Shown here: positions 1 to 64,000 of the stretch, in pieces
Numbering within the stretch: position 1 is the stretch's first letter
Layout: each line of letters opens with the position of its first letter
Origin: a virus
DNA: 64,000 nt
Virus record (IMG/VR): IMGVR_UViG_3300025634_000001
Location: 1 to 64,000 of that record
Strand: one strand, 5' to 3'
Program-made: the position numbers and the translations under genes
Notes under the pieces: generated by a model
What the model saw: the letters and a program-made list of their open reading frames with translations, nothing else
Database searches by the model: none
Told to the model about the DNA's origin: nothing

Positions 1-2
1 TC

Positions 3-86
3 CGTCGCGGCGAGATCCTCCCGACGAAGCGCTACCTCGAGCAGCAAGAAGCGCTGGCGCGCAAGAAGGCCCGCACCAGCTCCTGA
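3..86 (+). CDS. 3' end of an unidentified gene (partial)
   Basis: Only the last 27 codons lie in the window, in the third frame, ending at TGA 84-86. The tail is rich in Lys, Arg and Gln (it ends QQEALARKKARTSS). It is too short to assign. It is the only rightward gene left of the early operon, and the terminator at 99-135 follows at once, so it ends a transcript coming from outside the window. Confidence 0.5.
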   Translation, partial: RRGEILPTKRYLEQQEALARKKARTSS

Positions 87-98
87 CGACGCCAAGAA

Positions 99-135
99 GC
101 CCCAGCGGGTCACCATCCCCGCTGGGGCGCTTTCT
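99..135 (+). terminator. Rho-independent terminator
   Basis: A perfect 11-bp stem (99-109 with 118-128, GC-rich) with an 8-nt loop is followed by a T-containing tail (gcgctttct). It lies 12 bp after the stop of the partial rightward gene. It faces the end of the leftward early operon, so it may separate convergent transcripts. Confidence 0.8.
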
Positions 136-148
136 GCTGCCCGGACGA

Positions 149-307
149 TCACCCGGCCTTCTCCCTCGCTGCGGTCTCCGTGTCATCCGGTTCCTCGCGC
201 ACCCGCATGTCCGGTCTCAGTTCCCCGCAGCCGCATGACAGGACAGGACAGGAGCCCGGACTGTGACGGTGGGCACACAAGCAGACGCGTGACAGGTTGT
301 AGCTCAT
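149..307 (-). CDS. small Cys/His-rich protein (52 aa)
   Basis: The ATG at 307-305 overlaps the TGA of the methyltransferase gene upstream (ATGA), which sets the start. Residues 8-25 carry a CxC-H-H-C-CxC arrangement (VCLCAHRHSP then SCPVLSCGC) that looks like a zinc knuckle. It is the last gene of the leftward early operon. I do not recognise a named family; small zinc-binding proteins of this kind are common in actinophage early regions. Confidence 0.6.
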   Translation of the reverse strand: MSYNLSRVCLCAHRHSPGSCPVLSCGCGELRPDMRVREEPDDTETAAREKAG

Positions 308-996
308 GCGGCGGCCTCCGCTGTCAGGTGCTCGAGCAGGCGGGTGCCGATGTACTCCGTGAATGCTGGCGGAATCGCCTGCGCTAGGCCGTCCCGGTTC
401 ATCCACGGGGCACGCATCCGCCGACGTCCTTCCTCGGCGTCACTGAAGTGCCCCGTCAGCTGCATGCACTCGCCGGGCTTGGGCTGGCGGCCCATCTTGG
501 TCTGCGGCCACTGATGCAGGACATGACCGGGCTGCGGGATGCCGAACGAGGCCTCGAACAGCCGGTCCTCGTACAGCAGGCCGCGGAGCTCGGAGAACAT
601 GCAGCCGCAGAGCGTCAGGCCACTGGAGCCGAACAGGTCATCCTGGTGCGGCAGGGGCGAGCCCGCCACGTTCTCCACGATCCACGGGACCGGGAAACCG
701 TGCAGTCGCTCAAGCGTGGCGGCGAGCAGCCACCCGGTGCCATGGTCGCCGCCGAAGTCCCGTGTCGGGGAGTGATCCTGGCATGGCGGGCTGGCATGGA
801 TCGCATCGAAGTCGCCGTGCGCCCAGCAGAACTCATCGAACGTGTCCAGCACCGTCAGCGCGTCGGCGCGGACGAACTCGAACGGGTACCGCGGCTGCGG
901 CTCGGTGTCCACGCCCACGACCTCGAACCCGGCCCGGTCGTAGCCCGTCGCGGCGCCACCCTGGCAGCAGTACAGGTCCAGTAGCCGCGGCCTCAT
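304..996 (-). CDS. DNA (cytosine-5) methyltransferase, phage type
   Basis: 230 aa, starting at ATG 996-994, which overlaps the TGA of the upstream gene; this excludes the longer in-frame extension. An N-terminal SAM-binding strand (LLDLYCCQGGAATGY) is followed by motif IV SPPCQ at 69-73, with Cys72 the expected nucleophile, and by the ENV motif at 108-110. Its length and divergent motif I fit compact phage C5 methylases, which can protect phage DNA from host restriction. The target sequence cannot be read from the protein. A second, unrelated C5 methylase lies at 33833-34909. Confidence 0.85.
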   Translation of the reverse strand: MRPRLLDLYCCQGGAATGYDRAGFEVVGVDTEPQPRYPFEFVRADALTVLDTFDEFCWAHGDFDAIHASPPCQDHSPTRDFGGDHGTGWLLAATLERLHGFPVPWIVENVAGSPLPHQDDLFGSSGLTLCGCMFSELRGLLYEDRLFEASFGIPQPGHVLHQWPQTKMGRQPKPGECMQLTGHFSDAEEGRRRMRAPWMNRDGLAQAIPPAFTEYIGTRLLEHLTAEAAA

Positions 997-1685
997 GCCG
1001 CACCGCCCAGCTCTGCAAGCGCCTCGACCTCGGTCAGGTGCAGGACGAGCCGCCCTTTCGGGTAGATCGCGCCGATGGTGCACCAGATCCCGGCGACGTA
1101 CCGCGGGCACTCGTCGTCCTCGAGCACGCCCGCTTTCACGATCCCGTCGATCGCCGCTTTCCCGCTCGCAGCGCAGGTGTTCTCCGCGTCACGGTGCCTG
1201 CGGTCGGGGGGCTGGTACTCCACGACGACGGAGACGCGCTCGAGCCGCGGGATCTTCGCTTGCAAGGCGAGCGCCCAGGCGGCTTTCTTCAGCGCCTCAG
1301 TGCGCCGTGCCCGCTCGGACCAGTGCTCCCGGCCGTTGAGGGACAGCAGCTTGAGGCCGGGCGGCATGGCGATCGTGAACGTCCGCCTGGTTTCCCCCTC
1401 CGGGGCCGCGCTCGATTCCGAAGGCGCGGTCCCGGAGGATGCTTGTGCCCGCACCCGGCGCGGAGCGGAAGGCGCGATTGCAGGGCCCTCCGCTCCGGCC
1501 ACCGGGCCGGGCTTTCCCGTAGCCGTCCGTTCGCGGTCATGCAGCGGGAAAGATGGGGTGTCCCGCCCGTTCGCTACGGGGGTCGCGAACGGGCGGGACG
1601 TGCCCGTACGGCCGGGGTCAGCGGCGGCACGGGCGGCACGGGCCGGCGGGGGGCATGCCGGGCCCGTGCAGTCTGAGGGGGTCAC
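993..1685 (-). CDS. RusA-like Holliday junction resolvase with long N-terminal extension
   Basis: The GTG at 1685-1683 overlaps the upstream TGA, giving 230 aa. The C-terminal ~120 residues look like RusA: an N-terminal strand (TFTIAMPP), an LNGREHW helix start, then PPDRRHRDAEN and a KAAIDGIVKAGVLEDDE segment with the conserved acidic residues. RusA cleaves four-way junctions made during phage recombination and replication, which fits the ERF and exonuclease genes of the same operon. The first ~105 residues are low-complexity, Pro/Ala/Arg-rich, and span a 15-bp inverted repeat (1560-1599). Translation may therefore start later, for example at an in-frame GTG near residue 77. Confidence 0.75.
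   Translation of the reverse strand: MTPSDCTGPACPPPARAARAAADPGRTGTSRPFATPVANGRDTPSFPLHDRERTATGKPGPVAGAEGPAIAPSAPRRVRAQASSGTAPSESSAAPEGETRRTFTIAMPPGLKLLSLNGREHWSERARRTEALKKAAWALALQAKIPRLERVSVVVEYQPPDRRHRDAENTCAASGKAAIDGIVKAGVLEDDECPRYVAGIWCTIGAIYPKGRLVLHLTEVEALAELGGAA
1560..1599. repeat. 15-bp perfect inverted repeat inside the RusA-like gene
   Basis: Arms at 1560-1574 and 1585-1599 (GTCCCGCCCGTTCGC and its complement) are separated by 10 bp. There is no T tract. It lies in the low-complexity 5' part of the RusA-like gene, so it may be an mRNA hairpin limiting read-through to the last genes, or a protein-binding site. Confidence 0.7.
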
Positions 1686-2068
1686 GACGCGCTCCCGGCT
1701 GCGTACTCGTCCCTGTAGTAACGGGCGGCGCTTCTACGGACGCCGACTTGCGCCGCGGCATCGGCGTGGCTCACTCCCCGGTCGCGGAGCCCGGCGTACT
1801 GCCGGACCCGTTCCTGCCGCCGCTCGCGGCTCGCGTTGCGACGCGGCCTGGGCTGCTGCGGGTCCCGGGCGGCTACCCTGGCTGCGAGCAGTGCCTGCTT
1901 CTCGGCTTCCGCGGCTTCGGCGCGGCGCACCAGCAGGGCATTCTCCGGGGACTGCCTAGCGAACCGGGCGCGGACCCGGGCGACGATCTCGGCGGGTTCC
2001 GGCTGGCTCCCGGGCAGGGTGTACTGGTGTCCGCCGAGCTGGCGGGCGGGCTCGTAGGTGCGTGTCAC
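1682..2068 (-). CDS. HTH-like protein (128 aa)
   Basis: The GTG start at 2068-2066 has a strong GGGAGG 6 bp upstream and overlaps the stop of the next gene, so the longer open frame is not used. The middle is Ala/Arg-rich and helical. The C-terminus (HADAAAQVGVRRSAARYYRD) looks like a helix-turn-helix of the resolvase or terminase-small type. It sits between small membrane proteins and the RusA-like gene. It may be a DNA-binding accessory protein; the exact role is unknown. Confidence 0.6.
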   Translation of the reverse strand: MTRTYEPARQLGGHQYTLPGSQPEPAEIVARVRARFARQSPENALLVRRAEAAEAEKQALLAARVAARDPQQPRPRRNASRERRQERVRQYAGLRDRGVSHADAAAQVGVRRSAARYYRDEYAAGSAS

Positions 2069-2226
2069 CCGAACCTCCCGGTCAGCACCGACATCCACAT
2101 GGACGTGAACCCGGACAGTCCCGCAAGGGCAAGCCACACCGCCTGGCCGTTCAGAGTCCGGGCGTTGCGGGCCCTGCCGTAGAAGACGGGGATTGCGGCG
2201 ATGAGAGGAACGGAGAAGATGATCAC
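2065..2226 (-). CDS. small membrane protein (53 aa)
   Basis: GTG at 2226-2224 and TGA at 2067-2065 each overlap the neighbouring gene by GTGA, the signature of this operon. The protein starts MIIFSVPLIAAIPVFYG and has a second hydrophobic stretch near residues 30-47, so one or two membrane spans are likely. No family recognised. Confidence 0.6.
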   Translation of the reverse strand: MIIFSVPLIAAIPVFYGRARNARTLNGQAVWLALAGLSGFTSMWMSVLTGRFG

Positions 2227-2393
2227 GACGCCGCTCCCGCCGCCGGCTCCCTGGCATCTCGCTGCTTCCGGCGTGGCGTTATGAGCGCGTCCAGGGTCGC
2301 GTCGCGTTCCTCCGCCGTTCCGTAGCCAGGCGTGACCTTCAGGCCCGCCCAGCCGCCGATGAGTGCTCCGATGACGACGATGCGGCGGGTCAC
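2223..2393 (-). CDS. small membrane-anchored protein (56 aa)
   Basis: The start is GTG 2393-2391, overlapping the upstream TGA; the long in-frame extension upstream is antisense noise. One N-terminal hydrophobic segment (RIVVIGALIGGWAGL) is followed by a charged tail. It is part of a run of tiny membrane proteins (2065-3244). Function unknown. Confidence 0.6.
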   Translation of the reverse strand: MTRRIVVIGALIGGWAGLKVTPGYGTAEERDATLDALITPRRKQRDAREPAAGAAS

Positions 2394-2602
2394 GCGACCT
2401 CCCGCAGCGGCTTGTCGGCGGAGCTTTCGGCGGCCGGTTCCGTCTTCGCCTCGGCGTCGGGCTTCGGCAGTACCGGGGCCTTCGGTGCGGCGATCTGGAA
2501 CCGGGGCGCGACGGCGAGGGCGATCTTCAGTCCCGCTCCTATGCCTGCCAGCCACAGGACCGTGCGGGTGATGGTGTCGACGATGGTGACGGCGGTGTTC
2601 AC
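2390..2602 (-). CDS. small membrane protein (70 aa)
   Basis: ATG at 2602 overlaps the upstream stop (ATGA). A hydrophobic segment spans about residues 15-35 (VLWLAGIGAGLKIALAVA). It is followed by a Pro/Ala/Glu-rich soluble tail. Unknown function; it belongs to the membrane-protein run of the early operon. Confidence 0.6.
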   Translation of the reverse strand: MNTAVTIVDTITRTVLWLAGIGAGLKIALAVAPRFQIAAPKAPVLPKPDAEAKTEPAAESSADKPLREVA

Positions 2603-2844
2603 TGCGCCTCTCCCTGCCTGTGTCCGAACTGCTTCTTGCCGGGCGGCACCGGATACCAGAGCGCCCCCACGGCTTCCAGAACCTCGCGGAGCATCGGTTT
2701 CGCCGCTTCCGGGTCACCGCCCGCCGCCTTCAGCGCGAGGCCCGCGAGGTTGATCCCGGCTTCGCGCTGCTGCGCCTCGGTGATCACGGCCTCTTTCAGC
2801 AGGGCCTCAGCGCGGTCGATGCCTGTGCCCCTGTCCGGGCTCAT
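2599..2844 (-). CDS. hypothetical helical protein (81 aa)
   Basis: Translationally coupled at both ends (ATGA). It is predicted helical and soluble, with an EALLKEAVITEAQQREAGINLAGLALKAAGG core. I recognise no motif. It is probably a phage-specific early protein. Confidence 0.6.
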   Translation of the reverse strand: MSPDRGTGIDRAEALLKEAVITEAQQREAGINLAGLALKAAGGDPEAAKPMLREVLEAVGALWYPVPPGKKQFGHRQGEAQ

Positions 2845-3038
2845 CGCCGGTCTCTCTTCCTGATGGCCAGCGGGGGTGCCCCGCAGGGATCGAAACGCTG
2901 ATTAACAGGACCGCTCATCGACCACCTGTTCTCGTGAGGGTCAGGCGGGCGGCGTTCCTGCGGGCGCGGCGGCATGTCCTCGGGGGGCGCGATGGAGACA
3001 GGCCCGGGGCCGTGGAACCACGGACGGAACCGCGTCAC
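2841..3038 (-). CDS. hypothetical protein (65 aa)
   Basis: The ATG at 3038 overlaps the upstream stop and the gene ends in an ATGA overlap with the next. It is Pro/Arg-rich with no clear secondary structure. The operon overlaps are the main support for this being a real gene. Confidence 0.5.
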   Translation of the reverse strand: MTRFRPWFHGPGPVSIAPPEDMPPRPQERRPPDPHENRWSMSGPVNQRFDPCGAPPLAIRKRDRR

Positions 3039-3244
3039 GACGCAGCCCCCGTCCCGGCCGGGACGAGAAGCTCCGCTACCTCATCCGCGGTCGCGTCCGC
3101 GATGAGCGCGGCGACCTGCTGCTCCTGCCGTGCCCGCGCTTCCCGTGCCTCGCGGCGATGCCTGAGCTGCCTCGGTGCGCCCGCCAGCCAGTAGCAGGCG
3201 AGACCGGTCCAGATGATGAGGAAGGTCCAGTCCAGGAGGGTCAC
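3035..3244 (-). CDS. small single-span membrane protein (69 aa)
   Basis: The N-terminal segment LDWTFLIIWTGLACYWLAGA is a clear transmembrane helix. It is followed by a positively charged stretch (RQLRHRREAREARARQ) and an acidic helix, so the C-terminus should be cytoplasmic. It is coupled by ATGA overlaps. Unknown function. Confidence 0.65.
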   Translation of the reverse strand: MTLLDWTFLIIWTGLACYWLAGAPRQLRHRREAREARARQEQQVAALIADATADEVAELLVPAGTGAAS

Positions 3245-3603
3245 GGCGCACCGCCGAAGCCCGGCTCAAGCGGCTCGTCTGCTTCCCTGGCGAGCTTCTC
3301 GGCGGTGAAACCGAGGATGCTGGTCATGAGCTGTAGCGGGTCGATCTCCCGCATCGTGTCGGCGGGCACGTCCAGTACGGCCCCGACGGCGGTCATCGCC
3401 GCTGCTGCGATGGCTCGCCCTGCGGTCTCCCGGTGGCCGGGGAACTGCCTGGCGATAGCGTCGGCGGTGATCGTGGCGACGGACACCGCGATGCACGTGG
3501 CGACGTCTTCCCCGTCCCAGGCGTCGCGGTGGATGGCGAGGAACTGGTCGGTGCTGGCGTCCATGAACGGGCCGACGGCTTCCGGGTCTAGCGGCCTGAT
3601 CAT
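3241..3603 (-). CDS. hypothetical protein (120 aa)
   Basis: ATG 3603 overlaps the HNH gene stop. It is mostly helical with an Ala-rich centre (RAIAAAAMTAVGAVLDV). No catalytic motif was recognised. It follows the HNH nuclease gene in the operon. Confidence 0.6.
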   Translation of the reverse strand: MIRPLDPEAVGPFMDASTDQFLAIHRDAWDGEDVATCIAVSVATITADAIARQFPGHRETAGRAIAAAAMTAVGAVLDVPADTMREIDPLQLMTSILGFTAEKLAREADEPLEPGFGGAP

Positions 3604-4055
3604 GCTGCACCGTCCCCGTCAGCGTCCCAGCTGTGAACCAACAGCCCAGCTGCATAAGCCCAGCCGAGTTCGCTCTTGGGCTTGAACGTGATCTCGTCAT
3701 GGCACTCGCGGGCGAGCGGAATCGCGTTGGCAACGTCGGTGATAGAGCCGCCCCGTGCCCGCGTGAGGGGCTCGTGCAGGTCCACAGCCGGCCGGTTGCA
3801 TTCGGGTCGGCCGCATCCGCACATCACGGTCCCCTCGCGGCGGTCAGGCCAGAGCCGGTCTGCCATCGCGGCCCGTTCCCGGTTCTCTGCGCGCCGCTTG
3901 GCGCTGACCGGCTGCAGGCCTTTCCCCCTCGCCGCGCCTTCTCTAGGTGCGGAGCCGGTGAGCGGGGTGTGGCGTGCGGGGGGCTGTCCGGGCTGCAAGG
4001 GCTTGGTGCCGGGCAGCAGCCGCGAGGTACGGGCGAGCTGGGTGCGGCGGATCAT
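3600..4055 (-). CDS. HNH endonuclease-like protein (151 aa)
   Basis: It starts MIRRTQLARTSRLLPGTKPL, a basic N-terminus. Near residue 78 it has a CGCGRPECNRPAVDLHEP zinc-knuckle/His segment, then LARECHDEITF, consistent with a degenerate HNH (Cys pair, His, Asn, His). Phage HNH proteins act as recombination or packaging nucleases. Here it is embedded in the recombination operon between the ERF/exonuclease genes and the membrane-protein run, with ATGA overlaps on both sides. Confidence 0.7.
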   Translation of the reverse strand: MIRRTQLARTSRLLPGTKPLQPGQPPARHTPLTGSAPREGAARGKGLQPVSAKRRAENRERAAMADRLWPDRREGTVMCGCGRPECNRPAVDLHEPLTRARGGSITDVANAIPLARECHDEITFKPKSELGWAYAAGLLVHSWDADGDGAA

Positions 4056-4417
4056 GCCCGCACCGCCCCGTACATCGCGTTGACGCTCTTGAGGATCGCC
4101 TGCCAGGCGAACAGTTCCTTCTCAAGCGCGTCAGCGGTCCGGTTCGCATGCTTGTATGCGATCTCCGCGTTGTCGGCTTCCTCGCGGTGTGGCATCGTCT
4201 TGATGTCCGCGGCGTACTCGCGGTCCTTGATGGACCCATCGGAGTTCTTGTACGCGTTGGCGTAGGCCAGGTCGAAGTCCCGCTTCTTGGCCTTCATCTC
4301 CTTCTCGCAGCCGGTGATGATCCTCACCCCGGCCGCGATCCGGTTCGCGGTCTCCTGGATCTTGTTCTCGACGTCGGCGGGATTGTGCAGGTCACCGCGG
4401 ACGATGGTCTCGGTCAT
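4052..4417 (-). CDS. coiled-coil protein next to recombination genes (121 aa)
   Basis: It is almost entirely charged helix (VENKIQETANRIAAGV, KKRDFDLAYANAYKN, NRTADALEKELFAWQ), so a coiled coil is likely. It is coupled to the exonuclease gene upstream. Small helical proteins often accompany phage annealing systems, so a recombination accessory role is possible but inferred from position only. Confidence 0.65.
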   Translation of the reverse strand: MTETIVRGDLHNPADVENKIQETANRIAAGVRIITGCEKEMKAKKRDFDLAYANAYKNSDGSIKDREYAADIKTMPHREEADNAEIAYKHANRTADALEKELFAWQAILKSVNAMYGAVRA

Positions 4418-5370
4418 GCCGCCGCCTTCGGGGTCTTGATCTTGGTGACGGTCAGCCGGGGCGCATTGCCGGGCTTGAAGGTCGTAGGCACCTGCTCGCC
4501 GCGCGCTGCGTAGCCGGCGTACACAGCGGCCTCGTCAAGGACTTCCTTGTCGTCGCCGGCCTCGCCGGTGGACACCCGCCAGCCGTCCGCGATGCCGCGC
4601 AGTCCGCGGAGCATCGGCGCGAGCGCTTTCTTCTCCTTGTCCAGCGGTCCCACCGTGGCGTTGATCTCGCCGTAGCGGGCGACGGCGCTGGCCAGCTCCG
4701 GGTCGGTGATCGGCTCGCCTTCGGGCTGCCCGGTCTCGCGGCACAGCGAGAAGAAACTGCACCAAGAGGCGCACCAGGCGTAGGGCTTGTCCTTCGGCAG
4801 CGACTGCCCGGCCGCCATGCGGTCGCGGACCCACTCGAGCCGGTCGGCTCCCTCGTCGGCTAGCGAGCGGTCGAACGGCTCCTCGTACGCCCACCAGTCG
4901 GCGAATGTCCCGTCCACGGGGATCACCAGGAGCCGCACCGTGCAGTCCGCTGGCAGTTCGCCCGCGTCGACCAGCCCGGCCGCGTAGCCGTGGACCTGGA
5001 CGCGCTTGGGGCACAGCAGGGAATGGTCGGAGGCCCACAGCTTGGAGTTGGCGAGGCTGGTGGTCTTGAAGTCCACGAGGTAGTCCGGTCCCACGAGGTC
5101 GGCGTGGCCGGGGATGCCCCGGTAGATGGTGTCTACCTCGATGCGGACGCCGGGGCCGTCGAGGATCGGCTCCAGGTACTCGTGGATCGCGGTCCCGCGC
5201 TGTGCTGCCCATGAGTCGGTGTCGTCGGTGGTGAACGCGCCGTCGAGCCGGAAGCCGAGCGCTGACCGGCAGCCGCCGACCTCGGACCAGCCGACCGCGC
5301 TCTGGAGGGACCGCGGGCGCGCGGCGTCATGGTCGCGCACCCGCTTCACCGTCTGCTCGATCCAGGTCAT
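4414..5370 (-). CDS. PD-(D/E)XK exonuclease with Cas4/AddB-type cysteine cluster
   Basis: 318 aa. The nuclease motifs are in order: G-x-x-x-H at 59-63, Asp91 (IPGHADLVG), D100-F-K102 as the DxK motif, and QxxxY at 125-129. Cys34 together with Cys200, Cys204 and Cys210 matches the four-cysteine iron-sulphur staple of Cas4/AddB-like nucleases. It should resect double-strand ends to give single-stranded DNA for the ERF protein encoded immediately upstream (overlap 5367-5370). Stand-alone Cas4-like nucleases are common in phages; no CRISPR genes are present here. Confidence 0.85.
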   Translation of the reverse strand: MTWIEQTVKRVRDHDAARPRSLQSAVGWSEVGGCRSALGFRLDGAFTTDDTDSWAAQRGTAIHEYLEPILDGPGVRIEVDTIYRGIPGHADLVGPDYLVDFKTTSLANSKLWASDHSLLCPKRVQVHGYAAGLVDAGELPADCTVRLLVIPVDGTFADWWAYEEPFDRSLADEGADRLEWVRDRMAAGQSLPKDKPYAWCASWCSFFSLCRETGQPEGEPITDPELASAVARYGEINATVGPLDKEKKALAPMLRGLRGIADGWRVSTGEAGDDKEVLDEAAVYAGYAARGEQVPTTFKPGNAPRLTVTKIKTPKAAA

Positions 5371-6329
5371 GCCGCTGCTCCCTGCATGTCCCGCATCGCC
5401 TGCGTTGCGTGCCGGAGCTGCGCCGCTGTCGCCGCGTCCAGCTCCGCGCCGGTAACCGACTTGACGTGAGTCTCAAGCTCACCGGGGGGGAAGCCTGTCT
5501 CTCCCATGGCGGCGTTCAGCGTGGCCATGGCGTCTTCGACTTCCTTGAGCTGCTTGCGGCGCCAGTCCAGGTAGACGGCAAGCTTCCCGGTTCCGCCGCC
5601 GGACGGGTTGCGGACGAACGCCGTGACCATGCCCTTCTCGCGCGCCCTGCGGTGGATGTCCTCCAGCGCGCCGAGAGTCAGGGCCTGGTGGGCTTCGTCG
5701 GCGAACGCCTGGGCGTCGATGTCGATGTCCTCAGGTGCCGCCGCGACGGCCGGCTTGGGCTGTGCCGGGCGGGACACCTGACCGCGCTGCCCGTTCTCGC
5801 TGCTGCCGTTCTGGCGGGGTGGCGCGGGGGTGGACTGGTCGAAGACGTCGCCGGCCGACTGGCGGCTGCTGTGGTCGTTCTGGGCTCGCTGCCCGTCGTC
5901 GTCGTCCTCGACCACGATGTTGATGGCGGCGCTGAAGGAGTACCGGCGGCCGTAGGTGATCATGCTGCCGAGCGTCTGCGGCTTCTGGCTCACCGGGCCG
6001 AGCGGCCACTCGCCGGACTTCTCCTCGCCGGACTCGTGAAGCAGTGACCACGCGAGGATCATCATGCTGCGGTTGGCGGGGTCAATGGTCGGCGCGCAGT
6101 GGAACGCCAGCCCGAACTTGGCCAGCAGCGGCCCGACCTCTGCGACGACATCGGCTAGGTCGGCGTATTTGTAGGTGTACGAGAAAGACTTCCCGCTGTT
6201 CTTGCTCTCGCCTTCGACCTTGCCTTCCTTGGTCTTGGTGACCTTCGGCAGTTCACCCTGAAGCTGAGACAGTGCTTTGTTCAGGTTGGGCGTGCCAGTG
6301 ATCGCAGCGGCGATCGTCTCGGTGCTCAC
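5367..6329 (-). CDS. erf: ERF-family single-strand annealing protein
   Basis: 320 aa. The N-terminal ~170 residues carry the ERF signature: SYTYKYADLADV near 49-60, LLAKFGLAF, then LGSMITYGRRYSFSAAINI near 120-138 followed by an acidic EDDDDG. The C-terminal half is a Pro/Ala-rich linker and helical tail, which is variable in this family. ERF proteins anneal complementary single strands during phage recombination and genome circularisation. It pairs with the exonuclease gene downstream through a 4-bp overlap, the usual two-component organisation. Confidence 0.88.
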   Translation of the reverse strand: MSTETIAAAITGTPNLNKALSQLQGELPKVTKTKEGKVEGESKNSGKSFSYTYKYADLADVVAEVGPLLAKFGLAFHCAPTIDPANRSMMILAWSLLHESGEEKSGEWPLGPVSQKPQTLGSMITYGRRYSFSAAINIVVEDDDDGQRAQNDHSSRQSAGDVFDQSTPAPPRQNGSSENGQRGQVSRPAQPKPAVAAAPEDIDIDAQAFADEAHQALTLGALEDIHRRAREKGMVTAFVRNPSGGGTGKLAVYLDWRRKQLKEVEDAMATLNAAMGETGFPPGELETHVKSVTGAELDAATAAQLRHATQAMRDMQGAAA

Positions 6330-6583
6330 GACTGTTCCCCCTCGTCCCCGAGTAGCGCAGCCAGTTCTTCCGCCGCGTCAGGGTCGGCCGTAGACCCCTC
6401 GATCTGCTTGCGGGCCCGCTCGTAATCCCGTGCGAGTCCTGCATCTTCCTGGTGTTCTGTGCAGGCCCCAGCGGGGTGCTTGCGGCAGGCCGGGCATTCC
6501 TCGACCCTGGCTTGCCGCATCCAGTACGAGTCGTGGAGGCTGTCCAGGAGGATTTCCCGCAGCGTGATGGTCGGGGTGCTCAT
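6326..6583 (-). CDS. small Cys-containing protein (85 aa)
   Basis: It carries ECPACRKHPAGACTEHQ near residue 29, a C-x2-C...C...H pattern suggesting a zinc site, followed by an acidic helix. It is coupled to erf by ATGA. Not assigned to a family. Confidence 0.6.
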   Translation of the reverse strand: MSTPTITLREILLDSLHDSYWMRQARVEECPACRKHPAGACTEHQEDAGLARDYERARKQIEGSTADPDAAEELAALLGDEGEQS

Positions 6584-6885
6584 GCGATCGCCTCCGCAGT
6601 GAAGGTGAAGGGAGAGACGGGATTGTCGCCGTCCCAGTCGAAGGCCAGGGCGAAGGCGTCGGCTTCAGCGGGAAGGGCGAGCTGAGTGACGCTGCCGTTG
6701 TTCATCCAGACGGCGGCGCGGATCTGCGGCTCGTCAATGTTGAGATAGAAGACGCTCGCGTCGACGGCTCCGGGCATCGCGGCGAGGATGGCCAGCGCGA
6801 TAGGGCATTCATGGCAGCGGGCAGGCTTGCCTTGGTCGATGTGCTCCTGGGTCACGCTGACGGTGACCGTGGTTGCGGCGGTCAT
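6580..6885 (-). CDS. hypothetical protein (101 aa)
   Basis: It contains CHECPIALAILAAMPGA (C-x2-C) near residue 24, then a predicted beta-rich half. Proteins of this size with a HECPIA segment recur in actinophage early operons as hypotheticals. Coupled at both ends. Confidence 0.6.
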   Translation of the reverse strand: MTAATTVTVSVTQEHIDQGKPARCHECPIALAILAAMPGAVDASVFYLNIDEPQIRAAVWMNNGSVTQLALPAEADAFALAFDWDGDNPVSPFTFTAEAIA

Positions 6886-7118
6886 GAGATCGCCGCCTCA
6901 GTGTCGGATGCCGCAGGTTCGGCTGCCGCCTCAACCCATGCCTTGTATTCGGCGAGGGGGAACATCCCGGCCGCGCTCTGCATGAGAGCCGTAGCGGCAG
7001 CGAGGGCGAGAGTGGCGTGGGCCTGCGCCGTTTGCAGGTGGTAGTTCCTGTAGTGGTCCTCCAGGAAGGTCCGCTCCAGGATCCGTTCGGCTTCGCGGTA
7101 GTGCTCGGGGCCTGTCAT
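6882..7118 (-). CDS. hypothetical helical protein (78 aa)
   Basis: The start is ATG 7118-7116, overlapping the TGA of the upstream gene; the long in-frame upstream extension is antisense noise. Helical, with YREAERILERTFLEDHYRNY and an Ala-rich helix. Unknown role. Confidence 0.6.
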   Translation of the reverse strand: MTGPEHYREAERILERTFLEDHYRNYHLQTAQAHATLALAAATALMQSAAGMFPLAEYKAWVEAAAEPAASDTEAAIS

Positions 7119-7423
7119 GCCGTCTCCTCCATCGCTGCCGGGACCGGGTTGAGTTCGTCGTATGCCGCGACTCCGGCCTCGGCCAGGCAGGCGAACCACT
7201 TCGCGTCTGGGGTGCGGACGATCACGTGGGCGTCCGGGCCGAACCCGATGAGCAGGCGGGCGTACCTGACGCCATCGCCGTCGGTCCTGGTGTCGAGGAA
7301 CCGGGGGAAGCCGGTCAGGCCCACTCCCTTGCCGCTGGTGCCGTCGGTGTACATGGGTTCCAGGGCGGCGGTCAGGTCTCCGGCGGGGACGGGGCGGCGG
7401 CGGAGACTGGTCCAGGGGAACAT
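7115..7423 (-). CDS. hypothetical protein (102 aa)
   Basis: The start ATG 7423-7421 shares one base with the upstream TGA (TGATG). It starts MFPWTSLRRRP; the rest looks like a small alpha/beta domain (DGVRYARLLIGFGPDAHVIV). No family recognised. Confidence 0.6.
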   Translation of the reverse strand: MFPWTSLRRRPVPAGDLTAALEPMYTDGTSGKGVGLTGFPRFLDTRTDGDGVRYARLLIGFGPDAHVIVRTPDAKWFACLAEAGVAAYDELNPVPAAMEETA

Positions 7424-8169
7424 CACGCTGCCTCGCTTCCTGCGGGGAGGGGAGTAAGGTCCACGCGCGTCTCGTCGCAGGCTGCCGCAGCGGGCCATAC
7501 GAACGCGGTGGCGGACAGGTCGGGCCGCAGGATGTGACCGGCCGCGCAGACCATCCGGCTGCCCCACGTCCCGCCGGGCACCTGTGTGTTACGCCTCTCG
7601 CCATCGGCTTCCGCAGTGCACAGGCACTCGCGGGCGCCGTTGCGGGTGCGGCGGCTCACGGCCTCGCGGAACGCGGGCAGGTTCCGCAGGTCGCCCGAGT
7701 CGCCCCCGAAACCCCACGCGTCGGTGGTGACGGGCGGCATCTCCAGGGTGAGGGGCTGGTCCCAGTCTCCCCAGCTTGTGTAGGGCCGGTTCAGCGGCAG
7801 GTCCGAACTGGTCCTGTCCTGCTCTTCCAGTTCCGCCAGCCTGCGGGTCTCAGCGACGATGGCCGCCTGCTCCGCGGCCTGCGCCTGGATCGCGGCGAGA
7901 GTGTCCGGGGTGGCAACCCCGTGGGCGTCCGGGCCGAAGATGCTGGCGACTTCCTGGCGCGCAGCCTCGGTGTTCCACTCGCCGAAGGTGGCGTGCGGTG
8001 CGGCATGGAACGTCTCGGTGCTGGCCTCCGCGACGGGGGCGGAGGCGAGGGACGCCGATGGCGGGGCGTAGCCGGGCGGGATGACCTCGCGGGCCTGCGG
8101 CGGTGCCAGCAGCCGCGAGACGGGGGCGGCTTCACGGTGGCCGAACAGGCGACCCCAGCGGGCGCTCAT
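7423..8169 (-). CDS. hypothetical protein with C-terminal Cys cluster (248 aa)
   Basis: The N-terminal half is Ala/Pro-rich and includes a helical AQAAEQAAIVAETRRLAELEE segment. The C-terminal third has CLCTAEADGERR and a later CAAGH, which could form a zinc site. It is coupled to both neighbours. Not recognised. Confidence 0.6.
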   Translation of the reverse strand: MSARWGRLFGHREAAPVSRLLAPPQAREVIPPGYAPPSASLASAPVAEASTETFHAAPHATFGEWNTEAARQEVASIFGPDAHGVATPDTLAAIQAQAAEQAAIVAETRRLAELEEQDRTSSDLPLNRPYTSWGDWDQPLTLEMPPVTTDAWGFGGDSGDLRNLPAFREAVSRRTRNGARECLCTAEADGERRNTQVPGGTWGSRMVCAAGHILRPDLSATAFVWPAAAACDETRVDLTPLPAGSEAA

Positions 8170-8654
8170 GCCGCATCCTTAGGGGCCAGCGCGAGGATCG
8201 AGCCGCACCGCCAGGTCACGTCTTCGATGATCTTGGTGACCTCGACCTCGGGGACGGCGGCGAGGGCGTCGGGGTCCTTGACGGTCTCGGTGACCTCGCG
8301 GGTACCGGTGACGACCCGCTCGCATACGGCGTCGCGGTAGGCGGTCAGCTTGATGCTGAGGCCGTGCAGCTCGCCGATCAGGTCGAGGTAGCTGCCGTAC
8401 TGCTCGCTCTCGCGGACGTCCTTGCTCCAGTTGCACGGGAGGGCCCTGGCGGCTGCGGCGAGGGCGGCACGCGGGTCCTTGGCGAACAGGAAGTCGCTGA
8501 TCGTGATCGCGGTGCCGGTGCCGTGATAGGGCAGCGGCACCTCGGGGTGCCCGTCCAGCACGTCGGCGAGGGCACGCAGGCCCGCGGTGTAGGCGCCACG
8601 GCAGGTCTCTTCCGCCTGCCCGGCGTCCGCTGGCGCGGTTGCGGTGATGGTCAT
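8166..8654 (-). CDS. hypothetical protein, first gene of the distal early transcript (162 aa)
   Basis: The start at ATG 8654 has an AGGAG 11 bp upstream; the longer frame to 8738 crosses a hairpin and is unlikely. The protein is mixed alpha/beta with no known motif (TKIIEDVTWRCGSILAL at the end). A ~90-bp leader containing the 8710-8733 hairpin separates it from the upstream gene, so it may head its own transcript. Confidence 0.6.
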   Translation of the reverse strand: MTITATAPADAGQAEETCRGAYTAGLRALADVLDGHPEVPLPYHGTGTAITISDFLFAKDPRAALAAAARALPCNWSKDVRESEQYGSYLDLIGELHGLSIKLTAYRDAVCERVVTGTREVTETVKDPDALAAVPEVEVTKIIEDVTWRCGSILALAPKDAA

Positions 8655-8709
8655 ATCGGCTCGTTCTCCTATCGTTGCGTTACCATTTGCATGCGGACTC
8701 GTTCTCCGC

Positions 8710-8733
8710 CCCCGGCTGGTGACACAGCCGGGG
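8710..8733. repeat. 9-bp perfect hairpin in an intergenic leader
   Basis: Arms at 8710-8718 (CCCCGGCTG) and 8725-8733 with a 6-nt loop. On the + strand it is followed by a T-rich run (8736-8744). On the operon's strand there is no U tract, so it is better read as a leader hairpin or attenuator, or a binding site, between the regulator genes and the rest of the early operon. Confidence 0.55.
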
Positions 8734-8743
8734 CACACTCTTT

Positions 8744-8959
8744 TCAGGGGCCTTCCGGCTCCTCCAGGTCTCGTCCGGCCCGCCGCTCGTACATCGCGTC
8801 GAGGCCGGGCCGCAGGAGCAGCGGGGCGAACGCGAACACGGCGAGGATGATCTCGGCGGCGAACACCCAGCGGGTGACCGACGACCGCGACATGACGGCC
8901 TGCAGGCCCGTGACCCCGGCTACGGCGACGGTGAGGATCCGGGACTGGCGGGGGGTCAT
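8744..8959 (-). CDS. two-span membrane protein (71 aa)
   Basis: The start at ATG 8959 overlaps the TGA of the XRE-like gene. Two hydrophobic segments (ILTVAVAGVTGLQAVM and WVFAAEIILAVFAFAPLLL) lie within 71 residues. Its position directly after a regulator gene is typical of superinfection or immunity loci, but nothing in the sequence proves such a role. Confidence 0.6.
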   Translation of the reverse strand: MTPRQSRILTVAVAGVTGLQAVMSRSSVTRWVFAAEIILAVFAFAPLLLRPGLDAMYERRAGRDLEEPEGP

Positions 8960-9192
8960 GCTGCGGCCTTGGCGTAGAAGTCGGTGACTTCCATGGCGAG
9001 GACTTCGGAGAGAACCAGCAGCGCGCGGGGGTGCGGCCACCTGAGGTCGCCGTTCTCCATGCGCGAGAGGTTGTAGACGGCGTGACCGCTCCGGGCGCAC
9101 TCCAGCTGGACCTCTTCTTGGGTCATTCCCTTGCGGAGACGCGCCTCGCGGATCACCTCACCGTTGATGGGTGGCCTGCGGGGTGGCTTCAT
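8956..9192 (-). CDS. XRE-family HTH regulator (78 aa)
   Basis: A short Cro/CI-like helix-turn-helix: EVIREARLRKGMTQEEVQLE then AVYNLSRMENGD, the scaffold and recognition helices. The start is set at ATG 9192 because the sequence has no Shine-Dalgarno there but a TAAATT hexamer 7 bp upstream, as in other leaderless genes here; a longer TTG-started form (to 9228) is possible. It is divergent from the HTH gene at 9346, so the pair probably forms the genetic switch controlling the leftward early operon. Confidence 0.75.
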   Translation of the reverse strand: MKPPRRPPINGEVIREARLRKGMTQEEVQLECARSGHAVYNLSRMENGDLRWPHPRALLVLSEVLAMEVTDFYAKAAA

Positions 9193-9345
9193 GGATAGGA
9201 ATTTACATGTAATCACGTGTGGAAGCAACCCTAATCCGGTGTTTCCATATCCCCGGATTCGGGGTTACATAGAGCGCGGGGGGTATAACCGCGCAAGATC
9301 GGCATAGCGATGCGTCGTCATGTATCGCCATGTAGAATCCGGCGC
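9193..9345. promoter_or_regulatory. divergent control region with operator-like repeats
   Basis: A 153-bp AT-richer gap between two divergent HTH genes. It holds a 10-bp palindrome TTACATGTAA (9203-9212) overlapping the leftward -10-like TAAATT (9200-9205, minus strand). It also has further TACAT/CATGTA-like half sites (near 9264-9269, 9319-9323 and 9329-9334) and a rightward -10-like TAGAAT (9333-9338) 7 bp before ATG 9346. This is what an immunity switch region would look like. Confidence 0.6.
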
Positions 9346-9882
9346 ATGACGAGCAGGAGTCCGAACGTGCCGATCACCCCGGAAGCCCGGCAGCGCCTCG
9401 CCGGGCGCATGGAAGACCGCCGCATCGAACTGCGCCTCCGCTGGCAGGACGTCGCCGAAGCAGGCGGCCTGTCCCTCAAAACCCTCCACAGCGTCCGCAC
9501 GGGCAGCGCCGGCATCGCGCCGCTCACCGAACGCGGCATCGACCAGGGCCTTCAGTGGGAGTCCGGCTCCGTCCGCAGCATCATCGGCGGCGGCGAGCCG
9601 CGGCCTGCCCAGCGCGGTACCAGCAAGCCTGTCTCGCCGCTTGCTGCCGAGCTCCTTGACGAGCCGGGCATCGAGCGGTACCGACCGGCGGTTAACGCTG
9701 AGCGCGACGGTCTTGCCGAGGCCAGGGAAGAGAGCGAAGACGAAGCCCGCATCTGGGCTAACCCCCGGATACCCGAGGAAGACAAGCGCATCCTCATCGC
9801 CTACACGAGGCTTCTCGCGGACAGAGGCGGCCGGTCCGAGCGGCAGAACGCGGGCTTACTGCGCAGCTACAGCGCAGCATGA
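9346..9882 (+). CDS. HTH regulator (178 aa)
   Basis: The N-terminal ~65 residues form a helix-turn-helix of a type common in actinomycetes (RIELRLRWQDVAEAGG then SLKTLHSVRTGSAGI), followed by GIDQGLQWESGSV. The tail is acidic and helical. It starts at ATG 9346 without a Shine-Dalgarno but with TAGAAT 7 bp upstream. Divergent from the XRE gene across a region with repeated half sites, it is the best candidate for the second switch protein. Confidence 0.7.
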   Translation: MTSRSPNVPITPEARQRLAGRMEDRRIELRLRWQDVAEAGGLSLKTLHSVRTGSAGIAPLTERGIDQGLQWESGSVRSIIGGGEPRPAQRGTSKPVSPLAAELLDEPGIERYRPAVNAERDGLAEAREESEDEARIWANPRIPEEDKRILIAYTRLLADRGGRSERQNAGLLRSYSAA

Positions 9883-9902
9883 TAACGAAACCATCACAAT
9901 GG

Positions 9903-9933
9903 CCGCATACGCTCCGCTTTCGATCGTATGCGG
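9903..9933. repeat. 9-bp inverted repeat downstream of HTH gene
   Basis: CCGCATACG (9903-9911) pairs with CGTATGCGG (9925-9933). It lies just after the HTH stop codon with no T tract, so it may be a weak terminator or an operator. The remaining 100 bp to the next start show only a short GGGA/TCCC hairpin. Confidence 0.5.
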
Positions 9934-10038
9934 ATAAGGCTGAGCGCGCGCCGCGTGAGAGTTGGGAGAACTCCCGTGCCGCGCGAGAATAGACAGAAGC
10001 ACAGTGACCCCATGGGGGGGTCGGGACAGGGGTTAACC

Positions 10039-10377
10039 ATGCGCGGAGGCGCGGCAGCACGACTACAGGAACCGGCACCGGCAGGCCCGGACCTGGATGC
10101 ATGGCTCGGCAGGGCACTCGCCAGCGTCGAGCGTGTCCTGGCCAAGATCAGCGGCAACCCCGCCGCAGCGGAGGCGGTCCGGGAGCTGGCCGACCTCGAC
10201 CTGACGCTCCTGGAAGTCCGCACCGCCTACAACGTCAGCACCGTGCAGGCGTCCATGGCGGATGAGCTGGTCGCCCTCGGCCGCCAGCTCGAGCGTGCCG
10301 CGCAGTCCTCCCGCCCGGCACCCGCGCCGCGGTCCAGGAAAACGAGCCAGCCGCCGCTGATGCTGGTCCAGCCCTGA
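10039..10377 (+). CDS. hypothetical helical protein (112 aa)
   Basis: The start is chosen at ATG 10039, since the upstream frame crosses the intergenic hairpin. It is predicted mostly helical (AWLGRALASVERVLAKI, EAVRELADLDLTLLEVR) with a basic, Pro-rich tail. It could be a small DNA-associated protein; no family recognised. Confidence 0.5.
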   Translation: MRGGAAARLQEPAPAGPDLDAWLGRALASVERVLAKISGNPAAAEAVRELADLDLTLLEVRTAYNVSTVQASMADELVALGRQLERAAQSSRPAPAPRSRKTSQPPLMLVQP

Positions 10378-10452
10378 TCGCCCCTCCGCTGCCGGAAAAT
10401 GGCGCGCAATACGACCTGTATTACAGCACCTTTCCGGTAAACTGTTCGTAGC

Positions 10453-10488
10453 GGCCTCATCCGAATGTCCTACCACTCGAATGAGGCC
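10453..10488. repeat. inverted repeat before NUMOD4 gene
   Basis: GGCCTCAT (10453-10460) and ATGAGGCC (10481-10488) face each other across 20 bp. A second pair (CCGGAAA near 10392, TTTCCGG near 10431) lies just upstream. These are the only structures in the 153-bp gap 10378-10530. Confidence 0.45.
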
Positions 10489-10530
10489 TAATCCTCGCAT
10501 CCCTGAATCACAGAGCAGGAAACGAGAACT

Positions 10531-11367
10531 ATGGAACAGATTGTCATGTGCTTCGATGAGCCGGAGCGCTGGCTCCCGATCGCCGGCTACGAGGGCATGT
10601 ATGAGGTCTCGGACCTCGGTCGCGTGCGCAGTCTTCCGCGATTTCATGCCGGCGGCAGGGTGCTTAAGCCTAGTTATTGCGGACCCGTTGCCAGCGTCGG
10701 CCTGCGTCGTGACGGCAGGAGCCGGACCTTCAGTATTCATGGCCTGGTCGCTAGGGCTTTTCTTGGTCCGTGCCCCGAAGGCATGGAGGTCTGCCACGGG
10801 CCGGCAGGCAGGCGCGACAACAGGCTGGTCAATCTGTCTTACGGAACGAAGCTGAAGAACAACGGCGAGGACAAGCGCCGCGACGGGACGGCGCCTATCG
10901 GGATCCGTAACCCCAACGCACGCCTGACCGACGAGATCGTCCGCGAATGCCGCAGGCGGGTGGCGGTCGGCGAATCCTGTGCCGCGCTCGCCCGCGAGTT
11001 CGGCGTTGAATACACGTCCATGCAGAATGCAGTGGCCGGTGACGCCTGGCGGCATGTCACCACGCCTCAGGCAGCTTCCCCCGGCCCGCAGTCGGCGGGA
11101 CGCCGCAAGGGAAGGCCGCGCGTGAGGCCGATTCCCGGGCACCCTGAGGCGTTTGACCCAGAGGCGGCAAAGAGGCCGCGCGTGGCGCCCCCAGGGCAAC
11201 AGGTAGTCACGGTCCGCTGGGATGCGCACCTACTGCAGGCGGCCCGGATGCACGCCGCGAGCAGGGGCCTGACATTCAGCGACGTGGTGAGGCTCGCGGT
11301 CGTCAACTACCTGGAAGAGAACTCCGACGGGGTGCCGATGCCCGGCTCCTCGCAGCTAAGCGCTTGA
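10531..11367 (+). CDS. NUMOD4/HNH homing-type endonuclease with C-terminal RHH-like domain
   Basis: 278 aa. NUMOD4 is at the N-terminus (ERWLPIAGYEGMYEVSDLGRVRS), followed by an HNH core (HGLVARAFLG, MEVCHGP, DNRLVNLSYGT). A DNA-binding repeat region follows (NPNARLTDEIVRECRRRVAVG). The last ~60 residues (VVTVRWDAHLLQAARMHA, LTFSDVVRLAVVNYLE) resemble a ribbon-helix-helix, which is unusual for this family. Such genes are mobile nucleases of phage genomes. Its 3' end overlaps the convergent methyltransferase gene by 65 bp. Confidence 0.8.
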   Translation: MEQIVMCFDEPERWLPIAGYEGMYEVSDLGRVRSLPRFHAGGRVLKPSYCGPVASVGLRRDGRSRTFSIHGLVARAFLGPCPEGMEVCHGPAGRRDNRLVNLSYGTKLKNNGEDKRRDGTAPIGIRNPNARLTDEIVRECRRRVAVGESCAALAREFGVEYTSMQNAVAGDAWRHVTTPQAASPGPQSAGRRKGRPRVRPIPGHPEAFDPEAAKRPRVAPPGQQVVTVRWDAHLLQAARMHAASRGLTFSDVVRLAVVNYLEENSDGVPMPGSSQLSA

Positions 11368-12154
11368 TCCCGACCCCGCCGAGCATCATCGCGTCCCTGG
11401 TCACCCCGGACGCCGCCATCGGCCACGAGTGCACGTTCATCACCCGCTCCGAGACCAGCTCGAGCCCGGCGGCAGTGAAGAAGGACGCGACGGCGGCCCG
11501 GTCGTGGTTGCGCAGCTTCGCCGCCGTGTAGCAGCGCGTTATCCTCGCGGCCATCTCGGGCTCCGCGTACCAGACGGTCGAGATCACCGCGCAGGACCCC
11601 GGCGCCAGCCGGGCCGTCAGCCGGGCCGTGACATCCGCGGCCTGGCCGGCGTCCATGAAGTGCAGGATGGCCCCCAGGACGGCGCACACGGGCTCCCTGA
11701 GGTCGATGGCCTCCAGCAGTGCGGGATCGGCGAGGATCGCCTCAGGTTCCCTCACGTCCCCGGCGAGGACCGTCACGCCCGGGTCCCCGGCTGCGGCGGC
11801 CCCGGCGTGGCAGACGACCAGCGGGTCGATGTCGACGCACGCCACCCGGGCGGGCGGGTCGTATGCCCTGGCCGTGGCGGTGACAGATGCGGGCGACGGG
11901 AGCCCGCAGCCGATGTCGAGTACCTGCCGTATCCCGCCTGCCAGCGCCCAGGTCGCGGCCCGGTTCTGGAAACCGCGGTTGTCCGCGATGAGGCGGCGCA
12001 GGCCGGGGTAGCCTTCCCGCGGGTCGGTTATCCGCTCGGCTAGCTGCCGGTCGGCGTCATGCCAGTCGCATCCGCCTGCCAGGAAGTCGTAAACCCTGGC
12101 GATGCTGGGCGCTGTTGAGCCGGTCAGGGTGTGAGGCCCAGGCACCGGGCACAT
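11303..12154 (-). CDS. S-adenosyl methyltransferase, DUF574-type
   Basis: 283 aa. The family pattern is clear: STAPSIARVYDFLAGG near the N-terminus, the SAM-binding strand QVLDIGCGLPS, VACVDIDPLVVCHA, and ILHFMDAGQAADV. This family is expanded in Streptomyces and related genomes; substrates are mostly unknown. An AGAAGG abuts ATG 12154, so GTG 12145 may be the real start. The C-terminal ~20 residues overlap the convergent NUMOD4 gene. It looks like acquired host-type cargo rather than a core phage gene. Confidence 0.85.
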   Translation of the reverse strand: MCPVPGPHTLTGSTAPSIARVYDFLAGGCDWHDADRQLAERITDPREGYPGLRRLIADNRGFQNRAATWALAGGIRQVLDIGCGLPSPASVTATARAYDPPARVACVDIDPLVVCHAGAAAAGDPGVTVLAGDVREPEAILADPALLEAIDLREPVCAVLGAILHFMDAGQAADVTARLTARLAPGSCAVISTVWYAEPEMAARITRCYTAAKLRNHDRAAVASFFTAAGLELVSERVMNVHSWPMAASGVTRDAMMLGGVGIKRLAARSRASAPRRSSLPGS

Positions 12155-12193
12155 CCTTCTCTCGCCGCTGAGATCGTGAACGCTAATCCCGTG

Positions 12194-12232
12194 GCCCGGC
12201 TGGATGCCAGCCGCATAGGCATCCAGCCGGGC
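12194..12232 (-). terminator. 15-bp hairpin, probable terminator/attenuator
   Basis: Perfect arms at 12194-12208 and 12218-12232 with a 9-nt loop. It lies between the leftward gene ending at 12366 and the DUF574 gene, and forms a tandem pair with the hairpin at 12243-12286. No U tract follows, as is frequent for terminators of high-GC actinobacteria. Confidence 0.6.
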
Positions 12233-12242
12233 GCCGTTAAGC

Positions 12243-12286
12243 GGGGCCGCGCCGGCGGAAGGAGAGCACGGAGCCGGCGCGGCCCC
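12243..12286 (-). terminator. 14-bp GC-only hairpin, second of a tandem pair
   Basis: Arms GGGGCCGCGCCGGC (12243-12256) and its complement (12273-12286) with a 16-nt loop containing GGAAGGAGAG. Together with 12194-12232 it fills the gap before the DUF574 gene. Confidence 0.6.
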
Positions 12287-12365
12287 TGTCGCGGCGGCCG
12301 GTCCTAGCCAAGGTCACCACCGGGGGGCTGGTGTGCCTTCCTCGCGCCGCCACGCAACCCTCAAG

Positions 12366-12647
12366 CTAGTCCGGATGGGCTCGCGGGTCACCGCCGGCGC
12401 AGATGATCTCCGCGTCGTCCAGGAGGTAAGTGAGGTCGGCGCGGTGCAGGAACCGTTCGCCGTCGCGGAGCGGGAACCTGGCGTTCCAGCCGCTGCGGAA
12501 CCCGGACTTGCCTACGACCACGCCGGGATGCTCGTCACGGAACTCGTCGAGGCGGATGAGTTCCTCGGGCTGGTTCGCGCCCGGATCGTGGCCGCGTTCT
12601 GGCGGCTGGCTTGCTTCCGGTTCTGAGCAGGCGTGGTCCGAGTGCAT
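12366..12647 (-). CDS. hypothetical protein (93 aa)
   Basis: ATG 12647 has a GGAGGG 9 bp upstream, an unusually good site here. The C-terminal half (GVVVGKSGFRSGWNARFPL, DLTYLLDDAEIICAGGD) looks like a folded alpha/beta domain; the N-terminus is hydrophilic. It is followed by two strong hairpins. No family recognised. The ~290 bp upstream (12650-12940) hold no gene I can support. Confidence 0.55.
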   Translation of the reverse strand: MHSDHACSEPEASQPPERGHDPGANQPEELIRLDEFRDEHPGVVVGKSGFRSGWNARFPLRDGERFLHRADLTYLLDDAEIICAGGDPRAHPD

Positions 12648-12795
12648 GGTGCGTTCCCTCCCCGGCGGACTCCCCAGGCCGCCCTTTCGTGTGCCCCGCG
12701 GATTTCACTGGGTGAAAACCCGAGCAATTGCCACGGTATGTGGTGAAGGCGTCACGGGGGGGCTTGCATACAGTATTCAATCCTGCGGCGGACCG

Positions 12796-12811
12796 GTGAC
12801 AGAACTGTCAC
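12796..12811. promoter_or_regulatory. operator-like palindrome upstream of GntR gene
   Basis: GTGACAG-AA-CTGTCAC is a perfect 7-bp inverted repeat, ~130 bp upstream of the GntR start. The size and symmetry suit a winged-helix dimer, so autoregulation is possible. This is inferred from sequence symmetry only. Confidence 0.4.
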
Positions 12812-12932
12812 GTTCGCTCACCTGCTGGAATGCCGGAACTGGACACAAGTGATTTTCGCGGCCAGGACGCGCCCGGACGCGGTGGGTCACACTGAGACGC
12901 GTCCGGTATGTCCGGGTCGTGCCCCGGCGTCC

Positions 12933-12938
12933 TACGTT
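12933..12938 (+). promoter_or_regulatory. -10-like TACGTT for leaderless GntR gene
   Basis: TACGTT fits the actinobacterial TAnnnT pattern and ends 6 bp before ATG 12945. No Shine-Dalgarno precedes the ATG. Confidence 0.5.
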
Positions 12939-12944
12939 GCATTC

Positions 12945-13202
12945 ATGGCCCGCGTACCGGAATGGGAACCCCAGGACTCACCGGCGTACGTTTACGAACA
13001 ACTGGCCGCGCACCTGCAGGCCCGGATAGCCGCGGGCGAGTTCGCCCCCGGCGCGCGCCTGCCCAATGAGCGGGAGCTGCGAAGCGAGTACGCCGTGTCG
13101 TTCGGGACCGTCAGGAGCGCCATGCGGCTGCTGCAGGAACGCAGGCTGGTGGTCGTGCGGCCATCGAAGGGCGTGTTCGTGGCATTCGGGGCGCGGGAGT
13201 AG
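12945..13202 (+). CDS. short GntR-family winged-helix regulator (85 aa)
   Basis: The protein is essentially only the GntR DNA-binding domain: PAYVYEQLAAHLQARIAAGEFAPGARLPNERELRSEY then FGTVRSAMRLLQERRLVVVRPSKGVFV. It has no effector-binding domain, like many short GntR proteins of Streptomyces mobile elements. The start is set at ATG 12945, which begins the conserved region and has a TACGTT box upstream. It is convergent with the DUF397 gene. Confidence 0.8.
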   Translation: MARVPEWEPQDSPAYVYEQLAAHLQARIAAGEFAPGARLPNERELRSEYAVSFGTVRSAMRLLQERRLVVVRPSKGVFVAFGARE

Positions 13203-13205
13203 CGA

Positions 13206-13430
13206 TCAGGTCAGGGCCTTGAGCCCCGCCGTGAACCGTGCCCAAGCCTTGGCGTCGACCACCAGCACCGGGGAGCGCTCGAGCTTGCTGTCCCGGACGA
13301 GGACGACCGCCTCCCCGTTGCCGATCTCGACGCACGCACCGCCCTCGCAGCGGGAGGACACCCGCCATGCCGCCACCTCCGCGCAGTTGCCGTTGGCCTT
13401 GCTGCGGGAGCTCTTACGCCAGCCGTTCAT
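13206..13430 (-). CDS. DUF397 domain protein (74 aa)
   Basis: A classic DUF397 layout: WRKSSRSKANGNCAEVA near the N-terminus, then VLVRDSKLERSPVLVVDAKAWARFTAGLK. ATG 13430 follows a GGGAGG site at good spacing. In Streptomyces these small proteins usually sit beside an XRE regulator and modulate it; here the neighbour is a GntR gene and the nearest suitable XRE-type gene is at 18742. This suggests host-derived cargo. Confidence 0.88.
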   Translation of the reverse strand: MNGWRKSSRSKANGNCAEVAAWRVSSRCEGGACVEIGNGEAVVLVRDSKLERSPVLVVDAKAWARFTAGLKALT

Positions 13431-13563
13431 GGTGCCTCCCTCTGTCCCGGACGTGCAGCAGGGCCGGGTGTCTTCAGGTCAGGTTTCCCCGTCCAGCGCA
13501 CACCGGCCCTGTGCGGGATAGCCTATCGCGGCGGGCGGCGGCTACCCTTTCTTGCCGCGCCGC

Positions 13564-13686
13564 TTACTCGACGTGGTGGGTGGCGGGAGCCAATGCGACC
13601 GACCCGCCGGTTACGGCGGCGGTGACGGCCCCCATGCCTGCCAGGGCGGTGACGGCGATGAAGGCGGCTGCGATCCTCTTGCGCAT
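13564..13686 (-). CDS. small exported or membrane peptide (40 aa)
   Basis: AAGGAG lies 7-8 bp before ATG 13686. The peptide has a basic start (MRKR), a hydrophobic segment (IAAAFIAVTALAGMGAV) and a short polar tail, i.e. a signal-peptide or single-span shape. Stop TAA 13566-13564. Function unknown. Confidence 0.6.
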   Translation of the reverse strand: MRKRIAAAFIAVTALAGMGAVTAAVTGGSVALAPATHHVE

Positions 13687-13801
13687 AGTGCGCTCCTTTT
13701 CCCGGTGTGGCGCTCTGTCACGGACGTTAACACAAGAGATCGCATGAAGTCACTACCTGATTACACATTGGCGGGTCTAGCACTTTTGGTGACGGCATGC
13801 G

Positions 13802-13807
13802 TACAAT
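13802..13807 (+). promoter_or_regulatory. -10-like TACAAT for leaderless gene
   Basis: TACAAT ends 6 bp before ATG 13814, and no ribosome-binding site lies between them. Confidence 0.55.
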
Positions 13808-13813
13808 CTCCGC

Positions 13814-14344
13814 ATGCCTGGTTTGCTACAGAACGTACAGATTCACTCACAGAGCGTAGGCGAAGTGCTCGCCGCGATCCTCGCCGCCAGCGCCCGCCCC
13901 GCCACGGAAGTCCTCGAGCGCCTCTCCGGGCAGACCCTCGGCATCAAGGTCGTCGCGTCCGGTGAACGGCCCCTCGACATCACCGAGCAGAACCGGCTCG
14001 ACGCTGAGGGCATCGTCGCCTGCCGCTACCGCACCGGCCTGCTCAGCACCAGGGACGGCACGGTAGCCGCCGGCGTCTTCCTGCTGTGGCTCCCGGCCCG
14101 TCTCCCGTTCGCTGCCTGCCGGGAACTGGACGAGGGCGCTAAGCCCGCAGGGAAGATCCTGGGGCCGTACGGGATGCGCCGCGCGGACCGCAGGGCACTG
14201 GCCACCGACGGCATCGAGGACATCACCGGGGCTGACGCCGTAGCGAGGTCCAGCGCGGTCCTGATGGTCGGCGGGGTGGCGGTCGGGATAGCGGAGGAGA
14301 ACGTGACCCGCGTGTTCGCTGAGGCCTTGGCGGGGGGATGCTGA
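13814..14344 (+). CDS. hypothetical protein, UTRA/chorismate-lyase-like in places (176 aa)
   Basis: The start ATG 13814 sits 6 bp behind a TACAAT box. The stretch GIVACRYRTGLLSTRDG...VFLLWLPARLPF...KILGPYGMRRADRRALATDGIEDI recalls proteins with a chorismate-lyase-like fold, but the match is weak and by eye. No catalytic residues can be assigned. It has its own promoter in the accessory block. Confidence 0.55.
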   Translation: MPGLLQNVQIHSQSVGEVLAAILAASARPATEVLERLSGQTLGIKVVASGERPLDITEQNRLDAEGIVACRYRTGLLSTRDGTVAAGVFLLWLPARLPFAACRELDEGAKPAGKILGPYGMRRADRRALATDGIEDITGADAVARSSAVLMVGGVAVGIAEENVTRVFAEALAGGC

Positions 14345-14348
14345 CGGC

Positions 14349-14489
14349 ATGCTGATGCAGTGGGTTGAGGATCCGGCGGTCCTGGCGGTCCTGTCGCGAG
14401 CCCGGGAACCCTGCCCGTGCAGATGGTGTACGGCTACCACCACGTCCCGATGGTCCTGGCTTCGCAGACGGAAGGCGCAGCCGCTGTAG
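14349..14489 (+). CDS. small CxCxxC protein (46 aa)
   Basis: ATG 14349 lies 5 bp after the previous stop, with a G-rich site (GGGGGG) about 11 bp upstream. It contains EPCPCRWC, a compact CxCxxC motif, then a basic tail. Its short length makes it uncertain. The following 120 bp (14490-14615) show only imperfect hairpins. Confidence 0.4.
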   Translation: MLMQWVEDPAVLAVLSRAREPCPCRWCTATTTSRWSWLRRRKAQPL

Positions 14490-14615
14490 GCTAGCCTCGG
14501 TTCTTGCGGCTGAGGCCGCGCGATCTAATTCGGCCCGTATCCGAATGCCGGGGGAAACGCCTGGCATCCTCGCCTCGTGCGAGGTGCGGGCCGGGCGCCC
14601 CATCTCGGTGCCACG

Positions 14616-14861
14616 TCACGCTGCGGCTGTCATCCGCGCCGTCATTTCCTCGTAGGCCGCCATCACGGCCAGCGCCTCGCACAGGGCAAGGGCGTCGGCG
14701 GCGATCTGCCGTCCGCTCGAGCGGACGAGCCGGCCGTGGGCGATGTCGAGGAGGATCTGGTTGGCCGCGGCCTTGATGCGAACGGCGGACTGCCGCGCGA
14801 ACTGGGTGTTCTGGTACTGGGCGCTGACGATGGAGCGGGGGGCCGGCCGTGGTGCGGTCAT
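14616..14861 (-). CDS. hypothetical helical protein (81 aa)
   Basis: ATG 14861 has AAGGAG at 7 bp, so the longer frame to 14951 is rejected. Long helices (QFARQSAVRIKAAANQILLDIA, DALALCEALAVMAAYEEM) suggest a small helical bundle. It stands alone on the minus strand. Unknown. Confidence 0.6.
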   Translation of the reverse strand: MTAPRPAPRSIVSAQYQNTQFARQSAVRIKAAANQILLDIAHGRLVRSSGRQIAADALALCEALAVMAAYEEMTARMTAAA

Positions 14862-15010
14862 CGGGGTCTCCTTTGTCGCAACAGAAAAACGCGGCCCGTT
14901 TTGGAGCCGCGCTGCTAATTGGATGGTCAGGCCGGGTGCCCGGCGCGTCAAGGCGGCGGGGACGTGCGGATTGTCTCGTTTGGCCGGCCGTGTCGAAGGG
15001 TACTGATCGC

Positions 15011-15115
15011 TTACCGTTCAGTGGGGTACTTCGGGTGACGGCGGGCCACCAGGGCAGTCACCGCGATCACGACGGCCAGCAGGGCGAGCCACAGCCAGTC
15101 CAGGCCCGGGATCAC
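15011..15115 (-). CDS. 34-aa single-span membrane peptide
   Basis: GTG 15115 overlaps the TGA of the upstream gene (GTGA); stop TAA 15013-15011. Almost the whole peptide is one transmembrane helix (WLWLALLAVVIAVTALVA) with a basic tail (RRHPKYPTER). The coupling argues that it is real in spite of its size. Confidence 0.6.
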   Translation of the reverse strand: MIPGLDWLWLALLAVVIAVTALVARRHPKYPTER

Positions 15116-15450
15116 CGCCAACGGTTAGCCTCCCTCGCTGCCGCCCTGGCTTCCCTGCCGCGGCTGGCCTCGGTCCTGATGTGCTCGGCTCCCCACCGGC
15201 CGGCTCCCCAGCGGACAATCCGGCCTCCCTGGCAGCCCGGACATTTACGATGAACCCACGTGAAGACGGCGCCCCTGTGCTCGCCTGTGCCGTTACAGCT
15301 GCCGTGCCTCATCCGCGGATGGACGCGCAGCGACAGGAAGTAGGCGATGAGCAGGCCGATCGCGGCGAGGATCAGGCCGAGGATGCGCCCCGCTATGAAC
15401 CCGAAGGCCAGGATGGCGGCGAGGATGAACGGGAAGTGGTTCTTCTGCAC
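15112..15450 (-). CDS. membrane protein with zinc-ribbon-like tail (112 aa)
   Basis: The GTG start at 15450 has TACCGT 6 bp upstream and no Shine-Dalgarno. Two hydrophobic helices (FILAAILAFGFIAG, LGLILAAIGLLIAYFL) are followed by SCNGTGEHRGAVFTWVHRKCPGC, a C-x-G-T-G...C-x2-C ribbon. Related-looking proteins occur in actinomycete integrative elements and phages. Role unknown. Confidence 0.65.
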   Translation of the reverse strand: MQKNHFPFILAAILAFGFIAGRILGLILAAIGLLIAYFLSLRVHPRMRHGSCNGTGEHRGAVFTWVHRKCPGCQGGRIVRWGAGRWGAEHIRTEASRGREARAAAREANRWR

Positions 15451-15456
15451 ACTCGC

Positions 15457-15462
15457 ACGGTA
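15457..15462 (-). promoter_or_regulatory. -10-like TACCGT for leaderless GTG gene
   Basis: On the minus strand TACCGT ends 6 bp before GTG 15450; this would be an internal promoter of the second leftward operon. Confidence 0.45.
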
Positions 15463-15482
15463 ACCGCGAGTGGCGGGCAGGT

Positions 15483-15620
15483 CTAGGGGGCGCCGCAGGT
15501 GACCAGCGCCGGGTCCAGGGTGATCCGGTCGGTGCTCGGCACCTCGAACGGGGTCAATCCGCAGCAGGGCATCACGCCGCCCTCTGGCGGGCACTGATGG
15601 GTGGTCTCGGTCACGGTCAC
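15483..15620 (-). CDS. small Cys-rich protein (45 aa)
   Basis: GTG 15620 overlaps the TGA of the upstream gene; stop TAG 15485-15483. The peptide has HQCPPEGGVMPCCGLTPFEVP and DRITLDPALVTC. This pattern (C...CCG.TPFE.P..DR.T.DP..VTC) is a recurrent small zinc-binding-like protein of actinomycete phages and elements. No function known. Confidence 0.65.
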   Translation of the reverse strand: MTVTETTHQCPPEGGVMPCCGLTPFEVPSTDRITLDPALVTCGAP

Positions 15621-15742
15621 GTGTCCATCTTCCCCTCTGCTTCCGCCACCGGAGGCTCAGGCGTGTCCTCAGAGGTGCTGCATACCGCAGCGAGGATGAC
15701 AGCAGCAGCGAAAGCGGCAGCGGCGGACGGTCTAGCGGTCAC
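15617..15742 (-). CDS. short lipoprotein-like peptide (41 aa)
   Basis: The start GTG 15742 has AGGAG at 8 bp. A hydrophobic Ala/Val segment ends in LAAVC (residues 17-21), resembling a lipobox with a non-ideal -1 residue. A short acidic tail follows. The stop overlaps the next GTG. It may be a small surface-exposed lipoprotein, e.g. for exclusion, but this is speculative. Confidence 0.5.
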   Translation of the reverse strand: MTARPSAAAAFAAAVILAAVCSTSEDTPEPPVAEAEGKMDT

Positions 15743-15965
15743 GGGGGTCTCCTGTCCTGCCCCCGCGCTCGGCCTGATGCCTGTCGATCGCGGCCTTGAG
15801 CGCGGGCCAGTCGCAGACGTGGATCGTGTCCCACGTGCCGTCGTGGTTGTCCTGGTAGATGCTGAAGCAGTCCTTGTCCTGGTTATCGCCGATGGTGATG
15901 CCGGAGTTGTTCCCGCCGCCTGCTGGCGTGCTGTGGGCGGCGCTGCACTCGGTGGTCTCGGTCAT
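15732..15965 (-). CDS. hypothetical protein (77 aa)
   Basis: Coupled to the upstream gene by ATGA. Gly/Asn-rich N-terminal part (PAGGGNNSGITIGDNQDKD), then an aromatic segment (TWDTIHVCDWPALKAAIDRH). Not recognised. Confidence 0.6.
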   Translation of the reverse strand: MTETTECSAAHSTPAGGGNNSGITIGDNQDKDCFSIYQDNHDGTWDTIHVCDWPALKAAIDRHQAERGGRTGDPRDR

Positions 15966-16330
15966 GGTGTCAGCCCGAGCGCGTCCAGCGCGATGCCGTG
16001 CTCATTCTTGCGATCGCATCCCGCTGCGGGCCAGTCTGACGCCGGGGCGCCGCAGCTCAGGCATGGCCGCATAAGCGCGGCGTACTCGGGGTGCGTCTCC
16101 TGGCCGGCGCAGTCCTCCATGTGAGCGCTGCACTCGCCGAACTCGGCATCCGGAAACGAGGTGTTCCAGCCGAACTCTGGCAGCCCGGCTGTGGCCCGCA
16201 TCTCGTTGGCCAGCGTCTGCAACCGCCCGGCTAGGCCGATCACCATGCGGTTGTGCTGGGATGTGTGCCAGAGGTGGCGCGTCCAGCGGTCGATATCCGC
16301 TGCCGATGCAGTGGTCTCGGTCTCGCTCAT
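15962..16330 (-). CDS. hypothetical Cys-containing protein (122 aa)
   Basis: ATG 16330 overlaps the upstream stop. A helical N-terminal half is followed by ECSAHMEDC and RPCLSCGAPASDWPAAGC, which could form a zinc site. Part of the leftward small-gene operon. Confidence 0.6.
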   Translation of the reverse strand: MSETETTASAADIDRWTRHLWHTSQHNRMVIGLAGRLQTLANEMRATAGLPEFGWNTSFPDAEFGECSAHMEDCAGQETHPEYAALMRPCLSCGAPASDWPAAGCDRKNEHGIALDALGLTP

Positions 16331-16614
16331 AGCCTCGACCTCAGTTCGCGGATCTCGGCCCGCAGGCTGCGGAGCATGAGGCCCTGGAAGTAGCCGCTGA
16401 TGGCCATCGCGGCGACAGTGGCCAGCAAAGCGATTACCTCCCAGCGTTCCAGCGCCGGCCGGGCGATGACCTCAATGACGATCAGGATCACCGCGACTGC
16501 CCCGGTGGCGATGTCGCTGCGCATGATGCCGCGGGCGTTCCGGTTCAGGCGGGTGTCGATCGCCGCTAGCTGCTGGTCGATAGCGGCCAGTCTCGCCGGC
16601 TGATCGTCGGTCAT
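16327..16614 (-). CDS. membrane protein with coiled-coil ends (95 aa)
   Basis: The start ATG 16614 overlaps the DUF6221 gene stop. An N-terminal amphipathic helix (AAIDQQLAAIDTRLNRNARG) precedes two transmembrane segments (ATGAVAVILIVIEVIA, VIALLATVAAMAISGYF) and a short charged C-terminal helix. It could be a small membrane scaffold; no family recognised. Confidence 0.6.
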   Translation of the reverse strand: MTDDQPARLAAIDQQLAAIDTRLNRNARGIMRSDIATGAVAVILIVIEVIARPALERWEVIALLATVAAMAISGYFQGLMLRSLRAEIRELRSRL

Positions 16615-17051
16615 GGTGTTTCGTCTCCTAGCTTCCACTCTGGCCGGTAGTGCGGATGGTCGTTCCAGGCGGCAGCCAGATGCTTCAGCATGTCCGTCCA
16701 GACGCCCCATGCGTTAAGTCCGGGGATGCCGTTGCGGGCTTCATACGTCAGGATCGCCCGCATGGCCGCGACCTCGCGCAGCGTACGGTGCGGATCGTGC
16801 AGGCTCAGCGGAATCATGCGCTCGCGGATGGCCTTGGATGCCCATCGCATAGCATCGGCCTGCCCGTGGCTGTAGGGCGTATCCCGGCAGGGGAAGGTCT
16901 TCCAGTCTTGTTCCTCGCGGAGAGCTTCAATCATGAAATGCTCCTCCATCGCGCCGACCGGATCAGAGGCTGCCCTGCTGGCGCACGCCTCAAGCTCGTC
17001 CAGGCGGGCTGCCAGGAACGCTGCCAGGGAATCTGCGACGGTCTCGGTCAT
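16611..17051 (-). CDS. DUF6221-like protein (146 aa)
   Basis: The layout FLAARLDELEACA near the N-terminus and HDPHRTLREVAAMRAILTYEARN in the middle matches the actinomycete DUF6221 pattern (HDPARVLREVEAKR). Such proteins are frequent in Streptomyces phages and integrative elements; function unknown. Coupled to both neighbours. Confidence 0.7.
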   Translation of the reverse strand: MTETVADSLAAFLAARLDELEACASRAASDPVGAMEEHFMIEALREEQDWKTFPCRDTPYSHGQADAMRWASKAIRERMIPLSLHDPHRTLREVAAMRAILTYEARNGIPGLNAWGVWTDMLKHLAAAWNDHPHYRPEWKLGDETP

Positions 17052-17302
17052 GCTGTCCCGTCCCCCTTCGGCAAGATCTCTTGACAGCGTCGGCAGTACC
17101 GGGTGCCGGGCTCGATCCGCTGCCCGTAGCCGAGGTACGTGACGCGCCCCTTCTCCGCTATGGCCTCGTCGTGCTCGCCGTCCTCGCAGCGTGCGCTCTG
17201 CGCAGCCGCAGCGGCGATCAGGGCGCCGGCCGGATCCAGTCGTGCCCCCACCCGACGGTTGTAGTTGGTGCCGCGCTTGAAGCCGTCCTTGTAGCCGCTC
17301 AC
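17048..17302 (-). CDS. hypothetical zinc-ribbon-like protein (84 aa)
   Basis: The GTG start at 17302 overlaps the TGA of the preceding gene. It begins SGYKDGFKRGTNYNRR and ends with YCRRCQEILPKGD, giving a C-x2-C. Another Cys (ARCEDGEHD) may complete the site. Not recognised further. Confidence 0.6.
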   Translation of the reverse strand: MSGYKDGFKRGTNYNRRVGARLDPAGALIAAAAAQSARCEDGEHDEAIAEKGRVTYLGYGQRIEPGTRYCRRCQEILPKGDGTA

Positions 17303-17448
17303 GGTCTCAGTCTCCCTGGGTCTCGCGCCTGCTCGCCGGTCAGCTTCACCGGCACCGGGGTCATGACCGTCCATGCTGCCACTGCACACGCACGGCAGCA
17401 CCAGCCCTGCTCCTGCCAGTCCTCGGGGTAGCCGGGCTCGGTGGTCAC
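17299..17448 (-). CDS. small protein with CCxxC motif (49 aa)
   Basis: GTG 17448 to TGA 17301-17299, overlapping the next GTG. It contains WCCRACAVAAW near residue 16. The coupling supports it, though the start has no clear ribosome-binding site. Confidence 0.5.
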   Translation of the reverse strand: MTTEPGYPEDWQEQGWCCRACAVAAWTVMTPVPVKLTGEQARDPGRLRP

Positions 17449-17454
17449 GGTGCC

Positions 17455-17916
17455 TCACCCGCCGAACTCGTGCCCGTAGGCGGCAGTCCACGCCTCATCA
17501 AGCGCGTAGGCGACGGTCTCGCGGACCATCGTGTCGCGGACCTCGCTCATGCCAGTCACGGGATGCCCTGCGCGCTTGTGCGGGCGCTCGGCCGCGTCTG
17601 CGGCCATCCGCCCCTTCTCGGCCTGCACCCACGCCAGCACCTCAGCTTCAGGTTCGCTGCGGACTTTGAGCCGGGCCGTCTTCACCATCGCGGCGACGCG
17701 GGCGTTGCCTTCTGCGGTGAACATCGCGAAGTCGTCCGAGTCCGAGTCCCAGGCGGCGTCCCCCGTGACCTTGAAGCCCCAGGGAGCGGCGTCGAGGTTC
17801 ACGTCCGCTGCGGTCTTGCCGGGAGCGCGGTTCCAGTTCGGACCGTCTTCGGGGACGCTCTCCGAGTAGCCCTCCCATGGCTCGTCTACCGGGATCGGCT
17901 CGCTGTCGTCGCTCAT
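17455..17916 (-). CDS. hypothetical acidic protein (153 aa)
   Basis: Starts MSDDSEPIPVDEPWEGYSES; AGGAAG lies just before ATG 17916. The rest is mixed with helices (VLAWVQAEKGRMAADAAERP). No motif found. Confidence 0.6.
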   Translation of the reverse strand: MSDDSEPIPVDEPWEGYSESVPEDGPNWNRAPGKTAADVNLDAAPWGFKVTGDAAWDSDSDDFAMFTAEGNARVAAMVKTARLKVRSEPEAEVLAWVQAEKGRMAADAAERPHKRAGHPVTGMSEVRDTMVRETVAYALDEAWTAAYGHEFGG

Positions 17917-17950
17917 GCTTCCTGCTCTCCTAGGTATGCCCGCGCGAGGT

Positions 17951-18175
17951 TCAAGGCGCAGGCGAGGTGCCCTCGGTCAGCGTGACCACGCACCCGCTGA
18001 TGGTGACGCCGTTGCCGAACGTGACGTCTTGAAGGAACGGGTCGGGGTCGGGCGGGTCGGGAACGTAGTTCTTGCTGACCAGTTCAGCCTCGAATGAGCC
18101 TTCAACGCAGCAGTCACTGAATGTGACCCGGTAGACCTTGCCGATCTCCGCGTCCACGATGGTCTCGGTGGTCAC
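17951..18175 (-). CDS. small beta-rich protein (74 aa)
   Basis: The start GTG 18175 overlaps the end of a start-less open frame (18172-18360). Alternating strands (KVYRVTFSDCCVEGSFEAEL, VTFGNGVTISGCVVTL) suggest a small beta barrel or sandwich. Similar unnamed proteins occur in actinophages. Confidence 0.6.
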   Translation of the reverse strand: MTTETIVDAEIGKVYRVTFSDCCVEGSFEAELVSKNYVPDPPDPDPFLQDVTFGNGVTISGCVVTLTEGTSPAP

Positions 18176-18360
18176 GTCGCCTCGGCTCCCTTCGTTGCCG
18201 CAGGAGCGCCGAAGATCTGGGCAAGATCTTCGCGGCAATGCAAGCAGAGCGCTACCGGCTGATGGCTGCGGCTCAGCTCAAACTTCTGGCAGTGCTCCCG
18301 GGCGGTCGCACGCCCGGCTCTGCTGTTTCCGGGGCTACCTTCGGCCGGGCGCGGCCTCCG
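18172..18360 (-). pseudogene. zinc-finger-like open frame without a usual start
   Basis: The frame is open for 62 codons and its TGA overlaps the next GTG (GTGA), as for real genes here. It reads EHCQKFELSRSHQPVAL then CLHCREDL, a C...C-x2-C site. No ATG or GTG occurs in frame, only CTG and a late TTG. Either it is a decayed gene or it uses an unusual start. Confidence 0.4.
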
Positions 18361-18742
18361 TCACGCCGATGGCCTCGCTCGCCCAGTACTCCCTGAGGCT
18401 GGAGATCAGCCGCCCTTCGAAGGTGAGCACGGCTATCTCCCGCATCCGCTTACGCAAGCCCTGGGCTACATCGTCAAACTCGGCAGACCATTCGGCGATC
18501 GCGGTGGTCCCGTCGAGGTACAGCGCGTCCAGGTGGCACGTGATGTTGGCCTGATCCCGCGCGACCTTCGTCTGCCAGTACTCGCGGATGGCTTCCCGGT
18601 CGGGGATGGGATCGCCCATCACCCTTTCGTGGTACGTCGCGGCCGGGGTGAAGATGGTCGTAATCAGGTCCGGGTCCTGAGACGTCCAGGCCTTGATGTA
18701 GACGCCGATCACCTCGCGTACGTCCTGCTTGGTCAGCCCCAT
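18335..18742 (-). CDS. SnoaL/NTF2-like protein (135 aa)
   Basis: The start ATG 18742 shares a base with the upstream stop (TGATG). The sequence follows the NTF2-like/SnoaL scheme: VREVIGVYIKAWTSQDPDLITTIFTPAATYHERV, then PIPDREAIREYWQTKV and a run of strands (TTAIAEWSAEFD, IAVLTFEGRLISSLREYW). The family includes cyclases, isomerases and binding proteins; here the substrate is unknown. Being coupled to a transcription regulator it may be ligand-linked, which is speculative. Confidence 0.75.
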   Translation of the reverse strand: MGLTKQDVREVIGVYIKAWTSQDPDLITTIFTPAATYHERVMGDPIPDREAIREYWQTKVARDQANITCHLDALYLDGTTAIAEWSAEFDDVAQGLRKRMREIAVLTFEGRLISSLREYWASEAIGVTEAAPGRR

Positions 18743-19521
18743 CAGTCGTCCCCTCTCACGTCCGCCAAGGTCAGCGGAGCACCGTATTCCGAATGTGCCA
18801 TCACCAGGTCGTGCAGCTCGTGCGGGTCGCGCAGCGTGAATCCGGCGGCCGGGATCGGCCCGGTGTCGAGCCGGACCCATCGCCAGAGACTGCCGGAAAC
18901 TTCCACGTCGCTGGCGACTCCCGAATACATGCCCTCCATCACGGTCTCGCCTTGAAGGACGGCCAGCGTCAGTGATCCGAAGTAGCGCGTGTCACTGGTG
19001 TTCATCCACACGCCGACCAGATGGCGGTGACGGAGCTCGGCTTCGATCTCGTTGCGGAACGCCCGTCCGCGGCCCTCGCTGCGGGGCTCCGGTGGATGGT
19101 TCGCGGCGCGGATGCGATTGCCGGGCCCGACGACAACGTGGGCGATGTCGGCGTGATAGTGCGGCTGGCCGGCGTGCATGAACTGGTAGCTGGTGACCCA
19201 CGTCCCGGCCAGTACCTCAGCAGGGAAGGCGGGCGGCACGCCGTCTAGCAGGCGCGCAGAAGTCGCAGGCAGGCTCTGTGTCATCGCCTGACAGAAAACC
19301 ACCAGATCGCCGGGCGGATCCTCATCGGTTTCCCATGCCGTGATGGTCTCCGGGATGACATCCCACTTGGTCCGCTCGCGGATGTACTCGGCGAACTCCG
19401 CGCGGCTCAGGTCAAGCGCGAGGCGTGCCGCAGCAACATGACCGCAGGCAATGCTCAGCCAGTCGGGCTCCCGGTTTACGCCGAGCCCGATGCTGACGAC
19501 TTCGGCGTTACCGCCGCCCAC
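18742..19521 (-). CDS. XRE-like regulator with C-terminal beta domain (~259 aa)
   Basis: The N-terminal region (VAAARLALDLSRAEFAEYIRE...TITAWETDED) is an XRE-type HTH. The C-terminal ~150 residues (LAGTWVTSYQF, ADIAHVVVGPGN, GVWMNTSDTRYFGSLTLAVL, GETVMEGMYSGVASDVEVS, LHDLVMAHSEYGAPLTLAD) match a domain common after XRE domains in Streptomyces regulators. The start is uncertain: GTG 19521 is used, GTG 19548 is possible. It overlaps the winged-helix gene end. DUF397 proteins often partner such regulators, and one is encoded at 13206. Confidence 0.7.
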   Translation of the reverse strand: MGGGNAEVVSIGLGVNREPDWLSIACGHVAAARLALDLSRAEFAEYIRERTKWDVIPETITAWETDEDPPGDLVVFCQAMTQSLPATSARLLDGVPPAFPAEVLAGTWVTSYQFMHAGQPHYHADIAHVVVGPGNRIRAANHPPEPRSEGRGRAFRNEIEAELRHRHLVGVWMNTSDTRYFGSLTLAVLQGETVMEGMYSGVASDVEVSGSLWRWVRLDTGPIPAAGFTLRDPHELHDLVMAHSEYGAPLTLADVRGDD

Positions 19522-19903
19522 CGCCGGCCGCTGCCTCTGCCTGCTCACGACTGCCTCCGCGAGGCTTCCCGGCCACGGTCGCGAGCCGGGCATCCATGCG
19601 CCCGATGCGCTCGCGCAGCTCGTTCAGTTCCTGCCGCATCTCGGCGACTTGATCCTTGAGCGGCCGGTCGTCCAGCCGGGCCGCTGCTGCCTCGTCGGCC
19701 GTGACCCGCACCGTGTAGGGCGCTCCGGGGTGACTCTCCAGGACGCCCGCGCTCACCAGCTCTTTCGTGACCTTGCGGGACGTGGAGTCCGTCGCGCCGG
19801 TCATCTTGCGGATCTGCCCCAGCGTGACCTCGCCGTCGATCTCGCCTGACGCGATCTTGGCCAGGACCGTCTCCGCGATCTGCTGGTACTTCGGTCCGGT
19901 CAT
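19508..19903 (-). CDS. winged-helix (GntR-like) regulator with coiled coil (131 aa)
   Basis: ATG 19903 has AAGGAG at 7 bp. KYQQIAETVLAKIASGEIDGEVTLGQIRKMTGATDSTSRKVTKELVSAGVLESH is a GntR-like winged helix; the C-terminal half has a leucine-spaced coiled coil (VAEMRQELNELRERIGRMDARL). It is the first gene of the second leftward operon and faces the palindrome at 19996-20024, its probable operator. Confidence 0.75.
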   Translation of the reverse strand: MTGPKYQQIAETVLAKIASGEIDGEVTLGQIRKMTGATDSTSRKVTKELVSAGVLESHPGAPYTVRVTADEAAAARLDDRPLKDQVAEMRQELNELRERIGRMDARLATVAGKPRGGSREQAEAAAGGGRR

Positions 19904-19987
19904 GTCGGGGCTCCTTGACGACACTGTGCATCACTGTGCGCTTAGTGGTCACGGTACAGCACACCCCTCCGGCGCGTCTCTCTCGGC

Positions 19988-20024
19988 TTGACACCATGTC
20001 GCCATTGTGACACAGTGGCGACAT
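19988..20024. promoter_or_regulatory. promoter with 29-bp near-perfect palindromic operator
   Basis: ATGTCGCCATTGTG (19996-20009) and CACAGTGGCGACAT (20011-20024) are complementary at 13 of 14 positions around a central A. A consensus TTGACA (19988-19993) stands 17 bp before CACAGT (20011-20016), so the palindrome covers spacer and -10 of a rightward promoter. It lies between the divergent winged-helix and excisionase-like genes. Confidence 0.7.
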
Positions 20025-20063
20025 ACATTCAAACCGATCGTACTCACTAAGTAGGCGGCAACG

Positions 20064-20279
20064 TTGGAAACAGCTGAGTGGCTTAACGCGGCGGAAGTGT
20101 CCGCGCTGTTCGTAGAGGCTGGCCTGTTTCGCGTCCCCCGCAGCACTCTGCGCAGGTGGACCATCACCGGCCGCGTCACCAGCGTGCGCACCGCAGGCGG
20201 ACACCGGCGCTACAAGGGGTCCGCCGTCCGCGCCCTCATCGCCGAGACCTTGAACCCGGCAACTGCGGCGGTGGCCTGA
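20064..20279 (+). CDS. excisionase/MerR-type HTH protein (71 aa)
   Basis: It begins with TTG 20064. WLNAAEVSALFVEAGL, STLRRWTITGRV and RTAGGHRRYKGSAVRALI form the winged HTH of BldC/Xis-like proteins. In AICEs and phages, genes of this kind direct excision or regulate early genes. No integrase is in the window, so the role as excisionase is inferred only from family and size. Confidence 0.75.
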   Translation: METAEWLNAAEVSALFVEAGLFRVPRSTLRRWTITGRVTSVRTAGGHRRYKGSAVRALIAETLNPATAAVA

Positions 20280-20280
20280 G

Positions 20281-20445
20281 ATGCCCGACCTCTACGCCGC
20301 AGGCCGCGAATGGCTCGCCGAGCTTGAGTGGCGCGACGACCCCGACTTCGACACCGTGACCGACTACAAGGTCCGCCGTGTGGTCGACCATCTGCACGAC
20401 GGCGGCTGGGCCGCCTTCGTCCGCGCCGAGATGGCGGTGGCCTGA
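20281..20445 (+). CDS. hypothetical protein (54 aa)
   Basis: ATG 20281 is 2 bp after the previous stop, and the TGA overlaps the next possible ATG. Sequence REWLAELEWRDDPDFDTVTDYKVRRVVDHL suggests one amphipathic helical domain. Small genes like this commonly follow Xis-type genes in actinomycete elements. Confidence 0.6.
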   Translation: MPDLYAAGREWLAELEWRDDPDFDTVTDYKVRRVVDHLHDGGWAAFVRAEMAVA

Positions 20446-20537
20446 TGCTCGCCTCAGACATGCAGAAGGGCCAGCGCGTCAACGCCGGCCCCTCTTACAG
20501 CAATGACCGGCCTCGACCGCCAAGAGGAGACAAGCCA

Positions 20538-20822
20538 ATGCAGACCGTACCATCCGCCCCCGTCACGCAGGCCGACCTAGACCTAGGTGTCCACATGCTG
20601 GCCAGCGCGGGCCACTACCCCTCCGCCATCGCATCGCTTGACGCGGCGGCCATCGTCAAGTCCGGCGCGGACCCGTTTCCCGCCCTCGTCGCTGCCGTCC
20701 TGGCCGACACCCGCCGTCCGCTCACGGATCTCGCGGACTTCCTCCCCGCCGAGGCCTACTACGAGGTCGAGGCCCTGATGTCCGCTGCCGGTTCCGCAGC
20801 GGTACTGGAGGCGAGCCGCTGA
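20538..20822 (+). CDS. hypothetical helical protein (94 aa)
   Basis: AGAGGAG at 8-9 bp decides for ATG 20538; an in-frame ATG at 20445 would add 31 residues. Helical (AIASLDAAAIVKSGADPFPALVAAVLADTRRPLTDLADF). No family recognised. Confidence 0.6.
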   Translation: MQTVPSAPVTQADLDLGVHMLASAGHYPSAIASLDAAAIVKSGADPFPALVAAVLADTRRPLTDLADFLPAEAYYEVEALMSAAGSAAVLEASR

Positions 20823-20941
20823 TGCCCGGCTCCGGCTACACCATCTACGAGCGCTGGCTGCGCGGAGAGCCCGCCACCACCGCCGAGGAACGCTCCCGCT
20901 ACCGCGAGTACGCCTGCGAGCAGAAGGCGGCAACGCCGTGA
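20822..20941 (+). CDS. hypothetical peptide (39 aa)
   Basis: ATG 20822 overlaps the previous TGA by one base, and its own TGA overlaps the next GTG. It reads YTIYERWLRGEPATTAEERSRYREYACEQ, a single amphipathic helix. The tight coupling supports it. Confidence 0.55.
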   Translation: MPGSGYTIYERWLRGEPATTAEERSRYREYACEQKAATP

Positions 20942-21540
20942 ACCGCAGCGACCGCGCAGCGTGGGCCTCGGCCCGGACTCTCGCCGACCTGTGCGAGCTG
21001 ACCGCCCGCTGGCTCGAGGGCACCGTCACCGGGCAGCCCGGCTACTGCGGCCCGTCCGACATCGAGGACCCCAAGCTCGTCCCGCTCCTGGCAGCCCTGA
21101 ACCGGGCCGGGTTCATGACCACGACCAGCCAGGTCGGCCTCATCCAGCACGGCAGCGGGGGGACGCACGCGGAGCAGCGCGCAGCCGTCGAGGGCTTCGC
21201 GTCACCCGAGGTCGCGGCGTGGCTCATCGCCGCCGCGCAGGACGCTGGCCTGTCCGTCGTCGCCTACGACCCGGCCAGCCGCCCCCGCTGGCGCTACCGC
21301 TACGACCGGGCCGTCACCGTGACCCAGGTCAACGGCAGGCGCTTCACGGCGTTCGGCGTCCAGCTCCCCCGCCGCCACATCCGCGACGCGCACATCGGCT
21401 ACGGCGTGTGCGGCCGGGACGCGGTGAAGGCCCTGTGCTCGGCGTGGCAGGTCACGATCATCGACCCTGAATGGGGCCAGGAAACGTTCCTCTGGGACGT
21501 GCTCGCCGCGGCGCTGGCCGAGAACGGGGCATCGTCGTGA
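20938..21540 (+). CDS. DUF6919-like protein (200 aa)
   Basis: The pattern ARTLADLCELTARWLEG, LVPLLAALNRAGFMTTTSQVG and EQRAAVEGFASPEVAAWLIAAAQDAGL matches the DUF6919 proteins found in Streptomyces elements and phages. It starts with GTG overlapping the previous stop and ends overlapping whiB. Function unknown. Confidence 0.75.
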   Translation: MNRSDRAAWASARTLADLCELTARWLEGTVTGQPGYCGPSDIEDPKLVPLLAALNRAGFMTTTSQVGLIQHGSGGTHAEQRAAVEGFASPEVAAWLIAAAQDAGLSVVAYDPASRPRWRYRYDRAVTVTQVNGRRFTAFGVQLPRRHIRDAHIGYGVCGRDAVKALCSAWQVTIIDPEWGQETFLWDVLAAALAENGASS

Positions 21541-21836
21541 ACCCCTACGGAGTCAGCGCCTACCCTGCGACGCTCCCGCTCGACGCCGACGCGGGTGCCG
21601 AAGACCTCGCCTGGCAGGACGACGCGCTCTGCATGCAGGTTGACGGTGACGTCTTCTTCCCTGACAAGGGCCAGCCCAGTGCGCCCGCCAAGCGGGTCTG
21701 CCAGGACTGCCCGGTCAAGGCCGAATGCCTGGAGTACGCGCTGGAGAACGACATCCACCACGGCGTGTGGGGTGGCGAGTCCGAGATGGACCGCCGCCGC
21801 ATCCGTCGCCAGCGGAACAGGCGGTTGCCGGCATGA
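21537..21836 (+). CDS. WhiB-family iron-sulphur regulator (99 aa)
   Basis: The four cluster cysteines are Cys32, Cys55, Cys58 and Cys64 (C-x22-C-x2-C-x5-C), followed by the family turn GVWGG at 76-80 and a basic C-terminus (RRRIRRQRNRR) that contacts DNA. Phage-borne WhiB proteins are known to act on host or phage promoters. The GTG start overlaps the DUF6919 stop (GTGA). Regulation is likely shared with the excisionase-led operon. Confidence 0.92.
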   Translation: MNPYGVSAYPATLPLDADAGAEDLAWQDDALCMQVDGDVFFPDKGQPSAPAKRVCQDCPVKAECLEYALENDIHHGVWGGESEMDRRRIRRQRNRRLPA

Positions 21837-21843
21837 GCCACTC

Positions 21844-22059
21844 TCAGGCGCGCACCTTGCCGAGCTTGTCGCCCCGTCCCGCGACACGCGCGATGAGCTC
21901 GAACTCGCCCCAGTGGGACTCGGCCCACTTGTGGCCCTGGAGCCAGCCGCGGAGCTGCCGTTGCAGCCACGCGGAGTCGTCGGCGTCCCCGGTCACCTGG
22001 AACGTGTCCTCGTGCCGGTTCTTGCGGAGCACATCAAGGTCAAGCGCGCGTGCGGCCAT
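21844..22059 (-). CDS. hypothetical protein (71 aa), antiparallel to neighbours
   Basis: On the minus strand, MAARALDLDVLRKNRHEDTF...WLQRQLRGWLQGHKWAESHWGEFELIARV reads as a plausible folded protein, while the + strand frames here do not. It is convergent with whiB and divergent from 22111. No strong ribosome-binding site was seen. Confidence 0.5.
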   Translation of the reverse strand: MAARALDLDVLRKNRHEDTFQVTGDADDSAWLQRQLRGWLQGHKWAESHWGEFELIARVAGRGDKLGKVRA

Positions 22060-22110
22060 GGCTTCGATGGTAAGCCCGTCCGCCCGATCCGTCACGGGGG
22101 CGAGCGCGTG

Positions 22111-22383
22111 ATGGCGGGCCACCGGAACGGCCAGCCTCGCCGGGACACGGCCCGCGCCGAGCGCATGCAGGCCCGGATCGCCGCCTCGAGGGACGAGCTT
22201 CAGGCGATGGGGCACGCGTTCGACTGGCTCCGCATGGAGCTTGCCCACCTCGGCCGGGCCGGGCAGCACGGCGACAGGTCCAGGCCGCACACCGCCGAGG
22301 CGAACGCGATAGCCGCCGAGGTGACCCGCGAACTGCTCGACCGCACGAAATACGTGATCAAGAGAAGCGGAGACGCACAGTGA
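22111..22383 (+). CDS. hypothetical helical protein (90 aa)
   Basis: ATG 22111 (or GTG 22108) after a G-rich site. Helices ARAERMQARIAASRDELQAMGHAFDWLRMELAHL and AIAAEVTRELLDRTKYVIK. It overlaps the next GTG. It heads the transfer-like gene block. Confidence 0.6.
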   Translation: MAGHRNGQPRRDTARAERMQARIAASRDELQAMGHAFDWLRMELAHLGRAGQHGDRSRPHTAEANAIAAEVTRELLDRTKYVIKRSGDAQ

Positions 22384-22814
22384 TCGAGACGACGCCCGAA
22401 CTGGCGGAGGAAGTGAGGGAAGGAAGTCCCGAAACTGCCTTCCCCGACGCCCAACCGGAGAGCGCGCAGCGCGCGAGAAGTGTAACACTGCCCCCACTGC
22501 CGTCACTGACTGCCGTTACTGAGCGTGTCCGCAAGGCGGGTGCTGCCGTGTCGAAAGCGGGCGCCCTGCTGGACAAGCCGGGTTCCCTGATCCACGCTCA
22601 GCCGCCGACGTTCAAGCAGGCGAAGGACCGTCACCACGAGTGCGCCGGCCACATTCGCACGTGGACGATCCTCCGGGTCGGCCGTTACGCGTGGGGCTGG
22701 TTCCACCTGCTGGTGATCCTGCCGCCGCTGTACCTGCTGGCGTGGGTCACCGAGTCCCCGCTACGCCTGTTCATCGCCGCGGCTCTCGCCGCTGCGGTCC
22801 TCTACTGGAGCTAA
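22380..22814 (+). CDS. membrane protein of transfer-like block (144 aa)
   Basis: GTG 22380 overlaps the previous TGA. The first ~95 residues are soluble; residues ~105-144 carry two hydrophobic helices (WFHLLVILPPLYLLAWV, LFIAAALAAAVLYW). Similar small membrane proteins precede the traB/FtsK gene in Streptomyces conjugative elements. Not assignable to a named spread protein. Confidence 0.65.
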   Translation: MIETTPELAEEVREGSPETAFPDAQPESAQRARSVTLPPLPSLTAVTERVRKAGAAVSKAGALLDKPGSLIHAQPPTFKQAKDRHHECAGHIRTWTILRVGRYAWGWFHLLVILPPLYLLAWVTESPLRLFIAAALAAAVLYWS

Positions 22815-22817
22815 GTC

Positions 22818-23243
22818 ATGAACCTGAGTGTTACCGAACTGGCCGCCCTGTTCCTGCTGCTCTACGGCCTGCTGCACTGGCTCGGGATCATGCCGGGCAC
22901 CCGTGCCGTCCTGGCGCTGCTGGGCACCGTCACGCTCGGCACGCAGGGTTTCGCCGGCCGGATCCTCGGCGATATCGGAGCCTGGCTGAGCAGCATCGGC
23001 GGCGCGGTCACGCAGTGGCTGTTCGGGGTGTCGATCTCGGCGGCGGTGTTCCTCATCGCGCTTGTGATCCTGCTCCATGACTTCCACCCGAAGAACTCGG
23101 CTGCCAAGCGCACCGGCTACGCGGCGATCGTCGTCGGCATCTGCCTGGCGAGCGCCATCGCCACAATCCCGGCCCTGGCGCCTGTCGCCGGGGCGATCCA
23201 CTCGCTGATGAGCACTCTCGTCGGCTTCGTCAACTCACTGTGA
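22818..23243 (+). CDS. polytopic membrane protein, Spd-like context (141 aa)
   Basis: Four or so hydrophobic segments (ELAALFLLLYGLLHWLGIM, AVLALLGTVTLGTQG, FGVSISAAVFLIALVILL, YAAIVVGICLASAIATI) in 141 residues. It starts 3 bp after the previous stop. In Streptomyces plasmids, Spd membrane proteins assist intramycelial spread of TraB-mobilised DNA; that role is inferred from position only. Confidence 0.65.
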   Translation: MNLSVTELAALFLLLYGLLHWLGIMPGTRAVLALLGTVTLGTQGFAGRILGDIGAWLSSIGGAVTQWLFGVSISAAVFLIALVILLHDFHPKNSAAKRTGYAAIVVGICLASAIATIPALAPVAGAIHSLMSTLVGFVNSL

Positions 23244-23250
23244 GCTAGCC

Positions 23251-24486
23251 ATGGAAGTCATCCTGTTTTTCGTCCTCGTCTATGCCGCGAAGCGCGGCTG
23301 GGACGACGCCAAGTCAGGTGCCGCGAAGTCACGCGCCGCGTACATGAAACGCGCTGACGCGAAGCACCCGGACATGCCCAAGTCAAGGCGCACGGCCCAC
23401 GCCCTGCGTCATGACTTCGGCTACGCCCTGAGTCAGGTCGCCCAGGGCTTCCCTCAAGTCAGGCACGGCTTCGGCGCGGGGTGGCATGAAGGCAGGCAGG
23501 CGCATGCTCAGGCTAGGGCCGAGTACGAGCGCGCCAAGACAGACCACCTGGAGACCAGGGCTGGCCTGATCCCTGACCTGACCGACTACCGCAGGCGGCA
23601 GAAGGAGGCGCTGGAACGGATCCGTTCAGGTCAGGCCTGCACTGACGGCAGCGACGCCGAAGAGGAAGCCGACCAGGAAGACCACGCGGAGGCACGCGAG
23701 CCGTCGTGGTCATGGGGGCCTGACGGATTCCGATGGGAAGGGGCACGTCGCCTTGACGGCAAGCCTGAGACTGACGCGGATGACGAGGAGCCATCCGCCG
23801 GCGACGTCCGGTATTCCTACGGCTCCATCCACCGTCCGCTGGCGTGGCCGACCGATGACCTCGATGTCGCCCGGAGGCAGGCCGCGGCCATGTCGCAGGA
23901 CGGCACTCCGCAGCAAGTGCACGAGTATCACGACGGCGGCCCAGGCGAACTGCTGGACACCTACGTCAACGGCGAACCTGTCTCGCCCGAGGAAGGCCGC
24001 GAGCTTGACGTCCAGTATGCGGGCGAGCGGGACGCTGCCCGCCGCGAGTGTGCCGGCCAGGGCTGGCCCGGCGCTGCTGCGCTGCTCGACCCACTTCCAG
24101 GCGAGGACGACCGGAATCAATCCGCATCACCAACCGAAGGGAACACTATGCCTACTGGCACCGCATCCGATGTCACCTACGACGCCGTGCTCGCGAAGAT
24201 GAACGACGCCGTTCAGGTCGCCGAGCAGCACGCCGCCGATGTCACCGCCGCGAAGAACGAGGCGGACCAGATCGCCGACCAGATGCAGGCCCTGGACGTG
24301 GACCCCGCCACCCTCAGCGCGATGGCCGATCACGCCGACGCCCTGGACGAGGCCGAGACGGCGCACCAGAAGGTGCTGGAGACCGCCCAGAACGTGCAGC
24401 ACGTGCTCGAAGCCGAGCAGGGCCAGCTCGCCGAGGCACACAAGAACACCGCCCACGCCGCCGAGAAGGCCTTTTTCGAAGAGTGA
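23251..24486 (+). CDS. large helical protein of transfer-like block (411 aa)
   Basis: A short hydrophobic N-terminus (EVILFFVLVYAAKRGW) is followed by charged helices, an acidic linker (EEEADQEDHAEAREP), and a C-terminal ~110-residue coiled coil (MNDAVQVAEQHAADVTAAKNE...VLETAQNVQHVLEAEQGQLAEAH). An internal ATG at 24148 has an AAGGGA site 6 bp upstream, so the coiled-coil part may also be made alone. It probably works with the adjacent FtsK-like protein; no family recognised. Confidence 0.65.
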   Translation: MEVILFFVLVYAAKRGWDDAKSGAAKSRAAYMKRADAKHPDMPKSRRTAHALRHDFGYALSQVAQGFPQVRHGFGAGWHEGRQAHAQARAEYERAKTDHLETRAGLIPDLTDYRRRQKEALERIRSGQACTDGSDAEEEADQEDHAEAREPSWSWGPDGFRWEGARRLDGKPETDADDEEPSAGDVRYSYGSIHRPLAWPTDDLDVARRQAAAMSQDGTPQQVHEYHDGGPGELLDTYVNGEPVSPEEGRELDVQYAGERDAARRECAGQGWPGAAALLDPLPGEDDRNQSASPTEGNTMPTGTASDVTYDAVLAKMNDAVQVAEQHAADVTAAKNEADQIADQMQALDVDPATLSAMADHADALDEAETAHQKVLETAQNVQHVLEAEQGQLAEAHKNTAHAAEKAFFEE

Positions 24487-24535
24487 CACAGGACCGCAAT
24501 GACCTGACCGAAGCACTATCAAGGAGCTGATGACA

Positions 24536-26539
24536 ATGCCGCGCTCGAAGACGCGGGAGGTTCCGCGCTGGAAGCGCGGCAAGGCCAAGAAGCCGGGCGC
24601 GCCACCGGTCCAGCTGCGAGGCCGCAGTGCCCGCGAGTTCGCCCGCGAGTTCGCGAAGGCAACCCAGCCGCAGGCCGGCGGCGCGGCCACTCCGGCTAGC
24701 GGCACGATTACCCGGACGGGGGCGTGGCGGTTCCGCCGTCACCTGCCCCCGTTCGGGTGGCTCGCCGCCCTCATCGCCAGTGCCGGGCTGCATTCGGCGC
24801 CGCACCCGCTGCTGTGGGGCCTGCTCGCCAGCCTCGCCGCCCCCGCGGTCATGGTGCTGTTCACCCGGCACCTGCAGGACTTCACCCGCCGCGCGGTCGA
24901 CGTCGCCGCGCTGATCACGTCGCTGTGGGTGCCGTTCCTCGCCGCCCGCGGCCTTCACTCGTGCATCGCGTGGCTGCTGCTCACCTGGGCGCCGTGCTGC
25001 GCCCTGTGGGTGCGCCACTACCGCTGGCACCCCGACGCCGCGGCTGCCGTCGCCATCCCGGTTGCGGGCGACCACGAGCAGTGGAACGCCCTGGCCGCCC
25101 AGCAGAAGTGGAACGCGACCCTCGGCAGTGCAGAGCAGCTTCCCGGCGGCGGGCGGCGCTACCCGATCCAGTGCGACGGCATCAAGACCGTCCTCAAAAA
25201 CATCCTGTCGTCCAGCGAGAACGTCGCCGGGGCATGGCATAAGCCGATGACCGAGGCGTACGCCGAACGTCACCCGCACGGCGTCACGTCCAGGGGATAC
25301 CTGACGATCCTGGGCAGCGAGACCCTGATGCGCGGCCGGGAATGGAACGGCGCCGGGATGGACCCGAAGACCGGCCTGGCGGTCATTGGCCGCTACGCTG
25401 ACGGCTCCCCGGCGCACGTGAAGATGTACACGCCCCGGTATGGCGTACGGCATGCCCTGCTCAGCGGCACAACAGGCTCTGGCAAGAGCACCCTGCTGGA
25501 CCTGCTCTGCTTCATAGCGATCACGACCGGCTGGTTCGTGCCGGTCGTCCTCGACCCGCAGGAAGGCCAGAGCCTGCCGTTCTGGCGGGACCGCTGCCTG
25601 TACGCCGCGGGGACCGACGAGTGCTACGGCATGCTCCGCGGCCTGCATGCCGGGATGCTCGACCGGTCCCGTTACCTCGCGTCGCTGCGCTGGGATGACG
25701 ACGGCGTTTCGATGCGCGGCATGCCGTTCTTCGACTACGAGATGACCGGCCTGCCGATGCCGCTGATCATCCTCGACGAGGCCCACATGGTCCTGAAGGG
25801 CAAGACCAAGACCGAGCGGGACATCGTGGAGAAGGTGATGGAGGTCGGCCGTCTCGGGCGGAAGACCGGGACGGCGCTGTGGCTCGCCACGCAGCTCCCG
25901 TCGCTGAAGGATCTCGGCGGGGAGCAGGCGCTGCGGGACATGCTCCGCGGCGGGAACGTCATCTCGATGCGGACCGCGAACAAGGTCGCCAGCGGCATGC
26001 TGGGCCTGGAGAAAGACCCCAGCGAGATCCCGCCGTACTTCACCAACGGCAAGGAGACCTACGGGCTCGGCTATACAGCGGGCCCGGACGCCCGGCCTGA
26101 CGCGCCGATGCGCAGCGACCTGGTGCCGAAGTCGATGCTCAAGAAGGTCCCGGCGATCCCGCAGCTTGATGACCGGTTCCGCGAGGCGATGGATCTCGCG
26201 ATGGGCGGCATGCCGCTGGTGACGGCGGCTCCGGTACTCAGCTCGCGCCCCGCGAGCGCCGCTGCGCCGCCCGTCGATGATGCACCCGAGGGACGCCGCT
26301 GCGCCGATGCCGTCTGGAAGGCCCTGTGCGAGGCGGGCAGGCCGCTTGAGCGCGGCGAGGTCATCGCCCGGGCCAACCACGTCGCAACCGGCGAGTGGGG
26401 CCGCGACCGGGGGTTCAGCATCCGCGCTGTCGGCGAAGCCCTCCGCGATCTTGCTGCCGGCAAGTACCCGGACCGGCCAATCGCCAAGCCGGGCGACGGC
26501 GTGTACGAATCCCTCGCGCCGCGCGGCGTCGGCGCGTAA
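24536..26539 (+). CDS. FtsK/SpoIIIE-type DNA translocase (TraB/TraSA-like)
   Basis: 667 aa. AAGGAG at 24521-24526 favours ATG 24536 over ATG 24530. N-terminal membrane segments (about 71-113 and 123-160) precede the motor. Walker A is GTTGSGKST near residue 311 and Walker B is PLIILDEAHM near 406. TATQLPSL-like sensor (WLATQLPSLKDLGG) follows. The C-terminal ~90 residues form a winged-helix-like tail (CADAVWKALCEAGRPLERGEV). This is the architecture of the single protein that moves double-stranded DNA in Streptomyces conjugation, and its membrane-protein neighbours fit that. Confidence 0.88.
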   Translation: MPRSKTREVPRWKRGKAKKPGAPPVQLRGRSAREFAREFAKATQPQAGGAATPASGTITRTGAWRFRRHLPPFGWLAALIASAGLHSAPHPLLWGLLASLAAPAVMVLFTRHLQDFTRRAVDVAALITSLWVPFLAARGLHSCIAWLLLTWAPCCALWVRHYRWHPDAAAAVAIPVAGDHEQWNALAAQQKWNATLGSAEQLPGGGRRYPIQCDGIKTVLKNILSSSENVAGAWHKPMTEAYAERHPHGVTSRGYLTILGSETLMRGREWNGAGMDPKTGLAVIGRYADGSPAHVKMYTPRYGVRHALLSGTTGSGKSTLLDLLCFIAITTGWFVPVVLDPQEGQSLPFWRDRCLYAAGTDECYGMLRGLHAGMLDRSRYLASLRWDDDGVSMRGMPFFDYEMTGLPMPLIILDEAHMVLKGKTKTERDIVEKVMEVGRLGRKTGTALWLATQLPSLKDLGGEQALRDMLRGGNVISMRTANKVASGMLGLEKDPSEIPPYFTNGKETYGLGYTAGPDARPDAPMRSDLVPKSMLKKVPAIPQLDDRFREAMDLAMGGMPLVTAAPVLSSRPASAAAPPVDDAPEGRRCADAVWKALCEAGRPLERGEVIARANHVATGEWGRDRGFSIRAVGEALRDLAAGKYPDRPIAKPGDGVYESLAPRGVGA

Positions 26540-26575
26540 CAGGCCAAACACACACAGATGATCTCTAGTGAAGGG

Positions 26576-26581
26576 CACGAT
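26576..26581 (+). promoter_or_regulatory. -10-like CACGAT before DUF2637 gene
   Basis: CACGAT ends 6 bp before ATG 26588, the same geometry as other leaderless genes here. It would allow DUF2637 to be expressed independently of the FtsK-like gene. Confidence 0.4.
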
Positions 26582-26587
26582 TACCGC

Positions 26588-27715
26588 ATGCCTTCCATCA
26601 AGCACCTGTCCGCAGGTGCCCTCAAGCGGGCCGATGGCCTGGCCGGCGTCGTCCGCGAGAACCCGCTTCTGGCGGGAGTCGCCGGCATCGGCTTCTCGGT
26701 CTCCTTCCAGACTGTCGCCCACATCGCCTGGCAGCAGGGAATGCCCGGGCCGCCGGTGCTGTACCCGGTCGGCATCGACATCGGCATCCTCGCGCTCATC
26801 ACCGAGGCCCTGCACCTGATCCGCGAGGGCCGCAGCGACTTCGTGCCCCGCCTCCTGGCCTGGCTGCTGACCGGCTTCACGATCTACGTCAACGTCCACG
26901 GCTCCCCGGCCGGCGACTGGCTTGGCGGCAGCCTGCACGTCGTCATGCCCGCCCTGTGGGTGGTCTGCCTCGAGCTGGTCCGCCACCGCCGTGTCGCCGC
27001 GGGCCGGGCTGACTCCATCCCGGCCGGCCGGTGGGTCGCGTCCCCGTTGCCGACGCTGAGGCTGTGGCTGCGGATGAAGCGCGACGGGATCACGTCCTAT
27101 CCGCTGGCGCTGGAGCTGGACCACGCGCGGCTGTTCGCCCGTGACCTGATCCGCGCCGCGCCGAAGCAGTACCGGCCGCGCCGCTCGTCGCTGATCTGCA
27201 AGCGGGTCCGCACGGGCAGGCTGCAGGAAGACGTCCGTAAGGCGGTCGCCGCCACCATCGGCAACGACTGGGCGCCAGGCTGGGAATCCGCCGTCGCCGG
27301 CTGGATCACCGATGCCCTGGGCCTGTCTTCGCGCATGGCGGCAAGCCTGGAGAACGCCAACCGGGAGATTGCCCTGAAGGCGGCTCAGGTCACGGCTCAG
27401 GCTGAGGCTGAAGCCATCGCGCAGGCACCCGCCGCGCCTGCCCCCGAGACAGTTTCAGGCCAGCCCTCCGGTCAGCCTCCGGTCACCGCTCAGGCCACGC
27501 CCAGGGTCAGGACGGCACGCAAGCCCAAGGCGGCACAGCGGATCATCCCGAAGGCTGACCTGGAGCAGCAGGTGCGGGCGCTGTTCGACGCCGACCATGA
27601 CGTGACGATCGCCTACGCAGCCGCCAAGCTCGGCCGCGGGCGGGACACCATCAGGCCGATCCTGCAGGAGCTCCGGCGGAACGCCAACGTCGTGCAGATG
27701 GAACGGAGGGCCTGA
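26588..27715 (+). CDS. DUF2637 membrane protein with C-terminal HTH (375 aa)
   Basis: The N-terminal ~130 residues have four membrane helices in the DUF2637 pattern (AGIGFSVSFQTVAHIAWQ, YPVGIDIGILALITEALHL, LLAWLLTGFTIYVNVHG, LHVVMPALWVVCLELV). A Gln/Ala/Pro linker leads to a C-terminal helical DNA-binding-like domain (VRALFDADHDVTIAYAAAKLGRGRDTIRPILQEL). DUF2637 proteins are frequent in Streptomyces plasmids, AICEs and phages beside FtsK-like genes. An ATG at 26558 would lengthen it by 10 residues. Confidence 0.82.
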   Translation: MPSIKHLSAGALKRADGLAGVVRENPLLAGVAGIGFSVSFQTVAHIAWQQGMPGPPVLYPVGIDIGILALITEALHLIREGRSDFVPRLLAWLLTGFTIYVNVHGSPAGDWLGGSLHVVMPALWVVCLELVRHRRVAAGRADSIPAGRWVASPLPTLRLWLRMKRDGITSYPLALELDHARLFARDLIRAAPKQYRPRRSSLICKRVRTGRLQEDVRKAVAATIGNDWAPGWESAVAGWITDALGLSSRMAASLENANREIALKAAQVTAQAEAEAIAQAPAAPAPETVSGQPSGQPPVTAQATPRVRTARKPKAAQRIIPKADLEQQVRALFDADHDVTIAYAAAKLGRGRDTIRPILQELRRNANVVQMERRA

Positions 27716-27716
27716 C

Positions 27717-28433
27717 GTGCTCGGCCACACTCACGCAGCGAGCGGCCTGGTCACTGGCCTAGCGCTCGGTTCCCTCGTCCTGCATGAGCACCCGGCGCCC
27801 TTGCTGCTGCTGACCGGGCTCACAGCCGCGTACGCCCTCGCGCCCGACCTGGACTCTTGCGGTGGCACTGAGGCCCGCAGCTTCGGCTTCATCACCTGGT
27901 GCCTGGCCTGGTTTGTGCGCAAGGTCAGCGGAGGGCACCGGCACGGCAGTCACTCCCTGCTAGGCGTCGCCGCGTTCACTGGCTTCGCGTGGCTAGCCTG
28001 CCTAGCCCGCCACACCTGGCCCGGCCGCGTCATGCTGTTCGTGATCCTGGCTGTCGGCCTGGCCTCTGCCGTGGATGCGCTCACCCCCCGCGCCGCCCAC
28101 ACGGGCAACGTCCTGGCTCTCGCTGGCGCCGCGGCGATGTGCTGGACCGGCTACGGCCTCGCGCTCGTCCCCCTCGCTGCTGCGCTCGGATGCGCAACCC
28201 ACCTGGCCGGAGACAGCCTGACCCGCTGCGGCGTGCCCTTGCTCTGGCCGGCGACCATGCGCGAGTTCCACGTCCTGCCGCACCCGCTGCGCTTCACCAC
28301 CGGCAAGCTCGCCGAGCACGTGATCGTGACTCCGCTGCTGATCGCCGCTCTCGCCGTCCTCGCCTGGCACGACGCCGGGGCATTCGCCATCACCCACGTC
28401 CACGCAACCCTGACCGCAAGGAGCGCCCCGTGA
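27717..28433 (+). CDS. YdjM-like (DUF457) integral membrane hydrolase-like protein (238 aa)
   Basis: GTG 27717 directly after the DUF2637 stop. It opens with LGHTHAASGLVTGLALG and has the DLDSCGG...HRHGSHSLLG motif of the metal-dependent-hydrolase-like YdjM/DUF457 family, then several membrane helices and a second His/Asp region (ATHLAGDSLTRCGVPLLWP). Biochemical role is poorly known; members are common on actinomycete plasmids and phages. Confidence 0.8.
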   Translation: MLGHTHAASGLVTGLALGSLVLHEHPAPLLLLTGLTAAYALAPDLDSCGGTEARSFGFITWCLAWFVRKVSGGHRHGSHSLLGVAAFTGFAWLACLARHTWPGRVMLFVILAVGLASAVDALTPRAAHTGNVLALAGAAAMCWTGYGLALVPLAAALGCATHLAGDSLTRCGVPLLWPATMREFHVLPHPLRFTTGKLAEHVIVTPLLIAALAVLAWHDAGAFAITHVHATLTARSAP

Positions 28434-28909
28434 GCGCCACGACCGTGACCAAAGGACGCTGGTACCCGTCACCCGTCCCGGCCCTCGACGGCGAGACCGA
28501 CGACGCCTACACCGTCCGGCTCACCGGAGCGGACGGGACCGGCCGCCGCCCCTACGATCATCCCCGGAACCGCCAGTGCTCGATCGGCTGGCACATGGAA
28601 TGCAGCGGCCGGCGCGGGGCCTCCGGGTGCGAGTGCCCGTGCCACACCGACACCGCGCCCGGCGCGGAGCACCTGCCCCCGGTACTGAAGGCCGGCGCGG
28701 TGAAGCTCGCCAGCCTCTACGACCTCCCCGACGCGACCGGCCTGAAGGTGATGGCCATCGCGTCCCACGCCGCCCAGGGCGGTGCCAGCGCGCCGCCGGA
28801 TGCCCTCGCGGCCGGCCTGGAGGCCGCCTACGGGTGTGCGCAGTCGGACAGCTTCCTCACCGATGTCGCGGGCGTCTACCACGATGCGGCCACGGGGACG
28901 CTCCAGTGA
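28430..28909 (+). CDS. hypothetical protein with Cys/His cluster (159 aa)
   Basis: GTG 28430 preceded by AAGGAG and overlapping the previous stop. NRQCSIGWHMECSGRRGASGCECPCHTD near residue 45 is a compact Cys/His cluster, probably zinc-binding. The C-terminal half is helical. Found as a hypothetical in actinophages. Confidence 0.65.
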   Translation: MSATTVTKGRWYPSPVPALDGETDDAYTVRLTGADGTGRRPYDHPRNRQCSIGWHMECSGRRGASGCECPCHTDTAPGAEHLPPVLKAGAVKLASLYDLPDATGLKVMAIASHAAQGGASAPPDALAAGLEAAYGCAQSDSFLTDVAGVYHDAATGTLQ

Positions 28910-29184
28910 CCTCCCCGCCCCTTGAGTCCGAAGCCCAGGCCCGGACCCTTCCCGCCGTCGAGGCCGCCTATGCAGCCGCGGACCGCGACCGCCGCCGCGG
29001 CGTCCTGGGCGAGCAGAACCACCGCCTGCTGTGCGCTGCCCTGTCCTCCGCCGGGGTGGAGCTCGGCCACTACGACCACCGCAAGGTCATGTGGGTCGCG
29101 AGCTGGGAGCCTGAGCTGGCCGGGACGATAGCAAGGTGGATCGGGGAAGCGGCACGCGGACGGGAAGATGACGGGCATGGCTGA
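28906..29184 (+). CDS. hypothetical helical protein (92 aa)
   Basis: GTG 28906 overlaps the previous TGA. Predicted helical (ARTLPAVEAAYAAADRDRRRG, LLCAALSSAGVEL, IARWIGEAARG). No motif. Confidence 0.6.
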   Translation: MTSPPLESEAQARTLPAVEAAYAAADRDRRRGVLGEQNHRLLCAALSSAGVELGHYDHRKVMWVASWEPELAGTIARWIGEAARGREDDGHG

Positions 29185-29374
29185 GATCCTGACGCCCCGC
29201 TGCCCTCTATGTGACCGGCCGCCCAAGATGACGTTCGGCGTGCAATCGTTCTGCGGGAACGACGCCTGCACCATTCTCTGCTGGGATTCCGCGCTCAGCC
29301 TCGACGACAACCTGATGGATGCGGGCGTGATCGAGCTCCCGCCGATGGACGGCGGCAGCGATGACGCTCGATGA
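29177..29374 (+). CDS. zinc-ribbon-like protein (65 aa)
   Basis: CPLCDRPPKMTFGVQSFCGNDACTILCWD gives C-x2-C...C-x4-C, a zinc ribbon. ATG 29177 is preferred (GGGAAG 12 bp upstream, or leaderless from GAAGAT); ATG 29168 would add three residues. It overlaps both neighbours. Confidence 0.65.
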   Translation: MAEILTPRCPLCDRPPKMTFGVQSFCGNDACTILCWDSALSLDDNLMDAGVIELPPMDGGSDDAR

Positions 29375-29528
29375 CGAGGCGACCGCCATCCGCCTGCTCG
29401 AGGAAGCCCTGCATCTCCGCCAGAACGGGGAGCGCGCACCGGGCGGCAACGAAACCTGGCGCGACTGGGATAAACGAGCTGACCGGTTCATGCACGAGCG
29501 CCTGGACCGGCTGCATCCCGGCGCCTGA
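29361..29528 (+). CDS. hypothetical protein (55 aa)
   Basis: ATG 29361 overlaps the previous gene by 14 bp. It reads TLDDEATAIRLLEEALHLRQNGE...TWRDWDKRADRFMHERLDRL, an amphipathic helical pair. Coding character and coupling are good; function unknown. Confidence 0.6.
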   Translation: MTLDDEATAIRLLEEALHLRQNGERAPGGNETWRDWDKRADRFMHERLDRLHPGA

Positions 29529-29635
29529 CCCCCGCACTCCGGTGTTCACACCACCCGCACCGGTAGCCGATCATTACCGCATGAGCACCGAGACCCCGTG
29601 CCCAGGTGGCGCGCTTGCTGTAGCTCCTAGCATTC

Positions 29636-29650
29636 CTATAGGATCTATAG
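29636..29650. promoter_or_regulatory. CTATAG-N3-CTATAG operator overlapping antitoxin promoter
   Basis: Two CTATAG hexamers 3 bp apart form a 15-bp symmetric site that contains the -10-like TAGGAT (29639-29644), 7 bp before ATG 29652. Phd/YefM antitoxins repress their own promoters through short palindromes of this kind. Confidence 0.6.
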
Positions 29651-29651
29651 C

Positions 29652-29909
29652 ATGGATGAAATCGGAATCGAACGGGCACGGAACCTGCTCGGCGAGATCC
29701 TTGACAAGGCGCGGTTCACTGACGAGCCAACCGCGATCACCCGTCAGGGCAAGCCTGCTGCCGTCGTGGTCAGCGCCAAGTGGTACGACGCCACTCTTGA
29801 CTACATTGACTGCACCGTGCGCCTCGCTGACTACGAGGTCATCCACCTCGACGGCGATCCGCGCAACAACGACCCGACCAACCTGGAGCTACGCGAGCGG
29901 CCTGCCTGA
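29652..29909 (+). CDS. Phd/YefM-type antitoxin with HNH-like tail (85 aa)
   Basis: Residues 1-50 are the Phd/YefM fold: IGIERARNLLGEILDKARFTDEPTAITRQGKPAAVVVSAKWYD. The tail (ADYEVIHLDGDPRNNDPTNLEL) instead resembles the C-terminal part of phage HNH nucleases, so the gene looks like a fusion. No toxin gene of the usual families follows; the next open frame is an HNH nuclease in another frame. Expression is probably leaderless and autorepressed through the CTATAG palindrome. Confidence 0.7.
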   Translation: MDEIGIERARNLLGEILDKARFTDEPTAITRQGKPAAVVVSAKWYDATLDYIDCTVRLADYEVIHLDGDPRNNDPTNLELRERPA

Positions 29910-30600
29910 GCGCACATGCAGCGAGGACGACTGCGAACGACCGTCCCATGCGCGAGGACTGTGCGGAACGCATCATCAGCTGCGGCGCAAGGCCGAACTC
30001 AAGGAGTCGGGCCTTACGTGCGTCATGGACGACTGCGGCAAGCCGGTTCACAACCTGAAGCGGCGACTATGCGAGGGACACTACGGGCGGTACCTCAAGC
30101 ACGGCGACCCGTCGATCACCAGGCGGCCAGATCTCGGCAAGTCCCTCGCGGAGCGCTTCTGGGAGAAGGTCGACAAGAACGGCCCGGTCCCGCCGTACCG
30201 GCCGGAACTCGGCCCGTGCTGGATCTGGACTGCTGGACTTGTTAACGGCTATGGCCAGTTCATCATCATGCGCGGTGACCGGGGTCGGCCGATAGGTGCC
30301 CACCGTCAGGCGTGGCTACTCACGCGAGGCGAGATCCCTGATGACCTGGATCTTGATCACCTCTGCCGGGTGCACGCCTGCTGCAATCCGGACCATCTGG
30401 AGCCGGTCACCAACGAAGAGAACAACCGGCGCGGGATCAGCCCGTCTGCGATCAACGGACGCAAGACCTACTGTGACTACGATCATGAGTTCACCCCGGA
30501 GAACACCTACAGGCCCCCGAGGCGTCCGCACACACGCCAGTGCCGTAAGTGCGCGCGTCGCCGCGAACAGGAGCGCCGGCAAAGGCGGAAAGCGGCATGA
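29902..30600 (+). CDS. HNH endonuclease, start unclear (~232 aa)
   Basis: Two zinc knuckles (TCSEDDCERPSHARGLCGTHH; TCVMDDCGKPVHNLKRRLCEGHY), then an HNH_3 core (CWIWTAGLVNGYGQF, HRQAWLLTRGEI, DLDHLCRVHACCNPDHLEPV) and a C-terminal Cys pair (CRKCARRRE). No ATG or GTG lies just before the first knuckle; the frame opens with CTG 29902 and stays open back to an ATG at 29581 that runs under the antitoxin. It may therefore be fused, frameshifted, or truncated by the antitoxin segment. An internal ATG at 30025 would drop the first knuckle. Confidence 0.65.
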   Translation: MPERTCSEDDCERPSHARGLCGTHHQLRRKAELKESGLTCVMDDCGKPVHNLKRRLCEGHYGRYLKHGDPSITRRPDLGKSLAERFWEKVDKNGPVPPYRPELGPCWIWTAGLVNGYGQFIIMRGDRGRPIGAHRQAWLLTRGEIPDDLDLDHLCRVHACCNPDHLEPVTNEENNRRGISPSAINGRKTYCDYDHEFTPENTYRPPRRPHTRQCRKCARRREQERRQRRKAA

Positions 30601-31316
30601 GTAGCGATGACGTTTGCCCAGGTCAATGCAACCGCAGGTACCGGGAAACCCGCCAGGAGTACCGGCAGGCCCTCGCCGACTACGACCCGCTGGACGCTTC
30701 CCAGTCCCGGCCCGAACCTCCCGAGATCCAGCCGTGGCTAGGCGATCCGGTCTGGTGCGGCCCGTGCGCTTCCCGTGTCCGCCTCCGCCTCGCCGAGCTC
30801 GACGACCTCATCGCCCTGCACAAGGCGACCGCCGACGGCCAGAAGCAGTCCGACGCCGCCGAGCGTGTCTCCGGCTCGTCCGCCGACCCCCGGTCCCCGT
30901 CACAGGCGGGCGATGACGAGGACGAGGCCGCGGCGATGCTCACCGGGTGGGAGGGCACCTACCGGGACCTGAGGAAGTGGGGATCCCCGGCGCCGCGCGG
31001 CGACCTCGCCAGCGTGACGACCTCGTGCATCGCGTGGCTGCTGCACCACTTCGAGGGCATCATGCGCTCGCCGATCGCCGAGGACTTCGGGCTGGAAATC
31101 CTGCAGTGGCACCGGGAGATCACCGGCAGCACCAAGGCGGGAGTACGCACGGTCCGCAAGCCGCTGCGCTGCCCGTCATGCCAGTACCTGACCCTGATGT
31201 GGACTGAAGGCGAGCAGCAGGTGACATGCGCTAATCCCTCTTGTAACCGCATCCTGTCGCTGGCCGAGTATGACGCGGAGGTCGACGCGCTGGCGAAAGG
31301 CCTGCGTGTGGCGTGA
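30597..31316 (+). CDS. zinc-binding protein (239 aa)
   Basis: ATG 30597 overlaps the HNH stop (ATGA). N-terminal CPGQCNRRYRE...WCGPCASRVRLRLAELDDL, a helical middle with an acidic linker, and a C-terminal ribbon LRCPSCQYLTLMWTEGEQQVTCANPSC. This domain order is common for actinophage hypotheticals that may touch nucleic acid. Function unknown. Confidence 0.7.
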   Translation: MSSDDVCPGQCNRRYRETRQEYRQALADYDPLDASQSRPEPPEIQPWLGDPVWCGPCASRVRLRLAELDDLIALHKATADGQKQSDAAERVSGSSADPRSPSQAGDDEDEAAAMLTGWEGTYRDLRKWGSPAPRGDLASVTTSCIAWLLHHFEGIMRSPIAEDFGLEILQWHREITGSTKAGVRTVRKPLRCPSCQYLTLMWTEGEQQVTCANPSCNRILSLAEYDAEVDALAKGLRVA

Positions 31317-31333
31317 GACACGCGGGCCGGAAG

Positions 31334-31362
31334 TGGACAGGGTTAGTAAACACGTTTAGTCT
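31334..31362 (+). promoter_or_regulatory. promoter TGGACA-N17-TAGTCT
   Basis: TGGACA (31334-31339) and TAGTCT (31357-31362) with the ideal 17-bp spacer, close to the actinobacterial housekeeping consensus. Start of transcription would be near 31369, just ahead of the terminator at 31388-31415. Confidence 0.6.
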
Positions 31363-31387
31363 GATGCCACGGCAGTCATGCCCTGAA

Positions 31388-31415
31388 GCCCCTGGGATTC
31401 CCGGGGGCGTTTTTT
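31388..31415 (+). terminator. Rho-independent terminator before HTH gene
   Basis: GCCCCTGGG (31388-31396) pairs with CCCGGGGGC (31400-31408) with one G-U pair and a 3-nt loop, followed by six T. It lies ~20 bp after the predicted transcription start and ~25 bp before ATG 31439. Confidence 0.8.
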
Positions 31416-31438
31416 CATGTCCAGGGGAGGCCGCCGGA

Positions 31439-31693
31439 ATGCCCGATCTTGACCTGAATGCGCTCCTGACGGCCAAGGAAGCGGCGCAGTACGCGGGCAA
31501 GTCCGTCGCCGTGATCTGCAACTGGCGCAATCGCGGTCACCTTCCGGTGGCCACCGACGCGCAGGGTAATGAGATCCGCGATGACCGCGGCCGGCCTCGC
31601 TACCGCCTCCTTGATGTGGCCAAGGCGGAGAACGCGACGCGGCAGCGCGGCGAGCAGATGGCGCGGGGAATCCTGCAACGCCAGGCGGCCTGA
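31439..31693 (+). CDS. MerR/AlpA-type HTH protein (84 aa)
   Basis: GGGGAGG at 9 bp before ATG 31439 sets the start. LLTAKEAAQYAGKSVAVICNWRNRGHLPVATDAQGNEIRDDRGRPRYRLLDVAKAE is the tip of a MerR/AlpA-like HTH used by phages for control or as small terminase-like proteins. It sits after a promoter-terminator pair, so attenuation is possible. Confidence 0.75.
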   Translation: MPDLDLNALLTAKEAAQYAGKSVAVICNWRNRGHLPVATDAQGNEIRDDRGRPRYRLLDVAKAENATRQRGEQMARGILQRQAA

Positions 31694-31777
31694 GCGACCG
31701 ACCCGGAATGGTAGGATAACAGCAGGTCAATCGGCCTTTCGCCCTGCTGAAATCCTTCCCGATCGGTGCCGTGTTCC

Positions 31778-31930
31778 ATGCTGTCCGCGCTCGCCCGCAT
31801 ACCCCCTTCGAGTCTCATCCTCGCCGCCTCGATCGCCGGCATGTCCGGCTTCGTCTTGCTAGCCGAGTTCTGGCCGCGCAGGAAACGGGACGACAGCGAT
31901 GGCACTGGTGAGCTTCCCTTGCCCGCCTGA
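31778..31930 (+). CDS. small single-span membrane protein (50 aa)
   Basis: ATG 31778, stop TGA 31928-31930. A hydrophobic helix (SSLILAASIAGMSGFVLLAEF) is followed by PRRKRDD, so the tail is cytoplasmic. A TAGGAT box at 31712-31717 and a weak hairpin (AGCAGG/CCTGCT) lie in the 84-bp gap upstream. Confidence 0.5.
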   Translation: MLSALARIPPSSLILAASIAGMSGFVLLAEFWPRRKRDDSDGTGELPLPA

Positions 31931-31947
31931 CCCGAACGGGAGGCGTC

Positions 31948-32187
31948 ATGGCCGCACAGTGGATCGGCGACGGCAGCGAGATCCCCGCGACGCCGCTGAA
32001 CCCCGCACCCGTCCTCCCGTACCGCGAATGGCGGATCGGCCGGTATGAGTTCCGCTGGACCCGCAGCCGTGGCCGCTGGACGGTCCAGACCGCGGAGGGC
32101 ACCGGGATGATGTGCGGCGCGGCCGGCTACCGGACCCCTGTCGCCGCGTTCTTCGCTACGTGGCGCACCCTCCGGAGGCAAGCGTGA
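31948..32187 (+). CDS. hypothetical protein (79 aa)
   Basis: GGGAGG close to ATG 31948. Aromatic, basic sequence (YREWRIGRYEFRWTRSRGRWTVQTAEG) suggests a small beta domain. Overlaps the next GTG. Confidence 0.6.
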   Translation: MAAQWIGDGSEIPATPLNPAPVLPYREWRIGRYEFRWTRSRGRWTVQTAEGTGMMCGAAGYRTPVAAFFATWRTLRRQA

Positions 32188-32285
32188 AAATCTGCGCTGC
32201 ATGCCGCGAGCCCTGGCCGTCTGAGTGCATCTGCGACGACGACGAACCGGACGCCCCCCAGGACGACAGCGAGGACGCGGCATGA
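32184..32285 (+). CDS. 33-aa zinc-knuckle peptide
   Basis: GTG 32184 overlaps the previous stop; TGA overlaps the next ATG. KICAACREPWPSECICDDDE gives C-x2-C...C-x-C, then an acidic tail. Too short for automatic gene finding but tightly coupled. Confidence 0.6.
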   Translation: MKICAACREPWPSECICDDDEPDAPQDDSEDAA

Positions 32286-32479
32286 CCATCATCACCGCAG
32301 CTGAAGCCCGGCCCGGAGACGTCCTCCTGGACGAGTCCGAGAAGGTGTGGCAGCGGGGCTCCGAGCTGTACTTCTGGGCGACGTTCGACGGCCCTGTCGG
32401 CTTCTACGGCCCGTGGGATCCCTCGTACGGACCTCAGGGACCGCTGTTCCTCCTGGTCCGCGGCGGGAGGCGGGTGTGA
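32282..32479 (+). CDS. small beta-rich protein (65 aa)
   Basis: ATG 32282 in an ATGA overlap. ARPGDVLLDESEKVWQRGSELYFWATFDGPVGFYGPWDP reads as a small barrel-like fold; similar small proteins occur in Streptomyces phages. Unknown function. Confidence 0.6.
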   Translation: MTIITAAEARPGDVLLDESEKVWQRGSELYFWATFDGPVGFYGPWDPSYGPQGPLFLLVRGGRRV

Positions 32480-32742
32480 GCGACAGCCTGCCCACCGCCT
32501 ACTGCGCGACCGGCCGCAAGGACGCCTCCGCCCTGCTCCTGGTCCTCAAGGACGAGCCGGTAGCCGGCGTCATCGAGTCCGCGCTGATCGAGGGCCCGGA
32601 CGTGATCCTCGTCAGCCCGCAGGCGGACCTGTCCGGACCCGTGAAGCTCGAGCCCGTCCCGCGGTCGCGGCTTGAGGCTATGGCCCGGCTGCGGCACTGG
32701 CCGGTACCGCCGTCGCCGCTCGTGCTGACCGCCGTCATCTAG
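32476..32742 (+). CDS. hypothetical protein (88 aa)
   Basis: GTG 32476 overlaps the previous TGA. Alternating hydrophobic pattern (ALLLVLKDEPVAGVIESALIEGPDVILVS) suggests an alpha/beta fold. Not recognised. Confidence 0.6.
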   Translation: MSDSLPTAYCATGRKDASALLLVLKDEPVAGVIESALIEGPDVILVSPQADLSGPVKLEPVPRSRLEAMARLRHWPVPPSPLVLTAVI

Positions 32743-32745
32743 GCT
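32740..32745 (+). promoter_or_regulatory. -10-like TAGGCT for leaderless gene
   Basis: TAGGCT ends 6 bp before ATG 32752 and overlaps the TAG stop of the previous gene. Confidence 0.45.
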
Positions 32746-32751
32746 CACGTC

Positions 32752-32913
32752 ATGCCCGACCCTGCTGCCGACCCCATCGCATCCGAGGACTCCGCTTACG
32801 TCACCATCGTGGCCGAGTTCGAGGGCTACCGCCGTGCTGGAGCGGGACTGTTCGGGGCTGCTGTCCTGACGTGGGCTAAGCACCTGCTGGCCGGCACGTC
32901 CGGGGAGTCATAG
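32752..32913 (+). CDS. hypothetical protein (53 aa)
   Basis: ATG 32752 lies 6 bp behind TAGGCT, with no Shine-Dalgarno. Reads MPDPAADPIASEDSAYVTIVAEFEGYRRAGAGLFGAAVLTWAK with a moderately hydrophobic C-terminal helix. Unknown. Confidence 0.5.
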   Translation: MPDPAADPIASEDSAYVTIVAEFEGYRRAGAGLFGAAVLTWAKHLLAGTSGES

Positions 32914-32924
32914 CCGTATACCTG

Positions 32925-32930
32925 TATGCT
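32925..32930 (+). promoter_or_regulatory. -10-like TATGCT for leaderless RHH gene
   Basis: TATGCT ends 7 bp before ATG 32938, within an AT-rich patch unlike its surroundings. Confidence 0.55.
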
Positions 32931-32937
32931 TAAACGT

Positions 32938-33291
32938 ATGGCCAGACCCAAGAGCCCGGACGGCAAGCGCGTCCCGATGTCCACCCGGTTCAGCGAACCC
33001 GAAGCCGCCGCCATCGACGCGGCGCGCGGCAACACGGATCGCTCGGTATGGCTTCGCGAGGTAGCGCTTGCCGCCGCCCGCTCTTCGGGTCGCAAGCCGC
33101 TGCCGACCGACGTCATCACCATCACCGCGGACGACCGGATGCCTCCCGGCACTGCCGCTCTCGTCAGCCGGGGCAAGGTCACCGCGTTCAACATCGGCGC
33201 CACCCCTGAGCCTGCCCGCAAGTCCGCCGCCTGCCCCCACCGTCTCCCTGTCGGTGCCTACTGCAAGACATGCGGGCGGACCAAGACCTGA
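32938..33291 (+). CDS. ribbon-helix-helix-like protein with zinc tail (117 aa)
   Basis: KRVPMSTRFSEPEAAAIDAARGNTDRSVWLREVALAAAR fits a ribbon-helix-helix DNA-binding domain. The C-terminus CPHRLPVGAYCKTCG is a small Cys/His site. The start at ATG 32938 rather than 32926 follows from the TATGCT box. A regulator for the adjacent packaging genes is possible. Confidence 0.65.
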   Translation: MARPKSPDGKRVPMSTRFSEPEAAAIDAARGNTDRSVWLREVALAAARSSGRKPLPTDVITITADDRMPPGTAALVSRGKVTAFNIGATPEPARKSAACPHRLPVGAYCKTCGRTKT

Positions 33292-33306
33292 CGTGCGGGA
33301 GGCTGC

Positions 33307-33840
33307 GTGCCTGTCGAACGGCTCGGCGAGCGTGACGTCCAGATCTCAGCGCTGACCTTCTTCCCCGGCAACGCCCGTCGCGGCAACCTCGCCGAGATCC
33401 GCAAGTCCGTCCGCCGCCTCGGCCAGTACCGCTCGGTAGCCGTCCGCGACACAGGCGACGCCCTCGTCATCCTCGCTGGCAACCACACCGTCCAGGCGAT
33501 GCAGGCCGAGGGCTTCGAGACGGTGCACTGCGGTGTCATCCGCTGCACCGACGACGAGGCCCGGCGGGTGGCGGTAGCGGACAACAAGATGGCGGAACTG
33601 GGCGGCTACGACGACGACGCCCTCGCCGAACTGCTGTCGTACCTGGATGACGACTACGACGGCAGCGGCTGGACCGAATCGGAAGTCGAGCGGCTGATCA
33701 ATCCCGAGCTGCCGGACGGGTTCCGCGAGTTCGACGAGGACGACGCCGGCGATGCGCCGCTGTCCATCCCGCTGATCGTGCCGTGCCCCAACTGCGGGCA
33801 TGTCTTCGACGCCAAGGCCGTCACTGCCCGCGATGACTGA
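33307..33840 (+). CDS. ParB-like nuclease/N-terminal domain protein (177 aa)
   Basis: GTG 33307 with GGGAGG upstream. ISALTFFPGNARRGNLAEIRKSVRRLGQYRSVAVR, ILAGNHTVQAMQAEGFETVHCGVI and RRVAVADNKMAELGGYD are the ParB/Srx domain motifs seen in phage ParB-like proteins paired with DNA methyltransferases. The C-terminus has CPNCGH. It overlaps the methyltransferase start by 8 bp, the usual pairing. It may act as a nuclease, ATPase-like switch or specificity factor. Confidence 0.8.
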   Translation: MPVERLGERDVQISALTFFPGNARRGNLAEIRKSVRRLGQYRSVAVRDTGDALVILAGNHTVQAMQAEGFETVHCGVIRCTDDEARRVAVADNKMAELGGYDDDALAELLSYLDDDYDGSGWTESEVERLINPELPDGFREFDEDDAGDAPLSIPLIVPCPNCGHVFDAKAVTARDD

Positions 33841-34909
33841 CTACCCGGCCACGCTCCGCGCCGCATGGCGGGACCACCTCGCACCGCGTGCCCCAGATGC
33901 ACCGACCGTCATATCGACGTTCGCTGGCTGTGGCGGCTCATCCCTCGGCTGGTCGATGGCCGGGTACCGGGAGCTGCTCGCCGTCGAATGGGATGATCAC
34001 GCGGCCGAGGTGTTCAGGCTCAACTTCCCGGACGTGCCGCTGCATCATGGCGACATCGCTCACGTGGATCCCAGCCGGCTCGGACTGGAGCCCGGCGAGC
34101 TTGACGTGCTTGACGGTTCGCCGCCATGCCAGGGATTCTCCCAACTCGGCCGCCGCCAACTCGATGATCCCCGCAACCAGCTATTCCGTCAGTTCATCCG
34201 GCTGCTCAGCGCATGGCAGCCGAGGGCCTTCGTGATGGAAAATGTCGCCGGCCTCGTAGAGGGTCCCATGCTGCCGCTATTCGCGGAGATGATGACCGAA
34301 CTGAAGGCGGCAGGCTACCGGGCCGCCGCCCGGCTGGTCGATGCCTCATACATCGGAGTGCCACAGCGGCGCAGGCGGCTGATCTTCACCGGAGTACGCG
34401 CCGATCTCGCGCTAGACCCGGTGCATCCTGTACCCAGCATGCGGCCGGTCACTGTGCGCCAAGCATGGGCGCGCCTTGATGATCCCGGCCTTTTCGATGT
34501 GCCAACCGGGAAGGGTATGGCGGTCGCCCGACTGACCAAACCGGGCGGACAGGGCTCCGATGCGCTCTATGCGCGAGGCGGGAAGCGCTCCCATTGGGGA
34601 TGCAAGCGCCTCGCCTGGGATCGGTCATCCAACACGATCAGCAAGGAGACCCGCGCCGGCGCGGGTGCCGGATTCCTGCACCCCTCCGAAGATCGGTTCT
34701 GCGGCGTGCGCGAACTAGCCCGGCTCCAGTCCTTCCCCGATGAGTTCGACTGGGGCGACGGCACCTACAAGCAGATCCACGCCCGCATCGGCAACAGCGT
34801 CCCGCCGCTGATGATGCGGGCGGTCGCTACCGAGATCCGAGACAAGATCCTGCATTCCGCGCGTGTCCTGGAGGACGGCACCACCGAGCCCGTCTCGTTC
34901 GCCAGCTAG
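33833..34909 (+). CDS. DNA (cytosine-5) methyltransferase (358 aa)
   Basis: A full C5 methylase. Motif I is FAGCGG (30-35), motif IV is PPCQGFS with Cys99, motif VI is MENVAG (136-138 ENV) and motif VIII is QRRRRLIF (179-186). The target-recognition region covers ~200-290, and motifs IX/X include RELARLQSFPDEF and IHARIGNSVPPLM. The start ATG 33833 overlaps the ParB-like gene. No restriction endonuclease is adjacent, so it is an orphan methylase, probably anti-restriction or packaging-linked. Confidence 0.92.
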   Translation: MTDYPATLRAAWRDHLAPRAPDAPTVISTFAGCGGSSLGWSMAGYRELLAVEWDDHAAEVFRLNFPDVPLHHGDIAHVDPSRLGLEPGELDVLDGSPPCQGFSQLGRRQLDDPRNQLFRQFIRLLSAWQPRAFVMENVAGLVEGPMLPLFAEMMTELKAAGYRAAARLVDASYIGVPQRRRRLIFTGVRADLALDPVHPVPSMRPVTVRQAWARLDDPGLFDVPTGKGMAVARLTKPGGQGSDALYARGGKRSHWGCKRLAWDRSSNTISKETRAGAGAGFLHPSEDRFCGVRELARLQSFPDEFDWGDGTYKQIHARIGNSVPPLMMRAVATEIRDKILHSARVLEDGTTEPVSFAS

Positions 34910-34956
34910 CCCGATTCACTGAATCCCAAGCAACCCTGAACTGCGGGAGGTGACCG

Positions 34957-35436
34957 ATGGCCCGTAAGCGGTCCCTCGCCACCCGCGAGTCAGACGCCCG
35001 CGCCCTGGAGTTCCGCCGCCGCGGCCTGTCCTATGAGCAGATCTCCGCCCAGATGGAATGGCGTTCCCCGTCCGCCGCCCACCAGGCCGTGCAGCGTGCC
35101 CTCGCCGACAGTGCCCGCGAGGCCGGCGAGGAAGTCCGCCAGATCGAAGCGGCAAGGCTGGACGAGCTCACCCGGACCCTGATGCGGGTGCTCGCCACCA
35201 AGCACTATGTCGTCTCGGTCGCCTCGGGAGTCGTCGCACGCCACCCCGAGACCGGGCAGCTGCTCCAGGACGACGCGCCGGTCATCCATGCTATCGCCGG
35301 GCTCGTGCGCATCAGCGAGCGGCGGTCGAAGCTCCTCGGCCTTGACGCACCGAAGCAGGTTGAGGTCCGCACAATTGACGCCATCGACTCCCGCCTCATC
35401 GAGCTTGCGGACCAGATGGCAGCAGTGGACGCCTGA
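34957..35436 (+). CDS. probable small terminase subunit (159 aa)
   Basis: GGGAGG upstream of ATG 34957. N-terminal HTH (EFRRRGLSYEQISAQMEWRSPSAAHQAVQRAL), then a helical oligomerisation region (EEVRQIEAARLDELTRTLMRVL, LVRISERRSKLLGLDAPKQVEV). This domain order and its place directly before the large subunit identify TerS-like function. Its 3' end overlaps the large-subunit frame by 32 bp. Confidence 0.75.
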   Translation: MARKRSLATRESDARALEFRRRGLSYEQISAQMEWRSPSAAHQAVQRALADSAREAGEEVRQIEAARLDELTRTLMRVLATKHYVVSVASGVVARHPETGQLLQDDAPVIHAIAGLVRISERRSKLLGLDAPKQVEVRTIDAIDSRLIELADQMAAVDA

Positions 35437-36904
35437 GCGGCGCCGCGAGTTCCTCCGCAGGCTAGACGCGGAGGAACGTGAACGGCTGCTCGCGGTCCTC
35501 GACGCCCCCGAGCCGGGACCGCCCTGGACGCAGATCGCCCGGCCCGAGCAGCTCCCGCCCGATGGCGACTGGCTGCTGTGGCTCTACATGGCCGGCCGAG
35601 GCGCTGGCAAGACCAGGGCCGCAGCGGAATGGGTTCACGGCCGGGCGCAGGCTTACCCCGGCTGCCGCATAGCGCTGGTAGGCCGTACCCCTGCAGACGT
35701 CCGTGACGTCATGATCGAGGGCGACTCCGGCATCCTGTCTGTCGCGAGGGATGCCCGGCCCGCCTACCAGCCGACGAAGCGGCGCCTGACGTGGCCGAAC
35801 GGGTCGATGGCCTACACCTACTCGGCTGAGGTTCCCGCGCAGCTCCGGGGCCCGCAGCATCACTACGCGTGGTGTGACGAGCCCGCGTCGTGGACTGACG
35901 CCCGCAAGGGCGACGTGCTGGACACCGCGTGGAACAACCTGATGCTGGGGCTGCGGCTCGGCCGGTCGCCGCGGTGCGCGGCCACGACCACGCCGAAGCC
36001 GCTGGCGCTCATCCGCACGCTGCTCGGCCGCCCGACGACGGTCGTGACCAAGGGCAGTACCTACGACAACCTCGACAACCTCGCGCCGTCGTTCCGCGCT
36101 GAAGTGCTGGCCGCGTACGAGGGAACCCGGATCGGCCGGCAGGAACTTCTCGGGGAACTGCTCGAGGACGTCGAGGGCGCGCTGTGGACGCTGGCGCTGC
36201 TCGACGGGAACCGCGTCACGTCCGCGCCGGACATGCGGCGCATCGTCGTCAGCATCGACCCCTCTGGCGGGTCGGGCCCTGACAATGACGAGCAGGGCAT
36301 CATCGTCGCCGGCCTCGGTGTCGACGGCGAGATCTACATTCTCGCGGACAGGTCATGCCGCCTCTCGCCGCACGGCTGGGCATCGCGTGCCGTCGGCGCA
36401 TGGCAGGAGTTCAGCGCCGACCGGATCGTGGCCGAGAAGAACTACGGCGGGGACATGGTGGAGTCCACCATCCGGCAGGTCTCCAAGGTGGTCCCCGTCA
36501 AGGTCATCACCGCCTCGCGTGGCAAGGTCCAGCGGGCCGAGCCGGTCGCGGCGGCTTACGAGCAGGGCCGCGTGCATCACGTCGGGGCGATGGCCAAGCT
36601 TGAGGACCAGCTGACGACGTGGACCCCCGCTGACGGGACGAGCCCGGACCGCCTAGACGCCTTGGTGTGGGCCGTGACAGAGCTGACGGACAACTTCAGT
36701 GCCGACGCCTGGATCGCATGGGCGAAACGCAAGGCCGAGGAAGCCGCCGCCGACCGGGACGCACCCCCGGAACCCCGCGCGAACGGCGCCGTGCCCGCCG
36801 CTGAGACGCCACCCGGACCAGACGCGGACGTTGTTCCCCTCACCCCGGCTGAAGCCCGCAGGGCGGCGAGGAACGCTGCGTTCGCGGCTGGCTCGTGGAC
36901 CTAG
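35405..36904 (+). CDS. terL: terminase large subunit (~499 aa)
   Basis: Walker A is GRGAGKT at 64-70, Walker B ends in CDEP (157-160) and the coupling segment is ATTTPKPL. The RNase-H-like nuclease has Asp285 (VVSIDPSGG), AEKNYGGDMV and DRLDALVWA. It powers DNA packaging and cuts concatemers. No ATG or GTG precedes the conserved region in frame after the TerS overlap; TTG 35405 is the best start, implying coupling to the small subunit. The longer upstream frame is out-of-frame noise over terS. Confidence 0.92.
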   Translation: MRTRWQQWTPERRREFLRRLDAEERERLLAVLDAPEPGPPWTQIARPEQLPPDGDWLLWLYMAGRGAGKTRAAAEWVHGRAQAYPGCRIALVGRTPADVRDVMIEGDSGILSVARDARPAYQPTKRRLTWPNGSMAYTYSAEVPAQLRGPQHHYAWCDEPASWTDARKGDVLDTAWNNLMLGLRLGRSPRCAATTTPKPLALIRTLLGRPTTVVTKGSTYDNLDNLAPSFRAEVLAAYEGTRIGRQELLGELLEDVEGALWTLALLDGNRVTSAPDMRRIVVSIDPSGGSGPDNDEQGIIVAGLGVDGEIYILADRSCRLSPHGWASRAVGAWQEFSADRIVAEKNYGGDMVESTIRQVSKVVPVKVITASRGKVQRAEPVAAAYEQGRVHHVGAMAKLEDQLTTWTPADGTSPDRLDALVWAVTELTDNFSADAWIAWAKRKAEEAAADRDAPPEPRANGAVPAAETPPGPDADVVPLTPAEARRAARNAAFAAGSWT

Positions 36905-36907
36905 GAT
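36902..36907 (+). promoter_or_regulatory. -10-like TAGGAT after terL
   Basis: TAGGAT overlaps the terL stop and ends 6 bp before ATG 36914. Confidence 0.4.
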
Positions 36908-36913
36908 GCTGCC

Positions 36914-37267
36914 ATGACTGGCGGCGAGGACATGGACGCGTTCGAGGCCGAGCTAAAGCGGCGCGGTGACGCATTGCTCGCTGGCCGTAACTTCGGCTAT
37001 CCCGAGGACTACTGCGACCCCGCGTACGACGGCACTCCCGCAGGCTTCCGTGACGTGGTGATCCCGGCACGGCTCAAGGCGCTGGAGCGGTCGATCAACG
37101 AGACGTTCGCGGACCTGCTGCCGGAAGGCTGCCGGTTCGAGTACGCCCCCGTCGAACCATCGCGGACTGAGCGTGTCGCGGACCTGGTCCGCAATGGCCA
37201 CCTGAATGACGCCTCGGATCGGGTGGACTGGCGCGCAGCACTAAGCCTGCTACCCGACGAGGACTAG
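36914..37267 (+). CDS. hypothetical protein between terminase and portal (117 aa)
   Basis: The frame starts at ATG 36914, 6 bp behind TAGGAT. Contains FEAELKRRGDALLAGR, DVVIPARLKALERSINETFADLLPEG and RTERVADLVRNGHLN. It may be a head accessory protein; no match recognised. Its TAG overlaps the stop of the convergent gene at 37264. Confidence 0.6.
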   Translation: MTGGEDMDAFEAELKRRGDALLAGRNFGYPEDYCDPAYDGTPAGFRDVVIPARLKALERSINETFADLLPEGCRFEYAPVEPSRTERVADLVRNGHLNDASDRVDWRAALSLLPDED

Positions 37268-37485
37268 GGCGCCGCGGCCCCCTCGCCGCCGTCTTTGACC
37301 GTCCACGTTCCCGTCTCCCGGTACTCGGCATGCTCCCGGCGGCACTCACCGCACATGACCTCATTGACGGTGCCGTGCCACGTGCACACCCACGGGACCG
37401 GCTGCGGGAGACGCGGGATCAGGTTCCACATCGGCTCGTGCGGCAGCGTGGCCACGTACCGCGCGTAGTCCTCCCGATAGCTCAT
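37264..37485 (-). CDS. reverse-strand cassette gene with zinc knuckle (73 aa)
   Basis: ATG 37485 has CATGAT 6 bp upstream and no Shine-Dalgarno; the stop interlocks with the + gene stop (CTAG). MSYREDYARYVATLPH is followed by WVCTWHGTVNEVMCGECRREH, a C...C-x2-C site. It points against the late operon, between the terminase accessory gene and the portal. Its start (MSY) and promoter layout resemble the gene at 44697. Confidence 0.65.
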   Translation of the reverse strand: MSYREDYARYVATLPHEPMWNLIPRLPQPVPWVCTWHGTVNEVMCGECRREHAEYRETGTWTVKDGGEGAAAP

Positions 37486-37491
37486 CCGCCC

Positions 37492-37497
37492 ATCATG
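37492..37497 (-). promoter_or_regulatory. -10-like CATGAT for reverse-strand gene
   Basis: Minus-strand CATGAT followed by GGGCGG and ATG 37485; shared geometry with 41135, 43430 and 45018. Confidence 0.5.
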
Positions 37498-37516
37498 GCA
37501 GCGAGGGGGCGGCTGA

Positions 37517-40500
37517 ATGGGCGTCCGCACTCGCATCGGGAACGGCCTGACCCGCGTGGCGAAGACCTTCGGCACGTCGGTACCGGAGTCCTTCACGCAG
37601 GGTGAAGCCGCCAGCCAGATGACCCCGGCGTCCCCGTTCAGCCCCGGCACGCCCATCGGCCCGTACGACGGCTACGACCGGCACACCCGCCAGTTCAATT
37701 TCCAGACCGGCTACAACATCAGCACCCGGCCGCGGCTTCACGAGGCAGTGTCGTTCTCCACGCTCTCTGGCTTGGTAGAGTCTTACGATGTGGCTCAAAT
37801 ATGCTGCACGCCAAAGACTGAGATCATCACCAAGCGCGGCCTCGTCCCGATTGAGGACGTAGTTGTCGGCGATGAGGTAATCACGCACCTGGGCCGCTGG
37901 CGGCGCGTAACCGAGACGATGGTCAACAGGCCGCATACTCCCGTGCGGACGATGAAGACGAGCGCGTTCGAGGATCTGTCGGTCACCGGCAACCATCCTG
38001 TCTATGCGGTTGACTATGGCCTGAGTCAGACCAATAGGCGCGCAGCCAAGGGGATCGGCTGGGTTAGCGCCGACCGGTTGCGTCCGCGAGGGCCGAAGTC
38101 CCCCGGCAACCGCCGCTTTGACGGGCTTGTACTGCCCGCGCTCGCCTTCCCAGACGGATGCCCCGTACTCGACATAGGGACGATTGCCGGGGACGCATAC
38201 ACGGCCAACCCTGACGGAATGCTGGTCCGGACCCTCGGGGGACGGCTCACGCCGGTTCCCGCTCAGGTCAAGATGGACGCCGCCCTCGGCCGGCTGCTCG
38301 GCTGGTACCTGGCCGAGGGGTCGCAGGGCCATAACCGCGACGTACATTTCACCCTGGGTGCGGGCGAGCGCGATTACGCAGAGCAGATCGTCGCCGACGC
38401 CACCGCCGTTTTCGGCCTGGGTGGCACCATTAGTCCGGTGACCGGGGGCGCCAGCCTAGGCGTCCGCATCCACTCGACTATCCTCGCGTCGCTGTTCCGT
38501 TGCGGCACTGCGCACACCAAGCGGCTGCCGGAGTGGGCGTGGGCCGGCGGCCGGGAGTTCTTCACCGCCATGCTTGAGGCGTGGGCCCTCGGTGACGGCT
38601 GCCGCAGTATCCGCGAGGGCAAGGAAAACTGGTCACCCCGCATCATGGTGATCACTGTCTCGCGGGACCTGGCCTGGCAGATGCGGATGATCGCGATCGC
38701 CCTTGGCCTGTCTGCGTCCGTGGTCACCTCGCGGGGGCGCGACAAATACAAGTCCTCCGTCATCAACGGGCGAGAGCTTGCCAGTTCACCCATCTGCTAC
38801 CGGGTGGAATGGCGAGAGAAGCCGACCCGCTGGGGCCGTGAGTCCTTCGAGTTCGATGGCCGGTACCTCGCGACCGCGCTCGTCTCCGCCGAGCAGTCGG
38901 ACTACGACGGCCCGGTCTACAACCTCGAAGTCGAGGAAGACGAGTCCTACGTCACGACCGGCGGCACTGTCCACAACTGCATCTGGCATCGCATCGACTC
39001 CATCCGGTCCCTCGACTGGAAGCTGCTCCCGGCTGAGGGCTACAAGGGCGATGTCACCGACGCGATCCCGCTGGGCCTCGCCGCGCTGAAGAAGCCTGAC
39101 CGGAAGAACTACTTCAAGACGTGGCTCGCGAAGTACCTGTACGACATCCTCGCGTGGGACGCGGGAGCGATGTACCGGCTGCGGAACCGCGGCGGCCGGT
39201 GCATCGGCCTGCAGCCGGTTGACGGCCGGACCATCGCGCCGCTGCTCGACTACTGGGGCAACTCCCCCGACGAGCCCGCCGAGGCTTACGTCCAGTACGT
39301 CAACGGCCTGCCGTGGAACTGGCTGACCCGCGCGGACCTGATCTACGAGCCGTTCCGCCCGGTGACGAATTCCCCGTACGGGCGCCCGCCGATCGAGTCC
39401 GTGATCCTCAACGCGAACACGGACCTGCGGTTCCAGGCGTACTTTTTGCAGCGTTTCACCGCCGGGAACCTTCCCGCCGCGTTCGCGTCATCGCCTGAGT
39501 CGTGGTCACCGGACCAGATCGAGCAGTTCCAGAGCTACTGGGACGCCATGCTGTACGGCGACCAGGCCGGCAAGCACCAGATCAAGTGGATGCCGGGCGG
39601 CACCAAGATCGCCTGGTCTGATGAGAAGGACTTCTCGGACCAGTTCTCGCTGTTCATGATGCGGAAGACCTGCAGCGCCTATCACGTGGTGCCATCTGAC
39701 CTGGGCTTTACCGAGTCAGTGAACCGCTCGTCTGGCGAGTCGCAGGCCGACGTGCAGCACCGTGTCGGCGACCTGCCGCTGATGGAGCATGTCGAGGAAA
39801 TCGTCTCGATGTTCCTGCAGGACGACCTGGGCCTCCCGCTGCGGCAGGAGTTCGACCGCGGCGAGGAGCAGGTTGACCAGTACGCCCAGGCGCAGGCCGA
39901 TGTGCTGTACATGGACCGCGCGGTGGTGGGCTCGTCCGAGATCCGGGAGATCCGCTACGGCCTGACCGACACGACGCCGGTCCCGCGCTCGTTCTTCACG
40001 ACCCGCGCCGGCCCCATCCCGCTGTCGTCGCTGATGGCTGTTGCCGGGGCAGTGGACCCGGTGACCGCCGCCCCGGAACCGGGCGCCCCGCTGCCTCACC
40101 AGGTGTTCGAGGAGGCTCCGGGTGTCGCCCCGAACCCGCCGCTGTACGGGCAGCCGCTCGCGGAGGAGATCTACGGCCCGTCGGCTATCCCGGCGCACAC
40201 GGAGACGCAATCCACGATGCCGGTCGCCAAGGAAGGCGAAGGCGCGGGGATCACGGCGGAGACGGGGATCTACAGCTACGACCTCGACGGCAAGGACGAC
40301 GACGAACCGCGCACGGCAGAGACCAGTCTCCTGAAGCCGGCCGACTCGCAGGCGGTCATCAAGTCTGAGCTCGCTGCTTTCCGCCGCTTTGAGCGCACCC
40401 GGCGCAAGTCTGGTGAGTGGCGGGACTTCAAGTTCAGTGCCGTCGCTGACGTGCAGGCCCACAACCTCAACGACGACGGCAGGCTCGCTGTCCGCAAGGC

Positions 40501-40594
40501 TACGGGTGAGGTGGCCGTCGCGGGGCTCGCGGTGATGGCTGCGGACACGGGACGAGTGCTGATGCTTCAGCGAGCGCTAGATCCCGAGGATTAG
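37517..40594 (+). CDS. portal protein interrupted by an intein (1025 aa precursor)
   Basis: The exteins form a SPP1/HK97-type portal: TRPRLHEAVSFSTLSGLVESY before the intein, then CIWHRIDSIRSLDWKL, LLDYWGNSP, TRADLIYEPFRPVTNSPYGRPPIE and SAYHVVPSDLGFT after it. The intein covers residues 96-487; the spliced product would be 633 aa. The last ~25 residues (VAVAGLAVMAADTGRVLMLQ) are the first strands of a NUDIX domain whose remainder starts the gene at 41156, the frame being broken by the reverse gene between them. The portal is the dodecameric DNA gate of the head. Confidence 0.9.
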   Translation: MGVRTRIGNGLTRVAKTFGTSVPESFTQGEAASQMTPASPFSPGTPIGPYDGYDRHTRQFNFQTGYNISTRPRLHEAVSFSTLSGLVESYDVAQICCTPKTEIITKRGLVPIEDVVVGDEVITHLGRWRRVTETMVNRPHTPVRTMKTSAFEDLSVTGNHPVYAVDYGLSQTNRRAAKGIGWVSADRLRPRGPKSPGNRRFDGLVLPALAFPDGCPVLDIGTIAGDAYTANPDGMLVRTLGGRLTPVPAQVKMDAALGRLLGWYLAEGSQGHNRDVHFTLGAGERDYAEQIVADATAVFGLGGTISPVTGGASLGVRIHSTILASLFRCGTAHTKRLPEWAWAGGREFFTAMLEAWALGDGCRSIREGKENWSPRIMVITVSRDLAWQMRMIAIALGLSASVVTSRGRDKYKSSVINGRELASSPICYRVEWREKPTRWGRESFEFDGRYLATALVSAEQSDYDGPVYNLEVEEDESYVTTGGTVHNCIWHRIDSIRSLDWKLLPAEGYKGDVTDAIPLGLAALKKPDRKNYFKTWLAKYLYDILAWDAGAMYRLRNRGGRCIGLQPVDGRTIAPLLDYWGNSPDEPAEAYVQYVNGLPWNWLTRADLIYEPFRPVTNSPYGRPPIESVILNANTDLRFQAYFLQRFTAGNLPAAFASSPESWSPDQIEQFQSYWDAMLYGDQAGKHQIKWMPGGTKIAWSDEKDFSDQFSLFMMRKTCSAYHVVPSDLGFTESVNRSSGESQADVQHRVGDLPLMEHVEEIVSMFLQDDLGLPLRQEFDRGEEQVDQYAQAQADVLYMDRAVVGSSEIREIRYGLTDTTPVPRSFFTTRAGPIPLSSLMAVAGAVDPVTAAPEPGAPLPHQVFEEAPGVAPNPPLYGQPLAEEIYGPSAIPAHTETQSTMPVAKEGEGAGITAETGIYSYDLDGKDDDEPRTAETSLLKPADSQAVIKSELAAFRRFERTRRKSGEWRDFKFSAVADVQAHNLNDDGRLAVRKATGEVAVAGLAVMAADTGRVLMLQRALDPED
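37802..38977 (+). other. intein with LAGLIDADG homing endonuclease (392 aa)
   Basis: Cys1 opens block A (CCTPKTEIITKRG...VVVGDEV). Block B has TGNHPVYAV (T-x-x-H). Two dodecapeptide-like motifs (GRLLGWYLAEGS and FTAMLEAWALGDG) mark a LAGLIDADG endonuclease. Block F is VYNLEVEEDESYVTT and block G is GTVHN followed by Cys+1. All splicing residues are present, so self-excision should join VAQI to CIWH within the conserved portal core. Confidence 0.9.
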
Positions 40595-41127
40595 CGGCCA
40601 TCGGGTGCCGTCGTCCCCGCGAGGATCCCGGCCCGCACGGCTGCGTACCGGTCGACTGGCGGCCGGCGCACTGGCACCGACAGCTCCAGGATGACCGACT
40701 CCCATTCGGCGCCCTGCTCTACGGCCTCGGCGGGTACTTCGCGGGAACGGCAGGGCGCATCGACGTCATCGGCGCCCGGGTAGAAGAACCGGTCCATGTA
40801 CATCAGCGCCTCGGCGGGCAGCGCAAGCGGAATGTATCCCTGCTGGGCAACGGTGTCGATCAGCTTGTGCCGCATGTCGTGCCGGATGTGCTCGCGGTAT
40901 GCGTCGATCGCCCACTCGTGCTTGAGAGCCGCCTGCCGGATATGCAGGACGCTGTCGCTGAAGGACAGTGCTACCTCGGCGATGAGTCGGGCCTGATGCT
41001 CGGCCACGCTGATGCCCTGGAGCCACGCTGCCATCTGGACGGCCTCGGTAACGCTGTGGGCGCGCTGCCTGATGTGGGCGCACTTCTCCTGGTCCGACAT
41101 ATGAGGGTACGGAATCTCGGGTGCCAT
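40591..41127 (-). CDS. reverse-strand cassette gene inside a NUDIX domain (178 aa)
   Basis: Starts at ATG 41127, 7 bp behind TACGAT; the stop TAA overlaps the portal TAG. Helical N-terminal half (QEKCAHIRQRAHSVTEAVQMAAWLQGISVAEHQARLIAEVALSF) and a C-terminal part with PAEALMYMDRFFYPGAD. Unknown function. It lies exactly between the two halves of a NUDIX sequence, so it is an insertion rather than an ancestral gene of the operon. Confidence 0.7.
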   Translation of the reverse strand: MAPEIPYPHMSDQEKCAHIRQRAHSVTEAVQMAAWLQGISVAEHQARLIAEVALSFSDSVLHIRQAALKHEWAIDAYREHIRHDMRHKLIDTVAQQGYIPLALPAEALMYMDRFFYPGADDVDAPCRSREVPAEAVEQGAEWESVILELSVPVRRPPVDRYAAVRAGILAGTTAPDGR

Positions 41128-41134
41128 GCCCTGA

Positions 41135-41140
41135 ATCGTA
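41135..41140 (-). promoter_or_regulatory. -10-like TACGAT for reverse-strand gene
   Basis: Minus-strand TACGAT, then TCAGGGC and ATG 41127. Confidence 0.55.
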
Positions 41141-41155
41141 GCCACGGGAGGGCGC

Positions 41156-42700
41156 ATGTCCGACCCTGCTGCGGGCAAGTTCGAATTCGCCGGCGGGCAC
41201 ATCGAAGGCGCGGAATCCCCTCGCGCCGCAGCGATAAGGGAATGGCAAGAGGAGACGGGCCTCCCGTTTGTCGATGGCGAGTTCACTGGCTCCTGGGTAT
41301 CCGCTAACGGCATCTACGAGGGCTTCGTCTACACGATCCCCCGCGAGGCCGACCTTGACATTTTCGCCCGCCAGCTCGGCACCGACCCGGACGGCGACGT
41401 AACGGGATCGGAAACGATCGCCTGGTGGGATCCGGCGACTCTGCCCGGTAACGCCGCCGTCCGGCCTGAGTTGCTACAGGACATCGACGCCGTGATGGCT
41501 GCTCTCGGCTGCGATGAGGGGGCAGCCGAGGACTGCTGCGGTGCTGAGTGCTGTGCCGGAGGGTGCTGTAACGGCTCGTCCGGATGCCAGTGCGGGACAG
41601 GCGCGACACCCGCCGAAGGTGACGAAGCCACCTGCCCGTGCGGGACGCCGGTCGTGTACGACGAGATGAACGGCTGGCAGCACGCCGACGGCTCCATCAG
41701 CCACGATGACGGCGAGTCCGTCAGCGACAAGATGGCGGCGATAGCCAAGGCTGGTGGTAGCAGCGCAGTCCCAAAAGGTGACCCGGACGACTGGTCCGGC
41801 ATCTGGGCCAGGACGCACGCGCGCCGGGAGAAGCTGCTCGCCGGGCACGAGAAAGCCGTCCTCGCCGCGTGGAACGACCTCGCGGGGGACCTGAGCCCGC
41901 GCGTTCTCGTCCGCCAGTTCAAGGCCGACGCGGGACTGGTCGCCAAGCTGGCCGACCCGGACCGGCCATGGTGGAAGGACCGCGGCAGGGACGCCGCGCT
42001 CGCGTGGCTGACCGCGATGCAGCAGCGGAAGGGCTGGGCCGCTCTCGTCGCCGCGATCGAGGCCGCCATCGCCGACGGGATGGCCGAGGGCGAAGCTGAC
42101 TCGCTCGCGGTCGCCGCTGACCGGCAGGGCGTCAAGGGCTTCCCCGTCGCCGCCGCTTTCACCGCTGCGGCGCAGGCGCTCCAGGGTGACCCGGACGTAG
42201 GCCAGAAGGCACAGGAGACCGCGCAGGGCATCCTCGGAGGCGTCGCGGCGGCCCTGTCCGTGACACTGGCGGACGGCGCCGGCAACGGCTCCAGCGACGC
42301 CGAGATGGCCGATGCGGTCACCGGCACCGTGACGGGCCCGGACGTGGCCCCGGTGAAGTACGGGCTCGCTGACGCGCTCTGGGCGGCTGCCGGCGCCGGG
42401 CTGACACGGCTCATCGGCAAGCTGCTGACGGGCACCCCGGCTCCAGCGGGAACAACCACGGAGACCGGTCCGGCTGCCCCGCCAGTTCCGCCGCCGGACG
42501 AGCCGGAACCCGGCCTCGCGATGATCAACTGGGTGTGCGAGGGCGGCAACCCGTGCGTTACCTGCCAGGACAACCAGGATGGCAGTCCGTATGCGCCGCA
42601 GGACGTGCCGGCCTATCTGGCGCATAACCACTGCATGTGCGCCCTGTACCTGGCAAGCGACGTTCCGTCATCGTTCTTCGCCGCCTACCTGCTGAACTGA
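41156..42700 (+). CDS. NUDIX/MuF-like minor head protein (514 aa)
   Basis: GGGAGG precedes ATG 41156. Residues ~4-120 hold a NUDIX domain lacking its first strands: the box GHIEGAESPRAAAIREWQEETGL is intact. A Cys-rich linker (CCGAECCAGGCCNGSSGCQCG, then CPCGTPV) follows. The C-terminal ~300 residues are the MuF-type head protein (WARTHARREKLLAGHEK, DRGRDAALAWLTAMQQRKG, ending CVTCQDNQDGSPYAPQDVPAYLAHNHCMCALYL). MuF proteins join the portal inside the head. The NUDIX part may be inactive or act with the portal tail. Confidence 0.8.
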   Translation: MSDPAAGKFEFAGGHIEGAESPRAAAIREWQEETGLPFVDGEFTGSWVSANGIYEGFVYTIPREADLDIFARQLGTDPDGDVTGSETIAWWDPATLPGNAAVRPELLQDIDAVMAALGCDEGAAEDCCGAECCAGGCCNGSSGCQCGTGATPAEGDEATCPCGTPVVYDEMNGWQHADGSISHDDGESVSDKMAAIAKAGGSSAVPKGDPDDWSGIWARTHARREKLLAGHEKAVLAAWNDLAGDLSPRVLVRQFKADAGLVAKLADPDRPWWKDRGRDAALAWLTAMQQRKGWAALVAAIEAAIADGMAEGEADSLAVAADRQGVKGFPVAAAFTAAAQALQGDPDVGQKAQETAQGILGGVAAALSVTLADGAGNGSSDAEMADAVTGTVTGPDVAPVKYGLADALWAAAGAGLTRLIGKLLTGTPAPAGTTTETGPAAPPVPPPDEPEPGLAMINWVCEGGNPCVTCQDNQDGSPYAPQDVPAYLAHNHCMCALYLASDVPSSFFAAYLLN

Positions 42701-43423
42701 CTAGCCCCTGGGGATGAGCTGGTCAACGCTGACGCCGTGCTCGCCGAGCCATTCCAGGACGCTGAACACGGTCCGGGGCGTGATGTCGAATGATCCCCAG
42801 CTGGCGTTCGCCTGATCCTGGGCGCGGAGGATTTCACTGACGAGCTCGTGGCGGCTCAGGAATCGCGCCGGACCGTAATCCTCCAGCCCCCACTGATCGC
42901 CATTCAGGGTCAGCGGCGCGATCTCCACCGACTCATACATGACCGGAGCGCCGAAGCGGCTCGGCGGCAGGCTGATGTCGGCTCCCGGATAGAGGGTGTC
43001 CCGGCTGAAGCGGACCTCTGCGGCGATCTCGGCGTACTTCACCGGGTGGCGGCGCAGGAACCACGGGATGAAGTAGACGCGCGGCACGATCGTGAGGATG
43101 TCGAGCGGCAGCCAGAACAGCAGATACCGGCTGAGGGGCTTCTGGAGCCACGCCGCGTGCCATTCGTCGGCCGTCTTCTTCAGGTGCTGCCACCCGCTGG
43201 CGGGCACCTTGACTGACGCCCGTTGCTTCTCGGTAACAGTCCGCCCGGACAGGATGCTGGTTGTGAACCGCAGCATCATCTCCCCGAACGCCCGGTCTCG
43301 CATCTCCTCCACCTGGAGCAAGTCCCGGCTGTAGCTGCCCACGTAGCCGAACTGCTTCGAGGTGAGTTGCATCTGCCGCTGGAAATAGCCCGGCATGCTG
43401 AGAAGCCGGTTCTCTTCGCTCAT
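42701..43423 (-). CDS. reverse-strand cassette gene (240 aa)
   Basis: ATG 43423 lies 6 bp behind CATCAT; the stop TAG directly abuts the TGA of the MuF gene. It has a strongly hydrophobic stretch (YLLFWLPLDILTIVPRVYFIPWFL) near residues 100-125, and a C-terminal helical region. Not recognised. Opposite orientation and own promoter mark it as a moron-type gene, perhaps membrane-associated and expressed from the prophage. Confidence 0.65.
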   Translation of the reverse strand: MSEENRLLSMPGYFQRQMQLTSKQFGYVGSYSRDLLQVEEMRDRAFGEMMLRFTTSILSGRTVTEKQRASVKVPASGWQHLKKTADEWHAAWLQKPLSRYLLFWLPLDILTIVPRVYFIPWFLRRHPVKYAEIAAEVRFSRDTLYPGADISLPPSRFGAPVMYESVEIAPLTLNGDQWGLEDYGPARFLSRHELVSEILRAQDQANASWGSFDITPRTVFSVLEWLGEHGVSVDQLIPRG

Positions 43424-43429
43424 CCCGCA

Positions 43430-43435
43430 ATGATG
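43430..43435 (-). promoter_or_regulatory. -10-like CATCAT for reverse-strand gene
   Basis: Minus-strand CATCAT, then TGCGGG and ATG 43423. Confidence 0.45.
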
Positions 43436-43441
43436 CCCGAC

Positions 43442-43711
43442 CTACCTGCTGTCCTGACTGGCCTTCGGCTTCCTGCCGCCGCCCGCACCCTGGCCGGGCA
43501 GCGACGCTTTCCATGCCCTGATCTCGCCCATGCGTTCCGGCAGCCAGCCGGGGATGGCTTTCTCGTCGTCTTCGTCTTCGCCGGTCCACGCGTCGGGCTC
43601 GGGGAACGGCGTGGCCGTGTCGCGGTATCGGTTGCGCCACGTGGCGACGAGGTGGCGACTAGCGCCGAGCCTGCGGCCGATGGCGGCCTGTCCGAGGTAA
43701 CGGGCGGTCAT
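43442..43711 (-). CDS. small HTH protein in reverse cassette (89 aa)
   Basis: ATG 43711 with GGGAG at 8 bp; GTG 43720 is less likely. TARYLGQAAIGRRLGASRHLVATWRNRYRDTATPFPEPDAW is a short HTH of the type seen in phage transcription regulators, followed by WLPERMGEIRAWKASLPG. It could repress its own cassette; a TGTCGCAAAGTTTTA repeat lies immediately upstream. Confidence 0.7.
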   Translation of the reverse strand: MTARYLGQAAIGRRLGASRHLVATWRNRYRDTATPFPEPDAWTGEDEDDEKAIPGWLPERMGEIRAWKASLPGQGAGGGRKPKASQDSR

Positions 43712-43736
43712 GGTTGTCACTCCCTGAGTTTACTTC

Positions 43737-43751
43737 TGTCGCAAAGTTTTA
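43737..43751. repeat. direct repeat copy 1 (TGTCGCAAAGTTTTA)
   Basis: Matches 44074-44088 at 14 of 15 positions. It lies in the promoter region of the HTH gene at 43442-43711. A third, weaker copy (TGTCTCAAGGTTAAG) is at 44034-44048. Confidence 0.6.
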
Positions 43752-43756
43752 CGCGG

Positions 43757-43996
43757 TCACCACGCCCGCCGGGTCACGGTGGGCGCGTAGCTCATCCGGG
43801 GATCGTGCTGGACTGCGTGCCGGACGCACGGGGGCAGGAACGCCGGGTCCGTGTGGTGTACCTGGACTAGCTGCCGGGCGACCGCGCATGTGCACTGCCC
43901 GGTGTCCCTGAGCTTGCCCAGGATGAATTCGGGCGTGATGCGCGCTTGCTGCTGTGCCGTGATCCATGCCGGCTGCCTGCGGTGCTTGCCGTTCAC
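43757..43996 (-). CDS. reverse-strand cassette gene (79 aa)
   Basis: GTG 43996 with GAGGAG about 10 bp upstream. TAQQQARITPEFILGKLRDTGQCTCAVARQLVQVHHTDPAFLPPCVRHA suggests a small helical protein with CTC and a later Cys. Unknown. It is bracketed by the near-identical repeats at 43737 and 44074. Confidence 0.6.
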   Translation of the reverse strand: MNGKHRRQPAWITAQQQARITPEFILGKLRDTGQCTCAVARQLVQVHHTDPAFLPPCVRHAVQHDPRMSYAPTVTRRAW

Positions 43997-44073
43997 TGGA
44001 TTCTCTCCTCGTCTGCTTAACCTCGCTTACTTATGTCTCAAGGTTAAGGCGAGGATAGGTCTATGTCAACACG

Positions 44074-44088
44074 TGTCGCAAGGTTTTA
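44074..44088. repeat. direct repeat copy 2 (TGTCGCAAGGTTTTA)
   Basis: Second copy of the 43737 repeat, in the 102-bp gap between the divergent genes at 43996 and 44099. May be an operator for both or a boundary of the inserted cassette. Confidence 0.6.
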
Positions 44089-44098
44089 GGGGGCATGC

Positions 44099-44323
44099 AT
44101 GGCCGCAGCCGAGTGCTCACCCTGCGGCGAGTCATTTACCGGCGTGACCAGCTTCGACGCACACCAGGACCGCGACTACTCCCGCACGCCCGCCATCATC
44201 TGCCACCCCCCGGCTGAGGCCGGTCTCGTCCTGAACGAGCACGGACGGTGGGGCTTCCCGCTCAACGAAGCCGGACGCGCCTACTTCGCATCGCTGGCAG
44301 GCAAGGGGGCATCTGATGCCTGA
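44099..44323 (+). CDS. zinc-finger-like protein (74 aa)
   Basis: ECSPCGESFTGVTSFDAHQDRD...CHPPAEAGLVLNEHGRWGFPL matches a recurrent actinophage small protein with a C2H2-like layout (C-x2-C, FDAHQ, C) and the GRWGFP ending. ATG 44099 follows GGGGG. It overlaps the XkdF-like gene start by 8 bp. Confidence 0.65.
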   Translation: MAAAECSPCGESFTGVTSFDAHQDRDYSRTPAIICHPPAEAGLVLNEHGRWGFPLNEAGRAYFASLAGKGASDA

Positions 44324-44696
44324 CGAGCCGCAAAGATACGTTTTGTCCATCGCATACAAAGCCGGGAAAGACCCGCGCATAACCAAGGGCGCTGACGGCG
44401 GCCGGGACTTCCTGACGGCCGAATCGCTGGAGCTCGCGGCGTGGAATTACCTAGCCAAGGGTGACCCGCAGGTTGGCATCGGTCACCTAGACGGCACGAC
44501 CGGCGCCGCGACTGTTGTCGAGAGCTACATCTGGCGTGGCCCTGACTGGGATCTCGGCGACGGCATCATCGTCACCAAGGGTGACTGGCTCGTCGGCATG
44601 ATCCTGGACGAGCGCAGCTGGTTTTTGGCGCAGCAAGGGAAGCTGAACGGGCTAAGTCCGCAGGGAATCGCGAGGCGACGCCGAGCCGTCCGCTAG
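44316..44696 (+). CDS. XkdF-like phage protease domain (126 aa)
   Basis: The sequence follows the XkdF (PBSX) pattern: QRYVLSIAYKAG, DFLTAESLELAAWNYL, VGIGHLDGTTGAATVVESYIWRGPDWDL and GDWLVGMILDERSWFLAQQGKLNGLSPQG. His57 and Ser70 are placed like the catalytic pair of S78-type prohead proteases. It stops at RRRRAVR; the scaffold-like part normally expected next starts at 45042, beyond a reverse gene. Role: maturation of the prohead. Confidence 0.78.
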   Translation: MPDEPQRYVLSIAYKAGKDPRITKGADGGRDFLTAESLELAAWNYLAKGDPQVGIGHLDGTTGAATVVESYIWRGPDWDLGDGIIVTKGDWLVGMILDERSWFLAQQGKLNGLSPQGIARRRRAVR

Positions 44697-45011
44697 CTAG
44701 CAGCGGCAGTCCGGCTTGACGTGGGCCATCGACCCGCTGGCTAGCCGGTAGCACTTGGCGACGCGCGGGATGCGATCCCGGAACGGCGTCCAGTGCTCCG
44801 CTGATGGCCCCGGCCACTTCGGCAGCACCATGTCATACACGAGCACGCCAGCGTCCCGGTTCCGCAGCGGAACGTTGACCGGCCAGGGATTTGCGGCCAC
44901 GCAGGTAGCGCACCCGCTGACCACGCTTAGGTGCCGCTGATATCCCGGCGTCCCGCACTCGCCGCAGTTCTCAGACAGGAACCGGCTCAGGTCGGCGTGT
45001 CCGTAGCTCAT
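44697..45011 (-). CDS. reverse-strand cassette gene, Cys-rich (104 aa)
   Basis: ATG 45011 lies 6 bp behind GACGAT; the stop TAG abuts the XkdF TAG (CTAGCTAG). MSYGHADLSRFLSENCGECGTPGYQRHL...SGCATCVAANPW...CYRLA...KPDCRC has three Cys pairs, probably zinc-binding. It separates the protease domain from the scaffold-like gene. Confidence 0.65.
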   Translation of the reverse strand: MSYGHADLSRFLSENCGECGTPGYQRHLSVVSGCATCVAANPWPVNVPLRNRDAGVLVYDMVLPKWPGPSAEHWTPFRDRIPRVAKCYRLASGSMAHVKPDCRC

Positions 45012-45017
45012 CCCGCC

Positions 45018-45023
45018 ATCGTC
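45018..45023 (-). promoter_or_regulatory. -10-like GACGAT for reverse-strand gene
   Basis: Minus-strand GACGAT, then GGCGGG and ATG 45011. Confidence 0.45.
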
Positions 45024-45041
45024 CCACTGTGAGGTGACACC

Positions 45042-46817
45042 GTGACCGCGCTCGCTGACGACGACGAGATGACCGAGCTGGTAGACGCAGACTTCCCGCG
45101 CGTAGACCTCGTGGGGAAGGGCGCCAACGGCATCCCCCGGTTCCTGGTCATGAAGAACGCGGACGGCGACGCTACCGGCCTGCTGGAGCCTGATTTCGTC
45201 CGCGACCTCATCGCGAAGGCCGAGCCCGAGCCTGCCCGTGAGCGCGCTGTGCTGTCCAACGGCATCACCCTGAACGGTTCCCCGGCTGACATCGCCGCTT
45301 TCATCCACAAGGCCGCGGAGCGCGCCGCAGTCACCGAAGTTCCCGAGGAGGCGGCCATGGCCGACACAGTGAGCAAGGCTGACATGGGCCCCGAGCTCGA
45401 TGACGGCATCGACGGCATGGACCCCACCGTCCCCCTCGCCGAACCCGACGAGATGGGCGCCGGTGACCCCACCGACCCCGGCAGCCCCGCGTGGGAGTCC
45501 ATCGACGCGGCCACCGCCCAGAAGTGGACCTCCATCCTCGCCCGCGCCCGGGTAGCCGTCGACATCCTCGCCGAGCGGGAGATGCTCGAGGCCGCCAGTG
45601 CGGACCCCGACGACATGTGCAACGCGATGGACCTCCAGGACGTGTGCAGTGCCATCGACTACGCCATCGGCGTCCTCGCCCCGTTCGCGGTCGCTGAGCA
45701 GTCGGAGGCTGACTGCGGCGAGGCGGACATGATGGCGATGGTCGGGAAGTCCGCGGGCACCGACCCTGCTGTCTTCGCCCAGGTCGCCAAGGCGATGGGC
45801 GCCGCGGACCTGAGCCTGCCGCTGCAGCAGCTGGAGTACTTCGGCGCTGTCGTCGCCAAGTCCGGCCGGGTCCTGTCCTCCGTCAACGAGGCCCACATCC
45901 GCGAGGCCAGCGCACGGCTGACTACGGTCCTGTCGTCGCTGCCGCAAGCCCCCATCACCGATGACGGCCAGCCCGTCGCCAAGGAACAGGAGAACGCCGT
46001 GGACGCAACCGAGACCGCGCCGGTCGCCAAGGCGGACTCCGCTGAGGCGCAGGCCAAGAACAGTGACCCCGTGAACGCGGGCGGGACGATGGGCATGGGT
46101 ACCCCGAAGGGCGGCGACGTCGAGGCGCTCCCCGGCGACGCGCAGACCCCCGGCCGTGAGGTCATGAAGGCCGACGGGGACGGCGGGAAGCCCGCCCAGG
46201 TCGCCGTCTACGACGCGGACGGGAACCTCGTCGGCGTCGCCAACCCCGATGACATCACGCCGCTGGCCAACGTCAAGGCCCCCGCCAGCGACGACCCCAG
46301 CCCCGACGGAGCCGAGGCGGCACCCGCCCCCGACCCCGCCGACATGACCCCGGCCCCGCCAGCGGAGACCGGAACACCGGCCGATGCCGTCGACCCTGAC
46401 GACGTGGCCAAAAGCGGAGAGCTGATCTCCGCGACCAGTCACCTGATCTCGCCTGATGCGCTCGAGAGCATCATCGCGAAGGCAGTGGCAGCAGCGCTCG
46501 GCGCGCAGGCCCCGGCACAGGACATCGCCAAGCAGGCTGATGTCGCCGGGCTCAGCGAGCAGGTCGAGACGCTGAAGGCCCGCCTCGCGACGGTGGAAGA
46601 GCAGCCCGCGGCGCCGAAGGTGTTCACCAACGGGGCGGTCCCCCCGGCGCACCAGCTGCGCGGACAGGACCAGGGTGAGGCCCGGCCGGTCGACGTCGCC
46701 AAGGCGCTCGACCTGAAGCACAAGATGTACACCGCAGAGCCGGGCGAGGCCAAGCAGATCCAGGACGACCTGACGCAGATGGCCATCGACCAGCTCGCGG
46801 CGATCCACCGCCGGTAG
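45042..46817 (+). CDS. scaffold/XkdF C-terminal-like head protein (591 aa)
   Basis: GTG 45042 with GAGGTG upstream. VDADFPRVDLVGKGANGIPRFLVMKN near residue 16 is the motif that follows XkdF protease domains in other phages. The long remainder is acidic, Ala/Pro/Asp-rich and helical, with a C-terminal coiled coil (DVAGLSEQVETLKARLATVEEQ). Directly upstream of the capsid gene this is typical of a scaffold. It was probably once continuous with the protease domain at 44316. Confidence 0.7.
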   Translation: MTALADDDEMTELVDADFPRVDLVGKGANGIPRFLVMKNADGDATGLLEPDFVRDLIAKAEPEPARERAVLSNGITLNGSPADIAAFIHKAAERAAVTEVPEEAAMADTVSKADMGPELDDGIDGMDPTVPLAEPDEMGAGDPTDPGSPAWESIDAATAQKWTSILARARVAVDILAEREMLEAASADPDDMCNAMDLQDVCSAIDYAIGVLAPFAVAEQSEADCGEADMMAMVGKSAGTDPAVFAQVAKAMGAADLSLPLQQLEYFGAVVAKSGRVLSSVNEAHIREASARLTTVLSSLPQAPITDDGQPVAKEQENAVDATETAPVAKADSAEAQAKNSDPVNAGGTMGMGTPKGGDVEALPGDAQTPGREVMKADGDGGKPAQVAVYDADGNLVGVANPDDITPLANVKAPASDDPSPDGAEAAPAPDPADMTPAPPAETGTPADAVDPDDVAKSGELISATSHLISPDALESIIAKAVAAALGAQAPAQDIAKQADVAGLSEQVETLKARLATVEEQPAAPKVFTNGAVPPAHQLRGQDQGEARPVDVAKALDLKHKMYTAEPGEAKQIQDDLTQMAIDQLAAIHRR

Positions 46818-46844
46818 CCCCGCCGCCCTTAAACGCACACCTCC

Positions 46845-46876
46845 AGCCCCCGGAGAGCGCACCGCGCCCGGGGGCT
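46845..46876 (+). terminator. hairpin between scaffold and capsid genes
   Basis: AGCCCCCGG (46845-46853) with CCGGGGGCT (46868-46876), 14-nt loop, no long T run. Followed by CTTCCGCATGCCC, which also follows the hairpin after the capsid gene. Likely sets relative expression or mRNA stability of the capsid message. Confidence 0.6.
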
Positions 46877-46901
46877 TCCGCATGCCCCCGAAGGAGGCAT
46901 C

Positions 46902-48395
46902 ATGGCTCCACCTCTCGGCCAGATGACCGAGGACACCATCGCCGCCATCGCCAAGGCGCAGACGACGGGCATCCTCGAGTCCACCGGCATCTACTCCTAT
47001 GACCTGTCCAACCTGATCTCCCTGATCCCCGTCGTCACGCCGTGGCGTGACATGGTGTCGCGGGTCAAGAGCCCTGACGGTAACCCGTACGCGATCTGGC
47101 GGGCCATCCTCAACCTCACCAACAGCCAGCCTGACGGTTCGATGGGCTTCGACTACGCGGCTCAGGAAGTCCAGTTCCAGGAGCAGGACTTCCAGGCCAG
47201 GTACAAGCCGACCGGTTACGCGGGCCTGGTCACCCAGGACGCCTACGACATGGCCACGGGCTATGCCGACCCGTACGCGGTGTCCACGTTCAACACCCTG
47301 AACCAGGTGCTGATCATGGACGACCGCAAGCTGATGGGCGCCCAGTCCTTCGCGCTCGCGTCGGCGTCGGCGCCGACCCTGACCGGCCACACGACCGGCG
47401 GCACCATCTCCGCGTCCAGCTGCTACGTCGGCGTCGCCGCCCGCACCGGGTCCGGGTACTACTACGGTTCCGGGAACAGCCAGGGGAACAGCACCCAGAT
47501 CACCGGCCTGACCGGCTCGACCAACTCGGTCACCGCGTCCGTCACGTCGGTCAAGGGCGCGGTCGCCTACGACTGGTTCTACTCGGCGAACGGCTCGACC
47601 TGGTACTACTACAGCACCACGACCACGAACACGGTGCTGATCACGACCACCATCACCAGCAACAACTCGCTGACGTCGGCGACGGTCTGCCCGGACATGT
47701 CCACCCAGTGGAAGGGCTCGGCGGGCGTCCCCACCTACAACGCCGCCGCCGACAACGGCAGCGCCAACAGCAACGACTACGACGGGCTCCTCGCGAACCT
47801 GGCCGGCGACTACAACGGCTCCGGGCAGTGGGTCCAGCCCGGCACCGGCACCGCCAACCCGGCGATCAACGCCAGCCTCGACGGCGCCGCGCTGACCCTG
47901 ACCGGCGGGACCATCACCGAGATCGAGTCCAAGCTGTTCGTCCCGCTGTGGAACCAGGTCAAGTGCTCCCCGACCGCGCTGATGGTCAACGCGGCACAGG
48001 CGCAGGAGATCGCCAACCTCATCCTGGGCGCCAACTCCGCGACGACCTACCTGCAGACCGACTCCTCGGGCCGTATCAACGTCACCGCGGGCGGCCGGGT
48101 CGGGTCCATCGTCAACGCCCCGGCAGGCGGCATGACCGTCCCCATCGAGGTCCACGTCTCCATCCCGCCGGGCACCATCGTCGCGCGCGCCGACCGGGTT
48201 CCGTTCCCGCAGGCCAACATCTCCAGCGTGTTCGAGTACCGCGCGCTGCGGGACACCGCCCAGTTCGACTACGGCATCTCGCGTGTCGCGAACACGGTCG
48301 GCGGAGGGCCGCGTAAAGAATATGAGATTCGCAGTATGGGTTCGTTCCTGTGCAGGGCTCCTGTTGCCCAGGCGGTGCTCCAGAACGTGGCCTAG
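46902..48395 (+). CDS. major capsid protein (497 aa)
   Basis: GAAGGAGG precedes ATG 46902. HK97-type features: N-terminal helix region (EDTIAAIAKAQTTGILESTGIYSYDLSNLISLIPVVTPWRD), central capsid core, and the C-terminal domain (ALMVNAAQAQEIANLIL, IEVHVSIPPGTIVARADRVPFPQAN). Residues ~165-285 form an inserted Gly/Ser/Thr-rich beta domain (ASVTSVKGAVAYDWFYSANGSTWYYYS), Ig-like, which should project from the capsomer. Its position after the scaffold supports the call. Confidence 0.85.
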   Translation: MAPPLGQMTEDTIAAIAKAQTTGILESTGIYSYDLSNLISLIPVVTPWRDMVSRVKSPDGNPYAIWRAILNLTNSQPDGSMGFDYAAQEVQFQEQDFQARYKPTGYAGLVTQDAYDMATGYADPYAVSTFNTLNQVLIMDDRKLMGAQSFALASASAPTLTGHTTGGTISASSCYVGVAARTGSGYYYGSGNSQGNSTQITGLTGSTNSVTASVTSVKGAVAYDWFYSANGSTWYYYSTTTTNTVLITTTITSNNSLTSATVCPDMSTQWKGSAGVPTYNAAADNGSANSNDYDGLLANLAGDYNGSGQWVQPGTGTANPAINASLDGAALTLTGGTITEIESKLFVPLWNQVKCSPTALMVNAAQAQEIANLILGANSATTYLQTDSSGRINVTAGGRVGSIVNAPAGGMTVPIEVHVSIPPGTIVARADRVPFPQANISSVFEYRALRDTAQFDYGISRVANTVGGGPRKEYEIRSMGSFLCRAPVAQAVLQNVA

Positions 48396-48478
48396 TTCTA
48401 GCTGCGGAAACGCGCTAACGCGTGCCGAGAACACGCGGATGCGCAACCATCGCCGCACCTAGCCCGCTTCACCTGACC

Positions 48479-48520
48479 GGAAGGCCCGGACGGCGCCTGC
48501 TCCCGCCCTCCGGGCCTTCC
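48479..48520 (+). terminator. 12-bp hairpin after capsid gene
   Basis: GGAAGGCCCGGA (48479-48490) pairs perfectly with TCCGGGCCTTCC (48509-48520); no T tract. Followed by GCATGCCC as at the hairpin upstream of the capsid gene. Confidence 0.65.
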
Positions 48521-48550
48521 GCATGCCCACCTAACCCAAGGAGCAAATCA

Positions 48551-48847
48551 ATGCGTCTTTACTCGCGCACTGGCGCGGCATCGGTCCAGCACGGCGGCCA
48601 GCGGTACGAGCCCGGCAAGTCCGGCGGGTTCGACTTCCCCGACCACGTGTCCGACGTGCTGCACCCGTTCGCGGTCCGCGGCGAGAAGCTGTGGGAGACC
48701 GACATCGAACGGCAGCGCCGCATGCTGGCCGAGGAGATGGACCGCCGCCGCGACCCCGCGTCCCTGTACGACGCGGTGGAGAAGATCATGCAAGCCGCCG
48801 AGGTGGCAGGCGCGAAGCCCTCGCGGGCCAAGTCCGAAGCGAAGTAA
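48551..48847 (+). CDS. small head protein (98 aa)
   Basis: AAGGAG before ATG 48551. SVQHGGQRYEPGKSGGFDFPDHVSDVLHPFAVRGEKLW is a compact beta region, then a charged helix (IERQRRMLAEEMDRRRD). Small proteins right after the capsid gene usually are decoration or head-completion proteins; not further assignable. Confidence 0.65.
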   Translation: MRLYSRTGAASVQHGGQRYEPGKSGGFDFPDHVSDVLHPFAVRGEKLWETDIERQRRMLAEEMDRRRDPASLYDAVEKIMQAAEVAGAKPSRAKSEAK

Positions 48848-48899
48848 CGAACCCCTGCGGGGATCTCCCGCGCCCCTTACATGACCCTGGAGGTCTCCC

Positions 48900-49562
48900 G
48901 TGCCCAATGCCAATGACGGCCTGATCGCCGCGTACGGCAACACCATCAACTCGACCTCGACGTCGCCGCAGACGGTGGCGGGCCTGATCGTCGCCCAGTC
49001 CGGCGTGTCCACCCAGGCGCTCCCCGCCGGGTACCTCGGGCAGTCGATCGCCCCGGAGGTGCTGTCTTCGACCGCCGTGGTCCTGACGACCGCCTACGGG
49101 TACCTGACCCGGATCAACGTCCCCGTCTCGGGCACCTCCACTTACCTGGATGTGGTCCTGACCACCGGGAACACGGTCACGAACGCGATCTGGGGGCTGT
49201 ACACCGGGTCGGGTGTCAACCCGGTCGCGTGGACCGCGGAGGCTCACGCCACCGTCACCGGCACCGCGAACCTGTACTCGATCCCGTGGGTGACCCCCGT
49301 AGCGCTGACCGCGGGAACCTACTACGTGTACCAGGAGCTCACCGGCACTACCCCGTCGATGCCGGGGGTGACGGCGACCGCTACCGGGTCGATCGGCGCG
49401 ACGATCCTGAACCCGAACTGCTCCCTGTCCGCCACCGTGCCGACGCTGAACGCCGCGGACCTGACCTCCGGCGCCCCGACCACGATCGGGTCGACCACCA
49501 CGCTGGCGTGGGGGACCTCGTGGGCGCTGACCGCCACGAAGCTCTGGTACGGCCTGCGGTAG
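48900..49562 (+). CDS. beta-rich virion protein (220 aa)
   Basis: GTG 48900 after GGAGG. Low charge, Thr/Ser/Gly/Val-rich strands (VVLTTAYGYLTRINVPVSGTSTYLDVVLTTGNTVTNAIWGLYTG, YYVYQELTGTTPSMPGV), no signal peptide. Same style as 52604-53125 and the fibre N-terminus, so it is a likely decoration or fibre-associated protein. Confidence 0.65.
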   Translation: MPNANDGLIAAYGNTINSTSTSPQTVAGLIVAQSGVSTQALPAGYLGQSIAPEVLSSTAVVLTTAYGYLTRINVPVSGTSTYLDVVLTTGNTVTNAIWGLYTGSGVNPVAWTAEAHATVTGTANLYSIPWVTPVALTAGTYYVYQELTGTTPSMPGVTATATGSIGATILNPNCSLSATVPTLNAADLTSGAPTTIGSTTTLAWGTSWALTATKLWYGLR

Positions 49563-49571
49563 GGTGCTTGA

Positions 49572-49619
49572 CCTGAACCGCCAGCCCTGCGCGTATCGCG
49601 GGGTGGCTGGCGGTTCAGG
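49572..49619. terminator. 15-bp perfect hairpin before glycosyltransferase gene
   Basis: CCTGAACCGCCAGCC (49572-49586) and its exact complement (49605-49619), 18-nt loop. No T tract. It begins 9 bp after the previous stop, so it probably terminates or dampens transcription before the sugar-transfer cassette. Confidence 0.7.
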
Positions 49620-49655
49620 CCGGCGCTGCCGCGGAAACGATGGAAGGCGATCCAG

Positions 49656-50795
49656 ATAAAGATCCTCTGGCATTCAAACGGGCCGTGGAACCGTAGCGGG
49701 TACGGCAAGCAGACCGCACTGTTCGTCCCCCGGATAGCCGCCCTCGGGCATGAGGTCGTCATCGCCTCCCCGTACACCTTCGGCGGGACGCCGCTGGAAT
49801 GGGAAGGGTTCACCGTCCTTCCGTGCTCGCGGGACACCGCCGGGAACGACGTCTTCACCGCCAACTACGAGTACTTCGGCGCGGACCTCGCCATCACCCT
49901 GTGCGATGTGTTCGGGCTGATGAAATGCGCCCCGGAACTCGCCGGGCTGAACGTGGCCCACTGGTTCCCCGTGGACACCGACCCGCTCGGCGAAGGTGAC
50001 GTCACCGTCCTGCGGGAAGGCCAGGGCGTCCCTGTGGCCATGTCCCGCTTCGGTGAGCGTGTCCTCCGCGGTGAGGGCGCGGACCCCCTGTACGTGCCGC
50101 ACGGCACCGACACGGCGGTCTACTGCCCCGGCGACCCGGCTCCTTACCGGGACACCGTTCCGGGGATCGGGCCGGGCACGTTCGTCATCGGGCTGTGCGC
50201 GATGAACAGGGACCCGCAGCGCAAGGGCTTCCACGAGCAGATGCTGGCGTTCTCCCGGTTCCACGCGAGGCACCCCGACTCGTTCCTGGCGCTGCACACG
50301 TCCCCGGTGAACAATCCCGGCATCAACCTGCCCGGCATGGCGGCCAGGCTCGGGATCTCCGGTGCCGTCGCGTGGCCCGACTCCTACAGCTACGACATGG
50401 GCCTCGTCACCGAAGAGCAGATGGCCACCTGGTACCGGGGCCTGGACATCCTGTCGCTGTGCTCCTACGCGGAAGGGTTCGGCCTCCCGCTGGCAGAGGC
50501 CCAGGCGTGCGGGATTCCCGTGGTCACGACCGACGGGTCCGCGATGTCTGAGCTGTGCGGCGCCGGATGGGTGGTGTCCGGGACGCCATTCTGGGCCAAC
50601 GGGCACGGGGCATGGTGGAAACGGCCCGACGCCGACGACATCGACCAGGCGTACGAGGCGGCATGGCAGGCCCGCGAAGCCGGCCAGCTGCCGCGCAAGC
50701 AGGCCCGCGACTTCGCGATGCTGTATGACGCCGACCGGGTGTTCACCCAGTTCTGGAAGCCGGTCCTCGCCGAGCTCGAAGCCCGCATCACCTAG
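49656..50795 (+). CDS. GT-B glycosyltransferase, family 4-like, apparent ATA start (379 aa)
   Basis: The family N-terminus KILWHSNGPWNRSGYGKQT...ALGHEVVIASPYTF reads in frame only from ATA 49656, which has GGAAGG at 8 bp; no ATG, GTG or TTG occurs in frame between the upstream stop and GTG 49908. The C-terminal Rossmann domain has TFVIGLCAMNRDPQRKGF, VTEEQMATWYRGLDILSLCSYAEGFGLPLAEAQACGIPVVTTDGSAMSEL. It should transfer a nucleotide-activated sugar, possibly to the capsid or fibre. Neighbours are a methyltransferase and a GT-A enzyme. Confidence 0.82.
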   Translation: MKILWHSNGPWNRSGYGKQTALFVPRIAALGHEVVIASPYTFGGTPLEWEGFTVLPCSRDTAGNDVFTANYEYFGADLAITLCDVFGLMKCAPELAGLNVAHWFPVDTDPLGEGDVTVLREGQGVPVAMSRFGERVLRGEGADPLYVPHGTDTAVYCPGDPAPYRDTVPGIGPGTFVIGLCAMNRDPQRKGFHEQMLAFSRFHARHPDSFLALHTSPVNNPGINLPGMAARLGISGAVAWPDSYSYDMGLVTEEQMATWYRGLDILSLCSYAEGFGLPLAEAQACGIPVVTTDGSAMSELCGAGWVVSGTPFWANGHGAWWKRPDADDIDQAYEAAWQAREAGQLPRKQARDFAMLYDADRVFTQFWKPVLAELEARIT

Positions 50796-50809
50796 GGAAG
50801 GGCACGCCG

Positions 50810-51025
50810 ATGGCCGAGGTCAACGAGACCACCCAGCGGAAATGCGACCGCTGCGGCGAACTGTCCGCCCCGGCCGCGAAAGGAGGCGTGCCGGACGGGT
50901 GGCTGACGGGCCTGGGCCTGCGGGTGCCGGGGACGTTCGACGTCTACGACGACCTCGACCCCGCGTGCGCGTCGCTGGCTGTGGTGCAGGCGGTCGTGCC
51001 GGTACCTGCGGAGGACGCGGTTTAA
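50810..51025 (+). CDS. small zinc-knuckle protein (71 aa)
   Basis: KCDRCGELSAPAAKGGVPDGWLTGLGLRVPGTFDVYDDLDPACA: C-x2-C and a later Cys. It sits between the glycosyltransferase and methyltransferase genes. Unknown. Confidence 0.6.
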   Translation: MAEVNETTQRKCDRCGELSAPAAKGGVPDGWLTGLGLRVPGTFDVYDDLDPACASLAVVQAVVPVPAEDAV

Positions 51026-51027
51026 CG

Positions 51028-51636
51028 ATGCCGCTCGCCCGCACCTTCGACCCCGCCACCGGCAAGGTCATCACCACCCTGCACGACGCGTACCTGGACA
51101 GGCTGTCCCGGTGGAGCGACATCCAGGAATACCTCCCGTTCCTGCACGAGCAGGCCCGGTCCCGCAAGGGCGTGCGGGTGCTGGAGCTGGGCAGCAGGCG
51201 GGCGAACTCCACCCTGACGTTCCTCGCGGGGGCAACCGAGTCCGGCGGGCACGTCTGGTCGGCGGACATCGACAACATACTGACCCACGCCGGCGGGATC
51301 GGCCCGTGGGCGGACTGCCCCCGGTGGACGTTCATCTGCGGCGACGACATGAACCCCGCCCTGCAAGCGCTCCTCCCGCCTGAGGTTGACGTGTTCTTCC
51401 TCGACACCAGCCACGAGTACGAGCACACCCTCGCCGAGCTCCGCGCCTACATGCCCCGCGTGGCGGCGGGCGGGATCGCCCTGTTCCACGACACGAACCT
51501 CATCGGCTGGCCCGGCTACCAGTGGGACCGGGACATCCCCCCGGTACGCGCGGCGCTGGACGACTACTGCGCGGAAACCGGGATCACCTGGGAGAACATG
51601 CCGGGTGATTACGGGCTCGGGGTCATCCGGCCGTGA
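51028..51636 (+). CDS. SAM-dependent methyltransferase (202 aa)
   Basis: Class I fold: RVLELGSRRANSTLTFLAGA is the SAM-binding loop, VWSADIDNI the acidic end of strand 2, FICGDD, and VDVFFLDTSHEYEHTLAELRAYMPRVAAGGIALFHDTNLIGWPG the Methyltransf_24-like core. This subgroup often methylates small molecules or sugars. Being placed between two glycosyltransferases, it may modify a glycan carried by the virion. Confidence 0.82.
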   Translation: MPLARTFDPATGKVITTLHDAYLDRLSRWSDIQEYLPFLHEQARSRKGVRVLELGSRRANSTLTFLAGATESGGHVWSADIDNILTHAGGIGPWADCPRWTFICGDDMNPALQALLPPEVDVFFLDTSHEYEHTLAELRAYMPRVAAGGIALFHDTNLIGWPGYQWDRDIPPVRAALDDYCAETGITWENMPGDYGLGVIRP

Positions 51637-51782
51637 CCGTGAACCCGCGGCTGCTGGACCTGCTGGACCGGGACGAACTCGACTGGGATGACCCGAGGCA
51701 CCGCGAGGCGTACCTGCGCGCATGGGTGAACCGCGACCTGCCCGTGAAGGCGGAGGGGAGAGAACCTGATGACCAGCGGTGA
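51633..51782 (+). CDS. hypothetical peptide (49 aa)
   Basis: GTG 51633 overlaps the methyltransferase stop (GTGA) and the stop overlaps the next gene by 14 bp. LLDLLDRDELDWDDPRHREAYLRAWVNRDL is a charged helical peptide. Coupling is the main evidence. Confidence 0.5.
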   Translation: MTVNPRLLDLLDRDELDWDDPRHREAYLRAWVNRDLPVKAEGREPDDQR

Positions 51783-52476
51783 CCTGCTCGTGATCGTCCC
51801 CTCTCGCGGACGGCCTGGAAATATCGCCAGGCTCCTCGACTCCGTTCACGCCACCGCCAGGGCGCAGACGCACCTGCACGTCGCCGTGGACGACGACGAC
51901 GAGAAACTGCCCCAGTACCGGACGGTCATGGACCATGCGGGCCGGGACGGCGACACCCTGGAGACCGGGCCGCGTAAGGGCCTGTGCGCATGGACGAACG
52001 AGGTAGCCGTCCGCCGTGCGGGCGAGTACCCGTTCCTCGCCAGCTTCGGTGATGACATGGTGCCCCGCACCCCCGGCTGGGACGCGGCCCTCCTGCGCGG
52101 GATCGCGCACATGGGCGGGACCGGGACCGTCTACCCGTGGGACGGCGCCAGGGAAGACATCCCCGAGGCCGTCGCCCTCTCCAGTGACATCGTGACCGCG
52201 CTCGGCTGGATGTGCGAGCCGACGCTGAAGCACTGGTACCCCGACAACGTGTGGGCGGACCTGGGGCGCGGAGCGGGCTGCCTGCGGCACCTCCGCGCCG
52301 TCGCCGTCGATCACCTGAACGTGGCCGCGCAGGCTAAGCCCGACGCGACCGCCCGCGACAACGGGCGATCCCTGGACGATGACCGTGAGGCGTACTGGCA
52401 GTGGCGGGCCACCCGGATGGCCGGTGACATCGCGACGATCGTGAAGCTCCGCGAGAAGACGCTTCAGCCTGCTTAG
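51769..52476 (+). CDS. GT-A glycosyltransferase-like protein (235 aa)
   Basis: LLVIVPSRGRPGNIARLLDSV is a GT2-like nucleotide-binding start; FLASFGDDMVPRTPGWDAALL holds a D-D pair in the DxD position; LGWMCEPTLKHWYPDNVWADLG follows. GGAGGGGAG precedes ATG 51769. It completes a glycosyltransferase-methyltransferase-glycosyltransferase cassette. Confidence 0.78.
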   Translation: MTSGDLLVIVPSRGRPGNIARLLDSVHATARAQTHLHVAVDDDDEKLPQYRTVMDHAGRDGDTLETGPRKGLCAWTNEVAVRRAGEYPFLASFGDDMVPRTPGWDAALLRGIAHMGGTGTVYPWDGAREDIPEAVALSSDIVTALGWMCEPTLKHWYPDNVWADLGRGAGCLRHLRAVAVDHLNVAAQAKPDATARDNGRSLDDDREAYWQWRATRMAGDIATIVKLREKTLQPA

Positions 52477-52603
52477 GCCAGGCGTCCGGAAAGCGCCGAG
52501 ATCGAAGAGCGCGCCCATAGCCTCGCCCGGCGCCTGCTTTTCCCGCACTTCCGGCTTGCGTGCCGGGTAAAGAAAACCAACCTGACACAAGGAGAGGGTT
52601 AAA

Positions 52604-53125
52604 TTGGCGATCGGCCGCACATATAACGTCGACAGTGGTCAGACGACCGGAATTTCGATCGGCACGGGCGGAGTCGGGGGCACTGAGTATGTCCTGATGT
52701 ACGGCGGGACTGCCGGCGAGTTCAACATCAGCGCCATCCGCGTCGGCACCTACTCCGGCTCCTCGGCGTCGTACCCGTCGAACGGGACGATCACGTGGCG
52801 GATCCGCAGGGTGTCCTCCACGAACTCCGCCACCCTCGTGGGTACCGGCACCGCGTACCCGGTGAGCCAGTCCACGACCGCCGCCTCGAGCGTGTGGATC
52901 TACTCCACCGCGAACGGGTCGGGCACCGCGACGTTCGCCACTCCCGGCAACGTGCTGTGGTCCCAGACGACCCCGTGCACCGCCGGCGCGAACTGGGGTG
53001 AGTGGTTCACCCCCGGCTTCGAGCTGAACTGCACCAACTCCACCCTCGCGATCACCTACGAGCTCGGTGCGGCGGGTACCACGTCCGCGGTGAACCTGAT
53101 GCCGGAACTGGTCATCTCCGAGTAA
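52604..53125 (+). CDS. beta-rich virion protein (173 aa)
   Basis: TTG 52604 with AAGGAG at 9 bp. A jelly-roll-like sequence (TEYVLMYGGTAGEFNISAIRVGTYSG, TITWRIRRVSSTNSATLVGTG, NSTLAITYEL). Probably a fibre-associated or decoration protein next to the large fibre gene. The 127 bp before it hold no gene. Confidence 0.65.
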   Translation: MAIGRTYNVDSGQTTGISIGTGGVGGTEYVLMYGGTAGEFNISAIRVGTYSGSSASYPSNGTITWRIRRVSSTNSATLVGTGTAYPVSQSTTAASSVWIYSTANGSGTATFATPGNVLWSQTTPCTAGANWGEWFTPGFELNCTNSTLAITYELGAAGTTSAVNLMPELVISE

Positions 53126-53160
53126 CGATGCCGTCGCGTAACAAGTAAGGCAGGTGCCTC

Positions 53161-53192
53161 TGGAGGTGTGCTGTGATTGCAACGCACTTCCA
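53161..53192. repeat. imperfect hairpin in the fibre-gene leader
   Basis: 13-bp arms (53161-53173 and 53180-53192) with two G-U pairs and one mismatch, 6-nt loop, ending 15 bp before ATG 53208. It may influence translation of the fibre message. Confidence 0.45.
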
Positions 53193-53207
53193 GGATAGAC
53201 GGCAGTC

Positions 53208-56200
53208 ATGAGCATCGGCTTCAGGGCTGCAGCTAACGCCAGCTCCGCCGGGGCAGTCGCCAGCCAGGCCATCACGATCCCCTCGACGGTGCAAGCCGGG
53301 GATGTCCTGTTCCTGGTTTTCAACGCCTACAGCGGGGCATCCGGCTCGTCCACGCTGACCGTCACCTCCACCGGGTCGGCGTGGACGCAGCTGGGCACTA
53401 CCCAGTTCGAGAGCGCGGCCAGCGCCGAGACGAACTCGGCGATTTTCTACCTCCAGGCGGGCTCCTCGGACGCCAGTGCGACAGTAACGTGTCACACGTC
53501 GGTGAGCCTGTTCGTCAACGCCACGATATCCGCGTATTCCGGGGCGAACTCGTGGAAGTTCCTTGACGTAACGAACACCACCGGGTCGGCGACGCTGACC
53601 TCGACCATGGCAGTCTCCTCGGTCGCCCCCGCCGGGACCGCCGACTGGATTATCTACGGGCTGTCCTGCTGTAACGGGGCCACCGGGTATTCCTCCTGCA
53701 CCGCGCCCGCCGGCACGACGATGCGGGAAGCGAACTTCGGGTCGGCTTCCGGGATCGCCGCCATCGCCGACTCCAACGGAGCGGTGGCCCCCGGGAGCAG
53801 TAACGGCGGCGGGCATTTCACCCCCGATCAGACAGGCACGTACACCACCTGGACGATCGGGCTCGCCGCAACGTACGTCCCTCCCGCGGGAACGCCGGCC
53901 AAAGCCAGGTTCCCGCTGCCCGCCCGCGGTCGCACGTATCCCCTGAATCCCCCCCGGACCCTGCGGATCGTCAACAGCTCCGAGGGCGGCGCCTCCGGGA
54001 CGACCGCTACCCGCGCCAACAGCGGGGGGCTGTCCGGGAGCGCGTTCGATGCCGTCGCGATCGCCGCCGGCGGGACGATGGCGTTCAACAGCACGCGCAC
54101 CGCGCACGGCCTGCGGTCATACAAGGTCGCTGTCGGGGGGACAGCCGGCACGTCGGTGCTGGAGTGGACTACTTCACTCGGCGGGCCGCAGCCGGTCATC
54201 TACTACCGGGCGTACCTCTACTACACGGCGTTCCCGGCTGTAGCTTCTTCGCCCGTCAGTACCCGTACGGGCGCGTCGGTGAGCTCGGCTTCCATCTCGG
54301 TCAGCAGCACCGGCAAGATCAACATCCGCGACGCCGCCTTCACGACCCGCGCCATCGTCGCACAGCCGATCCCGCTGAACCAGTGGTTCCGGGTCGAAGG
54401 CTATTTCGTCGGGAACGCGGTAAACGGCGCTGCCAGCGCCAGCCTGTACTACCCGATGGATTCCGTCACCGCCGCCTCGACGGCGACCGCCACCGGCATG
54501 AACAACGCCGGGCCGGCGAACGCGGTCTGGTTCGGGGAATCGAACAGCGGGACAAACGAGGGTCCCTGGTGGATCGACGACATCGGGATCTCCAACGCCG
54601 GGTACCTCGGTCCCGCCGGCCCCCCGTCCGGTGCGGTCTTCTACCCGCCAAGCCAGGCGGTCAGGGCGAGGCTCCCGCAGCAGCCGCTACTGCGCGGCCG
54701 GGTCACCTCCAGCCCCGGGTCGGTACCCCCGGTGGCCGTCAGCGGGTCCGCGAAAGCGCTCCAGCGGAATGCCGCCGACAAACTCGCGTACCTGTACGAC
54801 GGGTCCCTGATATTCGGGTACTGGAGCGGCACCCAAGGGCAGGTCGGCCACGTCACCAGCCCGCTTGCCGGGCTCTCGGTCACGAACCTGATCTCCACGG
54901 CCGAAGACGGCATCTCGATCTGGGTTGACAACAGCGCCGGTACCTCCAGCGACATCTGGGTCTGCTCCTCCGACGACGACGCCTCCGGCGGCGCCGGCCC
55001 GTCCCTGCACGTCCGCCACGGCACCTACACCGGGGGCGTCTTCACCTGGGACGCCTCCACCCTGATCTCCGGCACCACCACCGCCGCCACCATCCAGTCC
55101 ACGATCACGTGGAACGGCACCTACCTGATGGTGTTCTGGTGGGACGGCGCATCCGGCTCGGACCGGGTGTCGTACGCCTACACCAGCACCAAGAACGGCA
55201 CGTCGGGCTGGACCGCGGCAGCGACGTTCTCCGAGTCCGCCACCTGGTCCACGATCGTGCAGGTCTGCGCCCGGCACTCGTACAAGCTCGGCGCGACCGT
55301 CGTGGTGTACGGCGGCAACAGCCAGATGCACTACGCATGCCTGGCCGATTCCGCTGCCAGTCCCGCGACCGGGAACTGGGGCGGCCGGACGGTCTACGAC
55401 CAGTTCGATGATTCCCTTGAGCTGTTCGGCGGCCCGCAGGTCGTCATCGACGAGTCTTCCGGTGCCATCCACGTGGCCAGGGCCGTCGCGAACCTGGGCG
55501 GGCCGTCCTGGGATGGCGTCATCTACTGGCATGGCACCTACACCCCGGGGGCGTCAGGCTCGGTCAGCTTCGCCGCCCGTGTCACGGTCGCGTCCGCCGC
55601 GTCCGCCACGGGACCGGCGGATATCGCCGCCGCCGTCGACGCCACCGGCACCGTCTGGGTGCTGTGGACGGATAACGCTGCCCAGGGGAACCTGAAGTAC
55701 GCGACGCTGACAGCCCCCTTCACCTCGGCGTCCGCCGCTACGACGCTGATCGCCGGCAGTGCCACGTCGAACCCGCGCTGGCCGCACGTCCCGGCGGTCT
55801 CGGCGGCCCAGGCGGGGCTCGCCACGTTCCTGCCCGTGCTGTACATGGACACCACGGGCAGCCCGTTCCCGGTCCTGCTGAACACCTCGATCGCGCTGCC
55901 CGCCACCCCCGGCCCGGTGTTCTGGCCGGCATCTCAGGCGGTCCGCGCCCGCCTCCCGCAGCCGCCCATCGGGACAGGCGCCTTCCGGGGCCGGGTCAGC
56001 TCCAACCCCGGGACCCCGGTCCGCAGCGTCCCGACGCAGGGCCCGGTCTTCACCCAGAGGCCCGCCCCGGTCAGGTACGCCCTGCCTGCATGGCAGCCCC
56101 GCGCGGGCCGGATCGGGTCGAGTTTCGGCGCCCCGGTCATCAACCCGGTCCACGGGCCTCCTGTCTACCCGCTGCAGGGCGAGGTAAGAGCCCAGCTTCC

Positions 56201-58193
56201 CCCGCTGCAGCCGCGCGCCGGCCGCAGCGCGTCCTGCCCTGGCAGTCCGCCCCGGAACCCCTCTGCGGGGCCGGTGTTCTACCCTGCGGTGCGCCCGGTA
56301 CGCGCCCCGGTACCCCCGGTTTTCTCCAAGGGCCGCGTCCGCTCCGGTCCTGGCAGCGCCGCACGGAATCCGTCCGCAGGCCCCGGGGTTTACGCCCCGG
56401 CGGGCCCGGTCCGGATCAGGACCGCCCCCCCGTTCTCCAAGGGCCGCGTCACTTCCGGTCCCGGATCGCCCGCCCGTAACCCCTCAGCCGGCCCTGCCGT
56501 CTACGCGGCGCAGGGTCCCGTCCGCGCCCGGACCGTACCCCCGTTCAGCAAGGGCCGCACCGGATCTAACCCCGGCGGCCCTGTCACCGCCCTCCCGGTG
56601 CCAGGCCCGGTGTTCCGGCAGGCGCCGGCCCCGGCACGCATCCGGCCCGCCCTGCCGTTGCGGGGCCGGATCAGCTCGAACCCCGGCGGGCCCGTCCAGA
56701 ACCCGCTGCCGCCGATCTTCGGCCCGGTGTTCCGCCCGTTCCGGTTCCCGGCCAGGGCGAGGATCATCCCGCCGCCGCGCGGCAGGGTCACCTCCAGCCC
56801 GGGGTCTCCGCCCCGGAACCCGTCCGCAGGCCCCGTCTTCGTCCAGGCGCCCCGCCCGGCCAGGGCTCCCGTCCCGCAGGTCTTCTCCAAGGGCCGGGTC
56901 AGCTCCGGTCCCGGCACCGCGCCCAGGAACCCCTCACCGGGCCCGGTGTTCCGGCAGGCCGTCCGGCCCGCACGCGCCCCCGTCCCGCAGGTGTTCAGCA
57001 AGGGCCGCGTCGCATCTTGCGCGGGCGCGCCAGCACGGAATCCGGTCTCCGGTCCCGTCATCTACGCTCAGCATGGCCCGGCCAGGGCCAGGACCGCCCC
57101 CCCGTTCTCCAAGGGCCGGGCCGGCTCTAACGCCGGGGCTCCCGCCCGGAACCCCGGTACCGGGCATGTCTTCATCCAGGCCGTCCGCCCGGCCCAGGCC
57201 AGGCTCCCGCTGCCCGCACGGGGCAGGATCAGCTCGAACGCGGGCGGCCCGGTCAGGAACCCGGTCCCGCCGATCTTCGGGCCCCCGTTCTATCCCGCGA
57301 GGTCCCCCGCCCGGATCAGGGTCACCCTCCCGCCGCGAGGCCGCATCGCCTCCGGATCAGGGGCACCTGCCCGGAACCCCGGTACGGGACCCGCCGTCTA
57401 CGCGGCGCACGGCCCCGTCCGGGCCCGCGTCCCCCAGGTCTTCTCCAAGGGCCGGGTCCGGTCCGGCCAGGGGACTCATGTCCCGCAAGAAGCCCCGGTC
57501 TACCCGCAGCACGGGCCCGTCCGGGCACACCCGGTCCCGCCTGCTCGCGGGCGTATCGCCTCCGGTCCGGGCATCCCGGTCCCCGCGACCGTCCCTGTTC
57601 CCGCCTTCGCGCAGCACGGGCCGGTCCGGGCCAGGATCACCCTTCCGGCTCGCGGGCGGGTCAGCATCTTCCGGGCCCCGGCAATCCAGCCGGTCCCGGC
57701 CCCGGTCTACCCGCAGCACGGGCCGGTCGCGGCCCGCCAGCCCCTGTCCCGCAGGGGCCAGGTCCGGTCCGGTGCAGGCACCCCCGTCCGGCATCCCGCG
57801 CCGGCCTACCCGCTGCGGCGGCCGGTCCAGGCACGCATCCCGCTGCCAGCGCGCGGCAGGACCGCAGGCAACCCGGGCGCCCCCGTCCGGAACCCCGGAA
57901 CAGGACCGAAGGTCTACCCGCAGCACGGGCCCGCAGGCCTCGCATGGCGGGCACCCGGCCCGTTCCGCAAGGGATCCGCGCAGGGCAGCCCAGGCAGGTT
58001 CACGGCCACGCCGGCCATGTCGCCCCCGTTCGCCGCCGGCCCCGCCCGGTGGGCGTGGGAAGCGGGAAGCGCCCGCCCGGTATGGGCCGCCGGCCCCGCC
58101 CGGTGGGCGTGGGAAGCGGGAAGCGCCCGCCCGGTATGGGCCGGCGGCCCCGCCCGGAAGACATGGAACCCAGGCTCCGGCCGGAACCAGTGA
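53208..58193 (+). CDS. giant repeat-rich tail fibre / adhesin (1661 aa)
   Basis: Residues 1-225 form a Ser/Thr/Gly-rich beta domain. Residues ~260-470 are LamG/concanavalin-like (VIYYRAYLYYTAFPAV, PLNQWFRVEGYFVGN, WWIDDIGISNAGYLG). Residues ~520-900 are propeller-like (LAYLYDGSLIFGYWSG, VWVLWTDNAAQGNLKYATL). A ~37-residue Pro/Arg/Gly repeat (GPVF...PVRAR.P.FSKGRV.SGPG...RNP) occurs once near 483 and about 19 times from ~900 to ~1595. A duplicated 18-residue Trp/Ala element ends the protein. Repeats and carbohydrate-like modules suggest a host-surface-binding fibre; it is encoded ahead of the connectors, not after the tail genes. Confidence 0.75.
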   Translation: MSIGFRAAANASSAGAVASQAITIPSTVQAGDVLFLVFNAYSGASGSSTLTVTSTGSAWTQLGTTQFESAASAETNSAIFYLQAGSSDASATVTCHTSVSLFVNATISAYSGANSWKFLDVTNTTGSATLTSTMAVSSVAPAGTADWIIYGLSCCNGATGYSSCTAPAGTTMREANFGSASGIAAIADSNGAVAPGSSNGGGHFTPDQTGTYTTWTIGLAATYVPPAGTPAKARFPLPARGRTYPLNPPRTLRIVNSSEGGASGTTATRANSGGLSGSAFDAVAIAAGGTMAFNSTRTAHGLRSYKVAVGGTAGTSVLEWTTSLGGPQPVIYYRAYLYYTAFPAVASSPVSTRTGASVSSASISVSSTGKINIRDAAFTTRAIVAQPIPLNQWFRVEGYFVGNAVNGAASASLYYPMDSVTAASTATATGMNNAGPANAVWFGESNSGTNEGPWWIDDIGISNAGYLGPAGPPSGAVFYPPSQAVRARLPQQPLLRGRVTSSPGSVPPVAVSGSAKALQRNAADKLAYLYDGSLIFGYWSGTQGQVGHVTSPLAGLSVTNLISTAEDGISIWVDNSAGTSSDIWVCSSDDDASGGAGPSLHVRHGTYTGGVFTWDASTLISGTTTAATIQSTITWNGTYLMVFWWDGASGSDRVSYAYTSTKNGTSGWTAAATFSESATWSTIVQVCARHSYKLGATVVVYGGNSQMHYACLADSAASPATGNWGGRTVYDQFDDSLELFGGPQVVIDESSGAIHVARAVANLGGPSWDGVIYWHGTYTPGASGSVSFAARVTVASAASATGPADIAAAVDATGTVWVLWTDNAAQGNLKYATLTAPFTSASAATTLIAGSATSNPRWPHVPAVSAAQAGLATFLPVLYMDTTGSPFPVLLNTSIALPATPGPVFWPASQAVRARLPQPPIGTGAFRGRVSSNPGTPVRSVPTQGPVFTQRPAPVRYALPAWQPRAGRIGSSFGAPVINPVHGPPVYPLQGEVRAQLPPLQPRAGRSASCPGSPPRNPSAGPVFYPAVRPVRAPVPPVFSKGRVRSGPGSAARNPSAGPGVYAPAGPVRIRTAPPFSKGRVTSGPGSPARNPSAGPAVYAAQGPVRARTVPPFSKGRTGSNPGGPVTALPVPGPVFRQAPAPARIRPALPLRGRISSNPGGPVQNPLPPIFGPVFRPFRFPARARIIPPPRGRVTSSPGSPPRNPSAGPVFVQAPRPARAPVPQVFSKGRVSSGPGTAPRNPSPGPVFRQAVRPARAPVPQVFSKGRVASCAGAPARNPVSGPVIYAQHGPARARTAPPFSKGRAGSNAGAPARNPGTGHVFIQAVRPAQARLPLPARGRISSNAGGPVRNPVPPIFGPPFYPARSPARIRVTLPPRGRIASGSGAPARNPGTGPAVYAAHGPVRARVPQVFSKGRVRSGQGTHVPQEAPVYPQHGPVRAHPVPPARGRIASGPGIPVPATVPVPAFAQHGPVRARITLPARGRVSIFRAPAIQPVPAPVYPQHGPVAARQPLSRRGQVRSGAGTPVRHPAPAYPLRRPVQARIPLPARGRTAGNPGAPVRNPGTGPKVYPQHGPAGLAWRAPGPFRKGSAQGSPGRFTATPAMSPPFAAGPARWAWEAGSARPVWAAGPARWAWEAGSARPVWAGGPARKTWNPGSGRNQ
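55911..57990 (+). repeat. about 19 tandem ~111-bp repeats in the fibre gene
   Basis: Each unit encodes about 37 residues with the core P(V/A)RA(R/P)...(FSKGR or ARGR)(V/I)xS..G.P.RNP. Spacing varies by a few codons. Runs such as AARNPSAGP and APVPQVFSKGRV recur almost unchanged, pointing to recent duplication and exchange. Confidence 0.8.
58032..58139 (+). repeat. two identical 54-bp tandem repeats at the fibre 3' end
   Basis: 58032-58085 and 58086-58139 read the same; a third unit starts at 58140 and diverges. They encode AGPARWAWEAGSARPVWA twice. Confidence 0.85.
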
Positions 58194-58204
58194 CAGGAGG
58201 CTGA

Positions 58205-58528
58205 GTGAACACGATCTCCCAGTCCGTCCTGTCCACGAACTACATCCAGGTCCCCGTCACGATCCAGTCACCGGGGGCTTATGACCCCAGCACGGATGTC
58301 GTGCAGTTCGCGTTCCCGCCGTCCACCTACCCGCCGACCTCGCCCGGCACCTGGTACACGGGCTCATGGGCCGTCTTCCCCGGCCCGGTGTACTGGGCTC
58401 AGTGCCTCGTGGGCCCCGCTAACGGGGGAGTGTCGCTGGCCATCGGCCGGTACCAGGGGGCAGTGAAGATCACCGACAGCGATGCAGTGCCGGTCGAGTA
58501 CCCGTTCCTTCTGGTCATCACCCCGTAG
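58205..58528 (+). CDS. structural protein after fibre (107 aa)
   Basis: GTG 58205 just after the fibre stop, with AGGAGG upstream. Beta-rich (YIQVPVTIQSPGAYDPSTDVVQFAFPP, WYTGSWAVFPGPVYWAQCLVGP, VSLAIGRYQGAVKITDSDAVPVEYPFLLVI). Likely a small head-tail or fibre accessory protein. Confidence 0.65.
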   Translation: MNTISQSVLSTNYIQVPVTIQSPGAYDPSTDVVQFAFPPSTYPPTSPGTWYTGSWAVFPGPVYWAQCLVGPANGGVSLAIGRYQGAVKITDSDAVPVEYPFLLVITP

Positions 58529-58579
58529 GTATTCCGCATCCCCCGTACCGCTGATGCAACGAGGGCGAGGTGATGCCCC

Positions 58580-59527
58580 TTGTCCACCCCCCTGCCTGTC
58601 GCTGGCCTCACTCCGTACGTTTCGCCAGAGCTGCTAACCCAGGCCAGTACAGGCGTTTCCTGGAATACCGTGCCCCCCGGCGCCAATGTTTCCCCGGCTC
58701 AGCGCCTCGCGGAGCAGTCGAACATCTGCGCCCGCGCGACGGCCGAGGTCGACAAAGCCGCGAAACAGCCGCTCCGCGCCACCATCGACACCCTGCCGCT
58801 CTACGGGCCCGGTGTCCGCGTCGGCGCGCAGGGCAACGGCCCGGCGACTCTCATCATGACCCGCTGGCCGGTGCTCGAGGTCGTCTCCGTCCAGGTGTCC
58901 CGCAACTGCCTGCCCTACGTGTGGACCACCGTCCCGTCCGACCTGGTGCAGGTCCAGTACCCGCCTGTCGGTCTCTACGGGAGCACAGCCCCCCCGGCGG
59001 CAGGCGAAGGCGGGCAGGGGATCCTCGTCTCCCAGGAGTACGTCAACTGGGCATACGGGCGCAACGGGCTCGCCATCCAGGTCGAGTACATCAACGGGTG
59101 GCCCCACTGCGGGCTGCTCGCCAGCGCCGCCCAGGGCGCGGTGTCCCTGTCCGTCGATGACTGCACCGGCTGGGCGGTCACCTCCCCGCTGACCGGCTAC
59201 AGCGGGGCCACGGGAACGGTCTACGACGCCGGCTACCAGGAAGTCATCCAGGTCACCGCCTCGTCCGTAACCCAGGGGCCGGGAACGCTGACCCTCGCCA
59301 CGCCGCTCCAGTCCGCCCACGCGGCCGGGGTGATGGTCTCCACCCTCCCGCAGACCGTGGTGTGGGCCGCCACCCTGTTCGGTGCCGCGCAGGCACTCAC
59401 CCGCGGCGCGACGTCCACCACGGTCCGGCAGATCCCCGGCACCTCATCGTCGGGTGCGAGCCGGATGGCGGACCTGAAGAAGGAAGCCACCTGCCTGATC
59501 GAGGGCACCTTCGACCGGATCATCTGA
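58580..59527 (+). CDS. head-tail connector-like protein (315 aa)
   Basis: TTG 58580 with GAGGTG at a suitable distance. N-terminal helical region (AQRLAEQSNICARATAEVDKAAKQPLRA), central strands (TLIMTRWPVLEVVSVQVSRNC), C-terminal helix with TTVRQIPGTSSSGASRMADLKKEA. The order connector, tail-completion, major tail protein is typical of siphophages, so this is likely an HK97-gp6-type adaptor. Confidence 0.65.
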   Translation: MSTPLPVAGLTPYVSPELLTQASTGVSWNTVPPGANVSPAQRLAEQSNICARATAEVDKAAKQPLRATIDTLPLYGPGVRVGAQGNGPATLIMTRWPVLEVVSVQVSRNCLPYVWTTVPSDLVQVQYPPVGLYGSTAPPAAGEGGQGILVSQEYVNWAYGRNGLAIQVEYINGWPHCGLLASAAQGAVSLSVDDCTGWAVTSPLTGYSGATGTVYDAGYQEVIQVTASSVTQGPGTLTLATPLQSAHAAGVMVSTLPQTVVWAATLFGAAQALTRGATSTTVRQIPGTSSSGASRMADLKKEATCLIEGTFDRII

Positions 59528-59540
59528 ACGGGGGCGGGCA

Positions 59541-60059
59541 ATGCCGATCGCCTCGGTGATGGGGTACGTGAAGGGGCTCCTCGACGGCCTCCCGATGCCC
59601 GGCTACGCGCCGCCCATGTCAGCGCAGATCAACGCGCAGGACCCCAACACCGAAACCGACATCCCCACCGCGTACATCTGGCCGACGCGAGGCCATGAGT
59701 CCCGCGACGACCAGAACTACGCCGGCACGATGTCCCGCAACACCGGACCGGGAACCTCCAGCGGCGAAAAGACCATCCTGCACTCCGTTGACATCTACAT
59801 CGTGTGGATGGAAGCAGGCGACGACGAAGACGCCGACTCGATGTTCCCCGGCATCGTAGACGCCGCCATGTCGGCCCTGCGGACCGCGTACCCGATGCCC
59901 GCGCTCGCGACCGACCCCTACACCGGGGCCGAGACGCTGATCTCGAACATCGGCGAAGTCCAGGACTACCAGATCGTCGTCAGCGCGCTCGAGGACCAGG
60001 CCTACAACCGCTGCGACTCCCTGATCACCCTGCCGGTCATCGAGGTCATCCAAGCCTGA
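59541..60059 (+). CDS. tail completion-like protein (172 aa)
   Basis: PIASVMGYVKGLLDGLPMP, ILHSVDIYIVWMEAGDDEDADSMFPGIVDAAMSALRTAYPMP and a final strand-rich part fit the head-to-tail or tail-terminator proteins that precede the major tail protein. Assignment from position and shape, not from a clear motif. Confidence 0.6.
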   Translation: MPIASVMGYVKGLLDGLPMPGYAPPMSAQINAQDPNTETDIPTAYIWPTRGHESRDDQNYAGTMSRNTGPGTSSGEKTILHSVDIYIVWMEAGDDEDADSMFPGIVDAAMSALRTAYPMPALATDPYTGAETLISNIGEVQDYQIVVSALEDQAYNRCDSLITLPVIEVIQA

Positions 60060-60112
60060 CCGCCCCGCCCGACACCTCCCCTTTCTTCCTCGCTGCGCTC
60101 TCTGGAGGCCCC

Positions 60113-60331
60113 ATGCCGCCCGCCTACTGGACGATGACCGATTCCGGGGTTCGCTACTACCCCGCCACCAGGGACGCCTACGGCGTGCCCCTGGGCGACG
60201 TGAAGCCCGGCGACGTCATTGAACGCGACGAGGCCCCCGACCAGTACTGGGCGCCCTACGACGGCGAGCCGCCCCGCACCGACACCCCCGAGACCGACAC
60301 GGCCGGCGAGACCGGCAGCGAGGAGAACTAG
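60113..60331 (+). CDS. small protein before major tail gene (72 aa)
   Basis: GGAGG just before ATG 60113. WTMTDSGVRYYPATRDAYGVPLGDVKPGDVIERDEAPDQ then an acidic tail. It is immediately upstream of the tail tube gene and may be co-translated; unknown role. Confidence 0.6.
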   Translation: MPPAYWTMTDSGVRYYPATRDAYGVPLGDVKPGDVIERDEAPDQYWAPYDGEPPRTDTPETDTAGETGSEEN

Positions 60332-60333
60332 AC

Positions 60334-61605
60334 ATGGTTGCTCCCAACCCGCCGACCGCCGTATACCCCGTCTGCACGCAGCTGCTGCAGATCGGACTGG
60401 AGCAGGGCGGCTTCGGCGTCACCCCGGCTCAGGCCGCGTTCGCGTCGGTGCCCATCGCCAGCTTCATGCCGGACAACAAGATCATGCCCTGGATCGAGGA
60501 TTCGTCCATGTGGGGCGACTTCGTGAAGACCCATGATCTTCAGGAAGGTCCGCGCTGGGCCGAGTCTGAGATCAAGGAGTCCCCTCTCTACGGGGATACG
60601 TTCGGTCACTTTCTGTATAACCTGATGGGTGACCTGGTAGAGACCGGGACCGCGAGCACCCCGACGTGGATGACCTCCGGCGCGCTGTCGGCGGGCGCGG
60701 GCCCGATCCCGGTCACCTCCGGGTCCACCGCCGTCGCCGGGACCTTCGTCCAGGTCGACACGGGCGTCAACGCCGAGGTCGTGAAGGTCGGCACGGGCTC
60801 CTCGGCAACGAGCATCGTGCTGGACGCCACGACGCCGCTCCGGTTCTCCCACCTGACCACCATCGCGGTCGTCACGGTCATCGCACCGTACAGTCACGTG
60901 CTTTCCCTGCTCAATCCCTACGGCAGCACCGGGAACGTCACCGGCCAGGGCCCGACCCACTCCCTCATCCACCGCACGGGCATCCCCGGCTCGGGCAACA
61001 ACTACTCGTGGCAGTTCGCGTACGGCTGCATGAGCGAGATCATGATCTCCGGCAAGGCGACCGGCGCTCTGACGTGGAGCGGGAAGGTCACCACGTACAT
61101 CAAGACCTATCCGAGCTTCGTTCCCACTCCCAGCTTCTCGTCCGTGCGGATGATCCCCGCATGGAACAGCACGACCACGGTAGCCAGCGCGGCCGTGAAC
61201 GACATCACCGAGTGGTCCGTCACGCTGACCAGGGACCTCGACGTGATCCCGACCGCGGACGGATTCCAGCAGCCGTACCTGATCGGCCGCGGCAACCTGT
61301 CCGCCCCGTTCAAGCTCAAGTACTCGCCGGCGCTGGACGAATCGCCCTTGACGGCGATGCTGTCCAACACCCAGCCGACACTGGCGTGGTCGATCTCCAA
61401 CGGGCTCAGCGGGTCAAGCCTCGTGTCCTTCGCGCTCGCCGCGAACCAGGCCGCCTACAAGCAGACGCCGCTGGACAGCGGAAAAACTTTCTGGGGCTGG
61501 GACGTGGACGGCGAGTTCATCGCAAACACGACAAACGCGGGCAATTCGGGCGGTCGCTCTCCGCTTAGCATTACACTACAGAATGCTGTCCCGACCTACG
61601 CCTGA
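60334..61605 (+). CDS. major tail (tube) protein (423 aa)
   Basis: Starts 2 bp after the previous stop. The sequence has the tube-protein style: MPWIEDSSMWGDFVKTHDLQEGPRWAESEIKES, HTGIPGSGNNYSWQFAYGCMSEIMISGKATGALTWSGKVTTYIK, SAAVNDITEWSVTLTRDLDVIPTADGFQQPYLIGRG. Length suits a tube protein with an inserted Ig-like region (TSGSTAVAGTFVQVDTG...). It lies just before the tail chaperone pair, separated by reverse genes. Confidence 0.8.
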   Translation: MVAPNPPTAVYPVCTQLLQIGLEQGGFGVTPAQAAFASVPIASFMPDNKIMPWIEDSSMWGDFVKTHDLQEGPRWAESEIKESPLYGDTFGHFLYNLMGDLVETGTASTPTWMTSGALSAGAGPIPVTSGSTAVAGTFVQVDTGVNAEVVKVGTGSSATSIVLDATTPLRFSHLTTIAVVTVIAPYSHVLSLLNPYGSTGNVTGQGPTHSLIHRTGIPGSGNNYSWQFAYGCMSEIMISGKATGALTWSGKVTTYIKTYPSFVPTPSFSSVRMIPAWNSTTTVASAAVNDITEWSVTLTRDLDVIPTADGFQQPYLIGRGNLSAPFKLKYSPALDESPLTAMLSNTQPTLAWSISNGLSGSSLVSFALAANQAAYKQTPLDSGKTFWGWDVDGEFIANTTNAGNSGGRSPLSITLQNAVPTYA

Positions 61606-61607
61606 CC

Positions 61608-62852
61608 TCAGAACAGCGACTCCGTCTCCACCTGCTCCCGGCCCTGCGCTGAGTGCTGCCGGGCTGCGAGCAGGCTAGCGAGCCGATCCACCTCGGCGGC
61701 GAGGCCTCCTATCGTCGCGTCACGGTCAGCTAGATCGCGGGTGAGCGCGGCTATCTTCCGCTGGTTCTCGTTCTGCTCGCGCTTGGTCGCCCATCGGCAG
61801 TTGGGTGGCCAGCCGTTCCGCTCGCACTCCTCGCAGCGACCGCAGAGGTAGCCCTTGTCATTGTCCCGCCGGTCGACACTGTGGGACCGGCTAGGCCGCG
61901 GACCCAAGTCCGCAGCGAAGGCCAGCAGCCCGTCCGGGATGCCGCGATACCCCTGGCAGACCGTGATCTCACGGGGGTCGCCGCCGTACTTCGGCCATGC
62001 AGCGTTGTTCGGGTCGGTGCACCGGCCGATGATCCCGCGCCAGATGCCGTAGAGCGGGTGCCTGCTGAGGCCGTGGGTGAACTTCCCCTTCCCGCATCCG
62101 CACGACCTGACCTTGCCGTCCCTGACCATCCCGGCCATCTTCGTCGTCACTCTGCCGCACTCGCAGCGGACCGTGACGAGGTCGCAGTACAGGTAGCCGG
62201 CTTCCAGAACCTCCAGTTTCCCGAAGCTGTCGCCCGGATTCACGATGGCGGTCTTCCGGTTCTCGCGCGGTCCGCTAAGGCATGAGCAAGAACGGCTGGT
62301 GCCTATCTGGAGCGACTTGGCGCGGACGCGCCTAACCCTCCCGCAGTCACATCGGCAGAGAACGCTGCCGTCGCCTCCCTTGTAATCCTCTAGCGTCATC
62401 CACAGTCCGAAGAACTCGCCGGCACTGATGACGATCGGGTGATACTTCGGGCCGATCGGGCCGAGTTCGCCGGTGGTCTTGAGCCTGACTGCGTGCATGT
62501 TGCACAAGCCGCCGGTACGGCTGGGCACCGGGCAGCCATCGGGGTGACTGCACGTGCCGCCCTTGGGCTGCACACCCCGCGCCCGCCGCGCTCTGGTCGC
62601 TCGCTCACGCAGGCACGCGTTGGTTTTCTTGCAGAGCCCCGTGGTGTTGTCGCGCCGCAGGGGGCTACCGCAGACCTGGCAGTGACCTGTCGCCGGCCCG
62701 AACCTGCGGTCAAGTGCGTCGCGGGCGCGGGCCGCCTTGCATGCGGGACTATTCCGGCTGTCGCAGATGCCCGACTTATTGTCATGGCGCAGATGTTTGC
62801 CGCAGACCTTGCAGCTCCGGGGTGCCGGAAGGAGCTCGGGGACGGCCATCAC
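61608..62852 (-). CDS. reverse-strand HNH-like nuclease with zinc knuckles (414 aa)
   Basis: Three N-terminal Cys clusters (CKVCGKHL, CQVCGSPL, CSHPDGCPVP...CNMH), two beta/zinc repeats (CRCDCGRVRRVRAKSLQIG, VRCECGRVTTKMAGMV), then the phage HNH core (HPLYGIWRGIIGRCTDPNNAAWPKYGGDPREI...HSVDRRDNDKGYLCG...NCRWATKREQNEN) and a C-terminal coiled coil. It is probably a homing nuclease inserted between the tail tube and chaperone genes. It overlaps the gene at 62849. Confidence 0.8.
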   Translation of the reverse strand: MMAVPELLPAPRSCKVCGKHLRHDNKSGICDSRNSPACKAARARDALDRRFGPATGHCQVCGSPLRRDNTTGLCKKTNACLRERATRARRARGVQPKGGTCSHPDGCPVPSRTGGLCNMHAVRLKTTGELGPIGPKYHPIVISAGEFFGLWMTLEDYKGGDGSVLCRCDCGRVRRVRAKSLQIGTSRSCSCLSGPRENRKTAIVNPGDSFGKLEVLEAGYLYCDLVTVRCECGRVTTKMAGMVRDGKVRSCGCGKGKFTHGLSRHPLYGIWRGIIGRCTDPNNAAWPKYGGDPREITVCQGYRGIPDGLLAFAADLGPRPSRSHSVDRRDNDKGYLCGRCEECERNGWPPNCRWATKREQNENQRKIAALTRDLADRDATIGGLAAEVDRLASLLAARQHSAQGREQVETESLF

Positions 62853-63193
62853 GCCTCTCCGTCCTCAAGGTCGAGCATCGCCTGCAGGATGACTGCCTCG
62901 GCCTGCAGTTCCGCGCACTCGGCGAGCAGTTCTTCCGTCTGGGCTTTTATGGCGGCGGTCCGCCCCTCATCGACTTCGCCCGTGAGCACCATCTCCCGGT
63001 AGTCGTCCTCGGCCTCGTCAAGGATGAGCTGGGAGTAGCCGACGTCCAGGCCGATGTGGCAGGACTCCTCCAGGAGATCCATTGCGGACAGCACACGGGC
63101 CCGAGCCTGCTGGACTGAAACGGGCGCCTTCATGATCCGGCCGGACGGATGGCCGGCGGGGTAGCTCTCGCCGAGGTCTGTACGATTAGTCAT
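62849..63193 (-). CDS. reverse-strand coiled-coil protein (114 aa)
   Basis: ATG 63193 with GGAAGG at 7 bp. Long helices (SVQQARARVLSAMDLLEESC, AAIKAQTEELLAECAELQAEAVILQAMLDLE). Coupled to the HNH gene (ATGA). Unknown; perhaps an accessory of that cassette. Confidence 0.65.
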   Translation of the reverse strand: MTNRTDLGESYPAGHPSGRIMKAPVSVQQARARVLSAMDLLEESCHIGLDVGYSQLILDEAEDDYREMVLTGEVDEGRTAAIKAQTEELLAECAELQAEAVILQAMLDLEDGEA

Positions 63194-63231
63194 AGCTGGG
63201 CCTTCCTCTGCTAAGGGTTGAGGTCGAGCAC

Positions 63232-63269
63232 GCGAGGCGATGGGGTGCAATCCTGTCGCCTCGCTTTTT
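63232..63269 (+). terminator. Rho-independent terminator (rightward)
   Basis: GCGAGGCGA (63232-63240) pairs with TCGCCTCGC (63256-63264), then TTTTT. It acts on rightward transcripts, i.e. read-through from the tail tube gene, and lies just before the chaperone gene. Confidence 0.75.
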
Positions 63270-63338
63270 AATGCCTTCACATTCTACCGCAATTCCCTCC
63301 CTTAAATGGCATCGAAACGAACACGGAAGCGAGCATCA

Positions 63339-63740
63339 ATGACCCGTCACAATGTCCCCGGCGACGGCGGCTGGTTCGAGCTGCGGGACATCAGGGAACT
63401 CAACGAGGACCACCAGATTGAGTACCTGGACCTCGCGGACAAGCTGCGCCAGGACAAGCGCGACGCCACTGCGGCGCGGCCCCCGGAGAACCCCGCCGTG
63501 ATGCCGGTCCCGGGGGACGAGGCCCCGGTCAGGCTGACCCGCGCGGAACTCGCCCCGGTCCGCGAGCTGGTAGAGGGCTGGGTAGTCGCCGATTCCTCGT
63601 TCGGGATACCGCTGCCGCACCCGCTGCCCCTCGTTGCCGGCAACGTCTTCCGCGAGGCCATTGATTTCTACTACGGGGCCCTGAACGGCGAAACCCCAAA
63701 AGAGAATCCGGGTTCGGACTCCACCTCTACCAGTACCTGA
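63339..63740 (+). CDS. tail assembly chaperone, short form (133 aa)
   Basis: GGAAG at ~11 bp favours ATG 63339; ATG 63306 is the alternative. LRDIRELNEDHQIEYLDLADKL, RAELAPVRELVEGWVVADSSFGIPLPHPLPL, FREAIDFYYGALNGETPKEN: helical, acidic, as for gpG-type chaperones. It carries a slippery heptamer near its end and stops at TGA 63738-63740. Confidence 0.75.
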   Translation: MTRHNVPGDGGWFELRDIRELNEDHQIEYLDLADKLRQDKRDATAARPPENPAVMPVPGDEAPVRLTRAELAPVRELVEGWVVADSSFGIPLPHPLPLVAGNVFREAIDFYYGALNGETPKENPGSDSTSTST

Positions 63741-63922
63741 ACGGTGACTGCCACTGCTGTCCCCGCCCCGTAGGCGCCGGGACTATCCGTCATTGCGTGT
63801 GGATCATCCGGGGCCGGCTGCATCCGCAGACACCCAGGGACATCCCGCTGCTGGTCGGCAACTACCTGGGGCCGGTCGCTGAGGTGCTGGACGGCATCGA
63901 TGAGGCCCGGCGCCGGAAGTGA
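63339..63922 (+). CDS. tail assembly chaperone, -1 frameshift long form (gpGT-like)
   Basis: After slipping at 63695-63701 the -1 frame continues for 73 codons to TGA 63920-63922, reading FGLHLYQYLNGDCHCC, IRHCVWIIRGRLHP, DIPLLVGNYLGPVAEVLDGI: well-formed protein without a start codon of its own. Siphophages make a G and a G-T fusion this way to load the tape measure, whose gene should lie beyond the window. Confidence 0.8.
63695..63701 (+). promoter_or_regulatory. slippery heptamer CCCAAAA
   Basis: In the zero frame it reads C-CCA-AAA, an X-XXY-YYZ site, ending 36 bp before the zero-frame stop. The -1 frame beyond it is coding. Confidence 0.8.
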
Positions 63923-63928
63923 GGTCCC

Positions 63929-64000
63929 GTGAATTTCTCCGAGGCCGCGGCGAGATTCAAGGCCGCCACTGACCGGGCTGAAGCGTCGATGGCCCGTGAC
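63929..64000 (+). CDS. 5' end of a tail-region gene (partial)
   Basis: GTG 63929 with GAGG just upstream (shortly after the frameshift stop). The 24 visible codons begin NFSEAAARFKAATDRAEAS. Too short to assign; a tail or tape-measure-region protein is expected at this place. Confidence 0.55.
   Translation, partial: MNFSEAAARFKAATDRAEASMARD

Follow-up and report, generated by a model that had tools for sequence, protein, structure and literature searches.

Split genes in phages are known mainly as single cases that are due to a homing endonuclease. Described genes-in-pieces include nrdA/mobE of Aeh1, the topoisomerase genes 60/39 of T4, split by mobA, and gene 43 of phage 25 (PMC2988022). 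According to the available part of a second report, Nudix domains in phages occur fused to the portal, to MuF, or to the prohead protease, and packaging in the head and a role involving ADP-ribose-type signals are predicted for them (PMC9503650). An engineered split of E. coli MutT, into residues 1-95 and 96-129, works in vivo (PMC11460165). Both portal-NUDIX-MuF fusions and phage genes split by endonucleases are already known. We did not find described in the open-access literature a virion enzyme domain that is split at one loop in several haplotypes with differing passengers.

The closest known kind of arrangement to the one analyzed here is that of the phage genes-in-pieces, exemplified by Aeh1 nrdA/mobE. 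We analyzed a stretch of 64,000 nucleotides (hereafter, the window) that is part of a 105.7 kb virus record; the virus and its relatives are soil phages, probably with actinobacterial hosts. As in genes-in-pieces, two ORFs, each with its own start and stop, stand on either side of an inserted gene where relatives have one uninterrupted, conserved phage gene, and both pieces are intact ORFs under selection. Unlike in genes-in-pieces, the insert in the window is an orphan reverse gene and not a homing endonuclease, the passenger differs from haplotype to haplotype, and the cut falls within one small domain of a head protein. The fused relatives of the window have the same domain combination as the fusions in the available part of PMC9503650, but the Nudix domains described there are intact and that of the window is split. 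Like split MutT, the NUDIX fold of the window is encoded as two chains. The MutT cut lies about 35 residues past the NUDIX box, resembling a natural second site in two relatives (L010 and L076, below), whereas the cut in the window is natural and not a laboratory design, and lies upstream of the box, after strand 2 and ahead of strand 3. The locus is also like phage morons in having an additional gene in the opposite orientation among late structural genes, except that morons sit between intact genes and the gene in the window is inside a domain.

The NUDIX domain of the window is cut between the end of the portal gene and the next gene on the + strand. A preliminary description of this DNA had proposed such a cut, and the coordinates, the NUDIX box, and a partial Pfam match agree with it. 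The features, with their positions in the window, are:

35207-36904, terminase, upstream of the portal gene
37517-40594, + strand, portal gene, with the beginning of the NUDIX domain at its C terminus (Pfam Phage_portal, E 1.6e-13; PHROG 2662 portal, E 3e-37)
37802-38977, + strand, portal intein with a LAGLIDADG-like endonuclease (AQI/CCTPKTE...VHN/C; Hint_2 and LAGLIDADG_3 matches), separate from the split
40505-40591, + strand, end of the portal gene, encoding NUDIX strands 1 and 2 (the N-terminal part of the domain); of 84 distinct related loci, 78 have it contiguous with the NUDIX box, strands mapped on the AF2 model of L146
40592-41155, insert from the stop codon to the new start codon, in the loop between NUDIX strands 2 and 3; missing in fused relatives, with unrelated DNA in its place in six other split haplotypes
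40591-41127, - strand, passenger gene of 178 aa with no detectable family, start ATG at 41127 and end at 40591
41146-41152, + strand, ribosome-binding site GGGAGGG for the new start, read directly from the sequence
41156-42700, + strand, remainder of the NUDIX domain and MuF-like head protein, new start ATG at 41156
41195-41263, + strand, intact NUDIX box GHIEGAESPRAAAIREWQEETGL

The two parts of the domain are on separate chains. The portal ORF (37517-40594) ends with the residues ...GLAVMAADTGRVLMLQRALDPED*, with the TAG stop at 40592-40594. The + strand ORF from the ATG at 41156 starts with MSDPAAGKFEFAGGHIEGAESPRAAAIREWQEETGL and includes a complete NUDIX box (GX5EX7REUXEEXGU). The Pfam NUDIX match to this ORF (E 6e-10) begins only at position 26 of the 134 positions of the model, indicating that strands 1 and 2 are absent from it. 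These strands sit on the portal, so that no single chain in the window holds a complete alpha-beta-alpha NUDIX fold, and a complete NUDIX domain within 41156-42700 was not encountered. The downstream half has the new start that had been proposed for it, with GGGAGGG at 41146-41152 ahead of the ATG at 41156. The downstream gene is labeled MuF solely from its location, a terminal Cys pattern, and a PHROG match that is weak (E 0.079).

The split is not an artefact of assembly. A separate contig (L002) was 100% identical to the window across 11,217 nt, and six other haplotypes, on other contigs, were split at the same place.

The ancestral state was most likely fused. Searches with the NUDIX C-half and N-half yielded more than 150 viral loci and 23 loci in bacterial genomes, mostly of Actinomycetota. 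The portal-NUDIX reading frame was continuous in 78 of the 84 distinct related loci, and the cultured Arthrobacter phages Sonali and Mufasa8 also had the fused form, annotated as portal or as a fusion of portal and MuF-like protein; it is on these loci and phages that we base the ancestral state. The fused rows read ...TGRVLMLQRAL-xxx-DPAAGxWEFPGGH... in a single frame, with a nearly constant 45 nt separating the two motifs. Some of the fused genes end after the NUDIX domain and others extend into the MuF-like part. The suggestion that an ancestral fusion had been broken (DPED-DPAAG) was thus right in substance, and a search for phages with an uninterrupted portal-NUDIX(-MuF) protein found many. 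We set aside matches in phage Gilgamesh and Pam4, in which NUDIX occurs in other head-gene contexts and neither of which is split within the match.

The same NUDIX loop was split in seven haplotypes, with seven different inserts:

Window (identical to L002), a reverse gene for a 178-aa orphan
L005 (the same as L006), a reverse gene for a DUF6221 protein (E 4.5e-14)
L007, 360 nt with a short reverse ORF
L009 (the same as L008, L031, and L063), a forward gene for a 107-aa Cys-rich protein, its own ATG overlapping the portal stop
L014, a pair of reverse genes, one of them a member of phrog_8937
L055, a forward gene for a 97-aa protein
L154, a reverse gene for an HNH_3 endonuclease, exactly in the gap

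Every split portal carried an insert, and a portal that ended at the same residue without a cassette was not encountered. The new start was always M-x-DPAAGK, and in most of the split haplotypes a purine-rich site preceded the ATG. Among these inserts, a homing endonuclease, as in genes-in-pieces, was present only in L154.

We considered whether the two parts might be rejoined, by an intron containing the reverse gene, ribosome bypass, read-through of the stop, or protein splicing. The two halves in the window share one frame (570 nt from DPED to DPAAG), and these phages often contain inteins and homing endonucleases; both observations would be consistent with rejoining. However, the halves were out of frame in L005 and L009, and the seven kinds of inserts had no common ends beyond the coding sequence. 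We found no intein motifs at the two ends and no Rfam match to a catalytic intron RNA up to E 1 in the region of the window; Rfam searches of L010 and L076 were also empty. In addition, every downstream half begins at an ATG of its own, which mostly follows a ribosome-binding site. We believe that rejoining is very improbable. Insert lengths modulo three differed among the haplotypes, indicating that the in-frame 570 bp in the window is a coincidence and not the signal for which it had been taken at first.

The passenger in the window is very likely a real gene, because its GC content by codon position (0.73/0.45/0.84) has the same pattern as that of the neighboring genes. There was no significant match to it in Pfam, PHROG, or NCBIfam and none in phage records, and comparisons with viral contigs and all of the fetched loci gave matches from its own virus only. 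A scan for promoters and terminators found one weak promoter-like site within the gene and no terminator. Two more reverse orphan genes (240 and 92 aa) are located at 42701-43720, after the MuF-like gene and ahead of the late genes that follow, and had no relatives among the fetched loci outside their own virus. Families of passengers occupy other sites in these phages too, as there is a DUF6221-like gene (16632-17033; 29% identical to the passenger in L005) and an HNH gene (30217-30504; related to the passenger in L154) elsewhere in the window.

The split predates the passengers. In a tree of NUDIX-C halves, five of the split haplotypes formed one clade (96/93), and these five have unrelated inserts. 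The gene now in the gap of the window is therefore probably not the one that broke the domain, contrary to the preliminary description. The portal tree (628 columns) was different: the five related split rows were not a clade, forcing them together was rejected (AU p 0.00066), and there were 5 label changes with L154 included. Split rows paired with fused portals, for instance L014 with L146 (100/98) and L005 and L007 with L013 (100/99). When the portal pairings were compared with the NUDIX-C tree, L014+L098 (p 6e-5) and L005+L007+L013 (p 5e-44) were rejected and the pairing of the window with L010 was not (p 0.28). Based on the discordance between the two trees, we conclude that the NUDIX-C allele in its split form has passed from one portal background to another.

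Pairs of close relatives point to where the passengers were exchanged. The flanks of L005 and L007 were ~92% identical, their inserts were unrelated, and similarity returned at the ATG, which, judging from the sequences, we take to be a clean replacement of the passenger. L063 and L055 were identical for 6,173 nt and then diverged within the N-half, 57 nt short of its end, a crossover that could be an assembly join, as the L055 contig stops 126 nt past the ATG. From these two patterns, the conserved coding sequence of the N-half is the likely region of crossover.

This distribution could also result from several independent insertions into the loop instead of a single old split followed by turnover of passengers. 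The NUDIX-C half of L154 was outside the five-haplotype clade, and a single origin of the split was found in only 2% of bootstrap trees, making L154 a probable second independent split. The portals of the five other haplotypes were not a clade, and in-frame pieces (below) have also entered the loop. In contrast, the single clade of five NUDIX-C halves (96/93) and the exchange of passengers between L005 and L007 on a common split background argue for one old split, and we consider independent insertions to be rather unlikely. The one landing event of the preliminary description is better replaced by a recurrently occupied site, with the probable second split in L154.

Given an ancestor of L005 and L007 that was already split, both halves have been under purifying selection after the split. 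In the last 30 codons of the N-half, all 9 nucleotide differences between L005 and L007 were synonymous and none was a replacement (P about 2e-5 versus no selection). In the C-half (115 codons), five of the 23 nucleotide differences were replacements (dN/dS of 0.10). Among five related haplotypes, dN/dS ranged from 0.04 to 0.19 for the N-halves and from 0.10 to 0.22 for the C-halves; values with L154, the C-half of which was not aligned across an indel, were higher. A role in the portal could by itself be the cause of the conservation of the N-half.

These findings bear on whether the split simply destroyed the NUDIX enzyme, leaving the N-half as no more than a C-terminal element of the portal and the C-half to lead into the MuF-like protein, with no reassembly. 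Such a fate would be in keeping with the many fused relatives in which the ORF ends soon past NUDIX and the MuF gene is separate anyway. However, strands 1 and 2 and a complete NUDIX box were retained in all seven split haplotypes, and replacement changes in either half have been strongly selected against since the split, so that we think loss of the enzyme is quite unlikely.

The cut is in a loop that tolerates insertion. For the fused homologue L146, AF2 gave a model (41 sequences) with a pLDDT of 91.7 that was NUDIX-like by Foldseek. In this model, strands are at residues 36-43 and 49-53, and the cut, at residue 58-60, is within the loop at 54-69, which leads from the second of these strands to the one that precedes the NUDIX helix. 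The C-half of the window folded alone gave a pLDDT of 44, from an alignment of only five sequences. Tolerance of insertion is indicated by L159, L172, L173, L182, and L186, in all of which this loop carries about 40 extra residues in frame. A short CPCGxP...HADGSISHDDGESVSDKM motif is in-frame in this loop of the same loci, near 4001, and is found in the window at 41633-41734, past the NUDIX domain; it is perhaps a small in-frame mobile piece.

In two relatives the NUDIX domain is broken at another place, about 32 residues past the NUDIX box (L010:2196-3410 and L076:4705-5037). The gene in this second loop is a LAGLIDADG gene in L010 and an HNH gene in L076, and the two breaks have in common the 5' sequence NDRVxDRxGR* and a hairpin-like CCGAACCTG...CAGGTC. 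With moderate support, the NUDIX halves of L010 and L076 are the closest relatives of the split clade. Inteins also occur in these genes. The boundaries of the one in the portal of the window (37802-38977) were set against the intein-free portals of L005 and L010, the L009 portal has a different intein at another site (NAN/CYSDD...WCAN/TD), and the MuF-like gene of L076 (L076:5038-7620) contains an intein-like stretch (GPHC...GIIVSNC).

Based on the trees, the inserts, and the selection on both halves, we believe, with a probability of roughly two in three, that a single-chain portal-NUDIX-MuF-like protein is made as two chains in these phages, that the loop is a hot spot of insertion at which passengers are exchanged, and that the halves reassemble. 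A gene would once have entered the surface loop that links strand 2 of the NUDIX fold to strand 3, and the downstream half would then have gained its own ribosome-binding site and ATG. The passenger would have been exchanged repeatedly via recombination in the conserved flanking NUDIX coding sequence, and the NUDIX-C half would have relocated to different portal backgrounds. We infer that the first cut may have been made by a homing endonuclease whose gene was later replaced by ordinary passengers, which fits the HNH gene in the gap of L154 and the endonuclease genes at the second loop of L010 and L076. In the spread of the allele, co-conversion would account for the movement of NUDIX-C.

In the virion, the portal would supply strands 1 and 2 and the MuF-like protein the catalytic box and the remainder of the domain. 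The halves would reassemble non-covalently in the procapsid, the meeting place of portal and MuF-type proteins, and the virion would carry a functional NUDIX enzyme as packaged cargo. Because of the selection, the intact boxes, the insertion-tolerant loop, and the working split MutT, it is likely that the halves reassemble in the phage. By analogy with the described fusions, packaging of NUDIX in the head and ADP-ribose-type defense signals as its target may carry over to the family of the window. More tentatively, and with some doubt on our part, the NUDIX halves might serve as a non-covalent enzymatic latch that joins the portal and the MuF-like protein, with the loop as a stable cargo slot, kept by selection, for the trade of accessory genes at no loss of the enzyme.

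The split in the window is a natural counterpart of the engineered split MutT. It makes testable whether one domain can exist as two virion proteins held together by folding alone, and whether essential structural genes can be landing sites for the exchange of genes.
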